In this document: piece by piece, positions 1 through 64,000 of the stretch | Position numbering within the stretch: the first letter of the stretch is position 1 | How the letters are laid out: each line of letters opens with the position of its first letter | DNA from: Oligoflexales bacterium | GTDB taxonomy: Bacteria > Bdellovibrionota_B > Oligoflexia > Oligoflexales > JALZUQ01 | Assembly (NCBI GenBank): GCA_023301565.1 | Contig: JALZUO010000066.1 | Span: forward strand, 1-64,000 | DNA length: 64,000 nucleotides | Direction of reading: 5' to 3' | Position numbers and translations under genes: made by a program | Notes under the pieces: generated by a model | Seen by the model: the letters and a program-made list of their open reading frames with translations, nothing else | Database searches by the model: none | What the model was told of the DNA's origin: nothing

Positions 1-936
1 GCCCGTTGCAGTTCCTGCATCTGTAATATCAGCTGCAGTAAAAGTCGTAGGATCAATTGCCTCGCTAAAAGTAACGGTAAACTCAACTGGCTCGGCGTTT
101 GCTGGATCAACCTGCGTAGCAGCTTGCTCAACTGTGACGCTAGGAAGCAAGGAGTTAAGTACAACAGAGTTGTCAGTTGACGAAGAAGGAGTGTTTAGAT
201 TTCCTGCCAGATCCGAAACCTGTCCAGAAGGAATACTCAGTACAATCGTTCCGTCAGCCGCTAAGCCACTAACTGATACTGTGAACGTACTATTGTCACC
301 TGAGTTAACTATCGTTAGGATGCCGCCAGGAGCAGTACCTGAATTTAAAATATCCGAAGGAGTGAATGTTGACGGGTCAATGGGTTCATCAAAGTTAACG
401 GTGAATAATATAGGCTCGGAATTAACCGGGTCTGATTGACTTGGTGCTTGTTCGACGGATGCATTGGGTGCAGTTGTATCGATGACTACGGTGTCATCTA
501 TAGCACTACTTGGATTTGAGTTTGACCCTGAAACATTTGTCACTGCCCCGCCTGGTATTTTAATCCTAACAAGGCCATCTCCACTTACGCTTGTTACCAA
601 AAATTCAAAGGTTTGGTTGTCGCCTGAGTTTACAATGCTGCTAGCGAGAATGTTTGCTGAGCCAATGCTTAGTACATCGCTTGCGTTAAAGGAACTGGGG
701 GAAATAGGTTGATCAAACTGAATAACAAAGCGAATTGGGAGTGTGTTTGTAGGGTCTACCTGTGCTGATGCTTGGTCAATAGAAACAGATATTGGAATAT
801 CAGTGGTTTTTCTTGGTGGCAAATGATTGTCTGGTACTTTGGGTTGATCCCCTAGGAAGTTACCTTCCCAGCCACAGCTCGTCAGCAACAGAGCACTGCA
901 GAGTGTAAAAAAAACTGATTTTATAGACCTGACCAT
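1..936 (-). CDS. Lipoprotein with tandem Ig-like repeats (partial, 3' end outside window)
   Basis: The reading frame runs open from an ATG at 936-934 to the window edge, so at least 312 residues are present and the C-terminus is missing. The N-terminus is a lipoprotein signal: a hydrophobic stretch ending in LLTSC with the lipid-carrying Cys at residue 22, then a short Pro/Asp-rich spacer. From about residue 50 there are tandem Ig-like beta-sandwich repeats. Each opens with V-x-[IV]-[DE]-Q-A and contains the pattern F-[DS]-[EQ]-[PA]-I-[DS]-P-[ST]-[ST]-F-x-[AP]-[SA]-D. The Gln of the opening motif falls at residues 55, 163 and 271, an exact 108-residue period. Such repeats are typical of surface adhesins or of large cell-surface proteins. 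Likely outer-membrane-anchored; the ligand is unknown. Confidence 0.85.
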   Translation of the reverse strand, partial: MVRSIKSVFFTLCSALLLTSCGWEGNFLGDQPKVPDNHLPPRKTTDIPISVSIDQASAQVDPTNTLPIRFVIQFDQPISPSSFNASDVLSIGSANILASSIVNSGDNQTFEFLVTSVSGDGLVRIKIPGGAVTNVSGSNSNPSSAIDDTVVIDTTAPNASVEQAPSQSDPVNSEPILFTVNFDEPIDPSTFTPSDILNSGTAPGGILTIVNSGDNSTFTVSVSGLAADGTIVLSIPSGQVSDLAGNLNTPSSSTDNSVVLNSLLPSVTVEQAATQVDPANAEPVEFTVTFSEAIDPTTFTAADITDAGTATG

Positions 937-1065
937 ACTCTCCGTTTCGGTTTGCCGAAAAAAAAATAAATATTCCAACTCTTTTTTTTTACAAAAAACC
1001 CTATTTTCTCTTTAAAAACAGGTGCTTTAGGTTTTTTTTGGTTTGGGTTTTTAGCGGGATGAAGC

Positions 1066-1131
1066 AAAACCCTATTGCATCTTTTACCTAAAATAAACCG
1101 TCACTTAAAAAGTGCGGCCTTTTGTTCGCAC
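1066..1131 (-). terminator. Possible terminator for the pectinacetylesterase-like gene
   Basis: On the minus strand, just past the stop codon at 1152, a short stem GTGCG/CGCAC (positions 1131-1127 with 1116-1112) is followed by a run of five T (1111-1107). The stem is only five base pairs with a ten-base loop, so it is a weak candidate. A direct repeat AAAACCCTATT (995-1005 and 1066-1076) and long T/A runs fill the rest of the gap to the Ig-repeat lipoprotein; I see no gene there. Confidence 0.35.
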
Positions 1132-1151
1132 ATCGCATTTTAAGCTTGAGC

Positions 1152-2336
1152 TCACCTTCGAGGACCTACAGATGGTTGATTGCCGTATTTTAGGTGGTTT
1201 CCAAACCAAGTACTTAGGCGCTGGTTGTAGTATTTTGCCCGGTAGAAGAAGGGGCGGTTAATGTAACAATGCCTAGCATTTTTTCCTAGGTAGTAACGAA
1301 AGTTTGGAAGGCGGTCGGCTAAACTAAACATGCTATTCCAAAGCCTGCTTTTAAATTGCTGGATATTGCCATCCATCCTTAAAAGGAAAAAAAGTTGCAG
1401 ATAGTCCCAGTCGTTGTTGATTTGTCCCATGGTTACTTCTGGATGTCTAAGTCCAATTCTCTCATAGATAAGATCTAAACTTAGCTCATTCACACCAATG
1501 TCATCAGGGTGTAATCCTGGAACATCTAGAGGTAGAGTTTTTTTCATGCCCCAGTTGGTAATTCCGTTTTCCATAAACTCAGGAGTCAGGACTCCAGCCC
1601 CGCCATCCGATACATGGTTGATCTGGCTGGCTGGGAACTGCTCTGCTATTTCGGGAATATGGTAGACGCTTCCGTATGCTCCCGCACTACACCCAGTAAG
1701 CGCGATTTTTTTGGGGTTTTTGTATGTTTTTTTTACGTAATCTAGTACGGATTTGGTGTTTACAGCACCTTTATGATGGATGGTTAAGTCATCGCTGTAT
1801 TTTTTTGTGTTGTTTCCCATAAAGACATCTCCGGAGCAGTAAGATAAAAATATATGTGTATAATCTTTTAGTGGATGACTTTGTACGCGGTGGTCTAGAA
1901 TTCCAGTAGGGATGTAGTTCAGCATACTTGTGTTATACCGAGGTTTGTCAAAAAAAACCTTGCTGCCTTCCTTGCAGGTTTCTTCCGACCAGCATGCACC
2001 GCCACCATCAAAGGTTAGAAGAACCTTTTCCGGGTCACCTTCTTTCACAAAAAAGACATATTCATCACCACGAGAGCAGATGGTTTCTCCACCAGGGTAA
2101 ACAGCTTTCCAGTCTTGTGGCTTAAGGGCGCCAGTCGTTGGAACAACCTCTTGGTCGTACTTTTTATATCCAGTTGCTTGAAAAAAAACATCATGGATAG
2201 AGTTTGCTACCTCAAGCTTGTCAGTGTTTTCTTCTGGTAGGCCGGAAGAGGCGAGGTCTGAAGGGTTGCTGCTGCCGCATGCTTGGGTGTGTAGAATAAA
2301 AATTAAATAGTAAGTTAATAAAAGTAACTTTTGCAT
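1152..2336 (-). CDS. Pectinacetylesterase/Notum-family hydrolase, lipoprotein
   Basis: 394 residues. The start at 2336 is chosen over a longer frame (2399) because AAAGGA lies about 10 bases upstream and the protein then begins with a compact signal sequence (MQKLLLLTYYLIF...) ending in a lipobox-like HTQAC, Cys at about residue 20. The family is recognised from FDGGGACW (about residues 109-116) and the nucleophile elbow GCSAGAYGS, with the catalytic Ser near residue 217; several Cys pairs would form disulfides in the periplasm. The family (pectin acetylesterases and the animal deacylase Notum) removes acetyl or acyl groups from polysaccharides or proteins. The substrate here is unknown; a secreted esterase acting at the cell surface is the safest reading. 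Confidence 0.75.
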   Translation of the reverse strand: MQKLLLLTYYLIFILHTQACGSSNPSDLASSGLPEENTDKLEVANSIHDVFFQATGYKKYDQEVVPTTGALKPQDWKAVYPGGETICSRGDEYVFFVKEGDPEKVLLTFDGGGACWSEETCKEGSKVFFDKPRYNTSMLNYIPTGILDHRVQSHPLKDYTHIFLSYCSGDVFMGNNTKKYSDDLTIHHKGAVNTKSVLDYVKKTYKNPKKIALTGCSAGAYGSVYHIPEIAEQFPASQINHVSDGGAGVLTPEFMENGITNWGMKKTLPLDVPGLHPDDIGVNELSLDLIYERIGLRHPEVTMGQINNDWDYLQLFFLLRMDGNIQQFKSRLWNSMFSLADRLPNFRYYLGKNARHCYINRPFFYRAKYYNQRLSTWFGNHLKYGNQPSVGPRR

Positions 2337-2675
2337 ATGCAGGTTTCCTTTATATGGATGGCTCCAGTTTTTTAGACGGGAGGCAATGGTCCGTGGCATA
2401 GAAGCCGTAACGGGTCACAATGACTCCGACTTCTCTATATTGTAAAAGTAGCGCCATTTTTTTGAGCACTTAATGTGCCTGGACAAAAAGGCCTTCTGAT
2501 CTGTAGTCCTTCTAGCCCATAGATCCACGACAAGTGGCTGAAATGAAGACCTTTCAGCACAAGGCTCACATGTGGGCAAAAAGTGCAGCGTAACCTCAGG
2601 GAAATCTTGTATTTTTATCGCAAACCGTTCAGTTTGTGTTGTCTTAGTTGAGGATCATTCAAGGGAGGTTCAAAG
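2337..2675. other. Intergenic region between divergent genes, no gene seen
   Basis: 339 bases separating the leftward hydrolase lipoprotein from rightward hppA, so it must hold both promoters. No open frame with a ribosome site is seen. A small inverted repeat GCAC-TTAAT-GTGC lies at 2466-2478 and a TACAAT-like box for the leftward gene near 2437-2442 (minus strand), but no matching -35 box is convincing. Confidence 0.4.
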
Positions 2676-4790
2676 GTGGTTATATCAATCATCGTAGTTT
2701 GTTCAGTTATCGGTCTTGTTGCTGCCGCATGTTTTGCTTGGCAAGTTATGCAGGTAGAGGTCGTAGGTGAGACAGAAGAAAAGACTGCAAAATTTTTAAC
2801 GATTTCTAACGCAATCGCAGATGGTGCGATGGCTTTCTTGCGGCGCGAATATGTCTATGTCGGCGTGTTTTCGATTGCCTTTGCTGGGTTGATGGCCTTG
2901 CTTCTAGACGAGGCGAAGACACCGGATATACACGAAGGTATCCATAGTGCGATCGCTTTTATTTTTGGTGCTTTTACTTCAAGTGTTTGTGCATTTCTCG
3001 GAATGAAAATTGCAACCTTAGGAAACGTTCGGACAACGATCCGTGCACAAAAAGGTTTGGCAGACGCATTTAAAGTTGCATTTGCTTCGGGTGCTGTCAT
3101 GGGCTTTTCACTTGTCGCCTTTGCTTTGCTTGGCCTGGTGGCTTTGTATTTGGTCTACTCATCGTTTGTTTCTGATGTTCATATTTTGATGGAAATCATA
3201 GCTGGCTTCGGTCTAGGCGGATCTTCTGTGGCTCTTTTTGGCCGTGTTGGTGGTGGTATTTATACCAAGGCTGCTGATGTTGGTGCAGATTTGGTTGGTA
3301 AGGTAGAGGCAGGTATCCCGGAAGATGACCCAAGGAACCCTGCAACCATTGCTGATAACGTAGGTGACAATGTAGGTGATATTGCTGGAATGGGAGCGGA
3401 CTTGTTTGGTTCGTGCGCCGAGGCCACCTGTGCAGCTCTTGTTATTGGCGCTTCTTCAACGGTGCTCGCAGAAAATCATTCGGCTCTTTTATACCCCGTT
3501 TTGATTTCTGCTTTAGGTATCCCCGTTTGTTTGGTGACTTCTTTTTTCGCTGGTCTTAAGCCCGATAGCAAGTCGGCTGAGCCGACTCTAAAGTTTCAGC
3601 TTTTGCTTTCTACGATTTTGATGACCGGAGCTATCTGGTGGCTTACTCAAACATTTATGGTTAGCTCATTTGAAATCGGTGCTGTAACAGTTACAAGGTC
3701 AGATGTTCTCATCTCTGCTTTGGCTGGGTTATGGTCTGGTCTGGTTATTGGATATGTAACAGAATACTATACCTCGCACGCATATACGCCTGTAAGAGAA
3801 GTGGCAGAGGCTTCTAGAACTGGTGCAGCAACAAATATTATTTATGGACTTGCACTAGGCTATAAATCTGCGGTTATTCCTGTCATTGCACTTGCAGTCA
3901 CAGTATATGTTTCGTTTGTGCTTGCAGGGATGTACGGAATTGCGATTGCAGCGATTGGTATGATTTCTACAATTTCAATTGGTCTCACCATTGATGCTTA
4001 TGGTCCCGTATCAGACAACGCAGGTGGCATTGCTGAGATGTGTGAATTAGGTGAAACTGTTCGTGGACGGACGGACCTTTTGGATGCTGCAGGAAACACA
4101 ACAGCTGCTATAGGTAAAGGTTTTGCGATTGGTTCTGCCATTCTTACAGCATTGGCTTTGTTTGCGGCATTTTTGACAAGAGCTGGAGTAGAAACTTTGG
4201 ACCTTTTGGACCCAATGGTTTTTGCTGGTCTTATGATTGGTGGCGTTTTGCCGTTCTTGTTTACCGCACAAACAATGAAGGCTGTTGGTAAAGCAGCAAA
4301 TGCAATGATTGATGAAGTTCGAAGACAGTTTAGAGAGTATGGCATTCTTGAAGGTAAAGGTGAGCCGGATTATAAGGCCTGCGTTTCTATTTCTACTGAT
4401 GCCGCACTGAAAGAGATGATTGCTCCAGGACTACTTGTTATGGTCACTCCGCTGGCTTTTGGGTTCTTGTTTGGAGTTGAGGCACTCGCTGGTGTGCTTG
4501 CTGGTTCGATGATTTGTGGTGTTGTGATGGCACTTTCTTCTTCAAACTCAGGTGGTGCATGGGACAATGCTAAAAAATACATAGAAACTGGTGTTCATGG
4601 CGGTAAAGGTAGTGAAACTCACCACGCAGCAGTTGTAGGCGATACAGTTGGTGACCCGTTCAAAGATACTTCAGGGCCTAGCTTGAACATTCTTATGAAG
4701 CTAATGGCAATACTTAGCTTGGTTTTTGCTCCGTTCTTTGTGCAGCATGGTGGTATCATTACTGCTTGGCTCAAATCTGTCGGTTTGTAA
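2676..4790 (+). CDS. hppA: Membrane-bound pyrophosphatase, K+-stimulated cation pump
   Basis: 704 residues, a GTG start preceded by AAGGGAGG (2661-2668). This integral membrane enzyme hydrolyses pyrophosphate and uses the energy to move H+ or Na+ out of the cytoplasm. Visible hallmarks are the substrate-binding stretch with [31 protein letters not shown], and a second acidic cluster [17 protein letters not shown] near the C-terminus; about 16 hydrophobic segments fill the rest. The motif [10 protein letters not shown] carries Ala at the position where K+-independent enzymes have Lys, so K+ stimulation is predicted. Whether H+ or Na+ is transported cannot be decided by eye. The gene is monocistronic, closed by a strong terminator. 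Confidence 0.97.
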
Positions 4791-4813
4791 AAATATAATT
4801 TATCTGTTTTTAA

Positions 4814-4842
4814 AAAAAGCCTCGTTCTATCGAGGCTTTTTT
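4814..4842. terminator. Bidirectional rho-independent terminator
   Basis: AAAAAGCCTCG (4814-4824), six-base loop, CGAGGCTTTTT (4831-4841), flanked by A-runs and T-runs on both sides. It sits between the converging hppA and the sigma-like gene and can serve both. Confidence 0.9.
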
Positions 4843-4864
4843 ATTTCATTTTTCATTCTTAAAC

Positions 4865-5530
4865 TTATTTGCTGATAAAATAGACTAGCCCAATTCCGAG
4901 GGCTATAAAGGCAGTTAAGGCTACCCCCCAAAGTATCCCCAGACCTTTTTTCTTGGTTTCAAAGCTCAGCATGACCTCGCTTAAAGCTTCGGTCTGATAA
5001 AGGGTTACGGCGGGCACAGGGTGGTTTGGGATCTTTTTAATAGCTGTAGGGTCTACTACACCCAATTCTTCTAATGTAGAGCCTAGGTCCATAGATAGCG
5101 GTTCGGGGAGGTTCATCACTTTAGCTATTTGACTGTCTTCAAAAGAGAGTCTGTATTTTAGAATGATTTTTTCTCTATCCTCTCCTTCAAGTTTTCCTAG
5201 GAGGGACTCAAGCTTCAGCAAAGCTTCTTTAGGCTTGTCGCCTGTGAAACCATTGTTTACAAGCTTTTCTGTGTATCTGTTCCAGTAAGATTTGTTTAGC
5301 TTTCTTGCTAGCGAGTATAAAGCCACACGAATCTCCGAATAAGGAACCTCTTTTTTTACTTTTTTCATCAAGCTAAGAACCTCTTCGGTGGTTTCTTTTG
5401 CTCTGCTAATCGATCCAGTCATTCGCACTAAGTAGTCAAATAAATGAGGAACTTCTAACTCCAGATTTTTGACTATCTCGGAGGGTATAGATTTTTTTTC
5501 ATCATTAGTGTTTAGTAGTTCTTCGGACAC
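4865..5530 (-). CDS. Sigma-70 (ECF)-like protein with C-terminal membrane segment
   Basis: 221 residues from a GTG at 5530-5528, chosen because AAAGG sits seven bases upstream; a TTG two codons earlier is too close to it. Residues 28-60 resemble sigma region 2 (LFDYLVRMTG...AKETTEEVLSLM, compare the usual 'A.D.vQevF'), and about residues 103-145 resemble region 4 with a helix-turn-helix (LLGKLEGEDREKIILKYRLSFEDSQIAKVMNLP). A linker then leads to a single hydrophobic segment at about 197-218 ending in ISK. ECF sigma factors normally lack a membrane tail, so it may be a membrane-bound regulator derived from a sigma factor, or a degenerate one no longer binding polymerase. It converges on hppA; the next gene upstream is a thioesterase 45 bases away. 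Confidence 0.55.
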   Translation of the reverse strand: MSEELLNTNDEKKSIPSEIVKNLELEVPHLFDYLVRMTGSISRAKETTEEVLSLMKKVKKEVPYSEIRVALYSLARKLNKSYWNRYTEKLVNNGFTGDKPKEALLKLESLLGKLEGEDREKIILKYRLSFEDSQIAKVMNLPEPLSMDLGSTLEELGVVDPTAIKKIPNHPVPAVTLYQTEALSEVMLSFETKKKGLGILWGVALTAFIALGIGLVYFISK

Positions 5531-5575
5531 GTTCAAACCTTTCCCTGGTAACTTCCCGCTGTAAAACGTAGCAGC

Positions 5576-6073
5576 TTACTTTTTCTGACTTTTGCGGCGC
5601 TTCGTCTCATCTCTTACCTCAAGCCTTCTTTTTTTACGCTCTTTTGCAGCTTCGAAGCGCTCTTTTTCTTCATCTGTTTGCGGTAAAACAGGTGGTATGG
5701 GTGTGGGTTTGTTGTATTCGTCTAAAGCGACCATGGTTAGGTAGGCAGTTGCTGTATGAAACTTGCGGCCTGACAAAGGGTTTTCTGCCAATACCTTTAC
5801 GCCAACCTCTAAGCTTGTTGTGCCTGTGTAGTTAACGGCTGCAAATATAGTGATGATCCAGCCTCTTTTTACGGGTGCTAGAAAGTGCATCGCATCAATG
5901 CTTGCAGTTACGACGCCTATCTCGCAATGCCTCATTGCGCAGACAGAGGCGGCTATGTCAACCCAGGATACGACCGTACCACCAAAGGCAGTTCCGCGTT
6001 GATTTGTGTGTTGGGGTAGTACCAGCTCTGTCATTTCTACCCAGCTATCCTTAGGAGGTTTTCCTGCACTCAT
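5576..6073 (-). CDS. Acyl-CoA thioesterase, hotdog fold (YciA/ACOT type)
   Basis: 165 residues. It would hydrolyse acyl-CoA to free acid and CoA in the cytoplasm. The hotdog signature is clear: NQRGTAFGGTVVSWVDIAA (the helix that wraps into the sheet, with the conserved N..GT.FGG), ASIDAMHFLAPVKRGW, and SLEVGVKVLAENPLSG. After the single hotdog domain (about residues 8-125) there is a strongly basic tail of some 30 residues ending in KRRKSQKK, longer than usual for the family. The ATG overlaps the stop codon of the upstream diguanylate cyclase (ATGA), so the two are translationally coupled. Confidence 0.9.
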   Translation of the reverse strand: MSAGKPPKDSWVEMTELVLPQHTNQRGTAFGGTVVSWVDIAASVCAMRHCEIGVVTASIDAMHFLAPVKRGWIITIFAAVNYTGTTSLEVGVKVLAENPLSGRKFHTATAYLTMVALDEYNKPTPIPPVLPQTDEEKERFEAAKERKKRRLEVRDETKRRKSQKK

Positions 6074-6759
6074 AATTGTTTTCTCTCTTTGTTTGTGTTT
6101 TCTATGTTTTTTGTGAATAAAAGGTTGTTTGCTTCTTCTATATTTAAATTTTTAGCCTCTGTAAATGCAGTCTGGTTTTTTCCTTTCAGCTTTGCTTTGC
6201 GTAGCATCTTATCAGCGCGTTCCAAGAAGGAGACTTTTGATTCTTTTGGTTGATGCACGGCTATACCGACAGAAGCAGTTACTTGAATATGGAGTCCTGC
6301 GACTTCATGCAGCTCTAGTGCTTCGAGTTTTTTTCTAAACCTTTCTGCGGCGGTGTAAGAGCCTAAAAGATCTGTTTGAGGTAAGACCCAGATGAACTCA
6401 TCTCCACCAAAGCGCGCGACTAGGTCCAATTTTCTAGCTTCATTTTTTAGAGAGTGTGCTACTTTTTTAATAACTTCTGATCCAATTTGGTGACCGAAGT
6501 CATTATTCACCTGCTTAAAGTAGTCGATGTCTATAAAACATACCGACAATGGAGACCTGTAACGATCGGCTCGGTGTATTTCTTGTGTGAGGAATTCATA
6601 CATACGATGCTGATTCGCTAGCCCCGTGAGATCATCGGCTCTTTTTAAAGAGCCGACCGTGAGGAGAAGCTCTGTATTTTCTCGCTCGAGCTCTTCAATT
6701 CGGCGAATCAAATTCTTTTGGTCTTCTGTTGCGGAAAGATGATTGTTTTTTAAACTCAT
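6070..6759 (-). CDS. Diguanylate cyclase (GGDEF), soluble
   Basis: 229 residues. It should make cyclic di-GMP from two GTP. A short coiled coil (RRIEELERENTELLLTV, about residues 19-35) precedes the GGDEF domain (about 42-200), which holds the linker DDLTGLANQHRMYE, the metal-binding DIDYFKQVND-type motif (FIDIDYFKQVNNDFGH), the intact active site FGGDEF, and an RxxD inhibitory site (RKLD) five residues before it. The enzyme is therefore predicted active and feedback-inhibited. There is no transmembrane or sensory domain other than the coiled coil, so dimerisation through the coil may control it. A PilZ protein, a likely class of receptor, is encoded at 56.9 kb. Confidence 0.93.
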   Translation of the reverse strand: MSLKNNHLSATEDQKNLIRRIEELERENTELLLTVGSLKRADDLTGLANQHRMYEFLTQEIHRADRYRSPLSVCFIDIDYFKQVNNDFGHQIGSEVIKKVAHSLKNEARKLDLVARFGGDEFIWVLPQTDLLGSYTAAERFRKKLEALELHEVAGLHIQVTASVGIAVHQPKESKVSFLERADKMLRKAKLKGKNQTAFTEAKNLNIEEANNLLFTKNIENTNKERKQL

Positions 6760-6830
6760 GGCTTAAGGATACCATATTGGCCCTGTATTCGGTCAAAGCT
6801 AAGAGCTATGGCCGTTTGTCTTGGCTCTGT

Positions 6831-7673
6831 TTATGAAAACAGAGATACCCAAAAATCTGGCCCTACGAAAAAATGCAGTAGGGCACCTAAGGATAAAAAC
6901 GGCCCAAAAGGTACCTCTAGCTTATAGTCGCGTTTTTGAATAAGAATCAACATGATGCCTATAACGCTTCCAACAACCGATGCTGTGATTAACGTAGGGA
7001 TGATAGCCTGCACACCAAGCCAGCCGCCAATAGCGGCTAAAAGTTTTACGTCTCCGAATCCCATACCATCATGACCTTTGACTAATTTGTACAGAAAGTT
7101 CACAAGCCACAGAATCCCCCCTCCGACTAAGATTCCAAAAAGAGAATCATAAACCCCAAGGTTCGGGTGAAAATAGGCAACAATTGGTGCTACAAGAATC
7201 ATTGGAATGCTTATGACGTCAGGAATAAGAAAGTGTTTATAGTCTATAATGGAACAAGCAATTAACAAAAAGGAGAAGGCAGCAGCATGTAAGAACTGCA
7301 AGGAAGTCCTTGGTACAATGTCTAAAGTAGGTACCAACTCAATAAATGGAAACTTCCAATAGACTAAAACAAAGACAAAGCCCACCAGGGCTTCCACGAG
7401 TGGATATTGCAATGATAATGGTTTTTTGCAGCACTGGGTTTTTCCACCGAGAAGGGTCCAAGAGATAATAGGTATATTTAGCCATCCTGGGATCGGTGCT
7501 TCGCAATAGCGGCAGGCAGACCTATTTCCACGGATAACTTTTTCGTCCTGGCTTTCCCAAAGACCTGCATCTGCCAATATTTGAGCAGGAATACGGAATA
7601 TCATCACGTTCATGTAGCTACCAAATAAGCTTCCTAAAACAAACATACCTAAAAAAATCAACAGATCACCCAT
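6831..7673 (-). CDS. pilD: Prepilin peptidase / N-methyltransferase (type IV pili or type II secretion)
   Basis: 280 residues from the ATG at 7673-7671, which has GAGGT seven bases upstream; the open frame extends further upstream without a ribosome site. This inner-membrane aspartic protease cleaves the leader of type IV pilins and pseudopilins and methylates the new N-terminus. The N-terminal part has GSLFGSYMNVMIFRIP and a CRYC pair; the C-terminal A24 protease part has both catalytic Asp motifs, IDYKHFLIPD and GMGFGDVKLLAAIGG. The second zinc-binding pair, normally CxxC, is reduced to adjacent Cys (TQCCKKPLSLQYP). No pilus genes are in the window. The gene is divergent from mutS2, 85 bases away. 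Confidence 0.93.
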   Translation of the reverse strand: MGDLLIFLGMFVLGSLFGSYMNVMIFRIPAQILADAGLWESQDEKVIRGNRSACRYCEAPIPGWLNIPIISWTLLGGKTQCCKKPLSLQYPLVEALVGFVFVLVYWKFPFIELVPTLDIVPRTSLQFLHAAAFSFLLIACSIIDYKHFLIPDVISIPMILVAPIVAYFHPNLGVYDSLFGILVGGGILWLVNFLYKLVKGHDGMGFGDVKLLAAIGGWLGVQAIIPTLITASVVGSVIGIMLILIQKRDYKLEVPFGPFLSLGALLHFFVGPDFWVSLFS

Positions 7674-7758
7674 AAATACCTCAAAACAGCTATCCACCAT
7701 TATACACGGGTTGTATGATGGTGCCCTATGTAAGGTTTTTAGGGTTCGAGGGGTCGGA

Positions 7759-9936
7759 ATGTACAGTGTCAAGTTATTGAATGCCTTGGATTGGCCGTTG
7801 ATCAAAGATCAGCTTGCTTCGTTGTGCGTTGCAGATGCTTCGAAAAACCGCATTCAAAATAAGCCTATTTGGCTGAAACGCGAAGAGGTGGAGAAAGAGT
7901 GGCAGCGTGTGGACCAGCTTGTTCAGTTATCTGAAGCAGGCTTTGCTGTGCCTCTAGGTGACTTTTCTGAGGTTGAAGAAAAGCTGGATTTCGTCTCGCG
8001 AGGTGGCGTACTCGATGGCTCGCAACTGCTCGAGCTCAACTCTATTCTAACACTCAGTCAGTCGGTTTCACATTTTTCACAAGACTTTTCAGATCGCTAC
8101 TCCTATTTGAGTGAGGTTAAAAGTAGTTTGTACTTGTTGCCTCACCTCAAATTAAAAATCGAACACTCAATCGACCCCGAAGGAAACATTGCAGATAACG
8201 CAACCCCCGAGCTTTTAAAACTTCGCAAGGAGCTTCGAGGGTATACCAGCAAGATCGAGCAAGCGCTTCACAAATGGATGCAGAACCCTAACAACTCAAA
8301 GTATTTGCAAGACCAGTTTTTTACCATTCGTTCAGATCGTTACGTTGTTCCTCTGAAATTAGATGGAAACGGCAGAGTCGACGTCAGGGTGATTGATACA
8401 TCTGGCTCTGGCAATTCAATATTTGTAGAACCTTTTTCTATCAAAGAACTAAATGACTATTTTCTCCAGTTACGCCTAAAACAGCGTATTGAAGAGCTAA
8501 AAATATTACGTGATTTATCTGACTTGGTGCGCGACGAATCAGATTTTCTTCGATACAACTTTGACACCTTGCAGGCGCTAGATATTCGCTTGTCTAAGTC
8601 TGCGCTAGCCAGAAAAATGTCAGGTGTGGTTCCTAAGCTAGCGGCTGCAAACAAGCTGTTTTTAATTCAAGCCCATCATCCGTTGCTATACCTCCAAGAG
8701 CCTAAAGAAAGTGTTGGGCAAGATATTATACTAGAAGAAAAACAAAGGTGTTTGGTTGTTTCTGGACCGAATGCAGGTGGTAAGACTATTTCTTTAAAGA
8801 TCATAGGTCTAATGCAATTGATGGCTAGCTCAGGCCTTTTGCTTCCGATAGATGCAAAAAGTGAATTTTTCTTTTTTGATAACCTGCATGTAGAACTTGG
8901 GGATGCTCAAGACCTCGGGCAGAATCTATCGAGTTTTGCAGGCCACTTGAGGAATATTCAAAAGATAAACCGAGAGGCAAAGAAGGACAGCTTAATACTT
9001 CTCGACGAGATAGCAAGTGGTACCGATGCCGCAACCGGAGCCTCATTGGCTCAAGCTTTACTCGAGTCTTGGCTGGACGCTGGGGCAACGGTTATTGTCA
9101 CAACACACCTCGATAGGTTGAAAAACCTTGCTCTAGAAGATCCGCTATACAGAAACGCAAGTGTGGCTTTTGACTTTGAAAAAAACAAACCACTTTTCAA
9201 GCTTCACCTAGATGTTCCTGGTGCAAGCTTAGGTATTGAGTTGGCAGAGCGTCTACAGTTTGAACAGAGTATAATATCTCGAGCGAAAGACTTAAGGAAG
9301 TCTATCCCCTCTGGCGGAGCACAAGAGCTGCAGGACCAGTTGCGCGAAAAAATTCAGACCTTCGAAAACCAAAAAGACGAGCTGAAAGCCATGCAGAAAA
9401 AGCTCTCCGAAGAGCAAGCGCGCTGGGAACACGAAAAAAACATTTTGCTAGAAGCTAAAAAGACCACCCGTTCGAAGGTTCGAAGTGAGTACAGTCAAAA
9501 GTTTGAATTAGTCGAGCGCGATTTTTTTGTCTTAGTTAAAAGAGTAAAAGAACTTCTAAAAGACGCCAAGAAAAACCCTACTAAAGAATCACAGACAAAG
9601 CTTTCTGCACTGACAAGTGAGTTTCAAAAAAACTATAGCGGTGCAAAGGGTATGGTGAAGAATGAGCCAAGTATCAAACTCAAAGATGGGCCAGTAAGAG
9701 TGCTGGACTTGGCGGTTGGAAAAAAGATTTTTATTGTAAGTTTGCAAAAAGTAGGCGTGATTGCTGAAGAGATGGATGCAGATAAAAAGAAACATTATAC
9801 TAAGTTGGTGGAAGCTGGCGCGGAAATTGGCCTAACTAAAGAACTTGCGAGCTTTATGAAGCGTCAAAAGCTTGCAGTGGCTGTAGGTGGGCTGCAGTCA
9901 ATCATTCCCCTTAAGGACATAAAGAGCATAGGATAG
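7759..9936 (+). CDS. mutS2: MutS2 family ATPase lacking the Smr nuclease domain
   Basis: 725 residues from the ATG at 7759, with GAGGGG (7748-7753) upstream; an earlier in-frame ATG at 7711 has no such site. MutS2 proteins act on branched DNA or on collided ribosomes rather than in mismatch repair. The core and clamp region (about 1-320) is followed by the ATPase with Walker A GPNAGGKT (residues 336-343) and Walker B ILLDE (about 413-417), then a long charged coiled coil (about 515-640) and a KOW-like segment (VGKKIFIVSLQKVGVIAEEM). The protein ends shortly after, at KDIKSIG, without the Smr endonuclease domain of about 80 residues that finishes typical MutS2 of roughly 780 residues. No frameshifted Smr coding is obvious in the following 110 bases. 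Confidence 0.92.
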   Translation: MYSVKLLNALDWPLIKDQLASLCVADASKNRIQNKPIWLKREEVEKEWQRVDQLVQLSEAGFAVPLGDFSEVEEKLDFVSRGGVLDGSQLLELNSILTLSQSVSHFSQDFSDRYSYLSEVKSSLYLLPHLKLKIEHSIDPEGNIADNATPELLKLRKELRGYTSKIEQALHKWMQNPNNSKYLQDQFFTIRSDRYVVPLKLDGNGRVDVRVIDTSGSGNSIFVEPFSIKELNDYFLQLRLKQRIEELKILRDLSDLVRDESDFLRYNFDTLQALDIRLSKSALARKMSGVVPKLAAANKLFLIQAHHPLLYLQEPKESVGQDIILEEKQRCLVVSGPNAGGKTISLKIIGLMQLMASSGLLLPIDAKSEFFFFDNLHVELGDAQDLGQNLSSFAGHLRNIQKINREAKKDSLILLDEIASGTDAATGASLAQALLESWLDAGATVIVTTHLDRLKNLALEDPLYRNASVAFDFEKNKPLFKLHLDVPGASLGIELAERLQFEQSIISRAKDLRKSIPSGGAQELQDQLREKIQTFENQKDELKAMQKKLSEEQARWEHEKNILLEAKKTTRSKVRSEYSQKFELVERDFFVLVKRVKELLKDAKKNPTKESQTKLSALTSEFQKNYSGAKGMVKNEPSIKLKDGPVRVLDLAVGKKIFIVSLQKVGVIAEEMDADKKKHYTKLVEAGAEIGLTKELASFMKRQKLAVAVGGLQSIIPLKDIKSIG

Positions 9937-10054
9937 TGTTCTATATAAAAACAACCACCTGATATTACTTGTTTATTTTTTGTAACAGCATCATTCTTAA
10001 GCCATTTTTAACTGCCTACCGATAGAAAAAAGGTAAGATATACGGGTGGTTTAT

Positions 10055-11035
10055 ATGCTTCTGACAAAAAAACTGGCTTTGCTGATTCCTATTGTAGTGA
10101 TGGGAGAGTCGTTTGCTGTAGCCGTCCCAGAGAAGGCTCAAGTTTTGACGAGGCAAAGTAACCCATTTGCAAAGTCGTCAGCTTCTATAGTACCTGGCGG
10201 GTTAAATCCAATTGTGAACGCTGCACCTTCTGTGGGTGTTAAATCTCAGGATTCAGATGAAGCTGCTAAGTCAGAAAATGAGATTTCTCTTCAGCCTCTT
10301 GTATACCCAAAGACCTTTCCAGAGTTGATGGAAGAGCGTCGCTTGAAAAGCCTCACTAAGAAGTTTTGCAAGAAGTATCGTGGTAAATACGTTGGACATT
10401 ATTCTGAGATTTATTTAGTTAAAAACTGTGAGAGAAGGCTTTTAGAAGGCCCTGATAGCCACTTCAAGCTAACGCAGCGTGGAACCAAGATACATACGGT
10501 TGATCCTAAGGTAATGGCCGCAATCCCTTTGGGGAAAGCGATGGAGTCTATTCAAAACAGAAATTTTAAAGGCTGTAAGCACTACGAGCGAAAATATGTA
10601 ACCTATCGAGACGTAGATGTTTACTATGTTAAAAAATGCAGAAAGCTTCTCTTGCCGACATGGGAGAGCTACCTAATCCACCGGACCAAGTATGGCAAAG
10701 GTGTGAAAACATTGATCCACAACCTCAGTTGGGAAGAGTTTATCGGTCTTGAAGAGGGTGATATCATCGATTCGAAAATCACAGCTAAGATAGAGGCTAG
10801 AAAGTTAGAGTCAGTAGTGGAGCCGTTTGTAGACGTGGTACCTATTTCAAAAGCTTGTAGGGGCTTGAGTGGGAAATTTGTATCTTACTACTCCAGGGTA
10901 TACAAAATTTCTAACTGCAAGAAACGAGAAATTGATTCTGCACTTTTTTCGCAAAAGTTTAAAAAGGTTGTTCCTAAAGAGCTAACATCTGACCAGTGGA
11001 TATCGCTTCCAAATGGTAAGGATTTAAAACTATAA
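10055..11035 (+). CDS. Exported protein with three Cys-pair repeats, unknown function
   Basis: 326 residues. The ATG at 10055 is preferred (GGGTGG five bases upstream); a GTG three codons earlier is possible. A signal peptide (LLTKKLALLIPIVVMGESFAVA) is followed by an uncharged Ser/Pro linker, then three copies of one motif: a Cys, a basic stretch, K[YF]V-x-x-[YH][YR], a short Tyr/Val strand and a second Cys. The pairs are at residues 105/125, 174/195 and 268/288, that is 20 or 21 apart, which fits three small disulfide-closed hairpins. Each pair is followed at varying distance by a segment ending in [IL]P-x-G or LEEGD. I do not recognise the family. It overlaps the stop of the converging ChaN-like gene by six bases. 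Confidence 0.7.
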   Translation: MLLTKKLALLIPIVVMGESFAVAVPEKAQVLTRQSNPFAKSSASIVPGGLNPIVNAAPSVGVKSQDSDEAAKSENEISLQPLVYPKTFPELMEERRLKSLTKKFCKKYRGKYVGHYSEIYLVKNCERRLLEGPDSHFKLTQRGTKIHTVDPKVMAAIPLGKAMESIQNRNFKGCKHYERKYVTYRDVDVYYVKKCRKLLLPTWESYLIHRTKYGKGVKTLIHNLSWEEFIGLEEGDIIDSKITAKIEARKLESVVEPFVDVVPISKACRGLSGKFVSYYSRVYKISNCKKREIDSALFSQKFKKVVPKELTSDQWISLPNGKDLKL

Positions 11036-12193
11036 AACCCCGTCCAGTTTTTGTAAAAGCTTGGCAAACCTAGATTTACTTGCATTTTTTTCTGTCGACA
11101 ATAATATAAAACCTGTAGCAATAGTTTTTATATTCCCACTGTCTTTTAGCAGGGTAAGTGTTTGTGTTTTTGGTAGCCAGCAGTACCCTTTCTTTAGCAA
11201 GTCTCTTCTGGTTTCAGCTCTCTGGGCGCCACTAGAAAGGTTTTTTAGCCCAATATCTATGTGCAGAGATGCTATTCTTTCGCGTCGGTAGGATACTTTA
11301 AAGAAGTTAAGAAAGTGTGTTGCAAACTCCCAGGCATCTTCTGTCTCTTTTTCTAGAGCGTCGACTCCAAAATCATCTAAACCGAATGCATGGTGCTGTA
11401 AGACCGACTCCCACTTTAGATGGGGTGCAATGTTGGATGTAGCTATGGTGTTTTTATTTATTTCAAAGCTTTGAAAAGGGTTTTTTGACTTGTTTAGGTG
11501 CCAAAAGTAAAAACTGTCTACATTCTGCAGGACAGACAGTACTTTCGATTTGAGAAAGTTGTGTGTGGACTTGTGTTGCTGTTTTTTTAGTTCGGCTGGA
11601 AGGTGGTTTGGAGCAAGATGCGACTCTCCTACGAGCACATAAACTTTTTTATCTGGGTTTTTTGCTCTTATCTCTAGTATGCGCTGTGCAAATACCCTGT
11701 CAGTATTTGGTAGGTGACTTCGTCTTTTTGGTGAAATTCCCTCTAGCTGAATTGAGTGTTGGTCGCAATAGGCGAGTATTTTTTTGTAGCCTTGTTTTGA
11801 AAAGTCCCAGGTTCTTTTTTTTGTGATTGCTTCAAGAAGCTCTTCTTGTTTGAAATGTTTGTCTTCTTGCCGCTTTTTTAGCAAGGGATCGTTGTGCTGG
11901 AAAATTTCTAGTGCAACAATAATATTTTTTGGATTTTCGCTGGACTCCATAAAGTCGAGGAATCCGCTTTGAGATTTTTCTAGGGTGTGGAAATCTCCAA
12001 CCAAAACTATATGCGAGTTATTTGTTTTTTGACTTATTTCCTGCGCGGATATTTGTCTTTGGGGGTGAGCCGGTAAGCTAGCCGCGAAGCTACTTAAGTA
12101 TGCTTCTAGGCCTACCTCTGATCCTAAATACTCGGATGCGCGGCTTTTGGCTTTAGAAAAAAGCTCGTAACTGATTTTTTGCAATGCACTCAT
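11030..12193 (-). CDS. ChaN/Tiki-superfamily protein (putative heme/iron-related hydrolase fold)
   Basis: 387 residues without a signal peptide. The ChaN-type core is seen in residues about 55-225: IVLVGDFHTLEKSQ (the usual 'GExHd' strand with Asp-His), IIVALEIFQ (Glu of the E-x-F motif), KKILAYCDQHSIQLEGI, and KKVYVLVGESHLAPNHLP (second GExH). These conserved Glu and His residues form the putative metal or heme site of the superfamily, which includes Campylobacter ChaN and erythromycin esterase-like proteins. The C-terminal half is not recognised. Canonical ChaN is a surface lipoprotein; this one appears cytoplasmic, so a role in heme uptake should not be assumed. It lies in a leftward run behind a PanE-like gene and hldE. 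Confidence 0.7.
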   Translation of the reverse strand: MSALQKISYELFSKAKSRASEYLGSEVGLEAYLSSFAASLPAHPQRQISAQEISQKTNNSHIVLVGDFHTLEKSQSGFLDFMESSENPKNIIVALEIFQHNDPLLKKRQEDKHFKQEELLEAITKKRTWDFSKQGYKKILAYCDQHSIQLEGISPKRRSHLPNTDRVFAQRILEIRAKNPDKKVYVLVGESHLAPNHLPAELKKQQHKSTHNFLKSKVLSVLQNVDSFYFWHLNKSKNPFQSFEINKNTIATSNIAPHLKWESVLQHHAFGLDDFGVDALEKETEDAWEFATHFLNFFKVSYRRERIASLHIDIGLKNLSSGAQRAETRRDLLKKGYCWLPKTQTLTLLKDSGNIKTIATGFILLSTEKNASKSRFAKLLQKLDGVL

Positions 12194-12297
12194 CTACTGA
12201 TATTAATGTGTAGTCAAAGACAGAGTCTGATTTTGATGTAACAATCTTGCCTTTGTATCTTGGGATGCAGAGGGGTTCAAGGTGTGTAGGGCTGAGT

Positions 12298-13140
12298 TTA
12301 GACCTGTCTGTATTTTGACAATATGTTTTGGTGCAATTCGAACAAGCCTGGGTGTTTTTCAGGCGACGCATACCCGCTTAAAAATTCTGCCTCTGTCCTT
12401 GCGCCACGCCGCAAAGCTTGCACCATGGAGTTCGTGTTCTGCCCTAATATTGAAAGTGGTATTTCTAGCAAACCTAAAGCCTCTTTTTTAGAGCTACATC
12501 CAATGTTTTCAAGGCTGTAGAGTTGGTCCGTGACATCTAGGGCTTCATTTTTGATTTGAGAAAAAATGCTCTGCTGTCGAACAAGTTTGTTGTGTTCGAG
12601 GTCGAAAGCTGCGCAGATAGTATTAATGACTAAGTTTATGAAAAACTTTTTTGCTCTTTTTTTTCGTATATCGTTACAGAAATTGACGAAACTTAGGTTT
12701 TCTTGGAAAGCATCCGTAAATCTTTTTTCTAGGCATATCCCTAAGTCACTCGAAAAGATTTCGACGAAATCTGTATTGCGGTCATATGTTGAGGCAACGT
12801 AATTTACCCCAGGAAAAAAAGGTGAGGCATAAAACTTTTTTTCAAGAAACGCGTTACTGAGCGGAATAAATACCTGTTCTTTTTTATCTTTCAAGTCATC
12901 TAGTAGGTGTGCGAGTGCATGAATTGGCACTGTTAAAAGGCAAACAGGTGCTGGTCCAGGCCCGCTATTTAAATAGCATTCATGTTCCTCGCCTTGTTGG
13001 CGGATTTTTATTTTTTCAATGGGACCTTTTCGGCTCAGCAGTCTTACTTGGTGGCCGCTTTTTTCTAATAAAAACGCTAAGGCTCTGCCCGAAGCACCAG
13101 CTCCGAGGATATCTATCGCCTTTCTTTCTTTTATATTCAA
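12298..13140 (-). CDS. Ketopantoate reductase-family (PanE/ApbA) dehydrogenase
   Basis: 280 residues. The N-terminus is a Rossmann NADP site (DILGAGASGRALAFLLEKSG..VRLLSR) and the C-terminal helical domain has the features of 2-dehydropantoate 2-reductases: K-K-F-F-I-N-L-V-I-N (catalytic Lys and Asn spacing) and SMVQALRRGARTEAEFLSG, which matches the family's 'S[ML]..D...g..TEid...G'. PanE reduces ketopantoate to pantoate in coenzyme A synthesis; many homologues have other substrates, so panE itself is only likely. Only three bases separate it from hldE, and the ChaN-like gene follows 104 bases on, so they may be one transcript. Confidence 0.72.
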   Translation of the reverse strand: MNIKERKAIDILGAGASGRALAFLLEKSGHQVRLLSRKGPIEKIKIRQQGEEHECYLNSGPGPAPVCLLTVPIHALAHLLDDLKDKKEQVFIPLSNAFLEKKFYASPFFPGVNYVASTYDRNTDFVEIFSSDLGICLEKRFTDAFQENLSFVNFCNDIRKKRAKKFFINLVINTICAAFDLEHNKLVRQQSIFSQIKNEALDVTDQLYSLENIGCSSKKEALGLLEIPLSILGQNTNSMVQALRRGARTEAEFLSGYASPEKHPGLFELHQNILSKYRQV

Positions 13141-13143
13141 CTG

Positions 13144-14595
13144 CTAGGAGCCGTTTGTTTTTACGTGGTTTACAATAGAAGTCGTCGAGTGGCCTTCTGT
13201 AACAGCAATGTTGCAGACTGTTCCGCCGTTTGCAGATACAAAGTCTCCGCCGACGATTTTATCTATGGCCCAGTCACCGCCTTTTACCAATACATCTGGT
13301 TTGATGCTTTTAATGAGCTCAAGTGGCGTGTCAGCCCCGAACTCAACAACAAAGTCGACGCTAGCAAGGCCTGCAAGTACCCGTTTTCTAGATTCACTAG
13401 TTTGTACAGGCCGAGTTGGGCCTTTAAGCCTTTGAACGGATTCATCTGAGTTTACGCCAATCACGAGAAAATCGCCCATAGCTCGAGCAGCCTCTAGGTA
13501 GTCGACGTGTCCTGGGTGTAGAAGGTCAAAACAGCCGTTGGTAAAAACAACCTTCTTTTTTGGTTTTAGGCTAAGTTCATGGATACAAGCGTCTAGCCCC
13601 ATCACCTTGGACTGAGACCCTTTAAACATCACCTTCTGCATACTATCCACAATTTCATTTTCCGACGGTGCATAGGTCCCTTGCTTGGTGATGGTTACAC
13701 CAGCAGCTGCGTTGGCAAACTTCATACATTCGACAAGAGAAGTTCCAGAAAGTATTCCAAGGGCAAAGATAGCTACAACCGTATCCCCTGCGCCTGTAAC
13801 GTCAAAGACATCTTTAGAGTCTGCCGCCAAATAGCTCTTTTCTCCATCGCTGGTTGCAAGGAGCATGCCCTCTGGTCCTAGGGTGATCACAGCATTTTCA
13901 ATGGTTGGGTACTTTGCTTGGAACAGTTCTGCTATTTTATCTCTTGTGGAAGACCCAGGTTCTAAACTTAACGCTAATTCAGCTTCTTTTCTGTTTGGGG
14001 TGATGAGGAACGCATCTGTATATTTACTAAAATCCGCGCCTTTTGGATCTGCTATACAGTGAACACCTTTTTCTTTCGCGGTACTTAGGATTTTTTTAAG
14101 CATGACATTGCTTAATAAGCCTTTGCCATAATCAGAAAGGGCTATGACTCCTACCTTTTCCCAAGGGATTTCTTGGACAATTTTTTCCGCTTCATCCAAA
14201 GTTGACCCGTGATAATGTTCTTCGTCAAAACGGACGATCTGCTGGGTCTTTGTCAACACTCTAGTTTTTGTGGTTGTCGTGAAATCTTTATCTTTTTTAA
14301 TTAATGAAACGTCGATTTTTTTAGTTTGCAATTGCGCTAATAAATCTCGTCCGTTTTTGTCGTCGCCTACACGGCCTGCGATCATGACTTTTGGTTTGTG
14401 ACGTGCACAGTTAATTGCAACGTTTGCCGCTCCACCAGGGAGTTGAAATTTTTTTTCTATGCGATGTACAGGTACTGGGGCTTCCGGAGAGATACGGTTC
14501 ACTGTGCCTAGTAAATAGTTATCTAAAATTAAATCTCCAATGACCAATACACATTTGTCTTTTTGGCACTGCTGGTTCCAAGGTAGTTCGTTCAT
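13144..14595 (-). CDS. hldE: Bifunctional heptose-7-phosphate kinase / heptose-1-phosphate adenylyltransferase
   Basis: 483 residues, ATG with GGGAG six bases upstream. Both reactions serve ADP-heptose synthesis for the LPS inner core. The N-terminal ribokinase-like kinase (about 1-320) shows DNYLLGTVNRISPEAPVPV, LPGGAANVA and the anion-hole/catalytic motif DVTGAGDTVVA. The C-terminal nucleotidyltransferase (about 345-480) shows FTNGCFDLLHPGHVDYL with the HxGH motif, VIGVNSDESVQRLKGPTRPV, and VKGGDW. Both catalytic sites look intact, and the length matches the E. coli fusion. It supports a Gram-negative cell with heptose-containing LPS. Confidence 0.97.
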   Translation of the reverse strand: MNELPWNQQCQKDKCVLVIGDLILDNYLLGTVNRISPEAPVPVHRIEKKFQLPGGAANVAINCARHKPKVMIAGRVGDDKNGRDLLAQLQTKKIDVSLIKKDKDFTTTTKTRVLTKTQQIVRFDEEHYHGSTLDEAEKIVQEIPWEKVGVIALSDYGKGLLSNVMLKKILSTAKEKGVHCIADPKGADFSKYTDAFLITPNRKEAELALSLEPGSSTRDKIAELFQAKYPTIENAVITLGPEGMLLATSDGEKSYLAADSKDVFDVTGAGDTVVAIFALGILSGTSLVECMKFANAAAGVTITKQGTYAPSENEIVDSMQKVMFKGSQSKVMGLDACIHELSLKPKKKVVFTNGCFDLLHPGHVDYLEAARAMGDFLVIGVNSDESVQRLKGPTRPVQTSESRKRVLAGLASVDFVVEFGADTPLELIKSIKPDVLVKGGDWAIDKIVGGDFVSANGGTVCNIAVTEGHSTTSIVNHVKTNGS

Positions 14596-14946
14596 AAGAG
14601 GCTCCCTAAAAGTAGATGCGAAGATAGTTGAAGGAGATGCGATACTCTATATGCTAGGGCAGTATCTGAGCAAAAAATAGTCAAAACTATGACCCAAATC
14701 GTCAATGAACAAACACTGCTGCTTTAAAAAGCGTCAATTCTATGTCTTTTACGCTAAGCCAAATTTTCTCTGCAATCTATGCCCAGCAACCCTTTCCTAG
14801 TTTTTTGCAAGGTTGGCACGGAACTTGCTGTTAACCAATATAGCGATAACAGAAACAGTCCACTGCAAGGTAATGCCATGTGACTTCAGAACGGGGTTAG
14901 AAGCATGCGGTACCTCAGCCAGGGTGGAACTATTGGGGAGCATAGT
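14596..14946. other. Intergenic region carrying a sigma-54 promoter
   Basis: 351 bases between leftward hldE and the rightward regulator. It contains the sigma-54 promoter listed separately, about 118 bases before the start codon, leaving a leader of roughly 105 bases. No gene is seen; the in-frame ATG at 14905 is a weaker start for the regulator. Confidence 0.6.
14813..14829 (+). promoter_or_regulatory. Sigma-54 (-24/-12) promoter
   Basis: TTGGCACG-GAAC-TTGCT is a full match to the consensus TTGGCACG-N4-TTGCW, with the invariant GG (14815-14816) and GC (14827-14828) ten bases apart plus two. It points rightward to the regulator gene; transcription should begin near 14840. Confidence 0.85.
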
Positions 14947-15891
14947 ATGCAAGCAGCAGATAAAATTAGTCACATCTATGGAGAAGCAAAAGAAGCCGTT
15001 TGCTTTGACTTTGTCGATGATCAAATGAAAAGAGTGATGACGCTTGTAAAGCAAGCTGCAGCTACTAACACCTCTCTTTTGATCACCGGAGAAGAGTCTT
15101 GTGGGAAGAAAACTTTAGCCCGCGAGATCCACAAGAAATCTTTGAGAAGAGGCCTGCTTGGATTTTTAGATCTTTCTACGGCAACCACCGCAGAGGTAGA
15201 CCAGTTTTTTCTAAAAAACATTCACAATGCCCAATACTCGACGTGGATCATTGAAAACATCGAACGCCTGAGCAGCGAGCACCAAGTACAGTTAAACCAG
15301 TGGATTCGCTCGCAAGGTGAAAGTAGAAATCCAATTCGAGTGATTGCTACCTCATTCTCTGATTTTAATCGAGAGGTTCACTCGGGTGGTTTTTTTAAAG
15401 AACTATACTACCGGCTAAATATCATTAGGGTAGAGGTTCCTGCTCTGCGGTTTCGTAAGCGTGACATCTCGACCTTGGCAAAATACTACTTAGAAAATCA
15501 CAATTTAGGTGAAGACTACTCGAACATGAGCTTTACCCAAGGTGCCTTAGACGCGATGATCAACCACAGCTGGCCTGGTAATCTTCATGAGCTTCAGGTT
15601 GTAGTGCAACGCGCGATATTACTTTCTACATCCTATGAGATCGATGTGGACTGCATTGAGATTCAGTCAGCTGAAGGTATGAATAACAAGTGGATTATGG
15701 CGCTTCCTATTGGTCTACCTATGAAGGATGTTGAGACTCACTTTATTTTGGAAACATTAAAGCACCACGAAGGCAACAGAACTCACTGCGCTAAAACCTT
15801 AGGCATAAGCCTTCGAACTTTGAGAAACAAGATCAATGAGTTTAAAAGCCGCGGTATTGATGTAGTAGATCCCATGAGAAGAGCAAAATAA
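14947..15891 (+). CDS. Degenerate sigma-54 enhancer-binding-protein family regulator (Fis-type HTH)
   Basis: 314 residues from the ATG at 14947, set by GGGGAG (14935-14940). It has an AAA+ domain (about 15-235) and a Fis-type helix-turn-helix at the end (ETLKHHEGNRTHCAKTLGISLRTLRNKINEF). The AAA+ part is damaged in known key places: the GAFTGA loop that contacts sigma-54 is absent, the Walker B DE is replaced (STWIIENIERL), and the Walker A is altered (TGEESCGKKT). The R-finger region (FKELYYRLNIIRVEVPALRFRKRDI) and WPGNLHEL remain. It probably binds DNA but cannot remodel sigma-54 holoenzyme, so a repressor or co-regulator role is inferred. It is itself behind a sigma-54 promoter and is followed by a FliH-like gene, suggesting the flagellar cascade. 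Confidence 0.8.
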   Translation: MQAADKISHIYGEAKEAVCFDFVDDQMKRVMTLVKQAAATNTSLLITGEESCGKKTLAREIHKKSLRRGLLGFLDLSTATTAEVDQFFLKNIHNAQYSTWIIENIERLSSEHQVQLNQWIRSQGESRNPIRVIATSFSDFNREVHSGGFFKELYYRLNIIRVEVPALRFRKRDISTLAKYYLENHNLGEDYSNMSFTQGALDAMINHSWPGNLHELQVVVQRAILLSTSYEIDVDCIEIQSAEGMNNKWIMALPIGLPMKDVETHFILETLKHHEGNRTHCAKTLGISLRTLRNKINEFKSRGIDVVDPMRRAK

Positions 15892-15924
15892 ACACACTTT
15901 AAGTATAAAAACAGGAAGGCATTT

Positions 15925-16503
15925 ATGTCCATATTTAGTAAGCCGTTAAGTGCACTATACGGCAAAGATCAAAAAGAGAGTTTGGAGATTGATATCTCTG
16001 CAAAGGATGAAACAAAAATTCAGTCTCCAGCTAAAGGTGAAATTGGACCCAAAATACCACTGCAGCCTCGACAGGATCTGAATAGTAATTCGCTTTTTGA
16101 GCAAGGGTTCGTCGCTGGTCAAAAAGAGATCCTTTCTCGCGTGAAAGAGCAGCGCTTAGAGTCAAAAAGCCGTAATGCACAGTTTGTAGATCTAACCTCC
16201 GAGATCATAACCTCGATTAAAGAGCTAAAAGAAACTTTGATTACAGAGTTTGAGGCGATCTGCAAACAAGACATACCAAAATTAACGGTAGACGTGCTTC
16301 GTAAGCTCGAACAAAACGAGCCACTTCAGTTCCGTTCTATGGTTTCAAGCTTTATGCAAAGCATGGCTATGGAAGATATAGCTATCCACTGCTCCCCGCA
16401 GGTATTCGACACCTTAAGCGGAGGTAGTGAAAACAAGTTCGACCCTATTTTGATTTTAGAAGATCAGTATGAGGGACATCGGATGGAAATAAAGTTTGCT
16501 TAG
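15925..16503 (+). CDS. FliH/SctL-like flagellar or type III export stator protein (tentative)
   Basis: 192 residues, no signal peptide. The typical FliH pattern is a variable N-terminus, a short GxxxG-type helix, a coiled coil, and an alpha/beta C-terminal domain that binds the export ATPase. Here LFEQGFVAGQKEIL (about 52-66) resembles the 'EGF.eG...G' helix of FliH, a charged coil follows, and the end (IPKLTVDVLRKLE...IAIHCSPQVFDTL...PILILEDQYEGHRMEIKFA) resembles the FliH C-terminal domain. Similarity is by pattern only. It lies 33 bases after the sigma-54-type regulator and before a strong terminator, so the two form an operon under the sigma-54 promoter. No other flagellar gene is in the window. 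Confidence 0.5.
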   Translation: MSIFSKPLSALYGKDQKESLEIDISAKDETKIQSPAKGEIGPKIPLQPRQDLNSNSLFEQGFVAGQKEILSRVKEQRLESKSRNAQFVDLTSEIITSIKELKETLITEFEAICKQDIPKLTVDVLRKLEQNEPLQFRSMVSSFMQSMAMEDIAIHCSPQVFDTLSGGSENKFDPILILEDQYEGHRMEIKFA

Positions 16504-16526
16504 TTAAATTACTTGTAAGTTTTTTT

Positions 16527-16554
16527 AAAACGCCCCATTTTTAGGGGCGTTTTT
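16527..16554. terminator. Bidirectional rho-independent terminator
   Basis: AAAACGCCCC (16527-16536), seven-base loop, GGGGCGTTTT (16544-16553), with T-runs on both strands. It lies between the converging FliH-like gene and fabI. Confidence 0.92.
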
Positions 16555-16560
16555 GCTTTA

Positions 16561-17367
16561 TTAGCTGCTACTTTTCATGCCTTTGGGGCCACCCATGACA
16601 TTGTAACCGCCGTCCACATGAAGGATTTCTCCTGTGATGCCACCTGCAGCAGGACCTAGAAGAAAAGCTGTAGCTGCTGCCACCTCTTTGCTCGATACAG
16701 GAGACTGTAATGGAGATTGCTCTTCGTAGAGTTTGAGCATTTTTCCGAAATCTCCGACCGCAGATGCAGCTAGAGTTTTAATAGGCCCTGCACTGACGGC
16801 GTTGACTCGTATTCTGTTTTCACCCATTTCAAGGGCAGCGTATTTAACCGACATTTCTAGGGCAGACTTGCAGACGCCCATGACATTATAGCCTGGAACC
16901 ACTTTTTCGCCCCCATAGTAAGACATGGCAACGACACTGCCGTTTTCTTCAAAAAGATTTTGACTATACCTTAAAACTGCAAGTAGCGAGTAAGCACTTA
17001 TATCCATGGCTTGCAAAAACCCAGCACGCGAACAGTCGATGGTTTTTTTGCGCAGATCTTCAAGGTTTGCATACGCCACGCTGTGTACCAGGTAATCGAA
17101 TTTTCCGACTTTTTCTGAAACAGTAGAGAAGAATTTTTCCAGAGATGCGTCCGAGCTTACATCGCACGGGTAAACATGCTCAGCCTTGAACTCATCGGTT
17201 ACCCTTCTAACTCTGCGCTCCATTTTGTTGCTACCCTCAGGGTCGGGAAGGTGACTAAAAATTAGTTCGCAACCTAGTTCGTGCAAGTGTGTTGCCACCG
17301 AAGCTGCGATTGAGTGGTTGTTTGCTACGCCCATGACAACCGCTTTTTTGCCTTTTAATGAAAGCAT
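16561..17367 (-). CDS. fabI: Enoyl-[acyl-carrier-protein] reductase (NADH)
   Basis: 268 residues from the ATG at 17367-17365; the SD AAGGGG lies ten bases upstream, inside the longer open frame that begins at 17388. FabI reduces the enoyl-ACP double bond, the last step of each fatty-acid elongation cycle. As a short-chain dehydrogenase it has the FabI-type cofactor motif GVANNHSIAASVA, the SVAYAN strand, and the catalytic Tyr/Lys in GYNVMGVCKSALE; the C-terminus has the substrate-loop region VSAGPIKTLAASAVGDF and VDGGYNVMG. All expected residues are present. Upstream on the same strand there is only an 80-base gap before rightmost neighbours end, so it probably has its own promoter. Confidence 0.96.
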   Translation of the reverse strand: MLSLKGKKAVVMGVANNHSIAASVATHLHELGCELIFSHLPDPEGSNKMERRVRRVTDEFKAEHVYPCDVSSDASLEKFFSTVSEKVGKFDYLVHSVAYANLEDLRKKTIDCSRAGFLQAMDISAYSLLAVLRYSQNLFEENGSVVAMSYYGGEKVVPGYNVMGVCKSALEMSVKYAALEMGENRIRVNAVSAGPIKTLAASAVGDFGKMLKLYEEQSPLQSPVSSKEVAAATAFLLGPAAGGITGEILHVDGGYNVMGGPKGMKSSS

Positions 17368-17472
17368 GTGAGGGTACCCCTTTTGCAAAAATCAAATAAA
17401 CACAGCAGGGCTTTTAGGTAGGCCCTGAACCCCAAACTGTAGCTGGCCCAGGCTTATTTTGCGAGTCTTCTT

Positions 17473-18240
17473 TTAGTTTATTTCTTTAAAGAACTTACTT
17501 AGGCTTCTGGTTTTTCGGCTGTAGTGACAGCCGTTGCATGAGATGGGCGTCTTTTTTTTGTGCCCCGCAAACTGTGCATGCTGCGCTAGGTTTCCATCGT
17601 GGTCGTAAACGGCAAAAACATAGTCTTTGCCCAAGGAGATAGCAATCTCATGCTCAAGGCAACTGGCGGAGCTCGTGCACTCTTCCTCCCTAAGCTGCAT
17701 CCGAGTTACTCGGACTTTGTGTCCACGGAAGTTTGGGCTTCTCCATATTTGGCGCGGACGCCTTTTAACTGCGCTTTCTATGGTTTCTGACTTCCAATTT
17801 TCGTATTCTGTTAGGCCCAAAAAGTCTGAATGTGTGGGTGGGATCTCAAAGTTTATCTTGAGTGTGCCAATTGTGGAAATATAGTTTTGAATCCAAAAAT
17901 CTCGCCAAGCAGAAAATTGAGGCTCCTCTCCATGGTCTCGCTCTAAAAATTCTGAGATGTGACATTCCTTAGATTCTTGGGTGATAAGGTTAAGGTTTCC
18001 GGTTAGCTGGTTGTTTTCTTTTTCAAGCACGGCCGATTGAACGCATTGGTAAGAATGAAACCAAAGCTTTGCCAGGTCGAGCTGGGCAATATGCTCTGGA
18101 GGTGCAATGTAAATTTTCACCTGTTTTCCCTGAGCCGTCGCAATGGATGAACCCAAGGAGAAAGGCAGCGAGAGTGTTAGCGAAAGTGCAAACCATAAAG
18201 CAAATACCTGCAGGGTTGATGCGTAGAGACCAGTAGTCAT
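17473..18240 (-). CDS. Exported protein with a single CxxCH heme motif, unknown function
   Basis: 255 residues. A hydrophobic signal (LYASTLQVFALWFALSLTLSLPFSLGSSIATAQG) suggests export with cleavage after about residue 36. The body has no family I recognise. Near the C-terminus the motif CNGCH, within KKTPISCNGCHYSRKTRSLSKF, is a c-type heme attachment site; two further Cys (EECTSSASC) may form a disulfide. If heme is attached it would be a periplasmic monoheme protein, though a lone CxxCH can also bind metal. Pro/Arg-rich stretch KRRPRQIWRSPNF is notable in the middle. It follows glpK by 52 bases on the same strand and could be co-transcribed with it. Confidence 0.6.
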   Translation of the reverse strand: MTTGLYASTLQVFALWFALSLTLSLPFSLGSSIATAQGKQVKIYIAPPEHIAQLDLAKLWFHSYQCVQSAVLEKENNQLTGNLNLITQESKECHISEFLERDHGEEPQFSAWRDFWIQNYISTIGTLKINFEIPPTHSDFLGLTEYENWKSETIESAVKRRPRQIWRSPNFRGHKVRVTRMQLREEECTSSASCLEHEIAISLGKDYVFAVYDHDGNLAQHAQFAGHKKKTPISCNGCHYSRKTRSLSKFFKEIN

Positions 18241-18292
18241 AACGTTCTAATTCCATTTAGTTTGTGAATACTTTTAATTCGGCAAATATCTT

Positions 18293-19849
18293 TTATTTTG
18301 CAAATATCTTGGCTGCTTGCAGAGCTTTTTGCCAGCCTAGTTTTTGCTCGGCCGAATGCTCTTCTGCTGCGGGGCTAAAGCTTGATTCAATCGCAGGCCC
18401 TGCAGACCACTCAGAAAATTCCATCCACCCCGAACCTGCTGCGGCACACGCTGCAGCCCCCAAAGCAGTGGTTTCCAGAATTTTAGGGCGAAGCACTTTT
18501 TGCTCCAAAAGGTTTGCCTGAAATTGCATCAATACATCGTTTGAACAAGCTCCTCCATCTACACGCAAACCGCTAAGGTCTTTGCTGTTTTTGTTTTGCT
18601 CGTGATCTAAGGAACCCCAAAGGGTTTGGTAGAGGTCCGCAACTTGAAAAGCAATGCCCTCAAGCCCAGCTCTTACCATCTGTGCTTTGGAAGTGCCCCG
18701 GGTTAAACCAAGGATTGCCCCTCTCACCTCTGCCTGCCAGTGGGGTGCTCCGAGTCCTGTTAGGCTCGGAACAAAATAGACCTCTGGCGATGCAGTGACG
18801 TTTTTTGCCATGGCAGCCGTAACCGACACATCCGAGAAGAACTCAAACTGATCACGTAGAAACTGCATGGCAGCGCCAGCAATAAACGTGGACCCTTCTA
18901 GCGCATAAAATGTTTGCCCACCCATTTGCCAAGCAACAGTAGTGAGGAGACCCTTTGGAGGTTCAGGGTATTTAGTGCCAGCTTGGACCAGTAAAAAAGC
19001 ACCAGTGCCATAGGTGCACTTTGCTGATTTTACTTCGAGACATCCTTGTCCAAACAGTGCTGCTTGCTGATCACCTAAAATTCCGGTTATAGGGATTCCG
19101 TCGGGCAAAAAATCTAACCCTTTGGTTTTGCCGAAGCTCCCTGCAGACGGGCGTACTTCGGGTAAAAGGTCAGCTTCAATCTTAAGGGGTTCGCATAGCT
19201 CGGAGCTGAACTTTTTTTTGTGGATATCAAAGGCTAAGGTCCGCGAGGCGTTGCTGGCTTCAGTCGCATGGGTTTGCCCTCCGGTAAGCTGATACAAGAG
19301 AAAGGAATCCATGGTTCCAATTGCTGTGGTAAGAGCTGCATTTTTTGACATGTTAATAGCGCCGTTTTCTACTAGCCACTTATATTTGGTGCCAGAAAAG
19401 TACGGGTCTAGGGTAAGCCCTGTTTTGCTGCGGTAAAAATCTTCTAGGCCTTGCCTGCGCATAGACTTGCAAATATCTGTGCTGCGCCTGCACTGCCAAA
19501 CAATCGCATTGTGTAACGGTTCGTTGGTTGCCTTGTCCCAAACACACAGGGTTTCTCTTTGGTTGGTTATCCCTATGCTTGCTAGTTTTTTTGCGCAAAA
19601 TTCTGGGATTTTCGCTTCTGCTTCCGCCAAAGATTGCCGTACGCTTTTAGAAACAGACGACCAAACTTCTTTAAGGTCGTGTTCGACCCAGCCTGGCTTT
19701 GGAAAATGCTGCGGGAAGTCTACGGTTGTTTTTGATATAGGCTTAACTTCGATAGCTGCACTTGCATCTGACCTTTCAAAGGAAAACACCATGGCAGTGG
19801 TCCCAGTGGTGCCTTGATCAATAGCAAGGATATAGATTTTATCGCTCAT
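18293..19849 (-). CDS. glpK: Glycerol kinase
   Basis: 518 residues, close to the family length of about 500. It phosphorylates glycerol to glycerol 3-phosphate in the cytoplasm. The FGGY-kinase fold is clear: ATP-phosphate loop DQGTTGTTAMVF, the GlpK stretch GWVEHDLKEVW, ITNQRETLCVWDKATNEPLHNAIVWQCRRS, LLYQLTGGQTHATEASNASRT, GDQQAALFGQ and DGGACSNDVLMQFQANLL. No glycerol facilitator or glpD/glpR neighbour is present; the divergent gene 195 bases away is the Fmt-PurN fusion. Catalytic residues appear intact. Confidence 0.97.
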   Translation of the reverse strand: MSDKIYILAIDQGTTGTTAMVFSFERSDASAAIEVKPISKTTVDFPQHFPKPGWVEHDLKEVWSSVSKSVRQSLAEAEAKIPEFCAKKLASIGITNQRETLCVWDKATNEPLHNAIVWQCRRSTDICKSMRRQGLEDFYRSKTGLTLDPYFSGTKYKWLVENGAINMSKNAALTTAIGTMDSFLLYQLTGGQTHATEASNASRTLAFDIHKKKFSSELCEPLKIEADLLPEVRPSAGSFGKTKGLDFLPDGIPITGILGDQQAALFGQGCLEVKSAKCTYGTGAFLLVQAGTKYPEPPKGLLTTVAWQMGGQTFYALEGSTFIAGAAMQFLRDQFEFFSDVSVTAAMAKNVTASPEVYFVPSLTGLGAPHWQAEVRGAILGLTRGTSKAQMVRAGLEGIAFQVADLYQTLWGSLDHEQNKNSKDLSGLRVDGGACSNDVLMQFQANLLEQKVLRPKILETTALGAAACAAAGSGWMEFSEWSAGPAIESSFSPAAEEHSAEQKLGWQKALQAAKIFAK

Positions 19850-20032
19850 AAAAAGGCTAGCTCCTGTATTTGATGGCAGGTTAGCAGATGCATCAAGCTT
19901 CTACCTCCCTGAAATAAATAACCTTTGTCGGCGAGCAGCAGCTTGCCGCGACCCTTGCCTAGCTTGCATGCGTATTTTGGCGGTAAACAGCTCAAAATAC
20001 TGCTAAATTTTCGCCCGGACGCAACTGTCTAT

Positions 20033-20038
20033 AAGGGG
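20033..20038 (+). promoter_or_regulatory. Ribosome binding site deciding a TTG start
   Basis: AAGGGG lies six bases before the TTG at 20045, where homology to Fmt begins. The longer frame from 19925 also opens with TTG but has no comparable site, so translation is placed at 20045. Confidence 0.7.
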
Positions 20039-20044
20039 TTTGCA

Positions 20045-21676
20045 TTGTCACTAGAAAGGCCACGTGTTGTATTTTTAGGGTCTCCTGTATTTGTGCTCCC
20101 AGTTCTTCAAGGGCTGGTAGACTTGCACAAAAAAGGTGAACTTGAATTGGTAGGCGTTGTAAGCCAACCGGCAAAGCGCGGCAAACGGGGGAAAACAAAA
20201 CATGACCCTGCCGTAGCGGCCGCTGCGAAGCAGCTTCTTACAGAGCTACCAGACCTTGTTGTGTTGCAGCCAGAAAAAGCCAAGAGCCCCGATTTTTTAG
20301 ACGCGTTTAAGTCCCTTCTTCCAGACGTGGCAATCACGGCAGCTTACGGGCAAATTTTGTCTGATACGTTTTTAGCTATACCTGCCCGTGCGACCATCAA
20401 CGTGCACCCGTCGCTACTGCCGGCCTACCGCGGGGCAACCCCAGTTCAATCTGCACTGTTAGATGGGGTTTCAGTTTCTGGGGTTTCTATTTTGTTCACG
20501 GTCAAAGAGCTAGATGCAGGCAACCTCATCACACAAAAAAAAGTAGATATTGATGGGTGTAAAGGTGCCGCTCATTGGATGGGTGCCTTGTTTGAAGTAG
20601 GGGCAAAAATGCTACCAGATTCTTTGAAAAAGCTCCGGGACCCTGCCTTTGAGGGGGTAGATCAAGATGAAAACCCTCTAAATGTAGAAGCGTCGCACTG
20701 TTTTAAAATCCGCAAGTCACAAGGCAAGGTAGATTGGCATCGGCCAGCAGATGAGATTACAAACTTGGAAAGAGGTTTAGGGATTTGGCCTGGTTGTTTT
20801 TGTTTTATTTCGGCTTCTCTATTGCAAAGCCAGCAGCAGGAGCAGCAGGTAATTAAAGTAGCAAAAGTCGCCGTGCGTGGAATGACAAAGCTGACAGCTG
20901 CCCCAGACGATATCGACCCATCCGACATGCGGCCTGGCGATGCAGCTTATTCAAAAAAACTTTCAAAGTCTGTCGTTAAATGTGGTGAAGGAATTTTATC
21001 CATTGAATGGTTTAAGGTGGCCGGTTCAAAAGAGGTGAGCGCTAGAGATTTCTTTAACCGTTTTTCACAGCCTCGAATATCTTTTTTACCTTCACAGGTA
21101 CCAGTCGTAGTAGGCGTTTCGGGTACGGGCCGAAGTTTGCGTAATCTTTTGGCGCTTGAGTCAGAAAGCTTGTGGAGCATCAAAGGTGTTTTTTCGAACA
21201 AAGACAGCTGCAAAGCAATTGGCTTTGCGCGCAGGTCTGGCCTGCCTACTTGGACAGGTGATGTTGCAGGGGAATCAGAGAGTTTGCAAAAGTTTATCCT
21301 AGAGCAAACCCACCGACACTTTGGTGTGGTGTGCCTTGCTGGATTTTTGCAAAAGTTTCCGCCTCTAGATTTGGCAGGTGCCATGGCTATTAACATTCAC
21401 CCATCGTTGCTTCCTGAGTTTGGAGGGCAAGGGATGTATGGAATGCACGTGCATCAAGCTGTCTTTGACAGCAAGCAAGAACAAAGTGGAGCTACCGTAC
21501 ATTTCGTTAGTGATCAATATGACGAAGGAAAAATAATCGATCAGATAAAAGTAGATATTTCACAGTGTAGTAGTGCAGCTGATATTGCGGGTGCAGTGTT
21601 TGTAGCAGAAAAAAAACTTCTTCGTCAGGTGTTAGATGGTCTTGCCTGGAGAGAGAGCATGGAGATCAATTCTTAG
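20045..21676 (+). CDS. fmt-purN: Fusion of methionyl-tRNA formyltransferase and GAR formyltransferase (Fmt-PurN)
   Basis: 543 residues from a TTG start. Two formyltransferase modules lie in one frame. The N-terminal one (about 1-345) is Fmt: VVFLGSPVFVLPVL, AAYGQILSDTFLAIP, NVHPSLLPAYRGATPVQSAL and ELDAG, giving the catalytic triad Asn119, His121, Asp157, followed by a complete C-terminal tRNA-binding domain (ASHCFKIRKSQGKVDWHRPA..ERGLGIWPG). The second (about 352-540) is PurN: VVVGVSGTGRSLRNLLAL phosphate loop, LAGFLQKF, NIHPSLLPEF and VSDQYDEGKII, with Asn450, His452, Asp493. Both use 10-formyl-THF, one to formylate Met-tRNA, the other GAR in purine synthesis. Normal Fmt is about 310 residues and PurN about 190-210, so both are full-sized. 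No stop or frameshift separates them. ispA follows two bases later. Confidence 0.9.
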   Translation: MSLERPRVVFLGSPVFVLPVLQGLVDLHKKGELELVGVVSQPAKRGKRGKTKHDPAVAAAAKQLLTELPDLVVLQPEKAKSPDFLDAFKSLLPDVAITAAYGQILSDTFLAIPARATINVHPSLLPAYRGATPVQSALLDGVSVSGVSILFTVKELDAGNLITQKKVDIDGCKGAAHWMGALFEVGAKMLPDSLKKLRDPAFEGVDQDENPLNVEASHCFKIRKSQGKVDWHRPADEITNLERGLGIWPGCFCFISASLLQSQQQEQQVIKVAKVAVRGMTKLTAAPDDIDPSDMRPGDAAYSKKLSKSVVKCGEGILSIEWFKVAGSKEVSARDFFNRFSQPRISFLPSQVPVVVGVSGTGRSLRNLLALESESLWSIKGVFSNKDSCKAIGFARRSGLPTWTGDVAGESESLQKFILEQTHRHFGVVCLAGFLQKFPPLDLAGAMAINIHPSLLPEFGGQGMYGMHVHQAVFDSKQEQSGATVHFVSDQYDEGKIIDQIKVDISQCSSAADIAGAVFVAEKKLLRQVLDGLAWRESMEINS

Positions 21677-21678
21677 TT

Positions 21679-22701
21679 ATGACAGAAAACCAACAGAAAA
21701 ATTGCGAGCAGGCTTTGCAAGAGTTTTACACTCAAAAAAAGCTACAGTGGAACGACTCGTTTCAGGAAGATAGTGTGCCAGTGCTAGAAGCTGCCATAGG
21801 TCAGTTTCGCACCCAGTTTGAGGGTGCCTGGAAAGCTTTCTTAGAAACAAACTATCAACCAAAAGAAGATGAAAAAGATGGTCTAATTGCAGCGATGCGT
21901 TACGTGCTTTCAGGTAAAGGCAAGCGGGTTCGGTCGCTTTTAGTCCTTTTGGCTTTCGATGCTTTCTATACCGAGGCCAAAGACACCCCCGCTTACGCAG
22001 AAGCTTTTGGAAAGGCATGTAGGGTAGGTATAGGCATGGAAATGATCCATGCGTACTCGCTTGTCCATGATGACCTGCCTTGTATGGATGATGACGCCAT
22101 GCGCCGCGGGCAACCTTCTGCACATGTAGAGTTTGGGGAGGCCATAGCGGTTCTTACCGGAGACGGTCTGCTTACGGACGGGGTAAAGGTCTTGCTTGCG
22201 TCAGGTATTCCTAACACTGCAGCTGCAGTTCACTTTGTTTTGGATTCTATGGGTAGCCAAGGCATGGTGTTAGGGCAATCTTTGGATATGCAGTACGAGC
22301 GTAAAAGAGCAGAGTTCGACCCGGCAAAAGCAGAAGAAGTACACTTGCTTAAAACAGGGCGCTTGTTCTCGGCATGCTTGGTTGCGGGATATGTTGCTGC
22401 TGGTAAAGCCGACCCGGAAGCAGTACAGGCACTGGCTGCGCTCGGTCTCGACTGGGGGCTGATCTTCCAGATGGAAGATGACCTGCTTGACCTTGCTGAT
22501 GGATCTAAGCTCGGTAAAGAAGGCGGGGGCGACCTGAGCGCCGGAAAGCAGAGTTTTTGCCGTCAGCCCGAAAAAGCGGTAGAAAAGCTAGGGCCAGCAT
22601 GTGAGCGGATCACAGCTTGCATCGAAGGGCTTGGTTTGAAAAATACAGAGCTTAGTTATTACCTTACAGGTACTGTTTATAGAAAGTCGCAGGTACATTG
22701 A
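21679..22701 (+). CDS. ispA: Short-chain polyprenyl diphosphate synthase (farnesyl/geranylgeranyl type)
   Basis: 340 residues, slightly long for the family because of an N-terminal extension of about 45 residues. It joins isopentenyl diphosphate to allylic diphosphates for quinones, undecaprenyl phosphate and heme O. Motifs are GKGKRVRSLLVLL, the first Asp-rich motif with adjacent residues HDDLPCMDDDAMRRGQPS, GDGLLTDG, LKTGRLFSACLVAG and the second Asp-rich motif QMEDDLLD. The DDxxxxD form with two inserted residues is that of bacterial (type II) FPP synthases. It begins two bases after the fusion gene's stop. A heme O synthase that would use its farnesyl product is encoded at 35.1 kb. Confidence 0.93.
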   Translation: MTENQQKNCEQALQEFYTQKKLQWNDSFQEDSVPVLEAAIGQFRTQFEGAWKAFLETNYQPKEDEKDGLIAAMRYVLSGKGKRVRSLLVLLAFDAFYTEAKDTPAYAEAFGKACRVGIGMEMIHAYSLVHDDLPCMDDDAMRRGQPSAHVEFGEAIAVLTGDGLLTDGVKVLLASGIPNTAAAVHFVLDSMGSQGMVLGQSLDMQYERKRAEFDPAKAEEVHLLKTGRLFSACLVAGYVAAGKADPEAVQALAALGLDWGLIFQMEDDLLDLADGSKLGKEGGGDLSAGKQSFCRQPEKAVEKLGPACERITACIEGLGLKNTELSYYLTGTVYRKSQVH

Positions 22702-22704
22702 TAT

Positions 22705-22977
22705 ATGGATCAATTAGATACAGAAAATTATCTCGAAAAGGCCTTTGTGTTTCGTGATCGTCAGGCAGGGGTCAGCTCTATCTATGACGGTGAGCTTGAC
22801 CGGTTTGCATATAATGCTTACTGCCTAGAAAAGAAACTTCTTAAGGACCTGGTTAGCAAAGAGTACAGCTACCTAGACGACGCTCTTGCTTATGTAAATG
22901 CAGAGTTCGGCAGTTGGGACTTAGAGCTACTTGCAGAAGGCTCTAAAAAAGGCTGTGGAAGCTGCGCGGCAAAGTAA
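22705..22977 (+). CDS. Small conserved-looking protein ending in CGSCAAK
   Basis: 90 residues, starting three bases after ispA's stop, so part of the same operon. It is acidic and predicted helical with several aromatic residues (IYDGELDRFAYNAYCLEKK, SYLDDALAYVNAEFGSWDLELL). The last ten residues, KKGCGSCAAK, place a CxxC pair at the extreme C-terminus, suited to binding a metal or a redox role. No signal peptide or membrane segment. I do not recognise the family. Codon use resembles its neighbours and the frame is closed by stop codons on both sides, so I take it as real. Confidence 0.6.
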   Translation: MDQLDTENYLEKAFVFRDRQAGVSSIYDGELDRFAYNAYCLEKKLLKDLVSKEYSYLDDALAYVNAEFGSWDLELLAEGSKKGCGSCAAK

Positions 22978-23030
22978 TCCTAAAAGTAGATTCAAGTTTA
23001 TTCACCTCAGATTGATGCTACAATTTGAGG

Positions 23031-24236
23031 ATGAATTTACTTATTTTATCTAAGCGTGCTGTTCCCTGCCTCTGGGCTCTACCTTTATCTATCTCATTTT
23101 TGGTGCTTTCAGGCCTAATTTGCTCGCAGTCTGCAAGTGGCCAAGCTGAGAGTGTTGTTCAGGCTTCCGAGCCAGAGCAGGTAAAGGAAGCTACACCTAC
23201 CTGCAAACGCCTGTGGCGGCACCCTCGAATACTTGAAGACCAGCCAACAGTCCAAGTGCCTAATGCCCAGAGTGTTTCCCGAAGAGCTTTTGCTGTAAAG
23301 GTGCAGTCGCTACTAAAAAAGCAAAACTGGCGGGAGTTCTACGACCTTTTTCACCCAGCACTCAAAGAGCAGATGACTCAAAAGCGCTTTAGAGTGCGGA
23401 TGGGAAACCTAGTAAAGATTTATGGCAAGCGCCCGCAAGTAACAAACTTTCGCTCTTGGGAGGTAAAGGGGACAGGCGGTGATCCGGACCCTGTATTTTG
23501 TGAAAATTCAAATCTTCACTTGTTTCCTACTTACGGGTTTGATCCGCAGCTTAGTTTGTGGTTTCAGATTTTAGGTAATAAAGATGTTGGCCGTTATTTT
23601 GTCCAGGCTGGCGTAAAAGATGGAGAATGGACGCTGACGCTAGTGCATGTCCACCAATGGACGCACTTAGGTATAGATGGCCCCAAATGGGTTCAGCTTG
23701 GGTTTGCAGAAAAAGACCCTATTCTCAAATACCTTTACTTAGATCTTGGGTTTAAGCTTGCGATGAGTAACCCTCATGTAGTGTGGCCAGGGCGCGAGTC
23801 TTTAAAACAAGATGTTTTGTCCGCTAAAAAAAGCGCAAACCTAGAAAAAGTGGTTTCGGCATTTAGTTCGCAGAAGATAAGAGATGTTTCATCTGCTTTT
23901 AGTCGCAAGGGGCTTGGACTTACAGTGTATTTAGAATTTGATAAAGAGACCTCTAAAAGTGGCCGCAAAGCTGCATGTAGAAGTCTGGTGGATGCAATGC
24001 AGGAAAAAAGGGCCCAGAAAGAAAAGTCAGGTGTATTTTGGATGCAAGAAACCAAAGGTGTACAGTGCGTTTTTATGTACCCTAGGCACAAAGAGCTTAG
24101 ACCGAATAAGCTAGGTACCTATCAGCTGAGCTTTAAAAAACCGAAGGCTAAAGTTGAGCCTAAAGCTGAACTTGAAGACGAAAAAACTAAACTAAAGTCA
24201 AAGAAAACTAAGCAAAAGATTGAAAAGAAAAAATAG
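23031..24236 (+). CDS. Exported protein of unknown function with Lys-rich C-terminal tail
   Basis: About 401 residues; the ATG at 23031 is used, although a TTG two codons earlier is in frame and neither has a well-spaced ribosome site. A signal peptide with a long hydrophobic core (LPLSISFLVLSGLICSQSASGQA) marks export. The middle (about 85-330) looks globular, with alternating aromatic strands (WREFYDLFHPALKEQM, RFRVRMGNLVKIYGKRP), a pattern seen in NTF2/DUF-type helper domains, but no family is claimed. From about residue 370 the chain becomes a Lys/Glu repeat (KAKVEPKAELEDEKTKL...) ending in EKKK. Followed directly by a terminator. Confidence 0.6.
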   Translation: MNLLILSKRAVPCLWALPLSISFLVLSGLICSQSASGQAESVVQASEPEQVKEATPTCKRLWRHPRILEDQPTVQVPNAQSVSRRAFAVKVQSLLKKQNWREFYDLFHPALKEQMTQKRFRVRMGNLVKIYGKRPQVTNFRSWEVKGTGGDPDPVFCENSNLHLFPTYGFDPQLSLWFQILGNKDVGRYFVQAGVKDGEWTLTLVHVHQWTHLGIDGPKWVQLGFAEKDPILKYLYLDLGFKLAMSNPHVVWPGRESLKQDVLSAKKSANLEKVVSAFSSQKIRDVSSAFSRKGLGLTVYLEFDKETSKSGRKAACRSLVDAMQEKRAQKEKSGVFWMQETKGVQCVFMYPRHKELRPNKLGTYQLSFKKPKAKVEPKAELEDEKTKLKSKKTKQKIEKKK

Positions 24237-24252
24237 TCGGAATAGATACAAA

Positions 24253-24285
24253 AAAAAGAGCTCCGGAAAGGGAGCTCTTTTTTTT
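24253..24285. terminator. Bidirectional rho-independent terminator
   Basis: AAAAAGAGCTCC (24253-24264), six-base loop, GGAGCTCTTTTTTTT (24271-24285). It separates the converging Lys-tail protein gene and the lipoprotein gene at 24302. Confidence 0.92.
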
Positions 24286-24301
24286 GCTGTATTAGTATGG
24301 G

Positions 24302-24883
24302 TTACTTTCCTGGTCCACGGGCAAAGCTTCTGTAGTGATCTACATTACGGTTTAAATCCCCTGTGATCGGTATAGACTTTTTAGTTAAAACACCCGAGGC
24401 AGCAATGTTGTAGTTTCTATAAACATACATTCCAGACCTTAGGAAGCTAGCTTTAGCTTTCCCGTTAGGAGCTATTTCAAAAGAAAGCTTACCGTCATGA
24501 AAATCACTTTTGTATATAACTGTGCCGTCTTGATTTACAGTTGCATGCTCGGGCTTTAACACAAGCTTGTCATCTTTATCGAAGTGAGACTCGTGAAAGC
24601 CCCTGATTCCAACTTTTTTGAAAATCTGCACCTCAAGTGTTCCTAGGCTTGAAGTTGGATCGACAGCAACAGTCTCTACTTGAAATACGTATTGCTGAGG
24701 GCCTTTTAGTTTCCAAACTTTATTCTTTTCGGCTTTGAAAGTTACTTTTTCTGCTTCATCAACTCTTACTTGTGCAAAAGTGCCCGTTTTTGTCACTTGC
24801 AGTGCTGTGCTTTTGTCATCGCTGCCGCAGCTGATCATGGTAGCCGCTAAGGTCAAAGCGAAAAGTGTGTTTAGTGTCTTCAT
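24302..24883 (-). CDS. Lipoprotein, unknown function
   Basis: 193 residues. The signal LNTLFALTLAATMISCGSDD is a clean lipoprotein signal with Cys at about residue 19 followed by Gly-Ser-Asp-Asp, which does not fit the inner-membrane retention (Asp at +2) rule of enterics. The mature part is rich in Lys and beta-type residues (VDEAEKVTFKAEKNKVWKL, DGTVIYKSDFHDGKLSFEIAPNGKA) and may be a small beta-sandwich. No family recognised. Alone on its transcript, with a TATAAT box upstream on the minus strand at 24966-24961. Confidence 0.7.
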   Translation of the reverse strand: MKTLNTLFALTLAATMISCGSDDKSTALQVTKTGTFAQVRVDEAEKVTFKAEKNKVWKLKGPQQYVFQVETVAVDPTSSLGTLEVQIFKKVGIRGFHESHFDKDDKLVLKPEHATVNQDGTVIYKSDFHDGKLSFEIAPNGKAKASFLRSGMYVYRNYNIAASGVLTKKSIPITGDLNRNVDHYRSFARGPGK

Positions 24884-25258
24884 ATTTTTACTCCAGGTGT
24901 TTGGGGTTCTCTGGTTAATTGGCTAGCCATCCTAAAACAGGTAAGCCTTGGTGCCCTTTGATTATACGCCGAAAACATAAAGTGGATAGAAAGATTCTAA
25001 AAATTATACCGAAACAGTTAAATTGGCTGGCCAGTAATTTTTGTGTGATTTCCGGGTGTTTTGCTAGGTGGCTTTAATCTACTAATCTCATGAGGTTTTT
25101 TACTGGCTCTGATAGCGCGTAAAAGTGTCTTCTCGAATGGCCTTCATGGAAAGTTTTTGTAGAGGCAAGGAGTTCCCCAGGGCGTCATTTAGCAGTATGG
25201 AGGGATCATTGGTTCCATATGGTTGGATTTTTAATAAACCTAACTTTGTCTACGTAGA
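24884..25258. other. Intergenic region with palindromic boxes, no sure gene
   Basis: 375 bases between rnhB's stop and the lipoprotein start, both leftward. Two related palindromic boxes occur, TGGCTAGCCA (24920-24929) and TGGCTGGCCA (25024-25033), each preceded by TTAA[A]T, 104 bases apart. Two TATAAT boxes for the leftward lipoprotein lie between them (24966-24961 and 25008-25003), without clear -35 boxes. A protein-like open frame on the minus strand (25246-25100) directly behind rnhB lacks a usual start codon. Confidence 0.4.
24961..24966 (-). promoter_or_regulatory. Possible -10 box for the lipoprotein gene
   Basis: On the minus strand the hexamer reads TATAAT, about 80 bases before the start codon at 24883. 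No TTGACA-like box stands 16-18 bases upstream, so this rests on the -10 alone. Confidence 0.35.
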
Positions 25259-25909
25259 TTAAACTAACTGTCTTTTAACTGGTCCAAACGACTTACGGTG
25301 GATGGAGATAGGCCCGAGCTCTTTGAGGGCATCCATATGCTGCTTGGTTCCGTAACCTACATTGCTTGCAAACCCATAGCCAGGAAACTGCTCGTCCATA
25401 CCGTGCATATAAAGGTCTCTAGCCTCTTTTGCATAGATAGAAGCTGCGGCAATGGCTTTGACTTTGGAGTCACCTTGGACAACTGCAGCTTGCCGAAGGT
25501 TTAGCTTTGGGATGGTTTGCCTGCCATCAACCAAAACAAGAGGGGTGCGGCCAGCTAGGTCGATGTTTTCAAGAAGGCTTAAAACCGCACGGCGCATGGC
25601 GAGAAAACTTGCCTGCAAAATATTGATCTTGTCGATTTCTTCTGTCTCAGCTTTGGCAACTTGTTTTGCTTCGGTGCACTCGTCTAGTATACCAATCATT
25701 TTTATCCGTTGTTTTGAGCTCAGAGTTTTTGAATCACGGATCCAAGCAAAAGATTTTGCATCAAGCTCTAATGCTTTCGCGTAGTCCAAAACACAGGCGC
25801 TTGCGTAAACCGGTCCTGCTAGGCAGCCGCGGCCGACTTCGTCGACTCCAATAATGCACACGCCTTCCTGAAGATGTTTTGCTTCGAGTTCAGGAAGGGT
25901 GTTTTGCAT
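25259..25909 (-). CDS. rnhB: Ribonuclease HII
   Basis: 216 residues, a usual length. It cuts RNA in RNA-DNA hybrids and at single ribonucleotides in DNA. The family motifs are VCIIGVDEVGRGCLAGPVYASACVL (first catalytic Asp-Glu), DSKTLSSKQR, VLVDGRQTIP, VQGDSKVKAIAAASIYAKEARD (catalytic Asp and the Lys/Ser loop), and the C-terminal HRKSFGPVKRQL. All four acidic catalytic positions appear in place. It sits 42 bases downstream of nothing obvious on its own strand except trxA, which is read in the same direction just upstream. Confidence 0.96.
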   Translation of the reverse strand: MQNTLPELEAKHLQEGVCIIGVDEVGRGCLAGPVYASACVLDYAKALELDAKSFAWIRDSKTLSSKQRIKMIGILDECTEAKQVAKAETEEIDKINILQASFLAMRRAVLSLLENIDLAGRTPLVLVDGRQTIPKLNLRQAAVVQGDSKVKAIAAASIYAKEARDLYMHGMDEQFPGYGFASNVGYGTKQHMDALKELGPISIHRKSFGPVKRQLV

Positions 25910-25951
25910 ACGAGTCTCTTTTTGAATTAATTAAACATAGTCTGAGGTTTG

Positions 25952-26287
25952 TTAAGCGATGGACGAATGCTTGTCTAAGATTGCTTTAAACTGTGCTTTT
26001 GGTTGAGCGCCCATAATGCTGTCTACAACTTCGCCGTTTTTAATCAAGACTAAGTAAGGGATAGAACGTACACCGTAAGTTGCTGGCGTATTCGGGTTTT
26101 CATCTACGTTCATCTTGCCTACAGAAATTTTTCCTTCGTACTCTGCCGAGAGCTCGTCTAGCATAGGAGCAATTGATACACATGGTCCACACCAGGGGGC
26201 CCAAAAATCCACAAGTACAGGGATCTCAGACTTAATGACATCACTGTCAAAGTTTGCGTCGGTAAATTGTTTTGTGCTTCCTGCCAT
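25952..26287 (-). CDS. trxA: Thioredoxin
   Basis: 111 residues, a single thioredoxin domain with no signal peptide, therefore the cytoplasmic disulfide reductase. The active site is [11 protein letters not shown], and the cis-Pro loop is [36 protein letters not shown] matches classic TrxA. The SD AAGGAG is seven bases before the ATG. Upstream is a tandem AAATAATTAC repeat (about 26298-26317). It precedes rnhB by 42 bases on the same strand. Confidence 0.97.
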
Positions 26288-26375
26288 GTTTTCTCTCCTT
26301 AAATAATTACAAATAATTACAGCTCAAATAAAGTAAGTGTAAGCCGGCTAGATGCAAACGCAAGCTAAACTGCTG

Positions 26376-26687
26376 CTAGCCCACCGATTGTTGATCCAAC
26401 ACCTTAAGGATACGTTTGTTTAGGCCAAAAATGGACCTTCCACGCCCACTGAGAGTTTTTTGTGCAAAATAGCCGGTAGCCACCTCATCGACGACGGCCA
26501 AAAGCTGCGCAAAATCAGGCTGTTTTTCAATCCACCCTTTGAGCATCTGAGCCTCTTCTCCGCTAAGGGTTAGGCCTTGGCCGCGTAGTTCCACTAGATA
26601 TCCGACCAAAAGCTCCATGCGTTCTGCAAGGCTCTCTGATTGTATAAAAGGGTGCTGCCCGTTATTTGTGCCGTTGTGCTTCTCCAT
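26376..26687 (-). CDS. Small hypothetical cytoplasmic protein
   Basis: 103 residues, no signal or membrane segment, predicted largely helical (SLAERMELLVGYLVELRGQGLTLSGEEAQMLKGWIEKQPDFAQLLAVVDEVATGYFAQ). The C-terminus is basic (SGRGRSIFGLNKRILKVLDQQ). I do not recognise it. It lies between trxA (89 bases away, same strand) and the divergent GHMP kinase gene. Its ribosome site is weak, but frame length and composition suggest a real gene. Confidence 0.55.
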   Translation of the reverse strand: MEKHNGTNNGQHPFIQSESLAERMELLVGYLVELRGQGLTLSGEEAQMLKGWIEKQPDFAQLLAVVDEVATGYFAQKTLSGRGRSIFGLNKRILKVLDQQSVG

Positions 26688-26746
26688 AAGCTACATATTT
26701 AACATAATGCTGTTTTAGTTCCACAAACAAAAGGAAGAAACCTTCT

Positions 26747-27829
26747 GTGACTCATAGCTCGCTCGATCAGACGATTCATATAAAAGTCCCGGTACGCATG
26801 GATCTTGCTGGTGGCACCCTGGATATTTGGCCTATCTACCATGCTTTAGAAAACCCGTGCACGGTCAACGTCGCCATCGAGCTGTGGGCAGAGGCATGGC
26901 TGCGCCCTTCAGCTTGCAAAGGGTTTCGGCTTGTTAGTAAAGATCAAAACTTAGAAACAGAGCTGATGGCCGAAGACAACCCACTCACTTGCAAGCTCCC
27001 TCTTTTGGCTCTAGCTATTCAAAAAACTCTTACCCCTGATCTTTTGAAAAAAGGTGGTCTGGAGCTTTGTACAAACGCCATGTCTCCTGCGGGTGCGGGC
27101 TTAGGTGGCTCTTCTGCTTTGCTTGCAGCCATGCTCAGTGCGCTAGATTGTTACCAAGAAGGTAAACAAAAATTCGATGCAGCAGCTAAAGATAGAATCT
27201 CAGCCCGGGCGCGCGATATAGAATCAGTGCTTATTCACACGCCGACAGGTATTCAAGACTATCTAGGTGCTCTCTATGGTGGGCTAAATATCATTGACTT
27301 TAAACCAGGTGGTTGGCGAGTCAGAACCTTCGAGCGTGAGCCGTGGCTGCAAGATTTACAAGAATGCACCGTGGTTTATTTTAGCGGGCAGTCACGGGCG
27401 TCAGCTATCAACAACTGGGAAATGTTTAAAGGGTTCTACAACAAAGAGCCGAGCACTGTAGCAGCTTTTACTGAGCTTGCCGCTATATCCCGGCAGGTTG
27501 CAGAGGCTTGTGAGGGTGGAACTTATCTAGAAGTAATCAAAGCATCGCACAAAGAGTGGGCTAAGCGCCTGGAAATATGGCCAGCAATCCATAGCGATAA
27601 TACTAATGCACTAGCAAGGGTAGCTGACACATCTGGTGCTTTGCTTACCAGGGTTTTTGGTGCAGGCGGTGGCGGTGTTATGGCAAGCTTTTGCGCATCT
27701 AAAGATGCAGCTCAAAAGCTAAGAGGCCAGCTACGGCCAACCCTAGAAAAACTAGGTGGCAGCTTTTTAGATGCACGGTTAAACCTAGGGGTGGACTGCG
27801 GACTGCAGTTAAAAAAGGGTGGAAAATAG
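26747..27829 (+). CDS. GHMP-family small-molecule kinase (sugar or heptose kinase-like)
   Basis: 360 residues from a GTG start with AAGGAAG (26731-26737) nine bases upstream. The three GHMP motifs are present: motif 1 VPVRMDLAGGTLDIWP, motif 2 (ATP loop) MSPAGAGLGGSSALLAAML, and motif 3 near the C-terminus TRVFGAGGGGVMASFC. Motif 1 with 'R.D.AGG..D' resembles heptose-7-phosphate kinases (HddA) and related sugar kinases more than mevalonate or homoserine kinases. The substrate cannot be fixed by eye. First gene of a tight rightward operon with the [2Fe-2S] protein, ribF and holA (overlaps of 1, 4 and 8 bases). Confidence 0.85.
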   Translation: MTHSSLDQTIHIKVPVRMDLAGGTLDIWPIYHALENPCTVNVAIELWAEAWLRPSACKGFRLVSKDQNLETELMAEDNPLTCKLPLLALAIQKTLTPDLLKKGGLELCTNAMSPAGAGLGGSSALLAAMLSALDCYQEGKQKFDAAAKDRISARARDIESVLIHTPTGIQDYLGALYGGLNIIDFKPGGWRVRTFEREPWLQDLQECTVVYFSGQSRASAINNWEMFKGFYNKEPSTVAAFTELAAISRQVAEACEGGTYLEVIKASHKEWAKRLEIWPAIHSDNTNALARVADTSGALLTRVFGAGGGGVMASFCASKDAAQKLRGQLRPTLEKLGGSFLDARLNLGVDCGLQLKKGGK

Positions 27830-28224
27830 TGAGTAACAACGAAAGCCAGGCCAAGTTTTTGCAAAACAAAATAGACTCGATTGGAATCGAGCGCTACCAC
27901 CGGCATCTTCTGCTTTGCATCGGACCTAAATGCGTATCCGAAGAAAAAGGCGCTACTTTATGGGCTCACCTCAAAGAGAGGTTTAAAGAAAAAGGGCTAG
28001 TCAACCAGACAGCTTTTCGCTCAAAGGTAGGTTGCCTGAGGGTTTGTTCTGCAGGTGCTATTGCAGTCGTTTACCCTGAAGGGACATGGTATGGAAACCT
28101 GGATAAAGAAGCGCTCGACACCATCATTGAAAAACATGTAATAGGTGGGGAAGTCGTAGAAAAATACAAGATTGCCAGTGCAGAGAGCTTAGCGCCGGTT
28201 TTAGAGGGTAAGGTCACAAAATGA
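27829..28224 (+). CDS. Thioredoxin-like [2Fe-2S] ferredoxin
   Basis: 131 residues; the GTG start overlaps the last base of the kinase stop codon. The domain is the thioredoxin-fold [2Fe-2S] type: YHRHLLLCIGPKCVSEEKG provides the first Cys pair (spacing four residues) and VGCLRVCSAGAIAVVYPEGTWYG the second (Cys-x3-Cys), both as in the small ferredoxins related to NuoE. It should carry electrons in the cytoplasm; the partner is unknown. Its tight coupling with ribF, which makes FMN and FAD, may hint at a flavoprotein partner, but that is inference. It overlaps ribF by four bases. Confidence 0.88.
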   Translation: MSNNESQAKFLQNKIDSIGIERYHRHLLLCIGPKCVSEEKGATLWAHLKERFKEKGLVNQTAFRSKVGCLRVCSAGAIAVVYPEGTWYGNLDKEALDTIIEKHVIGGEVVEKYKIASAESLAPVLEGKVTK

Positions 28225-29237
28225 CAAGGGCGATAACCATAGGAAACTTTGACGGCATTCACTTGGGGCACCAAAAGCTTATTGAGCTTTGCAAGGGGTT
28301 TGCCAAAAGCAGAGGGCTAAAAAGCACACTTGTAAGTTTTGAGCCGCATCCAACCGAGTTTTTTCAGCCAGGCAGTGCAAGCGTTCGAATTTGGGATGCA
28401 GAACAAAAGAAAAGAGCCTGCTTAGAGATGGGCCTAGATGAGTGCATTTTCTTAGATTTCAATGCAGAGCTAGCTGCTCTTAGTCCTAAACAGTTTTTTG
28501 AGCAAATTTTAGTGGGTAAGTTAGGCGCTAAAGTTTTGGTGGTTGGAGATAACTTTCGGTTTGGACGCAACCGCGAAGGGACTATTTCTACTTTGACCTC
28601 CTTATGCAAGGAGTATGATATCGAGTTTCGCGCGGAGGCTATTATGCCGTTTGCCGGCCGGGATATCTCGAGCACAAACGTGCGAAACGCGATTATGCGT
28701 GATGGAGATGTAAGATACGCAGCCTCTGTTTTGGCAAGGCCCTTCCAGCTTAGTGGAGACGTCGTAGATGGTAAGAAGCTAGGTAGGACTATTGGCTTTC
28801 CTACCCTGAATTTGTCTTCTAGCCAGGACCTTATTCCGTTTAGAGGTGTCTACTTTTGCTTGGCACACATGCTCGCTCATAAACCATCTGAGTTTCCGCC
28901 AATCTGCTTGCCACATCATAGGTGGGACCCACAGCTTAAAAATTCTTTGGTTCCGGTGATGACTAACATAGGGTTAAACCCGACCACAGACCCACCAGCT
29001 TCGGAAACAAGCATTATTCCCATGCATAAAAGGTATAAGATTGAGTCACACGCCCTGACAGCATCTAAGCAACATGCCGAAAATACAAAATTTATGATTT
29101 TATATTTTCTTCATCGGCATCGAGATGAGATGGTGTTTGCTGGGTTGGAAGAGCTCAAAGAACAGCTTGTCGAAGATAAAAAAGTAGCTACTACGTATTT
29201 TTCCAATTTTTTGAATATGTCTGAAAATTTTGCATGA
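28221..29237 (+). CDS. ribF: Bifunctional riboflavin kinase / FAD synthetase
   Basis: 338 residues. It converts riboflavin to FMN and then FAD. The N-terminal adenylyltransferase (about 1-160) has ITIGNFDGIHLGHQKLI with the HxGH motif, VVGDNFRFGRNREG and STNVRNAIMRDGDV. The C-terminal kinase (about 170-325) has the family motif GRTIGFPTLNL, RGVYFCL and VMTNIGLNPT. An insertion of about 25 residues, rich in Pro and His, lies after RGVYFCLAHM where most RibF have a short turn. Both domains look complete. ATG overlaps the ferredoxin stop by four bases. Confidence 0.95.
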   Translation: MTRAITIGNFDGIHLGHQKLIELCKGFAKSRGLKSTLVSFEPHPTEFFQPGSASVRIWDAEQKKRACLEMGLDECIFLDFNAELAALSPKQFFEQILVGKLGAKVLVVGDNFRFGRNREGTISTLTSLCKEYDIEFRAEAIMPFAGRDISSTNVRNAIMRDGDVRYAASVLARPFQLSGDVVDGKKLGRTIGFPTLNLSSSQDLIPFRGVYFCLAHMLAHKPSEFPPICLPHHRWDPQLKNSLVPVMTNIGLNPTTDPPASETSIIPMHKRYKIESHALTASKQHAENTKFMILYFLHRHRDEMVFAGLEELKEQLVEDKKVATTYFSNFLNMSENFA

Positions 29238-30213
29238 GAAGTTTGTGACTAATAAAAAAAAATATAGCCTCAAAGAATCTGTGCAGGCCCTTCGCTCAAA
29301 TGCACCTGGCGGCTTGTCTGTAATGCACGAGCAAAGCTCAAGCATTGCAGTTCTTCTAGAGAACTTTTGGCTTAAAGCCTTTGCTCCCGAAGGGGCAGGT
29401 ACAGAGATTGTGCGCTTTGCTTGTGAAGGTAAAAACCACGAAGACCTGCTGCAGGTGTTGGGAGACCAAGACCTGTTTGGTGGTCCAAAGGTTTTTATTC
29501 TTCGTGACTGCGAAAAACTGAACGTAAAAAAACCTGATTTAGCTCTACCCGAAGGAGGCAGGTACCTGTTTTTGTACAGAGGGAGAGCCGTACCCTCTTG
29601 GCTACAAAAATGGTCTAAACAACTCGGAGTAGTCCCGGTAAAGTCAAAGGAGCCGGAGACGAGAGATTTTGCTACTTGGGCTGCTGAGCTTTTCGATCTA
29701 CTAGGGTTTAGGTTCTCACCGGGTCAGAGCCAAAAGTTAGTTCGATTCTATCAAGAAAACACCACAGACCTTATTCAGCTATTACAGAAACTGAAGCTTT
29801 TCAAAAACGAAAAAAGTGAGGTTTCCAGCTCAGATTTTGAGACTTTTTTGCAGGCTCAACCAGCCCGGCATTTTTTTACACTTTCAAACTTGCTTTTAGA
29901 TTTGAAGTTTGCAGAAGCTAGCCATTTTGTGAGATCTCTTCGCAGCAAAGGTGAAAGTGAGTATGCAGTTCTTGGGTTTTTGGCTTCGTTTCTTCGCCGC
30001 GCAGCTGTAGTCGCAGAGCTTGCTCCGTCGGCGAAATCTGCTCCGTCAGTCCCTCCATTTCTCCTGAAAAAGTATAGAGTATTTTCTAACCGGGTTGGTT
30101 TGGCAAAAATACGTGGCTCTATAAGGGCATTAGCCTATTATGACCTGCATTGGAAAACGGCTCAAAGCAGCCCGAGCCTTGATGTTGACAACCTTCTTTT
30201 TAGCATGGGTTGA
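29230..30213 (+). CDS. holA: DNA polymerase III delta subunit
   Basis: 327 residues, close to the normal 330-345. HolA opens the sliding clamp in the clamp loader. Recognition is by overall pattern: N-terminal vestigial AAA+ module with FACEGKNHEDLLQVLGDQDLFGGPKVFILRDCEKL (the 'LFg..rlv.l...' strand that contacts beta clamp), a middle lid domain (FSPGQSQKLVRFYQENTTDLIQLLQKLKLF) and C-terminal collar helices (LLLDLKFAEASHFVRSLRSKGESEYAVLGFLASFLRRA). The start is uncertain: TTG at 29230 overlaps ribF; GTG at 29245 is an alternative. Confidence 0.8.
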   Translation: MHEKFVTNKKKYSLKESVQALRSNAPGGLSVMHEQSSSIAVLLENFWLKAFAPEGAGTEIVRFACEGKNHEDLLQVLGDQDLFGGPKVFILRDCEKLNVKKPDLALPEGGRYLFLYRGRAVPSWLQKWSKQLGVVPVKSKEPETRDFATWAAELFDLLGFRFSPGQSQKLVRFYQENTTDLIQLLQKLKLFKNEKSEVSSSDFETFLQAQPARHFFTLSNLLLDLKFAEASHFVRSLRSKGESEYAVLGFLASFLRRAAVVAELAPSAKSAPSVPPFLLKKYRVFSNRVGLAKIRGSIRALAYYDLHWKTAQSSPSLDVDNLLFSMG

Positions 30214-30245
30214 TAGCAAACACGCCACTAGGCTAAGCTTTCAGG

Positions 30246-31358
30246 GTGATTAGAGCTTTTTTATTTATTTGTATTCTTCTTTTTACTCAAACTGGGCTTA
30301 GTACACAGTTTAGGGTGGGTCAGAAAATTGTAGCTAGCGATGGCCGAAACTTTGTCATCATTGGTGTCCCAGAAAACTACGCTGCTCTAGATAACTTTGC
30401 AGACTCTAGCCGACCTGAAAATAAACACTCTTTGCGCAAAGGAACCATTGGCTTGGTGCTTCTAGATGTTCTCGGTCGGACAACACACTTTACAAAAATA
30501 TTCAGTCAATGGCAGGGCAATGCATCTCAAGAGAGAATCTTAGAAAATTTGGAAGTCGTTTTACCAGAGTTAGCAAAACAGGCAGATCCGAATTGGCGGG
30601 TAGATCAAAGAGGCCAACTGCTGGATGCTAAGATAGGAAAAAGATCTCTAAAACTCTATGTCGGCGGTGAGTGGCTAGCAACTATGGCGCGCATTAAGGT
30701 GTTAGTAGAGAAGGCTTATCCTAATGACTATAAAACACGTTTTGCTTTGACTAGCGAGGTTTACAGCTTGCTTCCATCTATTTTAAAACTTCATGAGCTC
30801 GGATATTTGCATACGGATATAAAGCCTAGCAATATTTTGGTCTACCCAGACGGATCTCTAAGCTTGACAGATCATGAGACCGTGCGATTTCAGTCAAAAC
30901 CTAAATCCATCGAAATGGACTTTATAGGCACGCCGGCATTTGCTCCTCCAGAAGTTTTGCACCGAATCGAGGATAGGTTTACTCCCCAATATGACTATTT
31001 TAGTTTTGGCGTTATTTTGGCGAACCTGTTGCATCCGATGCCTGGGTATCGAAGCGAAGACTTTGATTCTTCGAGTTCAAAAAAGCGAGAAGTTTTTTTT
31101 TCTACCCTACGTAGCCACGCTAATAGTTTGGATGCGCATTTGAGAGCAGATGCACTGAAGCTAGTTGGTGTTATCAGTGACCTGACTTATCCAGATAAAA
31201 GGCGGCGGCGAGCTATCCCGGTCGATTTACCAGCACTGAAAAGCTTAACCGAGTCCTTGGACACGACCCAAAAAAGCAGCTTAGTTCATCACCTGTTCGC
31301 CTTTCATTCCTTATACAGTTGTAAGGATATAGACCTTAAAACCGGCCACAAGCTATAG
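30246..31358 (+). CDS. Exported eukaryotic-like Ser/Thr protein kinase
   Basis: 370 residues, GTG start. The N-terminus is a signal peptide (IRAFLFICILLFTQTGLST), and no other membrane segment follows, so the kinase domain is predicted outside the cytoplasm. Kinase landmarks in order: glycine-loop-like KGTIGLVLLD (65-74), a candidate Lys84 in FTKIF, a Glu at 97 or 100, catalytic loop LHTDIKPSNIL (Asp191, Lys193, Asn196; HTD in place of HRD), TDHE in place of DFG (Asp209), GTPAFAPPEV, and DYFSFGVILANLL. The catalytic residues are present, so activity is plausible although ATP is scarce in the periplasm. It is followed by a propeller-like protein and a lytic transglycosylase. Alternatively the signal is an uncleaved anchor. 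Confidence 0.75.
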   Translation: MIRAFLFICILLFTQTGLSTQFRVGQKIVASDGRNFVIIGVPENYAALDNFADSSRPENKHSLRKGTIGLVLLDVLGRTTHFTKIFSQWQGNASQERILENLEVVLPELAKQADPNWRVDQRGQLLDAKIGKRSLKLYVGGEWLATMARIKVLVEKAYPNDYKTRFALTSEVYSLLPSILKLHELGYLHTDIKPSNILVYPDGSLSLTDHETVRFQSKPKSIEMDFIGTPAFAPPEVLHRIEDRFTPQYDYFSFGVILANLLHPMPGYRSEDFDSSSSKKREVFFSTLRSHANSLDAHLRADALKLVGVISDLTYPDKRRRRAIPVDLPALKSLTESLDTTQKSSLVHHLFAFHSLYSCKDIDLKTGHKL

Positions 31359-31504
31359 GGTTTAAGGCGTACGCGGGTCTTGGTTTTTTACCTGGCTACT
31401 TCTGTCAATTTTTAGGTGAGCTTCGCTGCTAGCTATGTAAATATAGCTTATCGTCACTCTAACAAGAGGTTCGCTTGAGGTATCTGCTTAAACAAGGAAG
31501 TTTA

Positions 31505-32512
31505 ATGCAAAAGTCGGCTTTGTATTTTGCCTCTTTTGCTTTTTTGGGTTTGATGACTGCCGAACCTTCAACGGCTGAAACGCTCCAGCGGCAAACAAAG
31601 ATAGATGTCTTTGAGCTCCTTAGTTATAAGGGCGTTGCGATGCCCCCAAGAAGCTACGAAGCCTTGCGTAGAGAAGGTCGAGTAAACCATCTTTTTATTG
31701 GCGAAGACCATAGTGTGTGGTTTGGGACAGCACAACACCTTTGGCACTGGGACCTCGGCAAAAACAAACTACAAAGAAGCAGGGTTCTTCGGCGCTCTGA
31801 CTTCATGCGAGCCTTGGCTACCGATGGCTTGCAGATATATGCCGCAGGCGATGAGCAGGTAGTAGAGATAAACGCAGACTTCACTCTTAGGAATAGGTAT
31901 CAGCCCTTTTCTCCTGGCCAAACAAATGGGTTTATCCCTATCACTGATCAGGTTATCTGGATGCACAGCACAGGAGAGATGGCGCTCGACCGTTACGAAA
32001 AAACACCCCTAAAGGTAAAGCTGAAGCTTGCCAGTGGTGAAAGTATTTTAAAGTCAGCCTTCGACCCAGTAAGTGGTCTTGTTTGGCTCCTTACAGATAA
32101 AGCTGTTTATAGGACTTCTAAATCATTCTCGCAAGTCGAACACCTGCAGAGCCACAACGGTGAGATTCAAAACTTAGGTATTGGTAGTGGTCATGTTTAC
32201 CTTGTCTATAAAAAACGGACTGAAGTTTATGCGATGGCCTCACACAAGCTTATTCAAAACATTCCAGCAGCCAGCGATAAAACCATTCTTGCTTCTCATT
32301 TTTCCAAAGAAGCGCATACGTTTTTACTTTCTGATGGACTAGTAGAAGTGTTCGACCTAAAAGAAGAAAAAACATATCGCTACCTTTTGCTTGTCGACCA
32401 GCTTCGCAATATCGGGAATTTTCAGCGCCAAAGCCGAACGGTAGCATTCACCTCTCTTGGGCGTCCATTTGTTTTTCAATTGAGTAAACCTTTAGATTCG
32501 TCGCGCCTATGA
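31505..32512 (+). CDS. Exported beta-propeller-like protein, unknown function
   Basis: 335 residues from the ATG at 31505, which has AAGGAAG just upstream; a TTG ten codons earlier is in frame. Signal peptide: QKSALYFASFAFLGLMTAEPSTA. The mature protein shows repeated four-strand-like blocks with [VI]-W-[FL] or [IV]-Y cores (VNHLFIGEDHSVWFGTAQHLWHWD, MRALATDGLQIYAAGDEQVVEIN, PVSGLVWLLTDKAVYRTS, IGSGHVYLVYKKRTEVYAM), the look of a six- or seven-bladed propeller similar to two-component-sensor propellers. Function unknown. Its last codon overlaps the start of the transglycosylase gene (ATGA), so the two are coupled. Confidence 0.65.
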   Translation: MQKSALYFASFAFLGLMTAEPSTAETLQRQTKIDVFELLSYKGVAMPPRSYEALRREGRVNHLFIGEDHSVWFGTAQHLWHWDLGKNKLQRSRVLRRSDFMRALATDGLQIYAAGDEQVVEINADFTLRNRYQPFSPGQTNGFIPITDQVIWMHSTGEMALDRYEKTPLKVKLKLASGESILKSAFDPVSGLVWLLTDKAVYRTSKSFSQVEHLQSHNGEIQNLGIGSGHVYLVYKKRTEVYAMASHKLIQNIPAASDKTILASHFSKEAHTFLLSDGLVEVFDLKEEKTYRYLLLVDQLRNIGNFQRQSRTVAFTSLGRPFVFQLSKPLDSSRL

Positions 32513-34833
32513 AAAAATCTCTGATTTCAATTCTAGCTGCGTCCTTTGTCAGTTTTTCGTGTAGCCACCCAGCAAAAACACTAGAGCCGGCGATTAGGCT
32601 TCCCCCTGGGGAGCCCAATCGCCCCTTAGAGCAGATCCCCATAAAGTCAATTGCAGTTACTGCGGCTGAAAGGGCAAAAGAAATTTTTAGGCTAAACAAA
32701 ACCTATGCAAACCAAAAAGATTTACTCGACGCCTTTGAGTTGAGTCAAAAAATAGAGAAAAAAATTGCTAAAAAATCAGATTTTTATGAACTACTGGAAA
32801 CGGCTTCTGTAGATATTCGAAACGAAGTTTTAAGGGATTATTTTAGATTTGAGTGCAACCGGGGCCAGACCAGAAGTTCGTCTGTTGCCGGCTTAAGGCG
32901 TCAAGGCCAGCTGCAGCCATCGCTGCAAGAGAAGTTGACCGGCATGCACCTGTCTTCAGACGATGCCCTCAACCATTTTGCCAAGAAAGCGCTTCGTGAT
33001 CGTTGCTTTAACTCTTCTAGAGTAGATACCGTTCAAAAAGCTAGAGGCTCAACCCTGGCAGATCGTTTTAAGCAGCATGACGCTGCCGCAGACCCCCTGT
33101 TTAAATCGACCCTTAAGGTTGCCTGCGACCGGGACGGCGAAGATGCTTGGTATCGCTGGGCAGACAGGTCCCAGCTCGACCTTTATCAAAGCTACTTCTT
33201 CAAGTCTAAGCTAGCTGGATGCAGGGCAAGACTAGAGGCTGCAACTCGGTTTGGAGAAAAGCTTATGAAGCTTTCTGCCAAGAGCCTATGGCATTCGGGG
33301 CTACAAGTAGAGATTGGAAGACGGCTTGTTAAGTGGATGAGGTCTACGCGTTCAAGGGTTGTTTTGAGTGCTATGTACGAACAGCTTGTCAGACGCTGGG
33401 ACCGGCCGGGTTTACTGGCTCTACATGTCGGGATGAAGGATAGAAAGTTTGCCGAAGAGCGTGAGAATATGCGTATATGGTCTGCTCGCTATCTGGCTTT
33501 GATCGGGCATTATCAAAAGGCTCTGGTAGCTGTAACTATAGCCCGCCAAAACCTGAACTTTGCGAGAAAATCAGGGAAAGGCAATGACAAAGCTCTTGTC
33601 GAGCTGCTAGCGGAATCGTTTCATGTCGAGGCCTTTAGAATTCTTGTGGAAAGACAGCAGTATGCACAAGCAGCGAAACTTTATAAATTTGCAGTGGAAG
33701 AGCATGATTTTTCATCTAGGTGGAAATCAAAGTTTTGGTGGTACAGCGGGTTGTTTTCTCACCTTTCGGGGAAACACGTAGAAGCACTAGGGCACTGGGC
33801 GAAAATTGCAGCTGTAGACCCTAAGGAAACCTATAAAACCAAGGTGCTGTTTTGGACTATGAAAGCACACCTTGCCATAGGGCAAAAAGCACAGTCAAAA
33901 ATCGCTTGGGAAAAGCTAAGGCTTGAGTCTGCTATAGGTTACTACACACTTGTTGCAGGAAGAAAACTAGCTCAAAAACATGGTTGGAACGACCAAGTTA
34001 TATCTTCTTTATCAACGGAGAAAAGTCCGTACTCTGTCCGGGAGGGCGCGCAGAGGTTGTTGGTGGAGTCAATTGGCCAAGGTCAATGGGATCGTTTCCT
34101 TTTAGCAACCAACATTGGTCCGTCAAAATGGACGCGGCTTGTAGGTTTTGAGGTTTTGGAAAAATTAAAAGGCGGACGCAAACTCCTAAAAAACAATGAC
34201 CTATCTCGAGACTTTTTTGGTGTTCTTTCATCAACCGGTTTGCACTACAAACATATCTACATGCAAACCCTTCTATCAAATCAGGTAGATGATTTTTGGC
34301 GGCGTTACCCGAGACAGTTCTCGATTTATTTCCCAGCCCCATACAGGCAGAGGATAGCTCACGCTGCGAAGGGCACCGTAGATCCAAACCTAATTTTAGG
34401 TTTGATTAGGCAGGAGTCTTCTTTTCGTGAGACCGTAGGCAGCGGAGCTGGCGCTTACGGCTTAATGCAAATCACGCCATCAACGGCACGAGGTTTAGAG
34501 CCTGCTTGGAAACAAAAGCCAGAAACATTTGTGCAATCGAAGTTGAAGCAGGCGGATAGCAACCTTCGCCTTGGTATTAAAAACCTGCGCAACTTAACGA
34601 AGAAGTATGCAAAGCATGGAGAGTTAACGGTGCCCGCCGTTTTATCTGCTTACAATGCTGGCGAAGAGGTCACAGACAGGTGGATGCGCTATAGAAAAGC
34701 AAAGGACGCTGATGCGTGGGTTGAGATGGTCCCTTTTGGAGAAACCCAGAAGTACATCAAGTTTGTACAGCGCAACCAGGCAGCACTGAAATTGCTTGAA
34801 AAAAGCTCGTCAAAAGCCCAAACTGCCTATTAA
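32509..34833 (+). CDS. Soluble lytic murein transglycosylase (Slt70-like), probable lipoprotein
   Basis: 774 residues. It cleaves peptidoglycan glycan strands with formation of 1,6-anhydro-MurNAc. A signal of the form LISILAASFVSFSC, with Cys near residue 18, points to a lipoprotein though Phe before Ser-Cys makes the lipobox imperfect. A long helical superhelix (about 60-590), typical of Slt70, precedes the C-terminal SLT domain (about 615-760): VDPNLILGLIRQESSFRE with catalytic Glu636, GSGAGAYGLMQITPSTA and VLSAYNAGEEVTDRW. All SLT motifs are intact. It is the last gene of the propeller-SLT pair. Confidence 0.92.
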   Translation: MKKSLISILAASFVSFSCSHPAKTLEPAIRLPPGEPNRPLEQIPIKSIAVTAAERAKEIFRLNKTYANQKDLLDAFELSQKIEKKIAKKSDFYELLETASVDIRNEVLRDYFRFECNRGQTRSSSVAGLRRQGQLQPSLQEKLTGMHLSSDDALNHFAKKALRDRCFNSSRVDTVQKARGSTLADRFKQHDAAADPLFKSTLKVACDRDGEDAWYRWADRSQLDLYQSYFFKSKLAGCRARLEAATRFGEKLMKLSAKSLWHSGLQVEIGRRLVKWMRSTRSRVVLSAMYEQLVRRWDRPGLLALHVGMKDRKFAEERENMRIWSARYLALIGHYQKALVAVTIARQNLNFARKSGKGNDKALVELLAESFHVEAFRILVERQQYAQAAKLYKFAVEEHDFSSRWKSKFWWYSGLFSHLSGKHVEALGHWAKIAAVDPKETYKTKVLFWTMKAHLAIGQKAQSKIAWEKLRLESAIGYYTLVAGRKLAQKHGWNDQVISSLSTEKSPYSVREGAQRLLVESIGQGQWDRFLLATNIGPSKWTRLVGFEVLEKLKGGRKLLKNNDLSRDFFGVLSSTGLHYKHIYMQTLLSNQVDDFWRRYPRQFSIYFPAPYRQRIAHAAKGTVDPNLILGLIRQESSFRETVGSGAGAYGLMQITPSTARGLEPAWKQKPETFVQSKLKQADSNLRLGIKNLRNLTKKYAKHGELTVPAVLSAYNAGEEVTDRWMRYRKAKDADAWVEMVPFGETQKYIKFVQRNQAALKLLEKSSSKAQTAY

Positions 34834-34948
34834 TTAGGCTTCTTTCCATACAATTCAGAATTTCAGCGACATACATGCTCAGCAGGTGTGACATTTTGCT
34901 CGACCTGTAGCGGGCTAGTAAGTTAAAATTTGTCGGTTTTGAGGGATA

Positions 34949-35122
34949 ATGATGGTTGAAGATTACAAAAGTACCTACGGTAAAGTAGAGCAGGAAGCGA
35001 CGGCAGCAGATGGCAAAAGAGAAGCTATCGGTTGGATTTCTATGACCTTGCTGATTTTTGTGTACCCAGCGCTATTTTTTGCATGCGCTTATTTCCCTAT
35101 GTGGGTTGGGTGGGCGCCTTAA
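34949..35122 (+). CDS. 57-residue membrane protein upstream of ctaB
   Basis: ATG ATG at 34949 with GAGGGA (34941-34946) three to eight bases before it; stop TAA at 35120-35122, two bases before ctaB's ATG. The product begins MMVEDYKSTYGKVEQEA, has a charged soluble N-terminus of about 28 residues and one membrane span (ISMTLLIFVYPALFFACAY), ending in a Trp/Pro-rich MWVGWAP. Position and topology suggest a small accessory of the cytochrome oxidase or heme O synthesis genes that follow. I do not recognise the sequence. Confidence 0.7.
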   Translation: MMVEDYKSTYGKVEQEATAADGKREAIGWISMTLLIFVYPALFFACAYFPMWVGWAP

Positions 35123-35124
35123 GT

Positions 35125-36078
35125 ATGAACTCCAAGTTAATGAATACCCGTCTAGCAGCACGCTCTTCTTCTGTTTCAGAGAGGCAAGCAGCGTTTAGCC
35201 TGAGCTCAGATTTTTTGACGGAAGCGCGCTCTTACTTTCAAATGACCAAGCCAACTATTTCTCTTTTGGTTGTGGTAACAGCTATGCCGACGCTATTTAT
35301 GGCATCGTCTACAGCACCCTCAGCTTCTTTGGTTTTGTTGACTCTTCTCGGAACCTACTTATGTAGCTCTGCGGCGGGCGCATTCAATCAAATCGTCGAA
35401 CGAGAAAAAGATGCACGTATGGAGCGGACATTAAATCGGCCGGTAGCGAGTGGGAGGGTTGGCTTTGTACCTGCCACCATATTTGCTTGGACGATTCTGG
35501 CTTTGGGGACCCTTACCTTATACTATGGAGCAACACCTCTGGCAGCCGGTATAGCTGTTTCGGCTGCTGCGTTTTATGTCTTATTTTACACGCTTTATTT
35601 AAAGCCGCGCACGGTACAAAATATTGTGATCGGTGGAGCTGCTGGCAGTGTTGGCCCTTTGATCGGCTGGGCAGCAGCCTCTGGGCAGCTTGCTTGGGAA
35701 GCTTGGGTGTTGTTTGGAATTATATTCCTTTGGACGCCGCCGCACTTTTGGTGCCTGGCTCTCAAGTACAAAGAGCAGTTTGCCAAGGCAGGGTTTCCAA
35801 TGATGCCTGTTGTATTTGGCGACCAATATACAAAAAGACAGATTTTTGCTTATTCGCTTAGTCTGCTTCCTGCAGTAGGGGTGCTCGGCTTTTCAAGTGT
35901 CGTGGGACTTGGCTTTTTGATTCCTTCTCTTCTTATTACAGCTTACTTTGCATACCTTTGCTATTTGGTCATGAAAGACCGGACAGAACCAATGCCTGTA
36001 TTTTTGTTTTCTTGCCTTTACGTATTTGTCGTATTCGGCGCACTTTTTTTAGAAAGACTGTTGGTACTTTACTTATGA
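35125..36078 (+). CDS. ctaB: Protoheme IX farnesyltransferase (heme O synthase)
   Basis: 317 residues from the ATG at 35125; the open frame extends 93 bases upstream but overlaps the small membrane gene. This UbiA-family inner-membrane enzyme attaches a farnesyl group to heme B to make heme O for terminal oxidases. Marks are NQIVEREKDARMERTLNRPVASGRV (Asp-rich prenyl-binding loop), YTLYLKPRTVQNIVIGGAAGSVGPLIGW, and WTPPHFWCLALKYKEQFAKAGFPMMPVVFG (second loop). About eight membrane spans. The stop overlaps the ctaG start (ATGA), so the pair is coupled. The window shows no oxidase structural genes. Confidence 0.96.
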   Translation: MNSKLMNTRLAARSSSVSERQAAFSLSSDFLTEARSYFQMTKPTISLLVVVTAMPTLFMASSTAPSASLVLLTLLGTYLCSSAAGAFNQIVEREKDARMERTLNRPVASGRVGFVPATIFAWTILALGTLTLYYGATPLAAGIAVSAAAFYVLFYTLYLKPRTVQNIVIGGAAGSVGPLIGWAAASGQLAWEAWVLFGIIFLWTPPHFWCLALKYKEQFAKAGFPMMPVVFGDQYTKRQIFAYSLSLLPAVGVLGFSSVVGLGFLIPSLLITAYFAYLCYLVMKDRTEPMPVFLFSCLYVFVVFGALFLERLLVLYL

Positions 36079-36692
36079 TTCAATCCTTGTTTTTAACTTT
36101 GGTTTTTACGATGACGTCTGTAGCGCTCTCACATGGCGGTGCCGGAGTATCCAAAGAAAAGAAAGCGGATAAAATTGAAGATGGCCGTGAAATCGACTTG
36201 GAGTTTACCTCTCAGATTGCTGGCGGTATCAACGTTGAAATGATTCCTTTGACAACTAAAATGAAGGTCAAAGTTGGAAAACGCTATAAAGTAGAATACC
36301 AATTTAAAAACAACAGCGGAAAAGACATACCAGTAATAGCTGTTCACTCCGTTTTTCCATTGACCGAGGGTGCTTACTTTAAAAAATACGTTTGTTTTTG
36401 CTTTGAAAGTCAGATTCTAAAGAAAGGGGCTGACATAAAGCTCCCGATAGAGTTTAGGGTAACCAAAGATCTTGCAAAAAGCGTAAACTCGCTACGGATT
36501 GACTATAAGCTTTATGAGAAGAAAGCACCTTTAAAGAGAAAGCCAATGCGGGCCCCTAAAGAAAGCAATCCAAGCAAAAAAGCTACCAAACGCAAAGCAT
36601 CTCTTTCCCCAGCTAAAGAATGGAAGTTGGGCTCTTACGGTGTTCGTCGTGAGGATGGCTCGGTACTTCACGCTAGTTCTAAGCGCGCCTAA
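36075..36692 (+). CDS. ctaG: Cytochrome c oxidase assembly protein CtaG/Cox11, copper-donating
   Basis: 205 residues from the ATG overlapping ctaB's stop. Cox11 delivers Cu(I) to the CuB site of heme-copper oxidase from the periplasmic face. The copper motif is intact: VFPLTEGAYFKKYVCFCF-ESQ with Cys107 and Cys109, followed by the usual 'L..G....P..F' region. The N-terminal hydrophobic segment (SLFLTLVFTMTSVALS) is short and lacks a basic leading end, so it may be a cleaved signal or an anchor. After the Cox11 domain (about 40-155) a basic tail of about 50 residues (KRKPMRAPKESNPSKKATKRKAS) is unusual. Closed by a terminator at 36787. Confidence 0.88.
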   Translation: MIQSLFLTLVFTMTSVALSHGGAGVSKEKKADKIEDGREIDLEFTSQIAGGINVEMIPLTTKMKVKVGKRYKVEYQFKNNSGKDIPVIAVHSVFPLTEGAYFKKYVCFCFESQILKKGADIKLPIEFRVTKDLAKSVNSLRIDYKLYEKKAPLKRKPMRAPKESNPSKKATKRKASLSPAKEWKLGSYGVRREDGSVLHASSKRA

Positions 36693-36786
36693 ATAAATAT
36701 CTCTACTTAAAAAATCCAGGTATTGCCTCATTTGTGCAAAGCTCGTGAAGTGCTTTGTTTTTTATTGCGTTAATGAGTTTTTCTCT

Positions 36787-36806
36787 GGGCAGCTTTCTGC
36801 CCTTTT
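36787..36806 (+). terminator. Rho-independent terminator after ctaG
   Basis: GGGCAG (36787-36792), loop CTTT, CTGCCC (36797-36802), then TTTT. A compact hairpin about 95 bases after the ctaG stop. Confidence 0.75.
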
Positions 36807-36937
36807 ATAAAATCTTGCCCAACTATCTCTAGTTTTTTCAGGAAGTTATCCCGCAAGCTACATATTGCTGGTTAATTGATCGATAGAGGGGGAATATGGG
36901 TTTAAGAACAAAAAACATAGACTCCGAGGGAGAATTC

Positions 36938-37471
36938 GTGCGCCAAGTAAGGTACACAGCAGGATTGTGGGGATTATCGCCTAAGGCATTTGCTTTACTG
37001 TTTTTGGTGTTTTCCATCGTGTCTTGCGGAGCTGATTCGAGCGAGTCTGATGAGGCTGCTGCTGCACCTCCAGCAGAATCACAAACAGAAATTCTAGTGC
37101 AAACTAACTTAGCCAGATCTAAAGGTAGAATGTGTGGCGACACATGGTACCCAGCGGCAGGGCCAGTGGTATGGAACGCTGAGCTAGAAGTAGCAGCTGC
37201 GCGGCATTCCTTAGATATGGATACAAACGATTTTTTTGCTCACGAAGGGTCGGATTCAACCACGGTCGGTGACCGAGCTACAGATGCAGGTTACAACTGG
37301 CAGGTTGTCGGAGAGAATTTATCCTTAAACGCTATCGCTTATAGTGTGGCGATACAGGGCTGGATTGATTCAACCTCGCACTGTGAAGCACTGATGCGAG
37401 CTGATTTTGAAGAGCTAGGAGTCAAGCGTGTTGGTTTGTACTGGACGATGGTTTTAGGCGTTCAGCTTTAA
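36938..37471 (+). CDS. CAP (SCP/PR-1) domain lipoprotein
   Basis: 177 residues from a GTG at 36938 with GAGGGAG five bases upstream; an ATG at 36896, also with a good SD, would add 14 residues and give an unusually long signal. Lipobox FSIVSC with Asp-Ser-rich mature start, so an anchored lipoprotein. The CAP domain (about 45-175) is shown by WNAELEVAAARHSLDMDTNDFFAHEG (first His of the cavity), DRATDAGYNWQVVGENLS (Glu and Asn) and GWIDSTSHCEALMRADFEELGV (second His). CAP proteins of bacteria are mostly uncharacterised surface proteins. It ends one base before the stop of the converging map gene. Confidence 0.88.
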   Translation: MRQVRYTAGLWGLSPKAFALLFLVFSIVSCGADSSESDEAAAAPPAESQTEILVQTNLARSKGRMCGDTWYPAAGPVVWNAELEVAAARHSLDMDTNDFFAHEGSDSTTVGDRATDAGYNWQVVGENLSLNAIAYSVAIQGWIDSTSHCEALMRADFEELGVKRVGLYWTMVLGVQL

Positions 37472-37472
37472 T

Positions 37473-38258
37473 CTATATATCTTTTGCATCTGCCAAAGTT
37501 AGGATGCGTACTTCGCCGCTACTTAAAATCCCAATGGTATGCTCGAACTGTGCAGAAAGCCTGCCATCTGCAGTAACAGCCGTCCAATCATCGTCTAAGA
37601 TCGCACAGCGCCAATCACCAACATTGACCATAGGCTCTATCGTGAAAGTCATACCTTTGACAAAGCGTGGACCGTTTCCTTGTTTGCCGTAGTGAGGTAT
37701 CTGCGGTTCTTCGTGAAAGCCTTTGCCAATTCCGTGGCCAACAAATTCTCTCACCACACTAAACCCCAGTGGTTCAATGTAGCTTTGAATAGCACTTCCG
37801 ATATCACCAATTCTGCCACCATCTACCGAGACGGCAGCGATGCCACGCATCATAGCTTCTTTGGTTGCTTCTACGAGTTTTTTTGCTTGCCCTGAAACTT
37901 CTCCAACATAAAACGTACGAGATGTATCGCCATGATAACCATCTAAAATGGTAGTAACATCGACGTTGATGATGTCACCTTCTTTTAAAATGTCTTCTTT
38001 ATTTGGTATGCCGTGACAAACCACATCGTTGACCGATGTACACACAGACTTCGGGAAACCTTTATAGTTTAGTGGGGCAGGTATAGCTCCATGGTCGACA
38101 ATAAAATCGTGGCAAAGTTTGTTTAGCTCTAGTGTCGAAATACCGGTCTTTATCTCTTTTTCGATCATGTCTAGCGTGCGTGCAGCAAGTCTGCAGCTAG
38201 CAAGCATGGCCTGGATCTCTTGGTCACTTTTAAGGGGTACCTGCTTTTTACCAAACAA
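37473..38258 (-). CDS. map: Methionine aminopeptidase, type I
   Basis: 261 residues from a TTG at 38258, with GGAG eight bases upstream. It removes the initiator Met after deformylation. Recognised from the pita-bread fold motifs: APLNYKGFPKSVCTSVNDVVCHGIP, GDIINVDVTTILDGYHGDTSRTF (first metal Asp pair), GHGIGKGFHEEPQIPHYG (His and Glu), TFTIEPMVNVG (Glu) and QFEHTIGI (C-terminal Glu). All five metal ligands are present. No SEC-C-type zinc extension. The upstream gene yacG is divergent. Confidence 0.96.
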   Translation of the reverse strand: MFGKKQVPLKSDQEIQAMLASCRLAARTLDMIEKEIKTGISTLELNKLCHDFIVDHGAIPAPLNYKGFPKSVCTSVNDVVCHGIPNKEDILKEGDIINVDVTTILDGYHGDTSRTFYVGEVSGQAKKLVEATKEAMMRGIAAVSVDGGRIGDIGSAIQSYIEPLGFSVVREFVGHGIGKGFHEEPQIPHYGKQGNGPRFVKGMTFTIEPMVNVGDWRCAILDDDWTAVTADGRLSAQFEHTIGILSSGEVRILTLADAKDI

Positions 38259-38421
38259 TGCTCTGTCTCCAAGATAGGTGTAAAAGGGCTCGGGCCCTTG
38301 GCTTACGAGACCCTAAACCTCGCGTATTTTCCTGGAAAAAACCAGCTAAAAATTCATGCTGATTTTCCATGGTTTGAACCTAGGATTAGGGCTAACATCC
38401 ACTCCCAAGGGGGAACTGCCA

Positions 38422-38661
38422 GTGACAGATATAGATAAATCAACCGTGACAGCTATTGTGCCTTGTCCTAAATGCAAGAAAAAACAGGTTTATTCCATAA
38501 AAAATGCTTTTAGGCCTTTTTGTAGTGAAAGGTGCCGAACCATGGACACGGCTGCTTGGGCCACAGATGAATATGCTATCCCCGAGAAACCCACAGACGA
38601 GCACAGCATGTTAGAAGAAAGCTTCGAAGAAATGTCTGAAAATAAGGACGGTTTCTTGTGA
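38422..38661 (+). CDS. yacG: YacG-family zinc-binding DNA gyrase inhibitor
   Basis: 79 residues from a GTG at 38422; AAGGGGGA (38407-38414) lies seven bases upstream. The short zinc finger typical of YacG is seen: PCPKCKKKQVYSIKNAFRPFCSERCR, giving Cys-x2-Cys and Cys-x3-Cys, followed by the family's D-x-x-x-W-A (MDTAAWATDEYAIPEKP). The C-terminal acidic tail is longer than in E. coli YacG. The protein binds the gyrase B subunit. Its TGA overlaps the GTG start of the following flavoprotein. Confidence 0.87.
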   Translation: MTDIDKSTVTAIVPCPKCKKKQVYSIKNAFRPFCSERCRTMDTAAWATDEYAIPEKPTDEHSMLEESFEEMSENKDGFL

Positions 38662-39677
38662 GTCTTAAGCCAGTCGCCATTATTGGTGCCGGGATGGCCG
38701 GAGCCTCTGCTGCTAGGTTTTTATCTGAGCGCGGCGTGAAGTGTGAGATATATGAAAAGTCCCGTGGGTGGGGTGGGCGATTGTCCACGAAAAGAGTCGA
38801 TACAGCAGACGGTTCTTTTTACTTTGACCACGGCGCACAGTATTTTACCGCTTACGACCAGAGGTTTGTCCAGCTCATAGAACCGCTGCTAGAAGAAAAA
38901 AAAGCAGCTGCTTTTCAGGCGCGATGGACGATTCCTTCTGAGGCATCCGGTAGCTCTGCAAAAAGGCAAGGTAAGAAGTTTTATGACACGCAAAGATACT
39001 GGATGCGTGGCGGAATCAACCGTCTTTGCAAAGAGATCGCTCAACATCATACGCTCAAGCAAAAAACCGTAACCTCACTAAGGCCGGAGGATATCAAGCA
39101 GTTTTCTGCCGTAATATCCACCGTGCCGCTCCCGCAGCTTGCGAAACTTATCAGTTTAAAGGAAGAGGATTCGCTTTGGAGCTGCGAAGAGCACTGGGAC
39201 CCTTGCTTTGCTTTGATGCTTGGTTTTTTGAAGTCAGGCCAAAACTTGGCAGCTGAGAGTTTGCCAGAGGCAGGCTTTCTAGCTGATGGGTTGGGGGGCG
39301 AACACTGGTTTTGTGAACAGTCACAACGGTTTTATCCGAAAAACTCTTCTTTATCTTCTTGGGTTGTGCATGCAAGTGCTACTTTTTCTAAAAAATACTT
39401 TGATAGAGACAAAGAGGAGGTCGCACGCATGTTGTTGGATCAATGTAAAGAATCCGTTTGTGCACTGCGCCCAGATTCTGGTTGGGAACTAAAAGTTAAC
39501 CGATTACACAGGTGGAGATACTCCAAGCCGAAACAAACAATCGAAATCCCTAAAAACACGTTTGAAAAACAAGGTGTTTTCATAGCGGGAGATGCTCTTC
39601 GCGGTGGCCGCGTAGAAGGTGCTTACTTAAGCGGGCTTGAGGCGGCTGAGAGCGTTCTTCGGTTTTTGAATCTATGA
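38658..39677 (+). CDS. Renalase/amine-oxidase-like FAD-dependent oxidoreductase
   Basis: 339 residues, GTG start overlapping yacG's stop. The FAD domain is clear: IIGAGMAGASAARFLSERGVKCEIYEKSRGWGGRLSTKR (GxGxxG plus Glu and the GG-R-x-S motif of renalase-like proteins), YFDHGAQYFTAYD, and the C-terminal FAD motif KQGVFIAGDALRGGRVEGAYLSGLEAAESVL. The middle is the substrate domain, not recognised. Bacterial renalase-like proteins may oxidise damaged NAD(P)H isomers, but many have no known substrate. Part of a yacG - oxidoreductase - aroE operon; its stop overlaps aroE by four bases. Confidence 0.88.
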   Translation: MSLKPVAIIGAGMAGASAARFLSERGVKCEIYEKSRGWGGRLSTKRVDTADGSFYFDHGAQYFTAYDQRFVQLIEPLLEEKKAAAFQARWTIPSEASGSSAKRQGKKFYDTQRYWMRGGINRLCKEIAQHHTLKQKTVTSLRPEDIKQFSAVISTVPLPQLAKLISLKEEDSLWSCEEHWDPCFALMLGFLKSGQNLAAESLPEAGFLADGLGGEHWFCEQSQRFYPKNSSLSSWVVHASATFSKKYFDRDKEEVARMLLDQCKESVCALRPDSGWELKVNRLHRWRYSKPKQTIEIPKNTFEKQGVFIAGDALRGGRVEGAYLSGLEAAESVLRFLNL

Positions 39678-40480
39678 GCATTAAACTGGGCCTTATAGGT
39701 AACGACATTTCCTATAGTCTAAGCCCTAGGCTGCATCAGTATATGTGGAATCTACAGAAAAAAAGAAAAGTAGATGCCTTTTTTGAACAAGATTTTGAAT
39801 ACTGCGTCCTCGACACTAAAAGCACGTTTTCTGCGAGCTTAGATTCCTTTTCTGGCTTACAGGTGACCCAGCCATGGAAGCCTGTGTTGTCGGGGGTGTT
39901 TTCTGGCGCGCCTTTTGGTAATACTCTTTTTAAAAACAACGAATCAGGGTCTAGCTGGAAGCTTGAAGACACGGACCTGCCAGGGATGTATGCCGCTATG
40001 CTGCAGAAAAACCAGAATGTGCGTGATGCCAAATCTATATGCGTATTTGGCTTTGGCGGTCTGGCAAAAAAGTTTTTACTTACCTGTAGAGATTCTTTTC
40101 CCCTGTTAGAACGAGTGCATGTTGTTGCTAGAAGAACAAAAGCTGCTCGCACGTGGTTAGAAGCCAAGGGTTTGAACTTCGTAGAAGTAACCTCATGGGC
40201 CTCTGCAAAAAACAACTGTATTTATGAGCTTGTGCTTCAGCTCAGCAGTGCTCCGCACAACGGTGACCCTATGTCAGCCTTCGGCTCTGTTTTTTCACAA
40301 GCGGACTTGGTTTTTGATGCCTGTTACAGCCCGTGCATATCCTATGGACACGGGTCTTCTAACTTTGTCGGGGGCTTGCACATGCTTGTGGCGCAAGCGA
40401 TAAAAGCCTGGAAGCTTTGGCATATTCCTACAGAGGGTTTAGATGTGAGCAGGGTTGTCGGCGAGCTTGAATCCTCCTGA
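39674..40480 (+). CDS. aroE: Shikimate dehydrogenase-like (divergent AroE)
   Basis: 268 residues. AroE reduces 3-dehydroshikimate in the aromatic amino acid pathway. Substrate-site motifs are GNDISYSLSPRLHQ (the two Ser), LQVTQPWKPVL in place of N-V-T-x-P-x-K with the Lys kept, and DTDLPGM in place of N-T-D-x-x-G with the Asp kept. The NADP Rossmann part has SICVFGFGGLAKKFLL and VVARRTKAARTWLE, and the end has GGLHMLVAQAIKAWKLW. The replacements make it divergent, so either a fast-evolving AroE or a related quinate/shikimate-like enzyme. No other aro gene is in the window. Confidence 0.78.
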   Translation: MSIKLGLIGNDISYSLSPRLHQYMWNLQKKRKVDAFFEQDFEYCVLDTKSTFSASLDSFSGLQVTQPWKPVLSGVFSGAPFGNTLFKNNESGSSWKLEDTDLPGMYAAMLQKNQNVRDAKSICVFGFGGLAKKFLLTCRDSFPLLERVHVVARRTKAARTWLEAKGLNFVEVTSWASAKNNCIYELVLQLSSAPHNGDPMSAFGSVFSQADLVFDACYSPCISYGHGSSNFVGGLHMLVAQAIKAWKLWHIPTEGLDVSRVVGELESS

Positions 40481-40687
40481 TTTTTTAGCTAGCTACTAAA
40501 TTTATTAGCTTTATTCGGCTAATTTTGTGATCCTCCTTGGTCGCTTTTAAAAGAGAGGCATCTAAAATGTTAAAATAGTGATATCCCTGTCTTTGATGAG
40601 ACTTGGTTCAGGCATTTTGAAATGCAGGTTGTAGACCAAGAAAAAAATATACACTGCAAAATAACTTCCAAAAAGAGACTCTCTACT

Positions 40688-42259
40688 ATGTTTCTTCCTA
40701 AGAAAACAACCTACATCCTTTTGTACCTTAATCTTTTGTGGCCCTCAGTCGGTTATTCAGCCGCCCCTATCTCCTGCATGGGTCTGGTAGCTGCTTTAAG
40801 TGGAGAGTGGCAAAGTGTTGAGATTGAAGTGCCAATCACAGAAGAACTTTTGCGAGACATCGATACGGTAGACGGTACACTTTCTCCCTTGGTGGCGCAG
40901 GCTGGGCCAAATGCTAAGTCTTATTTGAGTGAGCACAAAAAGTTATTTCTTTTAGATAGACCGAAAATTGTTTGGAAAACATTAGCTTTTGAGGAGCAGC
41001 TTGCTTTTTTGAACGCTCTGCATGCAGATATTGATGTCGAGAGTTTTTTAAAAACAAGAAAAATAGAGGGACTAACTTTCAAAAGGCAGGTCCGTGAAAA
41101 CTCAAAAACTGTTGTTTTTGAGGACTATGTCGAATGGGGCTCTCCGTATGACGGGAAAAACACAGAGTTAGAAATCCACCTAAAGAGTTGGTCGAAGGAC
41201 CCAGGTGTGGCTTTGAAGGCCGCGGAGGTTTATACGTTGAAAGTAGCTGGTGAGAAGCTACCAGTCCATTTTCAGCGGGTTACCCTAAATCCTCTGCTGC
41301 ACCATCCAGGTGATATAGAGAAGGGGATCCATTCTATCCATTCTTTTATGACTCTTTATTCGCAGCTATCAATGCTTTTAGAACTGTCGATAGTAAGTAA
41401 AGGGGGACACCTGAGAAAAAATATAAACGGTCCGGCTCTGCAATTTTCTCCGTTGAGCATAGGTACTTTAATGTTTAAAACCAGGTTTTTAACAAGAAGA
41501 CTACTGTATAAGGTTTTAGATAAGTATGATGAAGAAGTAATAAATTTTTCGAATGGTTTTGTATCGCTTAAGCTTCCTGGGTTTTATAAAAATAAGAACT
41601 TAGTTGGATTTGAGGTTAGAGTAGCAAACGATACGCGGTTTCCGGAACTGGAAAAATACATACGCTTTGCTGATCAGAGGCTTGATGACCCGAGGTTTGG
41701 GTTCGAAGATGGTTTTTTTGATTTTTTTGAGAGAGAAAATCTGCCTCTTTTCAACGCTATAAAACTAGGAAGCGGAGGTTCGAAAGAAGTCCAAGAGATA
41801 ATAGGTTGGGTCCTAATGACATCGCAGTCTGCTTATGCAGGAAAAGCCTTAGACTATTCTCCAGAATTTTTTACGGATGGATCACGGGTTGACCCAGGAC
41901 TGGTTATTCCTCTTTTGAGACGGAAGGATGAAGCGGACCTAAATGCAAAAGCAACAAAGTACTTCGAACACTTTGGCGAGCTGCAATACTTATTTACAAA
42001 CTATAGAAGAAACTACCATCTGCGTGGTAGGTCAAAAGATTTAGGGGCGTTGGAGCTCGCTCAGGATAGGGCTGTTAAAAGGTTCGTGGACCTGGTCGAT
42101 GCAGGGCATAGCCATATCTCCGCAGAGGCTGATAAAGAAGTGACAAGGTTAATGAGAGAGTTTCTTGTTTCATCTGATCTTTTGCACGTGTTAGAAAAAG
42201 ACTTTGAAAATTCTGCAAACAGAGCTGCGTCTCGCTATCAATCTGAGCTTAAAGATTAA
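40688..42259 (+). CDS. Large exported protein of unknown function
   Basis: 523 residues from the ATG at 40688, which is the start that gives a proper signal peptide (FLPKKTTYILLYLNLLWPSVGYSA); the frame runs 66 bases further upstream. The mature protein is mixed alpha/beta, with no repeats, no Cys apart from one just after the signal, and no catalytic motif I recognise. Acidic clusters such as RFGFEDGFFDFFERENLP occur at about residues 335-355. It is read alone between aroE and a terminator. Composition and codon use are like the neighbours. Confidence 0.65.
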   Translation: MFLPKKTTYILLYLNLLWPSVGYSAAPISCMGLVAALSGEWQSVEIEVPITEELLRDIDTVDGTLSPLVAQAGPNAKSYLSEHKKLFLLDRPKIVWKTLAFEEQLAFLNALHADIDVESFLKTRKIEGLTFKRQVRENSKTVVFEDYVEWGSPYDGKNTELEIHLKSWSKDPGVALKAAEVYTLKVAGEKLPVHFQRVTLNPLLHHPGDIEKGIHSIHSFMTLYSQLSMLLELSIVSKGGHLRKNINGPALQFSPLSIGTLMFKTRFLTRRLLYKVLDKYDEEVINFSNGFVSLKLPGFYKNKNLVGFEVRVANDTRFPELEKYIRFADQRLDDPRFGFEDGFFDFFERENLPLFNAIKLGSGGSKEVQEIIGWVLMTSQSAYAGKALDYSPEFFTDGSRVDPGLVIPLLRRKDEADLNAKATKYFEHFGELQYLFTNYRRNYHLRGRSKDLGALELAQDRAVKRFVDLVDAGHSHISAEADKEVTRLMREFLVSSDLLHVLEKDFENSANRAASRYQSELKD

Positions 42260-42282
42260 ATCAGTGTGTTTTTTAAAAGAAA

Positions 42283-42313
42283 AAAGCTTCCCTCAATATC
42301 TGAGGAAAGCTTT
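42283..42313. terminator. Hairpin terminator between converging genes
   Basis: AAAGCTTCCCTCA (42283-42295) pairs with TGAGGAAAGCTTT (42301-42313) around a five-base loop with one C/A mismatch. A T-run follows at 42325-42331, and A-rich sequence precedes, so it may serve both the secreted unknown and the carboxypeptidase. Confidence 0.7.
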
Positions 42314-42347
42314 GATTAGATTTCGTTTTTTTAAGCTTGGCGCTAAG

Positions 42348-43793
42348 CTAGAGCTGAAGCTCAACCCTGTCACCGCCAACGGTGATTTCTTTTACAACGT
42401 CGTCTTGGCCAGGAACCTTGATGGTTACTTCGTACATACCCGGATCGACTACTGCATGGAAGCTCCCGTCTGCTTTGACTAGGAAAGTGTCTTTGAACTC
42501 GTTGTCTCCTAGGCTTTCGACTGTCACCCGCGCATCTGTGACCTTCTCGCCGATTTCAGCTGCGTCTAGGTAGCCTCTAATGCTGCTGGTTTCAAGCCGG
42601 TCCAATAGGTACTTCCAACCTGGACGCTGTTTTTCGACGGTTTCATCACGCATCGACCATGGTGGGTGAAAACCAGTGCTTGTCGAGTTTACTTCTACTA
42701 CAAAAGCTATGGTTCTATAGTCTTGGTACATCCACGAAGCATCGTCACCGTCTACAGAGTATAGGAGTTCCCAGCCAGTACCTGGAGTGTATGTGCCACT
42801 GCCGTCGTCTGTAACAAGCTTGGATGCAAGAGTTTCAGCAACGCCTACAACTAGCTCTTTGTTTTCTGGAAACTCGTCTTCACAGCCATAAGGGTAAATG
42901 ACTAGTTCACTGTATGAGTGATATGAAATATCAAACACAGGTAGAACACGCCCCACAAGACTCATCATGGTTTTGGTTTCAGGCTCAGATGCCGCTTCTG
43001 GACCCCGGTATGTTTGCGACCATTTAAAACCAGATGATCCGCTGCAAGCACCCCATTGGTACGGGTAGTTCCTGTTGAGGTCAACACCAAAACCACCACG
43101 GGCATTTTTTCTCCACATTTTGTTACCATTCCAAACCTTGTTGGATCCATCGGGGTTTACCTGCGGTACAAGGTAGATTTGGTTTCTGTTTACCCATTTT
43201 TGTACTTCTTCATCGTCGTCGTACCCGTTTAGAAGCTGTTCTGCAATGTCAATGATGACTTCAGGGGTTATGATTTCACGCGCATGGTGCATTGCGTTGA
43301 ATAGAACCGCTGGCTCGTCTGCTTCTTCTTCAGTTGGGTTGTCACTAATTTTTAGTGCCCAGATATCTCGTCCTTCAATAGATTTACCGACTGACTCCAA
43401 AGTGGTGATCTCAGGAAAGTCTTTTGCAAACTTTGCAAAAATCACATCGATTTCTTCTGGAGACTTAAATTCAGAATCTACCGTCGGTTCCATGCGGCCA
43501 AAGTTAGAGGTCATCTCAAATTCCAAACCGTTTTTTCTTAACAGTTCAATTTGATCGAGATCATCTGTGATGATCTCTACAAGTTTTTCTTTGATGTTAA
43601 TACCGGCAAGATCTAAGCCCATGCTTTGAACTGTAGAGAGACCTTTTTTAAAGTCTTTAAAGTGCAGTTTTACAACATAGCCGTTTCCACCGTGTCCCAT
43701 TGCGAGCGTGCTCGTTAAAAGCATGCCTAAGCCTAGCCAAATTCCTATTAGCCCAGGAAAATTTAGCTTGAGATGCCTGTTTAGTAGTGTCAT
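42348..43793 (-). CDS. M14 zinc carboxypeptidase (carboxypeptidase T-like), secreted
   Basis: 481 residues, ATG with GGAGGGAG closely upstream. It removes C-terminal residues from peptides outside the cytoplasm. A signal (GLIGIWLGLGMLLTSTLAMGHGG) is followed by a propeptide-like domain (about 38-115) and the M14 domain (about 125-400): MHHAREIITPE (zinc His and Glu), VNPDG, NARGGFGVDLNRNYPYQWG (substrate Arg/Asn), ISYHSYSELVIYPYG (third zinc His), and FVVEVNS (catalytic Glu). The last about 75 residues form a carboxypeptidase-regulatory-like beta domain (SIRGYLDAAEIGEKVTDARVTV). The gene is divergent from queG. Confidence 0.94.
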   Translation of the reverse strand: MTLLNRHLKLNFPGLIGIWLGLGMLLTSTLAMGHGGNGYVVKLHFKDFKKGLSTVQSMGLDLAGINIKEKLVEIITDDLDQIELLRKNGLEFEMTSNFGRMEPTVDSEFKSPEEIDVIFAKFAKDFPEITTLESVGKSIEGRDIWALKISDNPTEEEADEPAVLFNAMHHAREIITPEVIIDIAEQLLNGYDDDEEVQKWVNRNQIYLVPQVNPDGSNKVWNGNKMWRKNARGGFGVDLNRNYPYQWGACSGSSGFKWSQTYRGPEAASEPETKTMMSLVGRVLPVFDISYHSYSELVIYPYGCEDEFPENKELVVGVAETLASKLVTDDGSGTYTPGTGWELLYSVDGDDASWMYQDYRTIAFVVEVNSTSTGFHPPWSMRDETVEKQRPGWKYLLDRLETSSIRGYLDAAEIGEKVTDARVTVESLGDNEFKDTFLVKADGSFHAVVDPGMYEVTIKVPGQDDVVKEITVGGDRVELQL

Positions 43794-43932
43794 GTTCTCC
43801 CTCCTTGGAGTTGTTGAGTGTTTAGGTTTTGCCTTAGCTTATATTTTGGCTGATTGGCCAATATAATCAATGATAATATACTGTATTTTCAGGAATTTAT
43901 AAAAACCTTAGAGAGATTTTGGGATTTTTAAA

Positions 43933-45087
43933 ATGGAATGGTCACAGCTAAAACCTTTGGTTGATGAACAGCTTGAGACCCACGGTCTTTGTTTTTTGGG
44001 GCTAGCCAAGCCAAACCAGCCCGAAGCACTCGCCCATTATAAAAAATGGCTTTCTGAGGGTCGCCACGCCGAAATGAGTTATTTAGAAACAGGGGTTTTG
44101 CCGCGTGAAGATCCATCCCTGGTTCATCCAGGCTCTGAATTTGTGCTGTTGGTTGGGTTTCGCTATGGGGCTCGTGAAAAACTCTTTGGTGAAAAACCCA
44201 GGGTTGCGCAGTATGCAAGGCTAAAAGACTACCACCGGTTTATGCGTAAAAAGTTAGATGCATTCGTAGATTGGTTTTCTACCACTGCTGAGCTAAAGGG
44301 CCAGCAGATTTCCTGCCGGCCGACAGTCGATAGCGCGCCTGTTTTAGAGCGCGCTATGGCCGCTAGTGCAGGCGCTGGTTTTGTCGGTAAGAACACTTGC
44401 TATATACATCACTCATACGGAAGTTTTCTGTTGTTAGCAGAAGTTTTTGTCAGCGGTTTAAACTTAAAAAAAATAGAAAATTTAAATCCGAGCGGTGGAG
44501 AAAGTGATTCAGCCGTAAAAGGCTGCGGAAGCTGCCGGCGCTGCCAGGTACATTGCCCGACTGGCGCCTTGGACGAGGACTACCGTATTGACGCGCGTAA
44601 GTGTCTTGCCTATTGGTCTATTGAGCACAGAGGTCCAGTACCTGTTGAGTTTTGGAAGCACTTTGCAACGTTTGCTTTTGGCTGTGACATTTGCCAAAAC
44701 GTTTGCCCAAAAAATAGGGGGGTAGATGAACGTTATGGTCTGCCCGCAACGAGTGAATATATAAAGGTTGGCTCTACCTTTGAGCTAGATAAGGTTCTTG
44801 CCATGGATCAAAAGGGCTATGTCGAGATGTTTGGCGGCACGCCCCTTACAAGAGCAAAGTTTGTTGGGCTTAAGCGAAACGCCATCATTGCTTCGGTAGC
44901 GCTGGCTTCTTCTCCTTCTGTTGCTTCCGCCGAAGCTGCTGTGCAAAGGCTTCAAGAAAAATGGAAAGAAGCTTATGGCGAACAGTGGGCTAGAGAGGAC
45001 GACTCCAAGGAAACAATTGCAAAAACCCTAAAAGCAATACCCGAATACTTGTCACAGCACCGGGTAGATCGCTTAAAAATTCAGTGA
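43933..45087 (+). CDS. queG: Epoxyqueuosine reductase
   Basis: 384 residues. It carries out the last step of queuosine synthesis in tRNA, using cobalamin and two [4Fe-4S] clusters. Iron-sulfur Cys motifs are GCGSCRRCQVHCPTGAL and FGCDICQNVCPKN; the cobalamin-binding N-terminal part has SYLETGVLPREDPSLVHPGSEFVL, YARLKDYH and RPTVDSAPVLERAMAASAGAGFVGKNTCYIH. The C-terminal HEAT-like end (LTRAKFVGLKRNAIIASVAL) is shortened to about 60 residues as in many bacteria. All family marks are present. Confidence 0.95.
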   Translation: MEWSQLKPLVDEQLETHGLCFLGLAKPNQPEALAHYKKWLSEGRHAEMSYLETGVLPREDPSLVHPGSEFVLLVGFRYGAREKLFGEKPRVAQYARLKDYHRFMRKKLDAFVDWFSTTAELKGQQISCRPTVDSAPVLERAMAASAGAGFVGKNTCYIHHSYGSFLLLAEVFVSGLNLKKIENLNPSGGESDSAVKGCGSCRRCQVHCPTGALDEDYRIDARKCLAYWSIEHRGPVPVEFWKHFATFAFGCDICQNVCPKNRGVDERYGLPATSEYIKVGSTFELDKVLAMDQKGYVEMFGGTPLTRAKFVGLKRNAIIASVALASSPSVASAEAAVQRLQEKWKEAYGEQWAREDDSKETIAKTLKAIPEYLSQHRVDRLKIQ

Positions 45088-45099
45088 ACCTGTTTTATA

Positions 45100-46653
45100 C
45101 TATTTTATTTGACGCACTGCTTCGTTGACCGCTCTTAGCTGAAACATTCCGCCAGGATGACACCCTGCACCACCTAAAAAGAGATTTTTTAGAGGAGAGC
45201 TTTGATCCGTGTGCTGCACAATTGGCCGCGCGATCATTTGATCAAGGCCCATTTCTCCGTGGAATATTTGTCCTTCGCTCAGTCCAAACCTGCTTTCTAG
45301 TGTCTGTGGGTCCATCACCACAGAGCTGACTAGGTGAGAATCTTGGTATGAGGTGAACCGAGAAAGGGTTTTTGTAACTGCTTGCAATAGCTGCTGGCGA
45401 GTCTCATCGCTCCACTTTTCGTCGAGCTCATAAGGTACGGAATGGACTCTAAGACTTACAGATTTTTGATCGGGGCCTAAAGTGAATTCTAACACTGGAT
45501 TTTTTGCAAATTCCCCGTACTTTACTGGGTCAAATGCTTTTTCTACGTACTCTTGGCTCGGAGCAAACACAATGTGCTTTCCAATGAATCGGTCGCTGAA
45601 TTTTGGTGATAGTGCTGTATTAAGCTCTAAGCCGACCACTGCAGAGCAGCCACGCATGCGCATATTCTTTGTTTCTTGCGCTGTTCCAAAGTCCATGTTT
45701 CTGCTTCCAACACCTTTTAGAAGGGTTTTTTTCGTGTCTAGCGTAGAGATAAAGTTGCTAGCCTTCCAGCTGCCAGCAGAGGTTTGAACCTCGGTTGCAA
45801 GATGGTTCGAAGACACTATAGATTGCAGTTTTCCTGCTTTCACGATGGTGCCGCCTAAGTCTGTGAGGCGTTTTTCAAGAGCAGATACTAGCTCAGTCGA
45901 ACCAAACCCGAACCCATGCTGCCGCCGGCAAAGCCAAAGTAAAAGGTTTGCAGAGGTTCCAGGTGAGTGTGGCGCAAGAAAATGCCCGCCTAAACTGGCA
46001 GCAGAAAGCCCGCCTTTGAGGATGTTTGCGTCGGCTAAACTTCCGAAGTGATCGCTAAGTAAATCTGCTTGCGGCATAGGTAGAGAGCGCAGTAGCTCCA
46101 TCATCTTATCTTTGCCCATAAAGCGAAGCCTTGCAGCTTTGGTGGCAACAGACCAAATAAAGTTGAGATTGAGGTTTCGGGTGTTGGGCAGTTTTCCGCT
46201 AGCAAGCCGCTGGATAAAGGGGGAACACTCACTGATGAACGTGCAAAATTGCTCAAAACTTTGAACCATTTCTTTCGACCACTCGCCGGTCATCGCAGCT
46301 TGTGTGTCGGAGTTGTAGAGAAAGTAGGGGATGGACTTGTCTTCACCACAGAATTCAGTGGGCGCATCACCAATTTTTTGGTCCCACTGCAGGGAGTCTT
46401 TGCCAAAACCAAGGCTTAGAAGCTCTGCTCGCGTCACTCCATGCATAGGTACAGGTAGCCCAGGCTGCGATGTGCCGCCAATTTTCCAGGACCCGTGGAT
46501 ACCGCCAATCGTGTCGCTATGTTCTAGGACTACGACTTTTTTATTTTTTTGCGCCAGTAGAACAGCAGCCGCTAGCCCCATGGGTTCACTGCCTAGCACG
46601 ACGCAATCAACTTTGTGCTTACTATTTTGTGCTGTATTAGGGTTCGAAGCCAT
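45100..46653 (-). CDS. CrtI/PYROXD2-like flavoprotein with altered FAD motif
   Basis: 517 residues. A paralogue of the next gene upstream; they share Y-G-L-[TS]-E-G-x-I-F-H-G-E-[LM] near residues 465-477 and the C-terminal FAD motif (FLGGAGCHPGGMFQLRAVNEA here). The N-terminal dinucleotide loop reads VVLGSEPMGLAAAVLLAQ, so the GxGxxG is changed to GSEPMG while the later VVVLEHSDTIGG (Glu for ribose) is kept. FAD binding may be weakened, or the protein may pair with its paralogue. The family includes phytoene desaturases and the poorly understood PYROXD2. Third gene of a leftward operon; 26 bases after its neighbour. Confidence 0.8.
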   Translation of the reverse strand: MASNPNTAQNSKHKVDCVVLGSEPMGLAAAVLLAQKNKKVVVLEHSDTIGGIHGSWKIGGTSQPGLPVPMHGVTRAELLSLGFGKDSLQWDQKIGDAPTEFCGEDKSIPYFLYNSDTQAAMTGEWSKEMVQSFEQFCTFISECSPFIQRLASGKLPNTRNLNLNFIWSVATKAARLRFMGKDKMMELLRSLPMPQADLLSDHFGSLADANILKGGLSAASLGGHFLAPHSPGTSANLLLWLCRRQHGFGFGSTELVSALEKRLTDLGGTIVKAGKLQSIVSSNHLATEVQTSAGSWKASNFISTLDTKKTLLKGVGSRNMDFGTAQETKNMRMRGCSAVVGLELNTALSPKFSDRFIGKHIVFAPSQEYVEKAFDPVKYGEFAKNPVLEFTLGPDQKSVSLRVHSVPYELDEKWSDETRQQLLQAVTKTLSRFTSYQDSHLVSSVVMDPQTLESRFGLSEGQIFHGEMGLDQMIARPIVQHTDQSSPLKNLFLGGAGCHPGGMFQLRAVNEAVRQIK

Positions 46654-46679
46654 ATTTCTTCTCCTTCGAGGTCAATTGA

Positions 46680-48290
46680 TTAAACGGCAGCACTGCGCAG
46701 CATGGTTTTTGCTGCCAGCTCTCCTGGTGCTCCCATGATTCCGCCGCCTGGGTGAGAGCCAGAGGCACACATCCACAAGCCTTTAATCGGGGTTTTGTAC
46801 TTTGCCCAGCCAGCTGTCGGTCGCAGGAATAAAAGCTGTTCTAGGCTAAGTTCGCCGTGAAAGATGTTTCCTTCAGTTAGCCCGTAGTCTTGCTCTAGGT
46901 CCCACGGGGTGAGAGCCTGAACATGTTCGATGCAATCACGAATATCTGGAGCAAACTCTTCAATTGTATCTATTACGGTCTTAGCAAACTTGTCTCGCAG
47001 CTTTGGCCAGTGACTTGGACCTTCTTTTATATGGTAGGGAGCGTACTGCACAAAGCACGACATCACATGTTTTCCTGGAGGTGCAACGCTCGGATCTACC
47101 AGCGAGGGGATCACAATATTCAAGTAAGGTCTTTCCGAAAACTCACCGTACTTAGCCTGGTCATAAGCTTTTTCTAGGTAACGCACAGACGGTGCAATGG
47201 CTATGTCGCCGCGTAAATGCGCTGTTCCTTCGCGTCCGTCTTTGAACGTCGGAAGGCGGCTTAGTGCCATATTTACCTTGCCGCTGCTGCCACGCATTCT
47301 AAACTGCTTAAGCCCTTCTGCAAAGTCTGGTTCTAAATTGTCTTCGCCGACAAACCCAAACAAGGTGCGGAAGGGATCACAACCACTGACCACACAGTCT
47401 GCTGCAATTTCATCGCCGTTTTCCAATACGACGCCTGTTGCTCGCCCGTTTTTCAAGTTGATTTTTTCGACGCCTGCATTCACATGGATTTCTGCACCGT
47501 GGGCAGCTGCAGCTCTTCCAATTGCATTAGACAAAGCTCCTGTGCCACCTTTGGCAAAGCCCCAAGAACGGAATACACCGTCAATTTCACCCATGTAATG
47601 ATGTAGCAAAACATATGCCGACCCAGGAGAGCGAACACCCAAGAAAGTACCGATGATGCCGCTTACCGACATAGGTGCTTTAAGAGCGTCCGACTCAAAG
47701 TACTCACTCAAAAAGTCATAGGAGCTCATTGTAAGGAGCTTGTTGTGCATGTGGACAAAGTCAGGGCCAAAATCACGAAACTGTTTTCCAAGTTTGAGTA
47801 GCTTCCAAAGCTCAGAGGGGTTGAACGAGGTTGGGTCTGGAGCTTTTTGGTCAATGATGTTTCGTGCAAACATCGAGACACGCTGCATATCTAGAGCAAA
47901 CTCAGGGTATTTTTCTGCGTCTTTTCTGCTAAACCTGCTGATTTCTCGCCGGCTTTTTTCACTGTCAGCCCAGCGGCATAAGCCTGGACCGTCGTGGTGC
48001 GGGCTATAAGAAGTCTCTAGAGGCAAAATTTCTAGCCCGTGTTTTGCAAGCTCTAGCTCGCGGATAATGTGAGGGCGAAACAAACTGATTACATACGAAC
48101 AGACCGAAAAAGTGAACCCAGGGACGACTTCTTCACTTACGGCAGCTCCGCCCAGAAGGTGACGGCGTTCTAGTACCAGAACTTTTTTACCGGCTTTCGC
48201 CAGATAAGCTGCGCAGGTCAGCCCATTATGCCCAGCACCAATGACAATGGCATCATACTTTGACCGATAACTTTTAGCTTTTTGAATCAC
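46680..48290 (-). CDS. PYROXD2/phytoene desaturase-like FAD oxidoreductase
   Basis: 536 residues, the length of human PYROXD2-type proteins. FAD loop intact: DAIVIGAGHNGLTCAAYLAKAGKKVLVLERRHLLGG; the C-terminal flavin motif is GLWMCASGSHPGGGIMGAPGELAAKTML. Internal family stretches are SVCSYVISLFRPHIIRELEL and TEGNIFHGELSLEQLLFLRP. Substrates are unknown; a carotenoid role is unlikely since no crtB or other carotenoid gene is near. Its stop-start junction with the GcvT-like gene upstream overlaps by one base, so the two are translationally coupled. Confidence 0.88.
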   Translation of the reverse strand: MIQKAKSYRSKYDAIVIGAGHNGLTCAAYLAKAGKKVLVLERRHLLGGAAVSEEVVPGFTFSVCSYVISLFRPHIIRELELAKHGLEILPLETSYSPHHDGPGLCRWADSEKSRREISRFSRKDAEKYPEFALDMQRVSMFARNIIDQKAPDPTSFNPSELWKLLKLGKQFRDFGPDFVHMHNKLLTMSSYDFLSEYFESDALKAPMSVSGIIGTFLGVRSPGSAYVLLHHYMGEIDGVFRSWGFAKGGTGALSNAIGRAAAAHGAEIHVNAGVEKINLKNGRATGVVLENGDEIAADCVVSGCDPFRTLFGFVGEDNLEPDFAEGLKQFRMRGSSGKVNMALSRLPTFKDGREGTAHLRGDIAIAPSVRYLEKAYDQAKYGEFSERPYLNIVIPSLVDPSVAPPGKHVMSCFVQYAPYHIKEGPSHWPKLRDKFAKTVIDTIEEFAPDIRDCIEHVQALTPWDLEQDYGLTEGNIFHGELSLEQLLFLRPTAGWAKYKTPIKGLWMCASGSHPGGGIMGAPGELAAKTMLRSAAV

Positions 48291-49537
48291 TAGAGTGCGC
48301 CTCCTGTATTTTTAGCCAGTGGTGCCATGGGGTCAGGCGTGGCTGTTTTTCTTTTAGGGTTGAAAAATGGCATTGGAACAATGGTCGCAGGAACCGTTTT
48401 ACGTACGTGTTCTACGGTTACTTCTACCAATATTTCCTGTCCTATTTTTTTGTAAGCTGCTTCGACCGTCGCCAGAGCAATATTCTTTTTAAGGATGGGT
48501 GACCAGGTGCTACTTGTGCAGTAACCGATCTGTCTTTCCGAAAAAGCGTAAAGCGGGACCGAAGTCCTAGAAGCTTTGCTACACAGTCCTGGTGGAAGGC
48601 CCTTTTCCCGGAAAAGCTTTTCGTAGGCATCCCAGTTGTATTCAATGCCTACTGTGGCCCAAGGGGACCCCTCTTTTTTTTCTTTTTTCAGGGCGTCTTT
48701 TCCAACAAACTGTCCGCGATTTTTAAAATGCACAGTCCATCCAAGACCAACCTCATAAGGCGAAGATTTGCGCTCGGCAATAGGGCAATGGTGGGCCGAA
48801 TGGTAGTCGACACCGTTCATGATAAAGCCAGCCTCGATGCGTGCCACATCCAATGCATCTAAGCCAGCTGGGATAGCACTAAAGAAGGGGGCTTTGGCCA
48901 TGAGCGCTGCATAGACTTTAGCTGCTTTTGTCTGCTCTACCCAAATTTCATAGCCGAGGTCTCCGGTATAGCCGGTCCGGCTTAGCTGGCCACCGACTTG
49001 ATCGCCTTGTACCGAGACAGGCATATGTTTAAAGAAACCAAGCTTTTGCATAGAAGTTCCGAAAACAGCGGTGCACAGGTCACGGGAAGTAGGGCCCTGC
49101 ATTCCAATGATTGCAAAATCTTCGGTGATGTCTTTCAGCTCAATTTCAAAGTCATCTGCATAACGCATGAACCAGCTAAAAGAAGGGATAGCAGCGGTGA
49201 ACCAAAACTCTTGGTCTGCAATCCGCATAACAACGCCATCGTCTATGATTTTACCCTCTTGGTCGCACCAGGTTGTGTAGCCAGAGGCACCGTTTTTTAG
49301 CTTTTCTATGTTTCTTGTCATCATGTAGCTAAGAAACTTACAGGCGTCCGGTCCGGTAACTTTATATTTGAAGAGAGGGGTTAAATCCATAATTCCGCAG
49401 CTTTGACGGAATGCATGGTACTCCTGGTCATGATGGATATCGTAGGAGGAAACGCTGTAGTAACCTGCCCAATCCTTCCAAAGGTAGCTATGACAAAGAG
49501 CTTTTGTCTGTTCATGAAGCGGCGTGGGGATTGGCAT
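48290..49537 (-). CDS. GcvT/DmdA-family THF-dependent aminomethyl- or methyltransferase
   Basis: 415 residues, no signal peptide. The T-protein fold is seen in IMDLTPLFKYKVTGPDACKFLSYMMTRNI, TTWCDQEGKIIDDGVVMRI, IIGMQGPTSRD, SRTGYTGDLGYEIWV (the highly conserved THF-site strand), and AGLDALDVARIEAGFIMNGVDY. The C-terminal domain shows SERQIGYCTSSTWSPILKKNIALATVE. It is not the glycine-cleavage gcvT, since no gcvH or gcvP neighbour exists; length and sequence are nearer to demethylases that pass a methyl or formaldehyde-level carbon to THF (DMSP demethylase, sarcosine-type). First gene of the operon with two flavoproteins, which suggests an oxidation coupled to THF. Confidence 0.85.
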   Translation of the reverse strand: MPIPTPLHEQTKALCHSYLWKDWAGYYSVSSYDIHHDQEYHAFRQSCGIMDLTPLFKYKVTGPDACKFLSYMMTRNIEKLKNGASGYTTWCDQEGKIIDDGVVMRIADQEFWFTAAIPSFSWFMRYADDFEIELKDITEDFAIIGMQGPTSRDLCTAVFGTSMQKLGFFKHMPVSVQGDQVGGQLSRTGYTGDLGYEIWVEQTKAAKVYAALMAKAPFFSAIPAGLDALDVARIEAGFIMNGVDYHSAHHCPIAERKSSPYEVGLGWTVHFKNRGQFVGKDALKKEKKEGSPWATVGIEYNWDAYEKLFREKGLPPGLCSKASRTSVPLYAFSERQIGYCTSSTWSPILKKNIALATVEAAYKKIGQEILVEVTVEHVRKTVPATIVPMPFFNPKRKTATPDPMAPLAKNTGGAL

Positions 49538-49806
49538 ACCTGCACCTTCCTTAAAATAGCTGATTCAAAATCCTAGGCCCTACCTTCATAGTGCATCATG
49601 CACATGGGGGCTTTTTTGTTTCGATAAATATGTTCCAAGGTAGTGGCACTAACGGTCTTGCGCAAGAATAGCCTAATATTAAGGCACCGCCGGTCGGTAA
49701 ATATGCGTACGAAAACAGAGGTGACTGCTAGTTCTGTTTTTGATTAAGCACCTGTATTTACTGTATATATGCTAGTATACCGGAATAGTTTTGTGTGGGG
49801 GTATTT

Positions 49807-50550
49807 ATGATTAGAGTGTGTTTTTTGGTTCTACTGAGTTCCGTTTGGATGAGTTGTACGACGTCTGAGATAAACCAAGCCATGGAGAGTCTGCCAGGTC
49901 TTTTAGGGACTCCTGGTGCTACCAGTGCCCGCCTTTCACAGTCAGAAATTGTAGCTGGTTTAAAGTCAGCCTTAGAGGTCGGCTCTACCAAAGCTTCGAC
50001 GATGCTTCACCGTAAAGATGCGTTCTTTACCAATGCAGCTATAAAGATTTTGTTTCCGCCGGAAGCAGCAAAAGTAAAATCTATTTTGGACAAAGCTGGG
50101 TTGGACCGACTTACCAGCAAGGTTGTACTTAGCTTAAATAGGGCAGCAGAAGATGCTGCTGTAAAAGCAAGGCCGGTGTTTTTAAGCGCTGTTAAGTCTA
50201 TGACGATTCAAGATGGTGTCAACATATTGTTCGGCAAAGAAAACGCTGCAACTACCTACCTGCAAAGCAGCACTTCGGCTCAGCTTGTACAAGCTTTCAA
50301 ACCGTCTATTTCCAGATCTCTAGCAAAGGTTAACGCCACAAAGCACTGGTCTGACGTAATGCAAGCCTACAATCAAATTCCTTTTATGAAAAAAATAAAC
50401 CCAGACTTATCCTCTTATGTGACGCAAAGAGCTTTGGACGGGATATTTTATGCACTTGCAAACGAAGAGAAATCTATTCGAAAAAACCCCACAGCGAGGG
50501 TTACAGGTATTTTGCAAAAAGTATTTGGATATAGAGATTCAAAGAAATAG
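49807..50550 (+). CDS. DUF4197-like lipoprotein
   Basis: 247 residues from the ATG at 49807, preceded by GGGGG about six bases upstream. Lipoprotein signal RVCFLVLLSSVWMSC with Cys near residue 17. The mature part resembles DUF4197: LSQSEIVAGLKSALEVGSTKASTML, IKILFPPEAAKVKSILDKAGLDRLTSKVVLSLNRAAEDAAVKARPVF, and DGVNILFGKENAATTYLQSST, with the typical 'GI..AL..G...A' opening and 'D..nIL.G...AAT.Y' middle. Function of the family is unknown; likely outer-membrane-associated. Followed by a terminator and then the redox operon. Confidence 0.85.
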   Translation: MIRVCFLVLLSSVWMSCTTSEINQAMESLPGLLGTPGATSARLSQSEIVAGLKSALEVGSTKASTMLHRKDAFFTNAAIKILFPPEAAKVKSILDKAGLDRLTSKVVLSLNRAAEDAAVKARPVFLSAVKSMTIQDGVNILFGKENAATTYLQSSTSAQLVQAFKPSISRSLAKVNATKHWSDVMQAYNQIPFMKKINPDLSSYVTQRALDGIFYALANEEKSIRKNPTARVTGILQKVFGYRDSKK

Positions 50551-50630
50551 CTTTTGTTCGTCTATGCTCTTGTGAGATTTAGATCGAATTTTTTTTTGAA
50601 GTTACAACCAGAAAACTTTTCCTAGTAGAG

Positions 50631-50668
50631 ATAAGCCCCTTATTTAAGTGGCTTATTTGTTTTTTTCT
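50631..50668 (+). terminator. Rho-independent terminator
   Basis: ATAAGCC (50631-50637) pairs with GGCTTAT (50650-50656), with an inner CTT/AAG and one mismatch, then a long T-run (50656-50667). It ends the DUF4197-like transcript. Confidence 0.7.
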
Positions 50669-50764
50669 ACCTTCCAAACTTATCCATTTTAGAATTATGC
50701 CGATGTGAATAATTGTAAACAATAAGGTTTAGAGTTTTTTTATGCATTTGCAATGGAGGTTGTC

Positions 50765-51955
50765 ATGCGAGTTAGAGGATTGATTGCTATTTTAGGGATG
50801 TTTGCGTTTGCAAGCGTCGCCTGTGGAAGTGGTTTGGATAGAAACATTGGTGACATACGTGATTTGTTCGGAGCGCAGGGTACTGGTTCTGGCAATGGTG
50901 ATTGCACTATTTCGGCAGTTAGTAATAGTGAGAAAAGTGCAGGTTATACTAGTCTAAACATCAACTCCCTTCAGTTAGAAGAAAATGGAGAATATGTAAG
51001 TATATGCAGAATCATGAAAAGAAACGACATGAAGTCTGTAGTGATTCAGTTTGCAGGAGTTACCTGTCTTAGCTGCCAAGATGAAGCCATTTTCTATCAA
51101 GGGATTATTCCAAATTACAAAGAAAAAGGCGTAGGGCATATCGTTGCTCTTACAGACAGAAAAAGAGACTATCCGGAGTCTATGTTTAAGTATTTCATGA
51201 GTGCATATGCAGAAGATGCAGTTCGTGTACACGATCAAAACGCGCAGGAAATACCTGTGTTGTGGAAGCTTTTTTCCAAGGACCCTCAAAACCCAAACAG
51301 ACCTACGATCATTACGGTTAATGTAGAGGGCAAGGGTTTTGTAATCAATGATCATTCTGTCGATATGGGTAAAGCCTCTGAAAAAGCACTAGAGCTAGCT
51401 GGTGTAGTAGCTGATAAAGGTTCTGACAACCAAAAAGACGAAGATCAGCAAGACGATAACCAACAAGGTGGTGACAACCAAGGAAACAACGACAACATCG
51501 TTAATGATCCAGTTCTTCCACCGCTTCAGCTTCGTTCGAATATTTCTTTGAACAAAGGATACAGTGGCCAGGTCGGAACGCTTGCAGATGTGTTTGACTC
51601 TGAGTATCTGATTTTAGATGTTTCTCAGTATCGTTGTAGATACTGTACGGAGCTCGCTGATGAGCATCAAAACAACTATGCTTTTCAGACGGTTATGGCG
51701 ACAAGTAAGTGTTCTTCTGTAACAGTAATTCCAGATAAAGACTATAACGAGTGGACGCGGCGCTACCCGGTAGGATCATACGTAGGTAATACGACCTACA
51801 GCACGTCAACCCCGCTATGGCAGCTAGTTCAACAACTCGGTGTACAGAATTTTCGCGGAACACCGACGATTATGCTTCTAAATAGACAAGGTCAGATAGT
51901 TGCGCAAAACGCCGGTAGAGTACCACCACAAATCAAGCAGATTTGCGGTTACTAA
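50765..51955 (+). CDS. Lipoprotein with two thioredoxin-like modules
   Basis: 396 residues from the ATG at 50765, set by GGAGG (50755-50759); an ATG four codons earlier is in frame. Lipobox FASVAC with Cys near residue 20, then Gly-Ser. Two thioredoxin-like modules follow: one at about 65-215 with VIQFAGVTCLSCQDEAIFYQ (CxxC = CLSC), and one at about 265-395 with LILDVSQYRCRYCTELADEH (CRYC) and the cis-Pro-like RGTPTIMLLNRQG. They are joined by an Asp/Gln/Asn-rich linker (KDEDQQDDNQQGGDNQGNN). It may carry electrons or shuffle disulfides in the envelope. First of a four-gene run with a TlpA-like protein, a DUF4266-like lipoprotein and a barrel protein. Confidence 0.8.
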   Translation: MRVRGLIAILGMFAFASVACGSGLDRNIGDIRDLFGAQGTGSGNGDCTISAVSNSEKSAGYTSLNINSLQLEENGEYVSICRIMKRNDMKSVVIQFAGVTCLSCQDEAIFYQGIIPNYKEKGVGHIVALTDRKRDYPESMFKYFMSAYAEDAVRVHDQNAQEIPVLWKLFSKDPQNPNRPTIITVNVEGKGFVINDHSVDMGKASEKALELAGVVADKGSDNQKDEDQQDDNQQGGDNQGNNDNIVNDPVLPPLQLRSNISLNKGYSGQVGTLADVFDSEYLILDVSQYRCRYCTELADEHQNNYAFQTVMATSKCSSVTVIPDKDYNEWTRRYPVGSYVGNTTYSTSTPLWQLVQQLGVQNFRGTPTIMLLNRQGQIVAQNAGRVPPQIKQICGY

Positions 51956-51989
51956 AAACAACTTCAACGTATGTGAAGGAAGGGAAAAA

Positions 51990-52568
51990 ATGATTTTTAT
52001 CAAAAAAAGTTCATGGGTACTTAACTTTCTTTTTCTGGGGGGATTCGTTCTTTCCTCATCCTTTGCCTCTGCAAAGCCCTTCGAAGGCCTAAGCTTGCCG
52101 TCTTTTAATGACGGCGAGGTCTTTGACTCGGCTAAGCTTGCTGCTCAAGATATTACAGTTGTGCAGTTTTGGGCAGATTGGTGCGGGGCTTGCAAAAAAA
52201 ACATCAAAGATATTTATGCAGTTCAAAGTGATGTTCCATTTAAGTTTGTTGCGGCAAACGTAAATGAGGATAAAAGTAGTGCGGATAAGTTTTTTGTAAA
52301 GCAAGAAGCAAAAAGAAAAGCAAAGAAGAAAACAACTATTCCGGCTTTCAAAAAAGATGCCTATTATGACACGAATAAAAAGCTTAAAGATCAACTCAAA
52401 GCCAAGACCTTGCCGACGATCGTTGTTCTTGACAAAGACGGAACAGAGCTAGGTCGACTAACTAAAAGGCTTACAACAACAAAAATCAAAGAGTTTAGGG
52501 CGATTCTTGCAAAAGCCCAGACAGTGAGAGCAGTTGAAAAAGAAGGAGCAAAAAATGCTTCACATTAA
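51990..52568 (+). CDS. TlpA-like exported thioredoxin
   Basis: 192 residues from the ATG at 51990, with GGAAGGGA just upstream; the longer frame overlaps the previous gene. Signal peptide IFIKKSSWVLNFLFLGGFVLSSSFASA. The thioredoxin fold has the active site VVQFWADWCGACKKN (WCGAC) and the cis-Pro strand KTLPTIVVLDKDGTELGRL. A Lys-rich insertion (KQEAKRKAKKKTTIPAF) lies between beta strands about residues 110-126, where TlpA/ResA proteins also carry inserts. The stop overlaps the start region of the next lipoprotein gene by 14 bases. Confidence 0.88.
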   Translation: MIFIKKSSWVLNFLFLGGFVLSSSFASAKPFEGLSLPSFNDGEVFDSAKLAAQDITVVQFWADWCGACKKNIKDIYAVQSDVPFKFVAANVNEDKSSADKFFVKQEAKRKAKKKTTIPAFKKDAYYDTNKKLKDQLKAKTLPTIVVLDKDGTELGRLTKRLTTTKIKEFRAILAKAQTVRAVEKEGAKNASH

Positions 52569-52782
52569 ACTTATACTATTGGTTGCTGGTTTTATGGTGG
52601 GTGGCTGTAGCACTTCAAAGATTGTATTTAACAAAAAACGTCTTTTAGATGCAAGTATGGACCCAGGGAAAACTACAGCTGCAGACGGCACAGGTTTTGG
52701 TGGTGTCTACGGTATCTATGAGAAGTCTGCCATGGGTGGATCGCAAGGAATAGGGAGCTCGTGTCCGACATGCGGAAGTTAA
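52555..52782 (+). CDS. Small DUF4266-like lipoprotein
   Basis: 75 residues from the ATG at 52555, with AAGGAG just upstream, inside the end of the TlpA-like gene. Signal LHIKLILLVAGFMVGGC, lipid Cys near residue 18. The mature peptide (about 57 residues) keeps features of DUF4266 proteins: an early LLD-x-S-M-D-P, a Gly-rich middle (TGFGGVYGIYEKSAMGGSQGIG) and a C-terminal Cys pair (CPTCGS). In that family the Cys-rich Gly tail is constant and the gene is usually next to a DUF3570 protein, as here. Start of the barrel gene overlaps its end. Confidence 0.75.
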   Translation: MLHIKLILLVAGFMVGGCSTSKIVFNKKRLLDASMDPGKTTAADGTGFGGVYGIYEKSAMGGSQGIGSSCPTCGS

Positions 52783-53813
52783 TACAAATATTGTCATTAA
52801 TTATTTTGCCAGGCTCTTTGCTCGCAAGTAGTCAAACTGCAGATACATCACTAAGTCTGTTTCGTGACGGAAACCTTAGTCTGCAGGATGCAAAGTTAGG
52901 CTACAGCTATATGTCTAATGTCATAAGCGAAGCTGACTACGCCACAACAGTTGCGATTCAAGGTGGGTTCATTGCTTACAGAAACCAGTCTGGCGCATCG
53001 ACGTCACACCCGATGGGTTTGCATCAAAGTGTAGATAGCCGCAGTGCGGGCGTGACGATCAATCAGCAGTTTGCTACAAAGTACTCTTTGGGCGTGAATG
53101 TAGGCTATGCTGAAACCATTTATGAAAGTGAAGAGGAAGAAGCTGATGGCGAAGAGTTTGGCTCTGTAAATTATGGCGTAAATGCTTCGGCCTGGTTTTT
53201 ACAAGAAACCATCCGCCTAACTCTTTCCTACGGTGTAGGGGCTTTTGAACAAATAGCCTTGGATACCTCTGCTGGTACGGGTGAGCGCATTATCTTGCCG
53301 CCCGAAGTAGATACAGCCTCTTACTCTGCCCGAGTCTTGCAAATGTTGACCCCTTCGACGATTCTTCAGTACGGAGCAGGCCTAACCAAACGCTCGGACC
53401 GTCCGGATATTCGGACAGCTGACCTGGAAGTGCGTCAGTATATCAATGCGGTCAAAGGGTCAGTTCAACTTAGTGGACAGTACTATAATAATGTCGGGTT
53501 TCTTAGTAGCGAATCCTTTGATGGTAACATCACGGCCTTTGCTCTCAATGCAAAGTTAAACAAAAAACTCGGTGAAAAGTGGATAGCATCTGCTGGTTAC
53601 AGGTTTTACCGTGAGCTAGAAGAAGCAAGAGATGAATTCACACAGTCTACGCAGCGCGGAAGCGACTACGCTTACCTTGGTGGCCGCTATCGTTTAGGGG
53701 ATGTTGGCTGGACCGACGCAGCGTCAGAGGTTTTTGGTCAAGCCGGTTATTACGCCTCCAACTTGCCTTCAAAAGGTATAGGGTTTTCCTTAGGTGTTCA
53801 GTTTAGACTGTAG
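52770..53813 (+). CDS. DUF3570-like outer-membrane beta-barrel protein
   Basis: About 347 residues; ATG at 52770 is used, a GTG three codons earlier at 52761 is equally possible. Signal peptide RKLIQILSLIILPGSLLASS. The mature chain is alternating aromatic/polar strands with Tyr/Phe/Gly endings (ITINQQFATKYSLGVNVGYAET, SVQLSGQYYNNVGFLS, WIASAGYRFYREL) and a final strand closing in Phe-Arg-Leu (FSLGVQFRL), as outer-membrane barrels do. Match to DUF3570 is by architecture and by the DUF4266-like neighbour, not by alignment. It overlaps the preceding lipoprotein gene by 13 bases. Confidence 0.75.
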   Translation: MRKLIQILSLIILPGSLLASSQTADTSLSLFRDGNLSLQDAKLGYSYMSNVISEADYATTVAIQGGFIAYRNQSGASTSHPMGLHQSVDSRSAGVTINQQFATKYSLGVNVGYAETIYESEEEEADGEEFGSVNYGVNASAWFLQETIRLTLSYGVGAFEQIALDTSAGTGERIILPPEVDTASYSARVLQMLTPSTILQYGAGLTKRSDRPDIRTADLEVRQYINAVKGSVQLSGQYYNNVGFLSSESFDGNITAFALNAKLNKKLGEKWIASAGYRFYRELEEARDEFTQSTQRGSDYAYLGGRYRLGDVGWTDAASEVFGQAGYYASNLPSKGIGFSLGVQFRL

Positions 53814-53846
53814 CGTTAACGTCAAAAAAGTAAACTTTTTCAAACA

Positions 53847-54650
53847 CTAGGAGTCTTGCCAGGTCCAACGGACCTGATATCCCTGGTGTTTTCTTACATT
53901 AAAAACAAAATCATCGAGATAGATATACTGCCCTTTGACCCCTGTGAGAGTGCCTTCGATCGTAGGTGTTTTGTCGAGGCCGAGGGTTTTTATTTTTTCT
54001 GGGTACGTAGACACAGGATAGTTTAGACGTTGGATCTCCACAGGTGATTCTTCGATGAGCTCTGCGAACTCGGTTTTTTCAACTTCTTCCCAAAAAAGAT
54101 CAATTTTATCTTCGATACTCTCTTCGGTGTTGCTGCCTTTTAGCATCGCACGCCAGTTGGTTTTATCTGCAAAGGTTGATTTAAGGGCGGACTCCAAAAG
54201 TCCGGCATGTAGTCTTTTTGCTGTCTTGCCAAGCTCTACTGCTGCGGTTGCCCCTTGGTCAATCCACCGGGTGGTCTTTTGGTGAGCCCGCGTGATGCCT
54301 ACTTTAACACCGCTGGTTAGAGAGAGGTATACTGTATGAGGAATCATGCAGTTTTTTTCTCCCCATTCTGGCTCTCTGCAAGTCCCTTTGTGGTGATGGC
54401 ATAGTTCCGGCTTAACGATGCAAAGGTCGCAGGCGGCCAAAGACTGCAAGCAGGGAAAACAGTAGCCTTGAGCAAAGGTCTTTTTTATTTTTCTGCCACA
54501 AGCGATGCATTGTATCTGCTGTTCAAATTCAATTTTAAGTTTTTGGCCTATCCGATCGTTTAAAAAGGATTCGGATGTTGGGTCTTGGTATTGAACGAGC
54601 CCATCTGCAAGAAGCTTTGCCTTGAGCTTTTTAATCTGCCATTTCATCAA
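53847..54650 (-). CDS. DUF2797-family protein
   Basis: 267 residues. The N-terminal third binds zinc: CIACGRKIKKTFAQGYCFPCLQSLAACDLCIVKPELCHHHKGTCREPEWG, with four CxxC-type Cys pairs and a His cluster. Then comes a segment HTVYLSLTSGVKVGITRAHQKTTRWIDQGA that looks like a GIY-YIG nuclease core (Tyr-Leu strand, KVGITR with Arg) and the acidic middle typical of the family. The Glu expected in a GIY-YIG active site is not identified. Function unknown. Read toward the barrel gene, divergent from the cupredoxin gene. Confidence 0.82.
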   Translation of the reverse strand: MMKWQIKKLKAKLLADGLVQYQDPTSESFLNDRIGQKLKIEFEQQIQCIACGRKIKKTFAQGYCFPCLQSLAACDLCIVKPELCHHHKGTCREPEWGEKNCMIPHTVYLSLTSGVKVGITRAHQKTTRWIDQGATAAVELGKTAKRLHAGLLESALKSTFADKTNWRAMLKGSNTEESIEDKIDLFWEEVEKTEFAELIEESPVEIQRLNYPVSTYPEKIKTLGLDKTPTIEGTLTGVKGQYIYLDDFVFNVRKHQGYQVRWTWQDS

Positions 54651-54730
54651 AGTTACCCCTGGTCATATACACTGTGTCTTTGATAACATACAAGAGAGTA
54701 GGAACGCAGATGATAGATGGGGAGACGGAC

Positions 54731-55090
54731 ATGAAACGTTATATCGCTCTGGCAACATTGGCTCTTTTTTTTAGCGGTTGTCATTTTTTTGGATCCGGTA
54801 ACGAAGTCGAAACCGTTTATCTAACTAATCTGATTGAAAATGGTGCAAAGGTCTGGAAGCCGGCGGAGCTCGAAGCCTATGCTGGAAAGGTTGTCTTTGA
54901 GCTCGAAAATACGCTCGAAGAAGCCCATGGCTTTGTGGTCAAGGGCGTCAACGACCCTGTCGTGGTTGGCCCAAAGAAAACAGTGAAAGTTACAGCGAAC
55001 TTGAAGCCTGGAACATACCCGCTTGAGTGTCATCTGCACCCAGCGCATGTTCCTTCTAGTATCACGATCGTTGAAAAAGCCAAGCTTTAG
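54731..55090 (+). CDS. Cupredoxin-like lipoprotein
   Basis: 119 residues from the ATG at 54731, with GGGGAG six bases upstream. Signal RYIALATLALFFSGC with lipid Cys near residue 16. The mature protein is a cupredoxin-type beta-sandwich of about 95 residues: VVFELENTLEEAHGFVVKGVND provides one His, and GTYPLECHLHPAHVPSSITIV provides the Cys-x-His-x-x-x-His cluster that would bind copper. There is no Met in the usual axial place, so the site may be of a red or blue-like type. Possibly a periplasmic electron carrier or copper chaperone. Ends four bases before the stop of converging orn. Confidence 0.82.
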   Translation: MKRYIALATLALFFSGCHFFGSGNEVETVYLTNLIENGAKVWKPAELEAYAGKVVFELENTLEEAHGFVVKGVNDPVVVGPKKTVKVTANLKPGTYPLECHLHPAHVPSSITIVEKAKL

Positions 55091-55094
55091 ACTT

Positions 55095-55634
55095 TTAGTG
55101 GCCTTTAAAATAGTTTTCTTTGTAGAACTTCAGCTCATCAATGCTTTGCTGTACGTCTTCTAGGGCGCGGTGGTTGGATGTAGGTTTTCTAAACTCGGAT
55201 TTTTCACCAAACCAAGATTTTATGAGGTTTTTGACAGTTGTCACGTCGATTAAACGGTAGTGAAGGTGTTCAATTATATCAGGCATCTCACGAACCATAA
55301 ACCTACGGTCTTGCCATACAGAGTTTCCGGCTAGGTTGCCCTTGCCTTTTTTTACGTGTTTTTGAAGAAACTTTAGAGTCCCTGCTTGCGCCTCTTCGAT
55401 GGTGGTTGTTGATTCCAAAGCCGCTTGCCAAAGCCCTGATGCTTGGTGATGACTGCGGTTCCAATCATCCATATTTTTTAAACGGTTTTCATTGACTCCG
55501 ATGACGTAGCTTGGCCCTTCGGCTATAACTTGAAGGTCTGGAGTGGTTATTATCGAGGCAATTTCAAGAATTTGATCGGACTCTGGGTTGAGTCCAGTCA
55601 TCTCTAAATCTACCCAGAAGTATTGTACCGCCAT
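55095..55634 (-). CDS. orn: Oligoribonuclease
   Basis: 179 residues, the family length. It degrades 2- to 5-residue RNA fragments and pGpG, the linear product of cyclic di-GMP. DEDDh exonuclease motifs are WVDLEMTGLNPESDQILEIA (Asp, Glu), NSVWQDRRFMVREMPDI (Asp), and SNHRALEDVQQSIDELKFY (His and Asp). All five active-site residues are present. With the diguanylate cyclase at 6.1 kb it fits c-di-GMP turnover. Divergent from the DsbA-like gene. Confidence 0.97.
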   Translation of the reverse strand: MAVQYFWVDLEMTGLNPESDQILEIASIITTPDLQVIAEGPSYVIGVNENRLKNMDDWNRSHHQASGLWQAALESTTTIEEAQAGTLKFLQKHVKKGKGNLAGNSVWQDRRFMVREMPDIIEHLHYRLIDVTTVKNLIKSWFGEKSEFRKPTSNHRALEDVQQSIDELKFYKENYFKGH

Positions 55635-55755
55635 ATTTTCACTCCTATGAGATCGTTTTTAGCTTAGCTAGCTGCCTGCAAATAAAGATTCATGTTACCA
55701 TAAGCTCTTTACGCGTTACCGCGGATCCAAAGCTATGCAAGGGAGAGAGCTTAAC

Positions 55756-56841
55756 ATGTTTCGAATATTTTTGGTTTTATGTGCCTCAAGTTTATTTTTC
55801 ACGTCCGCTGCGATGTCTAACTCTGTCTTTAAAGTCGACGGAAAGACATATAGCGAAAGTGATCTTTTTGACAAGTACAACGGACAGCTTTTCGATGTCG
55901 AGCAAAAGCGTTATCAAGCTTACATCAATTTGGCTAGCCAGGTTTATTTGGATAGCCACTGGGCAAAAGAAGGCAAGAAGACAGGGGTCAAAGCCGATAA
56001 AGCCCGAGAAAGATTCTTAAACAAAAAAGCTAAGGTTTCCAAAGAGGAAATTGATAGGGCTTTAAAGCAGTTTGGTAGTAGCCCTCAACTGAAGTCAAAA
56101 ACAACTGCAGAGAAAACAAAGATGATCAAAGAATTTTTGGGGCAGCAAGCAAAAGCTGCCGCAGAAGGCGGGATTTTAATGGAGGCTAGAAAGCGCGGGA
56201 AGATCCAGCTTCTGATGAAAGAACCGGTAGAAAAGCCTATAGAGCTGAAACTCGCAAAGTTTGACCCTATCCGCTACGGGCCAGGTATGGACGATGTTAC
56301 TCCGGTAAAAGGTGGGTGTAAGGGCGATGATTGCATCACAATTATAGAGTATTCAGGGTATCAGTGCCCAGCTTGCCAAGCATCAGCAGAGCACGGAGCA
56401 CGGGTCCTTTCGGACTACAAAGGTAAGGTGCGATGGATCATGAGAGACTTTCCACTGAGCTTTCACAAGAGAGGCCGGCCGACGGCTATTGCAGCCCATT
56501 GCGCGGCTAAGAACAGCCCAAGTAAGTACTGGCATTTTTATGACCATTTTTACACAAGTAAAAAAGGCGATAAGCTTACTGATGCCTCCATTGCAGCTCT
56601 CGGTAAAAAAGTTGGTTTAAATATGAAAACCTTCAATAAGTGCCTAAAGTCTAGTGCTGCGGCTAAGATTGTGGAAGATAATTTTCAAAGTGGTCAAGGT
56701 TACGGTATTTCTGGGACGCCGAGCTTTTTTATTGATGGCTTTAAAAAAGGTGGCGTGACTTCTTACGGAGCATTTAAGCAAATCATTGACAAGCAACTAG
56801 CAGCTAAAGCTAAGCATGCAAAAAAGCCTGCGAAAGGGTGA
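55756..56841 (+). CDS. DsbA/DsbG-like periplasmic thiol-disulfide protein with N-terminal helical domain
   Basis: 361 residues from the ATG at 55756, with GGGAGAG eight bases upstream. Signal FRIFLVLCASSLFFTSAAMS. Residues 25-165 are helical and Lys-rich, resembling the SurA-like chaperone arm found before some DsbA domains. The thioredoxin domain (about 185-345) has IEYSGYQCPACQASAEHG with active site CPAC, RWIMRDFPLSFHKRGRPTAIAAHCAA, and the cis-Pro loop GISGTPSFFIDG. It likely moves disulfides in exported proteins. The C-terminus is a basic tail (AAKAKHAKKPAKG). Closed by a terminator. Confidence 0.9.
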   Translation: MFRIFLVLCASSLFFTSAAMSNSVFKVDGKTYSESDLFDKYNGQLFDVEQKRYQAYINLASQVYLDSHWAKEGKKTGVKADKARERFLNKKAKVSKEEIDRALKQFGSSPQLKSKTTAEKTKMIKEFLGQQAKAAAEGGILMEARKRGKIQLLMKEPVEKPIELKLAKFDPIRYGPGMDDVTPVKGGCKGDDCITIIEYSGYQCPACQASAEHGARVLSDYKGKVRWIMRDFPLSFHKRGRPTAIAAHCAAKNSPSKYWHFYDHFYTSKKGDKLTDASIAALGKKVGLNMKTFNKCLKSSAAAKIVEDNFQSGQGYGISGTPSFFIDGFKKGGVTSYGAFKQIIDKQLAAKAKHAKKPAKG

Positions 56842-56897
56842 TAAGATACTAAAATAAAAGGGTAAATAGCAAACCCCTTTGGTTCTTAGTTAAAATG

Positions 56898-56924
56898 ACC
56901 GATCTCTTTGGAGGTCGGTTTTTT
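56898..56924 (+). terminator. Rho-independent terminator
   Basis: ACCGATCTC (56898-56906), loop TTTG, GAGGTCGGT (56911-56919) with one T/G pair, then TTTTTT. It ends the DsbA-like gene's transcript. Confidence 0.88.
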
Positions 56925-56938
56925 ACGTTGAGGGATCT

Positions 56939-57376
56939 ATGGCGACGAATGCAAAACAACAACAACCTGATATCGAAGGTAGCACTGAAGAAGAGGATGG
57001 GAAGAACCGGAGAATACACACGCGTGTTTTTCTTGAAAAGCCGCTTCAAGTGCGCCTGGCATCGATAGGCGGCTTAGTTAGCTACCAGATGGAAACAAGT
57101 GATATTTCGCATGCAGGGTTCTTTTTGGATTTTGATAGGCCTGGTAGGTTTCCTTTTACGGCAGAAAGCATTTTAGAAGTGTGGCTTCAGCTACCTAACG
57201 ACAAAGCTATCTTTTTCAACGGAAAAATGGCTCGCTTGGTCCTCCCTCCGTCTGAGGGTAAGATTGCAGAAACGGGTATTGCCATACGTATTATCCAAAT
57301 TAGCAATGAAAATGAAAAATTATTAGACTGGTTCATCAAATCAGTTGCTCCTCAGGTAATTAAGAAGGCTGTATAG
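56939..57376 (+). CDS. PilZ-domain protein (likely c-di-GMP receptor)
   Basis: 145 residues, no signal or membrane segment. The PilZ domain (about 22-138) has the RxxxR motif as RRIHTR at about 24-29 and the D/N-x-S-x-x-G motif as DISHAG at about 54-59, the two sites that grip cyclic di-GMP. The acidic N-terminal 20 residues are disordered. The hairpin ahead of it is the previous gene's terminator, so a promoter would have to lie in the 15 bases before the ATG or inside; read-through from the DsbA-like gene is possible. Confidence 0.88.
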   Translation: MATNAKQQQPDIEGSTEEEDGKNRRIHTRVFLEKPLQVRLASIGGLVSYQMETSDISHAGFFLDFDRPGRFPFTAESILEVWLQLPNDKAIFFNGKMARLVLPPSEGKIAETGIAIRIIQISNENEKLLDWFIKSVAPQVIKKAV

Positions 57377-57438
57377 TCCCACTTGCATTTCACGCGAGCA
57401 TTCGCGACAATTAGTATGTAATTTTCACGGAGGATGCC

Positions 57439-57678
57439 ATGGGGTGGAAAAATATAGATGTTCCGGCACAGTCAAAGATGTTCAAGATTCACACCTTTGG
57501 ATACCTTGTTGGTGGTCATAACTACTCAGTCGAAGTAGATGAGTATTCGGACGGTCAGTTTGTAGGCTTTGCTGAGCAAAGTAACGATGCATCGACTTCA
57601 ACACGCAGTTGTACGGCCGATAGTATGGAAAAGTGTTTAGAGAAGATACTTAGTGAAATTGCCTCTTTAGGGAAGTAA
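57439..57678 (+). CDS. Small hypothetical protein
   Basis: 79 residues, ATG with GGAGG five bases upstream. Begins MGWKNIDVPAQSKMFKIHTFGYLVGGHNYSVEVDEYSDGQ, then a Ser/Thr-rich loop and a short C-terminal helix (ADSMEKCLEKILSEIASLG). It has the look of a two-layer alpha/beta fold such as the dodecin-like or HicB-like small proteins, but no family is claimed. Its stop is seven bases before the GTG of the NamZ-type gene, so they form an operon. Confidence 0.6.
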   Translation: MGWKNIDVPAQSKMFKIHTFGYLVGGHNYSVEVDEYSDGQFVGFAEQSNDASTSTRSCTADSMEKCLEKILSEIASLGK

Positions 57679-57684
57679 GTATCC

Positions 57685-58887
57685 GTGTCAGATTCTACAA
57701 CTACTGCAATAGTTCAATCCGGTTTGGACCGTGTTCGCTCTTCGCTTCCGAAGAAGGCAAAGCACTGGGGGCGAGTTGGGTTGGTTTGTAACCAAGCCAG
57801 TGTTTCACTGGATGGTCGGGCTGCCTGGCAAATTTTTTCCGAGGGTTATAGCCAACTCAAATGTTTTTTTGGACCGCAGCATGGTCTAGACAGTACCGTG
57901 CAAGACAATATGGTCGAAACAGCTCACTCTACTCATTCAGTCACAGGGCTACCGGTTTATAGTCTTTACTCAGAAACCCGTGAGCCTACAGAAGAGATGC
58001 TTTCTGGTATCGATACGATTGTGTTTGACCTACTTGTCACCGGCTGCAGGATATATACATATAAATACACACTTTCTGCATGTATGCGCGCCGCTCTTAA
58101 ATACAAAAAAAAGCTGGTTGTACTAGATAGGGTAAATCCTCTTGGCGGAGCAACTAAGGGACCTTTATTGGTAGACACTAGGCACTCATTTATTGGGGAG
58201 TTCCCTATCCCTATGCAGCATGGGATGACTATGGGTGAAATCGCAAGGTATTTTCAAAAAGAAATTCCGTGCGAGCTCGAAGTCGTAGAGCTTGCTGGTT
58301 GGGATGGCTCAAAAAACATGGAGCAAAGTGGTCTGCGTTGGCCTCTTGCCTCTCCAAACCTAAGTCAGTTTGATTCTGTGTTGTCTTTTGTTGGGACGGT
58401 TCTGCTGGAAGGAACAAATCTTTCAGAAGGCCGAGGGACAACTTTGCCTTTTCAGATGATCGGCGCTCCTTACATAACAATGGTGGATAAATGGATCGCT
58501 CGTATCGTAGAAGAATTACCTAAAGAGTGTAGAAAAAGCTTTTTTCTACAGCCTACTGAGTTTATGCCTAGCTTTCAAAAGTATCGCAGCCAGGTTTGCC
58601 GTGGGTTCCGCTTGCATGTTTTAGATAACACAAGGTTTCCGGGTTTTGAGTTTGGTTTAGCTCTGGTTAGGGCTACTTTTGATATGTATCCAGAGTTTTC
58701 TTGGCGCAAGCCAGGCTATGAATACAATTTCAAGCACTTACCCATTGATTTACTGCTGGGGATAGAAGACGCACCTTCATTTTTTCAATCGAAGGATTTT
58801 TCTGTTCGTCCGGACAAGTGGTTAGCCGCCTCTCAAGGTTTTGTTTCGGACAATCAAGGTGTTTATCTATACGAGCGCAGGTCTTAG
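57685..58887 (+). CDS. DUF1343 / NamZ-type exo-beta-N-acetylmuramidase
   Basis: 400 residues from a GTG. The DUF1343 marks are GRVGLVCNQASVS, CFFGPQHGLDSTVQDNM, GLPVYSLYSETREPTEEML, IDTIVFDLLVTGCRIYTYKYTLSACM, FPIPMQHGMTMGEIARYF, GTNLSEGRGTTLPFQMIGAPY and FRLHVLDNTRFPGFEFGLALV. A founding member, NamZ of Bacillus, trims terminal MurNAc from peptidoglycan fragments. NamZ proteins are usually secreted, but no signal peptide is seen here, so this one may act on recycled muropeptides in the cytoplasm. Its stop overlaps the converging TPR gene's stop by four bases. Confidence 0.93.
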   Translation: MSDSTTTAIVQSGLDRVRSSLPKKAKHWGRVGLVCNQASVSLDGRAAWQIFSEGYSQLKCFFGPQHGLDSTVQDNMVETAHSTHSVTGLPVYSLYSETREPTEEMLSGIDTIVFDLLVTGCRIYTYKYTLSACMRAALKYKKKLVVLDRVNPLGGATKGPLLVDTRHSFIGEFPIPMQHGMTMGEIARYFQKEIPCELEVVELAGWDGSKNMEQSGLRWPLASPNLSQFDSVLSFVGTVLLEGTNLSEGRGTTLPFQMIGAPYITMVDKWIARIVEELPKECRKSFFLQPTEFMPSFQKYRSQVCRGFRLHVLDNTRFPGFEFGLALVRATFDMYPEFSWRKPGYEYNFKHLPIDLLLGIEDAPSFFQSKDFSVRPDKWLAASQGFVSDNQGVYLYERRS

Positions 58888-60005
58888 TGCGATACTAGAT
58901 GGCTTTGCAGGTAAACTCTAAGATTTTCTAAATCTGGATCTTTTAGATACATTTCTCGTGACTTTGGCCATTTAGACCAAGCTTGACGCATAGTGTACTC
59001 GGCCTCACTGAGTTTGCCTTGTAGGGCAAGCGCACGGGCCAAGCTGTACTTGATCGATGCGTCTTCTGCCCGCAGAGAAAGCGCTTTAGCAAGGTGTTTT
59101 TGCGCTTCAGTGGGGTTGCTTTTTTCAAGGCAGGTTAAGCCCAACTTGTGTAGCACGACACCGTTCTCTGCTTCTAGTTTTAGTGATTTTCCATACAAGG
59201 CTCCAGCAGCGTCAAAGCGGTTTAGGTGAAATGAAAGATCTCCAGCAAACTCGTACAAACTAGAGTTAGATTGAAAGGAGATGAGTTCAACCAACATTTG
59301 GTAGTACTTTTGTTGGTTTTGGACAGTTTCTTGACGAAACCTTTTAGTGAATTCCATTAGGAAGGCTTTGTTTACCCGGTTTGCTAGGATCGTTCTTTGA
59401 AACTTCTCTTTGGATAAGATGTTGCGACGTTCATGGTTTTTGAACACGGCTATTACTTTTTTAATTTTTTGAGATGTTTTTTTCTTCTGTTTGTGCGCAT
59501 TTAAAACAGCTAACGTATAGTCTCTGGCGTTGTCTACAGAGGATGTGTCTTTTAAAATTAAATACAAAGAAACATAGTAAGCGAGTCCGTATTTTTTGAG
59601 AGACCCGCTACCGGTTAAGGATTGTAGCGCGTCCTGGGTTTTGCCTGTTTTATGCAAAAGAAGCGCATTGGCTAATCTGCCGAAGTAGGTGCTGCCATTT
59701 GCCTGAATTTTCTTTATGGTCGATTTTGCAGCTCTTAGGTGGTGAATTCTCACTGGCTCATTGCTTGCTCTCACGGCTTGCTGAAGGTGGAATACAGAAG
59801 ATAGGAAAAGAACTTCGTTGGTTTCAGGGTGTTCGGCCCTCCAGGAAATCACAGCAAGGCTATTAGGGTGATACTTGTCGCTGAAAACAGTCTCGTAGGC
59901 CGATTCAAAGCGGCCTGACTCTGTATCTAATAGGACACTCATGCTTTGCCCAGACACGGCTATGCAAAACGTGAGGGTTAATACCGGGTACCTTAGGTTA
60001 AACAC
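58884..60005 (-). CDS. Exported TPR-repeat protein
   Basis: 373 residues from a GTG at 60005, chosen because AAGGGGG lies five bases upstream and the signal peptide (FNLRYPVLTLTFCIAVSGQSMS) then begins at once; an ATG five codons earlier is in frame. The first 220 residues are helical and basic without a clear repeat. From about 260 onward TPR motifs appear: SNSSLYEFAGDLSFHLNRFDAAGALYGKSLKLE, NGVVLHKLGLTCLEKSNPTEAQKHLAKALSL and EDASIKYSLARALALQGKLSEAEYTMRQAW, each 34 residues. Such proteins act as scaffolds. It is divergent from the processing protease, which it could assist. Confidence 0.72.
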   Translation of the reverse strand: MFNLRYPVLTLTFCIAVSGQSMSVLLDTESGRFESAYETVFSDKYHPNSLAVISWRAEHPETNEVLFLSSVFHLQQAVRASNEPVRIHHLRAAKSTIKKIQANGSTYFGRLANALLLHKTGKTQDALQSLTGSGSLKKYGLAYYVSLYLILKDTSSVDNARDYTLAVLNAHKQKKKTSQKIKKVIAVFKNHERRNILSKEKFQRTILANRVNKAFLMEFTKRFRQETVQNQQKYYQMLVELISFQSNSSLYEFAGDLSFHLNRFDAAGALYGKSLKLEAENGVVLHKLGLTCLEKSNPTEAQKHLAKALSLRAEDASIKYSLARALALQGKLSEAEYTMRQAWSKWPKSREMYLKDPDLENLRVYLQSHLVSH

Positions 60006-60168
60006 TTGGCCCCCTTTCATTCATTTTTGCTCTTAACCACTCTTCGGTATTTAGCTGGAAATCTTTAGGTTTTCGGTGTTTTTTGCGAAAAAGCCAAAAT
60101 TATTTGAGGTTTTTTATAGAAAGGGGGTTTTACAGAAACAGACAATACCCCGAAAAGATAGAAGATAT

Positions 60169-60173
60169 GGGGG
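60169..60173 (+). promoter_or_regulatory. Ribosome binding site deciding a TTG start
   Basis: GGGGG lies seven bases before the TTG at 60181. The start there places a signal peptide at the N-terminus, while the frame from 60076 would begin with 35 residues rich in Arg/Lys and no signal. Confidence 0.6.
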
Positions 60174-60180
60174 CCATAGA

Positions 60181-62604
60181 TTGAAGGCAACACGATTAAC
60201 AGCATTACTATGTATATTGCTTTGCATAAGCTCAAAGCACGTCGGGCCGAATAGTTCTGCCTCTAGTACTCGTTTGTTTGATCGGCTTGCTGTCTCTCTT
60301 ACCAACGCTAAATCCCTTTTTTCTTTCACCGAAAGACGGTTTTCAAACTTTCTACTCGTAGACTCTGTGGTATCTATCTTCTCGGCTTATTACGTTGACA
60401 AAAAACAAGGTGCTGAGAGGTTCTTGCTCGGCAAACTTGTAGAAACCCTAAATTCCTATGCAGATGTATCTGCTAGGTCTTCGGTAAAGCATGTTTGGTT
60501 AGAAGTTCGCTCTAAGAAGTATCAAATACCTCTACCTAAAAAGTTAAGTGTTACCCGTGTTAGCAACATACTAATCAAAGCGGCAACTTTTTTAGATACC
60601 AATGCTCCAGAGATTTTCACTCGGTCCAAAAAACAATATCAAAGTCACAATGGTGCCGTCATTCACATACTTAACGAAACCCTAGCGTCGATCGACGCAC
60701 ATTCGGTTGTGTTGAGTCCGGAACTTTATCGTGAACTGATCGAAGGTACTGAGGGTAGTTTTGGTGGTCTTGGGATCGTGGTTGGCGTTCAGGATTCCGT
60801 ACTTACTGTTATTAAGGCGATTGACGGAAGCCCAGCAAGTTCAGCAGGCCTTAAACAAGGTGACCGTATAATTTCCATCAATGGTTTTGATACATATGGG
60901 CTCAAGCTTGATGATCTTATACAAAAAATGCGTGGGCCACCTAATTCAAAAGTCGAATTGAAAGTTCTAGTTAAAAATTCCCTGAAGCCCAAAAACATAT
61001 TTTTACACAGAAAGAAAATTGACGTTTCATCTACGGACATGACGTTAGAAAAAGTTAGTGACAACCGTCATATAGCAAAGATATATCTAGAACACTTTTC
61101 TAACAGGACAAGTGAAGATGTTGAAGCTAACCTTAACCATGCCCAGCGCAAGCTTGGCGACAAACTATCTGGCATTATTCTCGATTTAAGAGGGAACCCG
61201 GGTGGGCTTCTAGATCAAGCTGTCCTGGTTGCAGACCTTTTTCTAAACAAAGGAAACATTGTCATCACCAAAGGTCGTACGGAAGAAGAGATTGAATTTG
61301 CATCTTCCTACCAAAGGTTTGCAGCCCTTCCAATCATAGTTTTATTAAATGAGGACTCGGCTTCTGCGAGTGAAATTCTTGCTGGGGCTCTGCAGGATCA
61401 TGATCGGGCTGTTGTAATTGGCCAAAGAAGTTTTGGCAAAGGCAGTGTTCAAACCATCTTTGAGCTTCCTGGGAAAATGGCCATGAAGATCACTATCGCC
61501 AAGTACTTCACCCCGAGTAAGAACCAGATTCAAGGTCAAGGAATTGTTCCTGATATTTGGCTAGAGTATGCAGGAATAAAAGGTAAAAATACTCTCCTAA
61601 ATGCACAGCGTCTTAAGCTGGGTCGGAACTTTACACGCTCGACTCCTTCGGTTTTTCCATCGTATTATTACAAGCAGCCCGGATCAAACAAAGACCACGA
61701 GCTGTCGCTAGCTAAGTCTTTGCTTTCTAAGTACAACACTAAAAATAAAAGCTTTAGTGCAGATTCCTTTTTAGGTGCAAAAAAGAATCAGATTGCAGAC
61801 GCCGTATCTTCAAATGCCAAGAAAAGCAAAATAGCACTTCAAAAAGCTATCGGAATTCATTGGGCTGAACAAGGCTTTAGGGATCGTCAGTATAGCCCAG
61901 TCGTAAAGCTAGGGCTTCCTAAAATTTATTCTAACCCGGGTAAGTGGGTAAAGATCCCGTACTCAATCCATAACAAGGGGACAAGCGCAGGGTCTAGGGT
62001 TTCCGTTTACTTGTATGAACGCGGCAAGATCTACTCTACACAAGAGCATTTAGTCGGCACTCATAAGCCGGGTAAAGTTGTATCGGGTTTTTTTGAAATC
62101 CGCGTCCCAGGTGATTTTTCACACAACCAAATTAACCTGAAGTTAGGCGTCGCCACGGATGTCGATCCGATGAAGTCAGCAGAAAAAAATGTCGTTGTAA
62201 AAGTTGCGCCAGTGAAAGAGCCAAACTTAGCGTATTCTTATAAGCTCGTTTCTGAAAGCAAAACCAAAGACGGAGGGTTGGAGCTTGGAGAACGTGCGTC
62301 TTTGGAGATAGAGTTTATGAATAAGAGTAAAAAGCCGGTCAACAATGTCTTTCAAAAGCTTACGAATCTTTCGGGTAAACAACTGCACTTACAGTTTCGA
62401 AAAAAATTGAGCGGTTTTAAGCTGCTCGCTGGCGAAAAGAAGAAAGTTTATTTAGATATCAAGGCTGGCAATGTGCTACAAGCCGGTGACTTGGAAATTG
62501 GCGTTAAGATTGATGCAGGTGGTTTGCGCAAACCAATGTTCAAGGTTTTAAAAGTTGAAACCAGGCCAATACTTTCGAACCGTCAGCTCCCTATTGCTCA
62601 TTAG
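60181..62604 (+). CDS. C-terminal processing protease (S41, CtpA/Prc type) with long C-terminal extension
   Basis: 807 residues from a TTG at 60181. A signal (TRLTALLCILLCISSKHVGPNSSA) precedes an N-terminal helical region, a PDZ domain (about 196-285: GIVVGVQDSVLTVIKAIDGSPASSAGLKQGDRIISINGF) and the S41 protease domain (about 290-475) with LDLRGNPGGLL, the catalytic Ser395 in DSASASEILAGALQDHD and Lys420 in GQRSFGKGSVQTIF. After that about 330 residues follow: a linker, then a CARDB-like beta domain (about 570-700: GLPKIYSNPGKWVKIPYSIHNKGTSAGSRVSVYLYERG) and another beta domain. Ordinary CtpA ends near 450 residues. It may bind a specific substrate or partner through the extension. Confidence 0.92.
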   Translation: MKATRLTALLCILLCISSKHVGPNSSASSTRLFDRLAVSLTNAKSLFSFTERRFSNFLLVDSVVSIFSAYYVDKKQGAERFLLGKLVETLNSYADVSARSSVKHVWLEVRSKKYQIPLPKKLSVTRVSNILIKAATFLDTNAPEIFTRSKKQYQSHNGAVIHILNETLASIDAHSVVLSPELYRELIEGTEGSFGGLGIVVGVQDSVLTVIKAIDGSPASSAGLKQGDRIISINGFDTYGLKLDDLIQKMRGPPNSKVELKVLVKNSLKPKNIFLHRKKIDVSSTDMTLEKVSDNRHIAKIYLEHFSNRTSEDVEANLNHAQRKLGDKLSGIILDLRGNPGGLLDQAVLVADLFLNKGNIVITKGRTEEEIEFASSYQRFAALPIIVLLNEDSASASEILAGALQDHDRAVVIGQRSFGKGSVQTIFELPGKMAMKITIAKYFTPSKNQIQGQGIVPDIWLEYAGIKGKNTLLNAQRLKLGRNFTRSTPSVFPSYYYKQPGSNKDHELSLAKSLLSKYNTKNKSFSADSFLGAKKNQIADAVSSNAKKSKIALQKAIGIHWAEQGFRDRQYSPVVKLGLPKIYSNPGKWVKIPYSIHNKGTSAGSRVSVYLYERGKIYSTQEHLVGTHKPGKVVSGFFEIRVPGDFSHNQINLKLGVATDVDPMKSAEKNVVVKVAPVKEPNLAYSYKLVSESKTKDGGLELGERASLEIEFMNKSKKPVNNVFQKLTNLSGKQLHLQFRKKLSGFKLLAGEKKKVYLDIKAGNVLQAGDLEIGVKIDAGGLRKPMFKVLKVETRPILSNRQLPIAH

Positions 62605-62743
62605 TAAGATTATTAAGCAAAGAAACCGAATACTAAAAATGCAGCATTTTTTTAGCCCGATTTGGGGTCGCTAGCTCTTTTGTGTGGGAACCTACGAAAA
62701 GCTGCGCAAAAAAATATCTCAAAAAACCCTGACCTATAACAAA

Positions 62744-62768
62744 AGACCCAGCTAAAGCAGCTGGGTCT
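62744..62768 (-). terminator. Rho-independent terminator for dut
   Basis: AGACCCAGCT (62744-62753) pairs with AGCTGGGTCT (62759-62768) over a five-base loop. On the minus strand a TTTT run follows directly at 62743-62740, so it serves the pnp-dut transcript. Confidence 0.85.
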
Positions 62769-62793
62769 CTTCGTTATCTCACTGGAAGCAGTT

Positions 62794-63240
62794 CTAGCTT
62801 TCAGCAGAAACACTTTTACCTGTAGACCCAAACCCACCGCTGCGTTTGCCGCGGATTTCAAGGCCTGGAATACGGCTTACTTCTGCAAGCACCATCTGCC
62901 CGATACGCTCGCCGATGCCGATCTCATATGCTTCGCTGCCGGTATTAAGCAAAAGAACCTTTATCTCGTCGCGGTAGTCTGCGTCGATCGTTCCTACGCC
63001 ATTTGCCAGCATGATGCCGTACTTGAACGCAAGGCCGGAACGCGCCCGGATCTGCAGCTCAAAGTACTTGCTGTCTGTAAACGCACTTGTGTCGATGCTT
63101 TTGATCCAGACGCCTGTAGGCACGGCTACAACTTTTCCAGGTTGTAGCACCGCTTTTTCTCTGGCAGTTAGGTCTGCACCAGCACTCCACTCGGTCATAT
63201 AAACAGGCGCATGCCCTGATTCGTGTTTTAACTCAAACAT
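62794..63240 (-). CDS. dut: dUTP pyrophosphatase
   Basis: 148 residues. It turns dUTP to dUMP and keeps uracil out of DNA. The five trimeric-dUTPase motifs are seen: SAGADLTAREKAVLQPG, RARSGLAFKYG, NGVGTIDADYRDEIKVLLLN, GERIGQMVLA, and the C-terminal RGSGGFGSTG-like KRSGGFGSTG. The ATG shares a base with the stop of pnp (TAATG), so translation is coupled. Confidence 0.97.
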   Translation of the reverse strand: MFELKHESGHAPVYMTEWSAGADLTAREKAVLQPGKVVAVPTGVWIKSIDTSAFTDSKYFELQIRARSGLAFKYGIMLANGVGTIDADYRDEIKVLLLNTGSEAYEIGIGERIGQMVLAEVSRIPGLEIRGKRSGGFGSTGKSVSAES

Positions 63241-64000
63241 TAGTTTGGCTTTCCTTGAGCTAGAGCTTCTTTGCGAGAAAGCTTTAATCTTCCAAGCTTG
63301 TCGATTTCAATGAGCTTAACCATCATCTCGTCGCCTTCTTTAGCAACGTCTTCTACTTTTTCGACTCTGCTATGGTCTAGCTGCGAAATATGAACCAGCC
63401 CTTCTGTTCCGGGCTTGATTTCAACAAATGCACCAAAGTCCATGACTTTGATCACTGTTCCAAGATAGACGCGGCCAACTTCCGGCTCTGTAACGACTTC
63501 TCTAATCGCTTTTTTTGCAAGCTCTGCTTCGTCGGTAGATGGAGCTACGATCTTGATCATGCCGTCATCACCGATGTCTAGCTTGACGCCGCACTCAGCA
63601 GTGATGCGCTTGATGTTTTTCCCACCTGGTCCGATGACGTCACGAATCTTACTTGGGTCGACTTTAACCGTGAAGATACGTGGTGCGTTGTCGCTAAGTT
63701 CACTTGTTCCAGCAATGGTGGCATTCATTTTTTCAAGAATATGTAGGCGCCCATCTTTTGCTTGATGAAGAGCTTTTACAAGAACTTCTCTTGGAAGGCC
63801 TGAGATCTTGATATCCATCTGAAGCGCAGTGATGCCGTCTTTGGTTCCACACACTTTAAAGTCCATGTCTCCAAGGTGATCTTCATCACCAAGAATATCG
63901 GAAAGAACCTGGTACTTATCACCTTCGTGAATCAGTCCCATTGCAATCCCAGCTACAGGGGCTTTGATCGGTACGCCAGCTTGCATCATCGCCATCGAGC
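63240..64000 (-). CDS. pnp: Polynucleotide phosphorylase, C-terminal part (5' end outside window)
   Basis: The frame is open to the right edge; 253 residues are visible. This is the 3'-to-5' phosphorolytic RNase of the degradosome. Seen in order: the end of the second RNase PH core ([41 protein letters not shown] with active-site Asp), the KH domain ([29 protein letters not shown]), and the S1 domain ([38 protein letters not shown]). The C-terminus is short after S1. It is coupled to dut. Confidence 0.97.

Follow-up and report, generated by a model that had tools for sequence, protein, structure and literature searches.

A probable fusion of methionyl-tRNA formyltransferase and GAR transformylase in one Oligoflexales genome

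Does one gene encode both Met-tRNA(fMet) formyltransferase (Fmt) and GAR transformylase (PurN) in this bacterium, or were two ordinary genes joined by an error? The locus lies in the window, by which we mean the whole stretch of 64,000 nucleotides that was analyzed. The original prediction, which was made from the sequence alone, was that a single continuous frame includes both enzymes. This frame is indeed open from end to end: it contains no internal stops. The other two frames on the same strand contain 32 and 31 stops across the same interval, so the open frame is not due to chance. The frame and its ribosome site are:

20045 to 21676, + strand: fused Fmt-PurN frame, 543 codons, with a TTG start and a stop at 21674-21676
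20034 to 20039, + strand: Shine-Dalgarno-like AAGGGG (duplex of -7.9 kcal/mol)

In the list of open reading frames, this frame begins farther upstream, with a TTG at 19925. We rejected this start in favor of the TTG at 20045: AAGGGG precedes the latter at a normal distance (about 5-6 nt), and the match to Fmt begins at residue 7. Thus, 20045 is the likely start, and the ribosome site favors the start that the original prediction had used.

Two stretches of the protein match PF00551 (Formyl_trans_N), with one stretch of PF02911 (Formyl_trans_C) between them, and all three are above Pfam's cut-offs. The parts of the protein are:

20063 to 20640, + strand: Fmt catalytic (Formyl_trans_N) domain, about residues 7-198 (PF00551 at residues 20-191; TIGR00460 from residue 7)
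20705 to 21064, + strand: Fmt C-terminal (tRNA-binding) domain, residues 221-340 (PF02911, 57.4 bits)
21065 to 21103, + strand: junction or linker, residues 341-353 (FSQPRISFLPSQV), with no in-frame stop, at the site where relatives stop fmt and start purN
21104 to 21646, + strand: PurN (GAR transformylase) domain, residues 354-534 (the second PF00551 stretch, TIGR00639, and a PDB match to 1c3e/1c2t)

The N-terminal half has the features by which we recognize an Fmt: Formyl_trans_N and Formyl_trans_C domains (from Pfam) and an intact catalytic Asn-His-Asp triad (N119-H121-D157), which aligns with that of solved Fmt proteins. A basic loop around R48 lies where E. coli Fmt has its tRNA loop. Among solved proteins, this half is closest to Fmt (4iqf and 1fmt in PDB), and it retains 29 of the 31 columns in which conservation among relatives is 95% or more. 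NCBIfam's fmt model (TIGR00460) matches residues 7-342; the whole protein scores 218.7 bits with two stretches summed, and the Fmt part alone scores 187.4, as compared to a cut-off of 201.5. Overall, the fusion shares the catalytic domain, the triad, the basic tRNA loop, and the C-terminal domain with Fmt (TIGR00460; PDB 1FMT, 4IQF), but it bears a whole second formyltransferase at its C terminus. The original prediction had placed a full tRNA-binding domain between two triads, Asn119-His121-Asp157 and Asn450-His452-Asp493; Formyl_trans_C accounts for that domain, and alignments located both triads at exactly those residues.

The C-terminal half has the features of a PurN: a Formyl_trans_N domain, an intact Asn-His-Asp triad (N450, H452, and D493) that aligns with E. 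coli PurN, and an SGxG phosphate loop (S359-G360-x-G362, within SGTGRSL). Its closest solved proteins are the GAR transformylases 1c3e and 1c2t in PDB, and it keeps 32 of the 35 columns with at least 95% conservation in relatives. NCBIfam's PurN model (TIGR00639) matches residues 354-534, but the scores (76.9 bits for the PurN half alone and 140.6 for the whole protein) are below the cut-off of 150.1, which is an annotation threshold and not a defining trait. Three standalone PurN proteins from the same operon in relatives also fall below this cut-off (102.4-125.8 bits; all three that were scored). As compared to PurN (TIGR00639; PDB 1CDE, 1C3E), the half has the same phosphate loop and triad and a match across the whole domain, but it does not have its own start codon, it is under NCBIfam's cut-off, and it has the GGxGMYG form of a loop, which is shared with other PurN of the order. 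Given its residues, the fold match, and the gene's position, we call it an orthologue of the order's PurN. The branch for the PurN half is the longest of 32, and the branch for the Fmt half is the second longest of 40; these long branches fit a divergent lineage and do not single out either half.

An AlphaFold model of the fusion was weak (mean pLDDT of 67.6, pTM of 0.43, and four alignment rows) and is of use only as confirmation of the two folds; the placement of the halves is not reliable. The model matches both Fmt and GAR transformylase in PDB. ArnA was also among the matches, both in the NCBIfam search and in the PDB search with the model. Separately, a 741-amino-acid frame elsewhere in the window (7711-9936, + strand) has MutS domain V, at residues 349-531, as its sole Pfam match.

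Are there other copies of either enzyme? We searched the fusion's own assembly (2.78 Mb in 184 contigs), which is 92% complete and so may lack about 8% of the genome. A profile search for Formyl_trans_N did not find a separate fmt or purN in the 92%-complete assembly, and no purT was found over its cut-off: an ATP-grasp protein that matches below the cut-off, at 98 bits, is probably PurK. This agrees with the original prediction, which had proposed looking for separate copies of fmt and purN. Besides both halves of the fusion, the Formyl_trans_N search identified two other proteins, on contigs C31 and C8. We rejected these as a separate fmt or purN, as neither has a family match over the cut-off. 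The protein on C31 adjoins a PIG-L deacetylase-like ORF and an acetyltransferase-like ORF (neighbors were named by eye), and it is probably a sugar formyltransferase. The protein on C8 (L004, 1252-1998, in G000) is an unassigned formyltransferase of 249 amino acids and lies between diacylglycerol-kinase-like and alpha/beta-hydrolase-like ORFs, which were also named by eye.

The genome does seem to require both activities, because purM, purH, and def are present: purM and def are over their cut-offs, and purH has a whole-length match at 489.8 bits, slightly under its cut-off of 528. With the purine pathway present and no other GAR transformylase found in the 92%-complete genome, the fusion seems, from sequence comparisons, to be the only visible source of Fmt and PurN activity.

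To see how fmt and purN are arranged in relatives, we examined 58 genomes of the phylum, all from one class and without a genus mate of the fusion genome. The fusion is unique to one genome among the 58. In the 30 relatives with both genes readable, fmt is followed by purN on the same strand, and the genes are adjacent but separate. Using the best-supported start for purN, the two genes overlap in 20 of the 30 relatives, and in 12 of them the overlap is exactly 4 nt (ATGA or TTGA); the widest gap is 116 nt. The survey of relatives that had been proposed along with the original prediction thus found the genes mostly side by side and fused in none. A scan of genome contigs with peptide patterns gave matches to purN only, the longest being about 0.7 kb, but the patterns were short, which makes this a weak test.

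Two genes follow the fusion:

21679 to 22701, + strand: polyprenyl synthetase (ispA-like; PF00348), which begins 2 nt past the stop codon of the fusion
22705 to 22977, + strand: 90-amino-acid ORF that lacks a Pfam match and follows the ispA-like gene in the operon

The ispA-like gene likely shares an operon with the fusion. The order fmt-purN-ispA-orf90 is usual in relatives, and since ispA and the 90-amino-acid ORF are placed likewise downstream of purN in many of them, the operon that contains the fusion is a conserved one. The 90-amino-acid ORF is itself well conserved: 29 relatives in the order have it, with 44-68% identity, and it is near fmt/purN in each. Its product is a small protein that ends in CGSCAAK.

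In three relatives (locus L114 in G010, L110 in G006, and L134 in G041), fmt and purN share a frame and are separated by just one or two stops and a short gap. We rejected in-frame readthrough from fmt into purN in these genomes, as the stops are ordinary and an ATG follows them. Loss of the intervening stop codons alone would fuse the two genes. In another genus (f8 g14: G015, at locus L136, and G023, G027, and G031), fmt is present but there are only weak matches to purN, both next to fmt and in the rest of the genome, unlike most of the order. These bacteria may rely on purT, may have a diverged purN, or may be without this step.

The arrangement in relatives also raises the concern that a base is missing from the assembly, which would have joined two normal overlapping genes. 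Because the genes so often overlap, their frames could be joined by one indel there; there is a run of six T's at 21082; and the junction is seen in just one fragmented genome, which has no genus mate. We therefore tried changing single bases between 21020 and the SGxG loop. Six of 784 such changes would yield a late stop for fmt and a start for purN, and all six are insertions, as expected if the assembly lacks a base. But this is less than 1% of the changes, and the signals that a separate purN would use seem to be gone. In all 31 relatives with a readable start, purN begins 5-18 codons before SGxG. In the fusion, all three frames lack ATG, GTG, and TTG from 21036 to 21136, and there is no Shine-Dalgarno sequence better than -3.8 kcal/mol before positions 21053-21105, where relatives start purN. 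An ATA at 21077 falls at about the position of the purN ATG of G001, the one family mate, although the alignment is short and this is only suggestive. Furthermore, the overlapping pairs of ORFs that we tested elsewhere in the window do not give clear broken genes: they belong to different families, apart from one related thioredoxin-like pair that resembles tandem genes. Thus, these pairs do not clearly point to frequent frameshift errors. An artifact at the junction is unlikely. We consider it less likely still that the frame gives two products, with an internal start adding some separate PurN to the fusion. The nearest in-frame candidate, a GTG at 21035, does have AGAGG beside it. However, it lies within the conserved end of Fmt, 28 codons before SGxG, which is outside the range in relatives, and AGAGG abuts the GTG and forms a duplex of only -3.3 kcal/mol.

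Instead, this is very probably a genuine gene fusion that encodes one bifunctional Fmt-PurN polypeptide and that arose by the loss of the fmt stop and the purN start within a conserved operon. What we observed is an open frame with two complete catalytic halves, in an assembly with no other fmt, purN, or purT; in relatives, the genes are separate and often overlap, and any usual purN start has been lost from the fusion. As relatives' genes overlap and the window lacks the usual purN start or ribosome site, the loss of a stop/start overlap is the most likely origin. In the simplest history, a frame change in the overlap of fmt and purN, within the fmt-purN-ispA operon, would have removed the stop of fmt, and the unused start of purN would then have been lost. 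We infer that both halves are active and that the polypeptide remains uncut. A single mRNA frame would give one polypeptide, in which a linker of roughly a dozen residues connects the Met-tRNA(fMet) formyltransferase, at the N terminus, to the GAR transformylase, at the C terminus. The two halves most likely catalyze their usual reactions at separate 10-formyl-THF sites, as the unfused enzymes of relatives do, so that the fusion would supply both fMet-tRNA for the start of translation and formyl-GAR for purine synthesis. A stop/start overlap between neighboring genes tends to tie their translation together; a fused chain would go a step further and fix the two activities at 1:1.

Might the fusion couple the start of translation to purine synthesis via their shared donor, by channelling, competition for 10-formyl-THF, or feedback between the sites? 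Both halves do use 10-formyl-THF, and it has been suggested that excess Fmt in E. coli sequesters this donor when folate is short, under trimethoprim (PMC10197868). Nevertheless, neither structure nor sequence gave a sign that the sites are in contact, relatives manage without the fusion, and the loss of a stop codon in an overlapping pair requires no selection. Such coupling is improbable. We are just as doubtful of a sole-copy enzyme whose two sites influence each other via 10-formyl-THF, so that folate stress would hit both pathways by design. Thus, the domains, the triads, the lack of another copy, and the comparison to relatives bear out the original prediction of an Fmt-PurN fusion, but its idea that the fusion shares or balances 10-formyl-THF gained no support here. 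As relatives already express both enzymes from one operon, often via an overlapping stop and start, the fusion may be a neutral end point of this arrangement.

Two enzymes that use 10-formyl-THF, each from a different central pathway, are joined in the fusion, and across the fusion genome and its relatives this gene pair occurs in separate, overlapping, and fused forms. This provides a natural case for asking if fusion follows from a stop/start overlap and if a 1:1 ratio costs or helps the cell. It also illustrates why automated annotation could name just one half of such a protein.

Our search of open papers did not turn up a description of an Fmt-PurN fusion, which fits with the original prediction's statement that it is not known as a standard family. 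The fusion is a new domain combination of known enzymes, in one genome. Other multi-enzyme chains include similar parts. In animals, GART is a PurD-PurM-PurN fusion, with GAR transformylase as the C-terminal part. Both GART and Fmt-PurN end in GAR transformylase, but GART's partners are purine enzymes from the same pathway and not a tRNA enzyme. ArnA, a formyltransferase-decarboxylase, is a two-enzyme chain with an Fmt-like N-terminal part; its second part is a sugar-nucleotide dehydrogenase, instead of a formyltransferase. The closest precedent is the def-fmt fusion of Exiguobacterium, in which Fmt is likewise chained to another enzyme of formyl metabolism (PMC12690207). Exiguobacterium has a second deformylase, whereas we found no spare fmt or purN here, and both parts of def-fmt are functional, as shown by complementation in E. 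coli (PMC12690207). In Exiguobacterium, the partner of Fmt is peptide deformylase, from the same substrate pathway (PMC12690207); here, it is an enzyme of purine synthesis.
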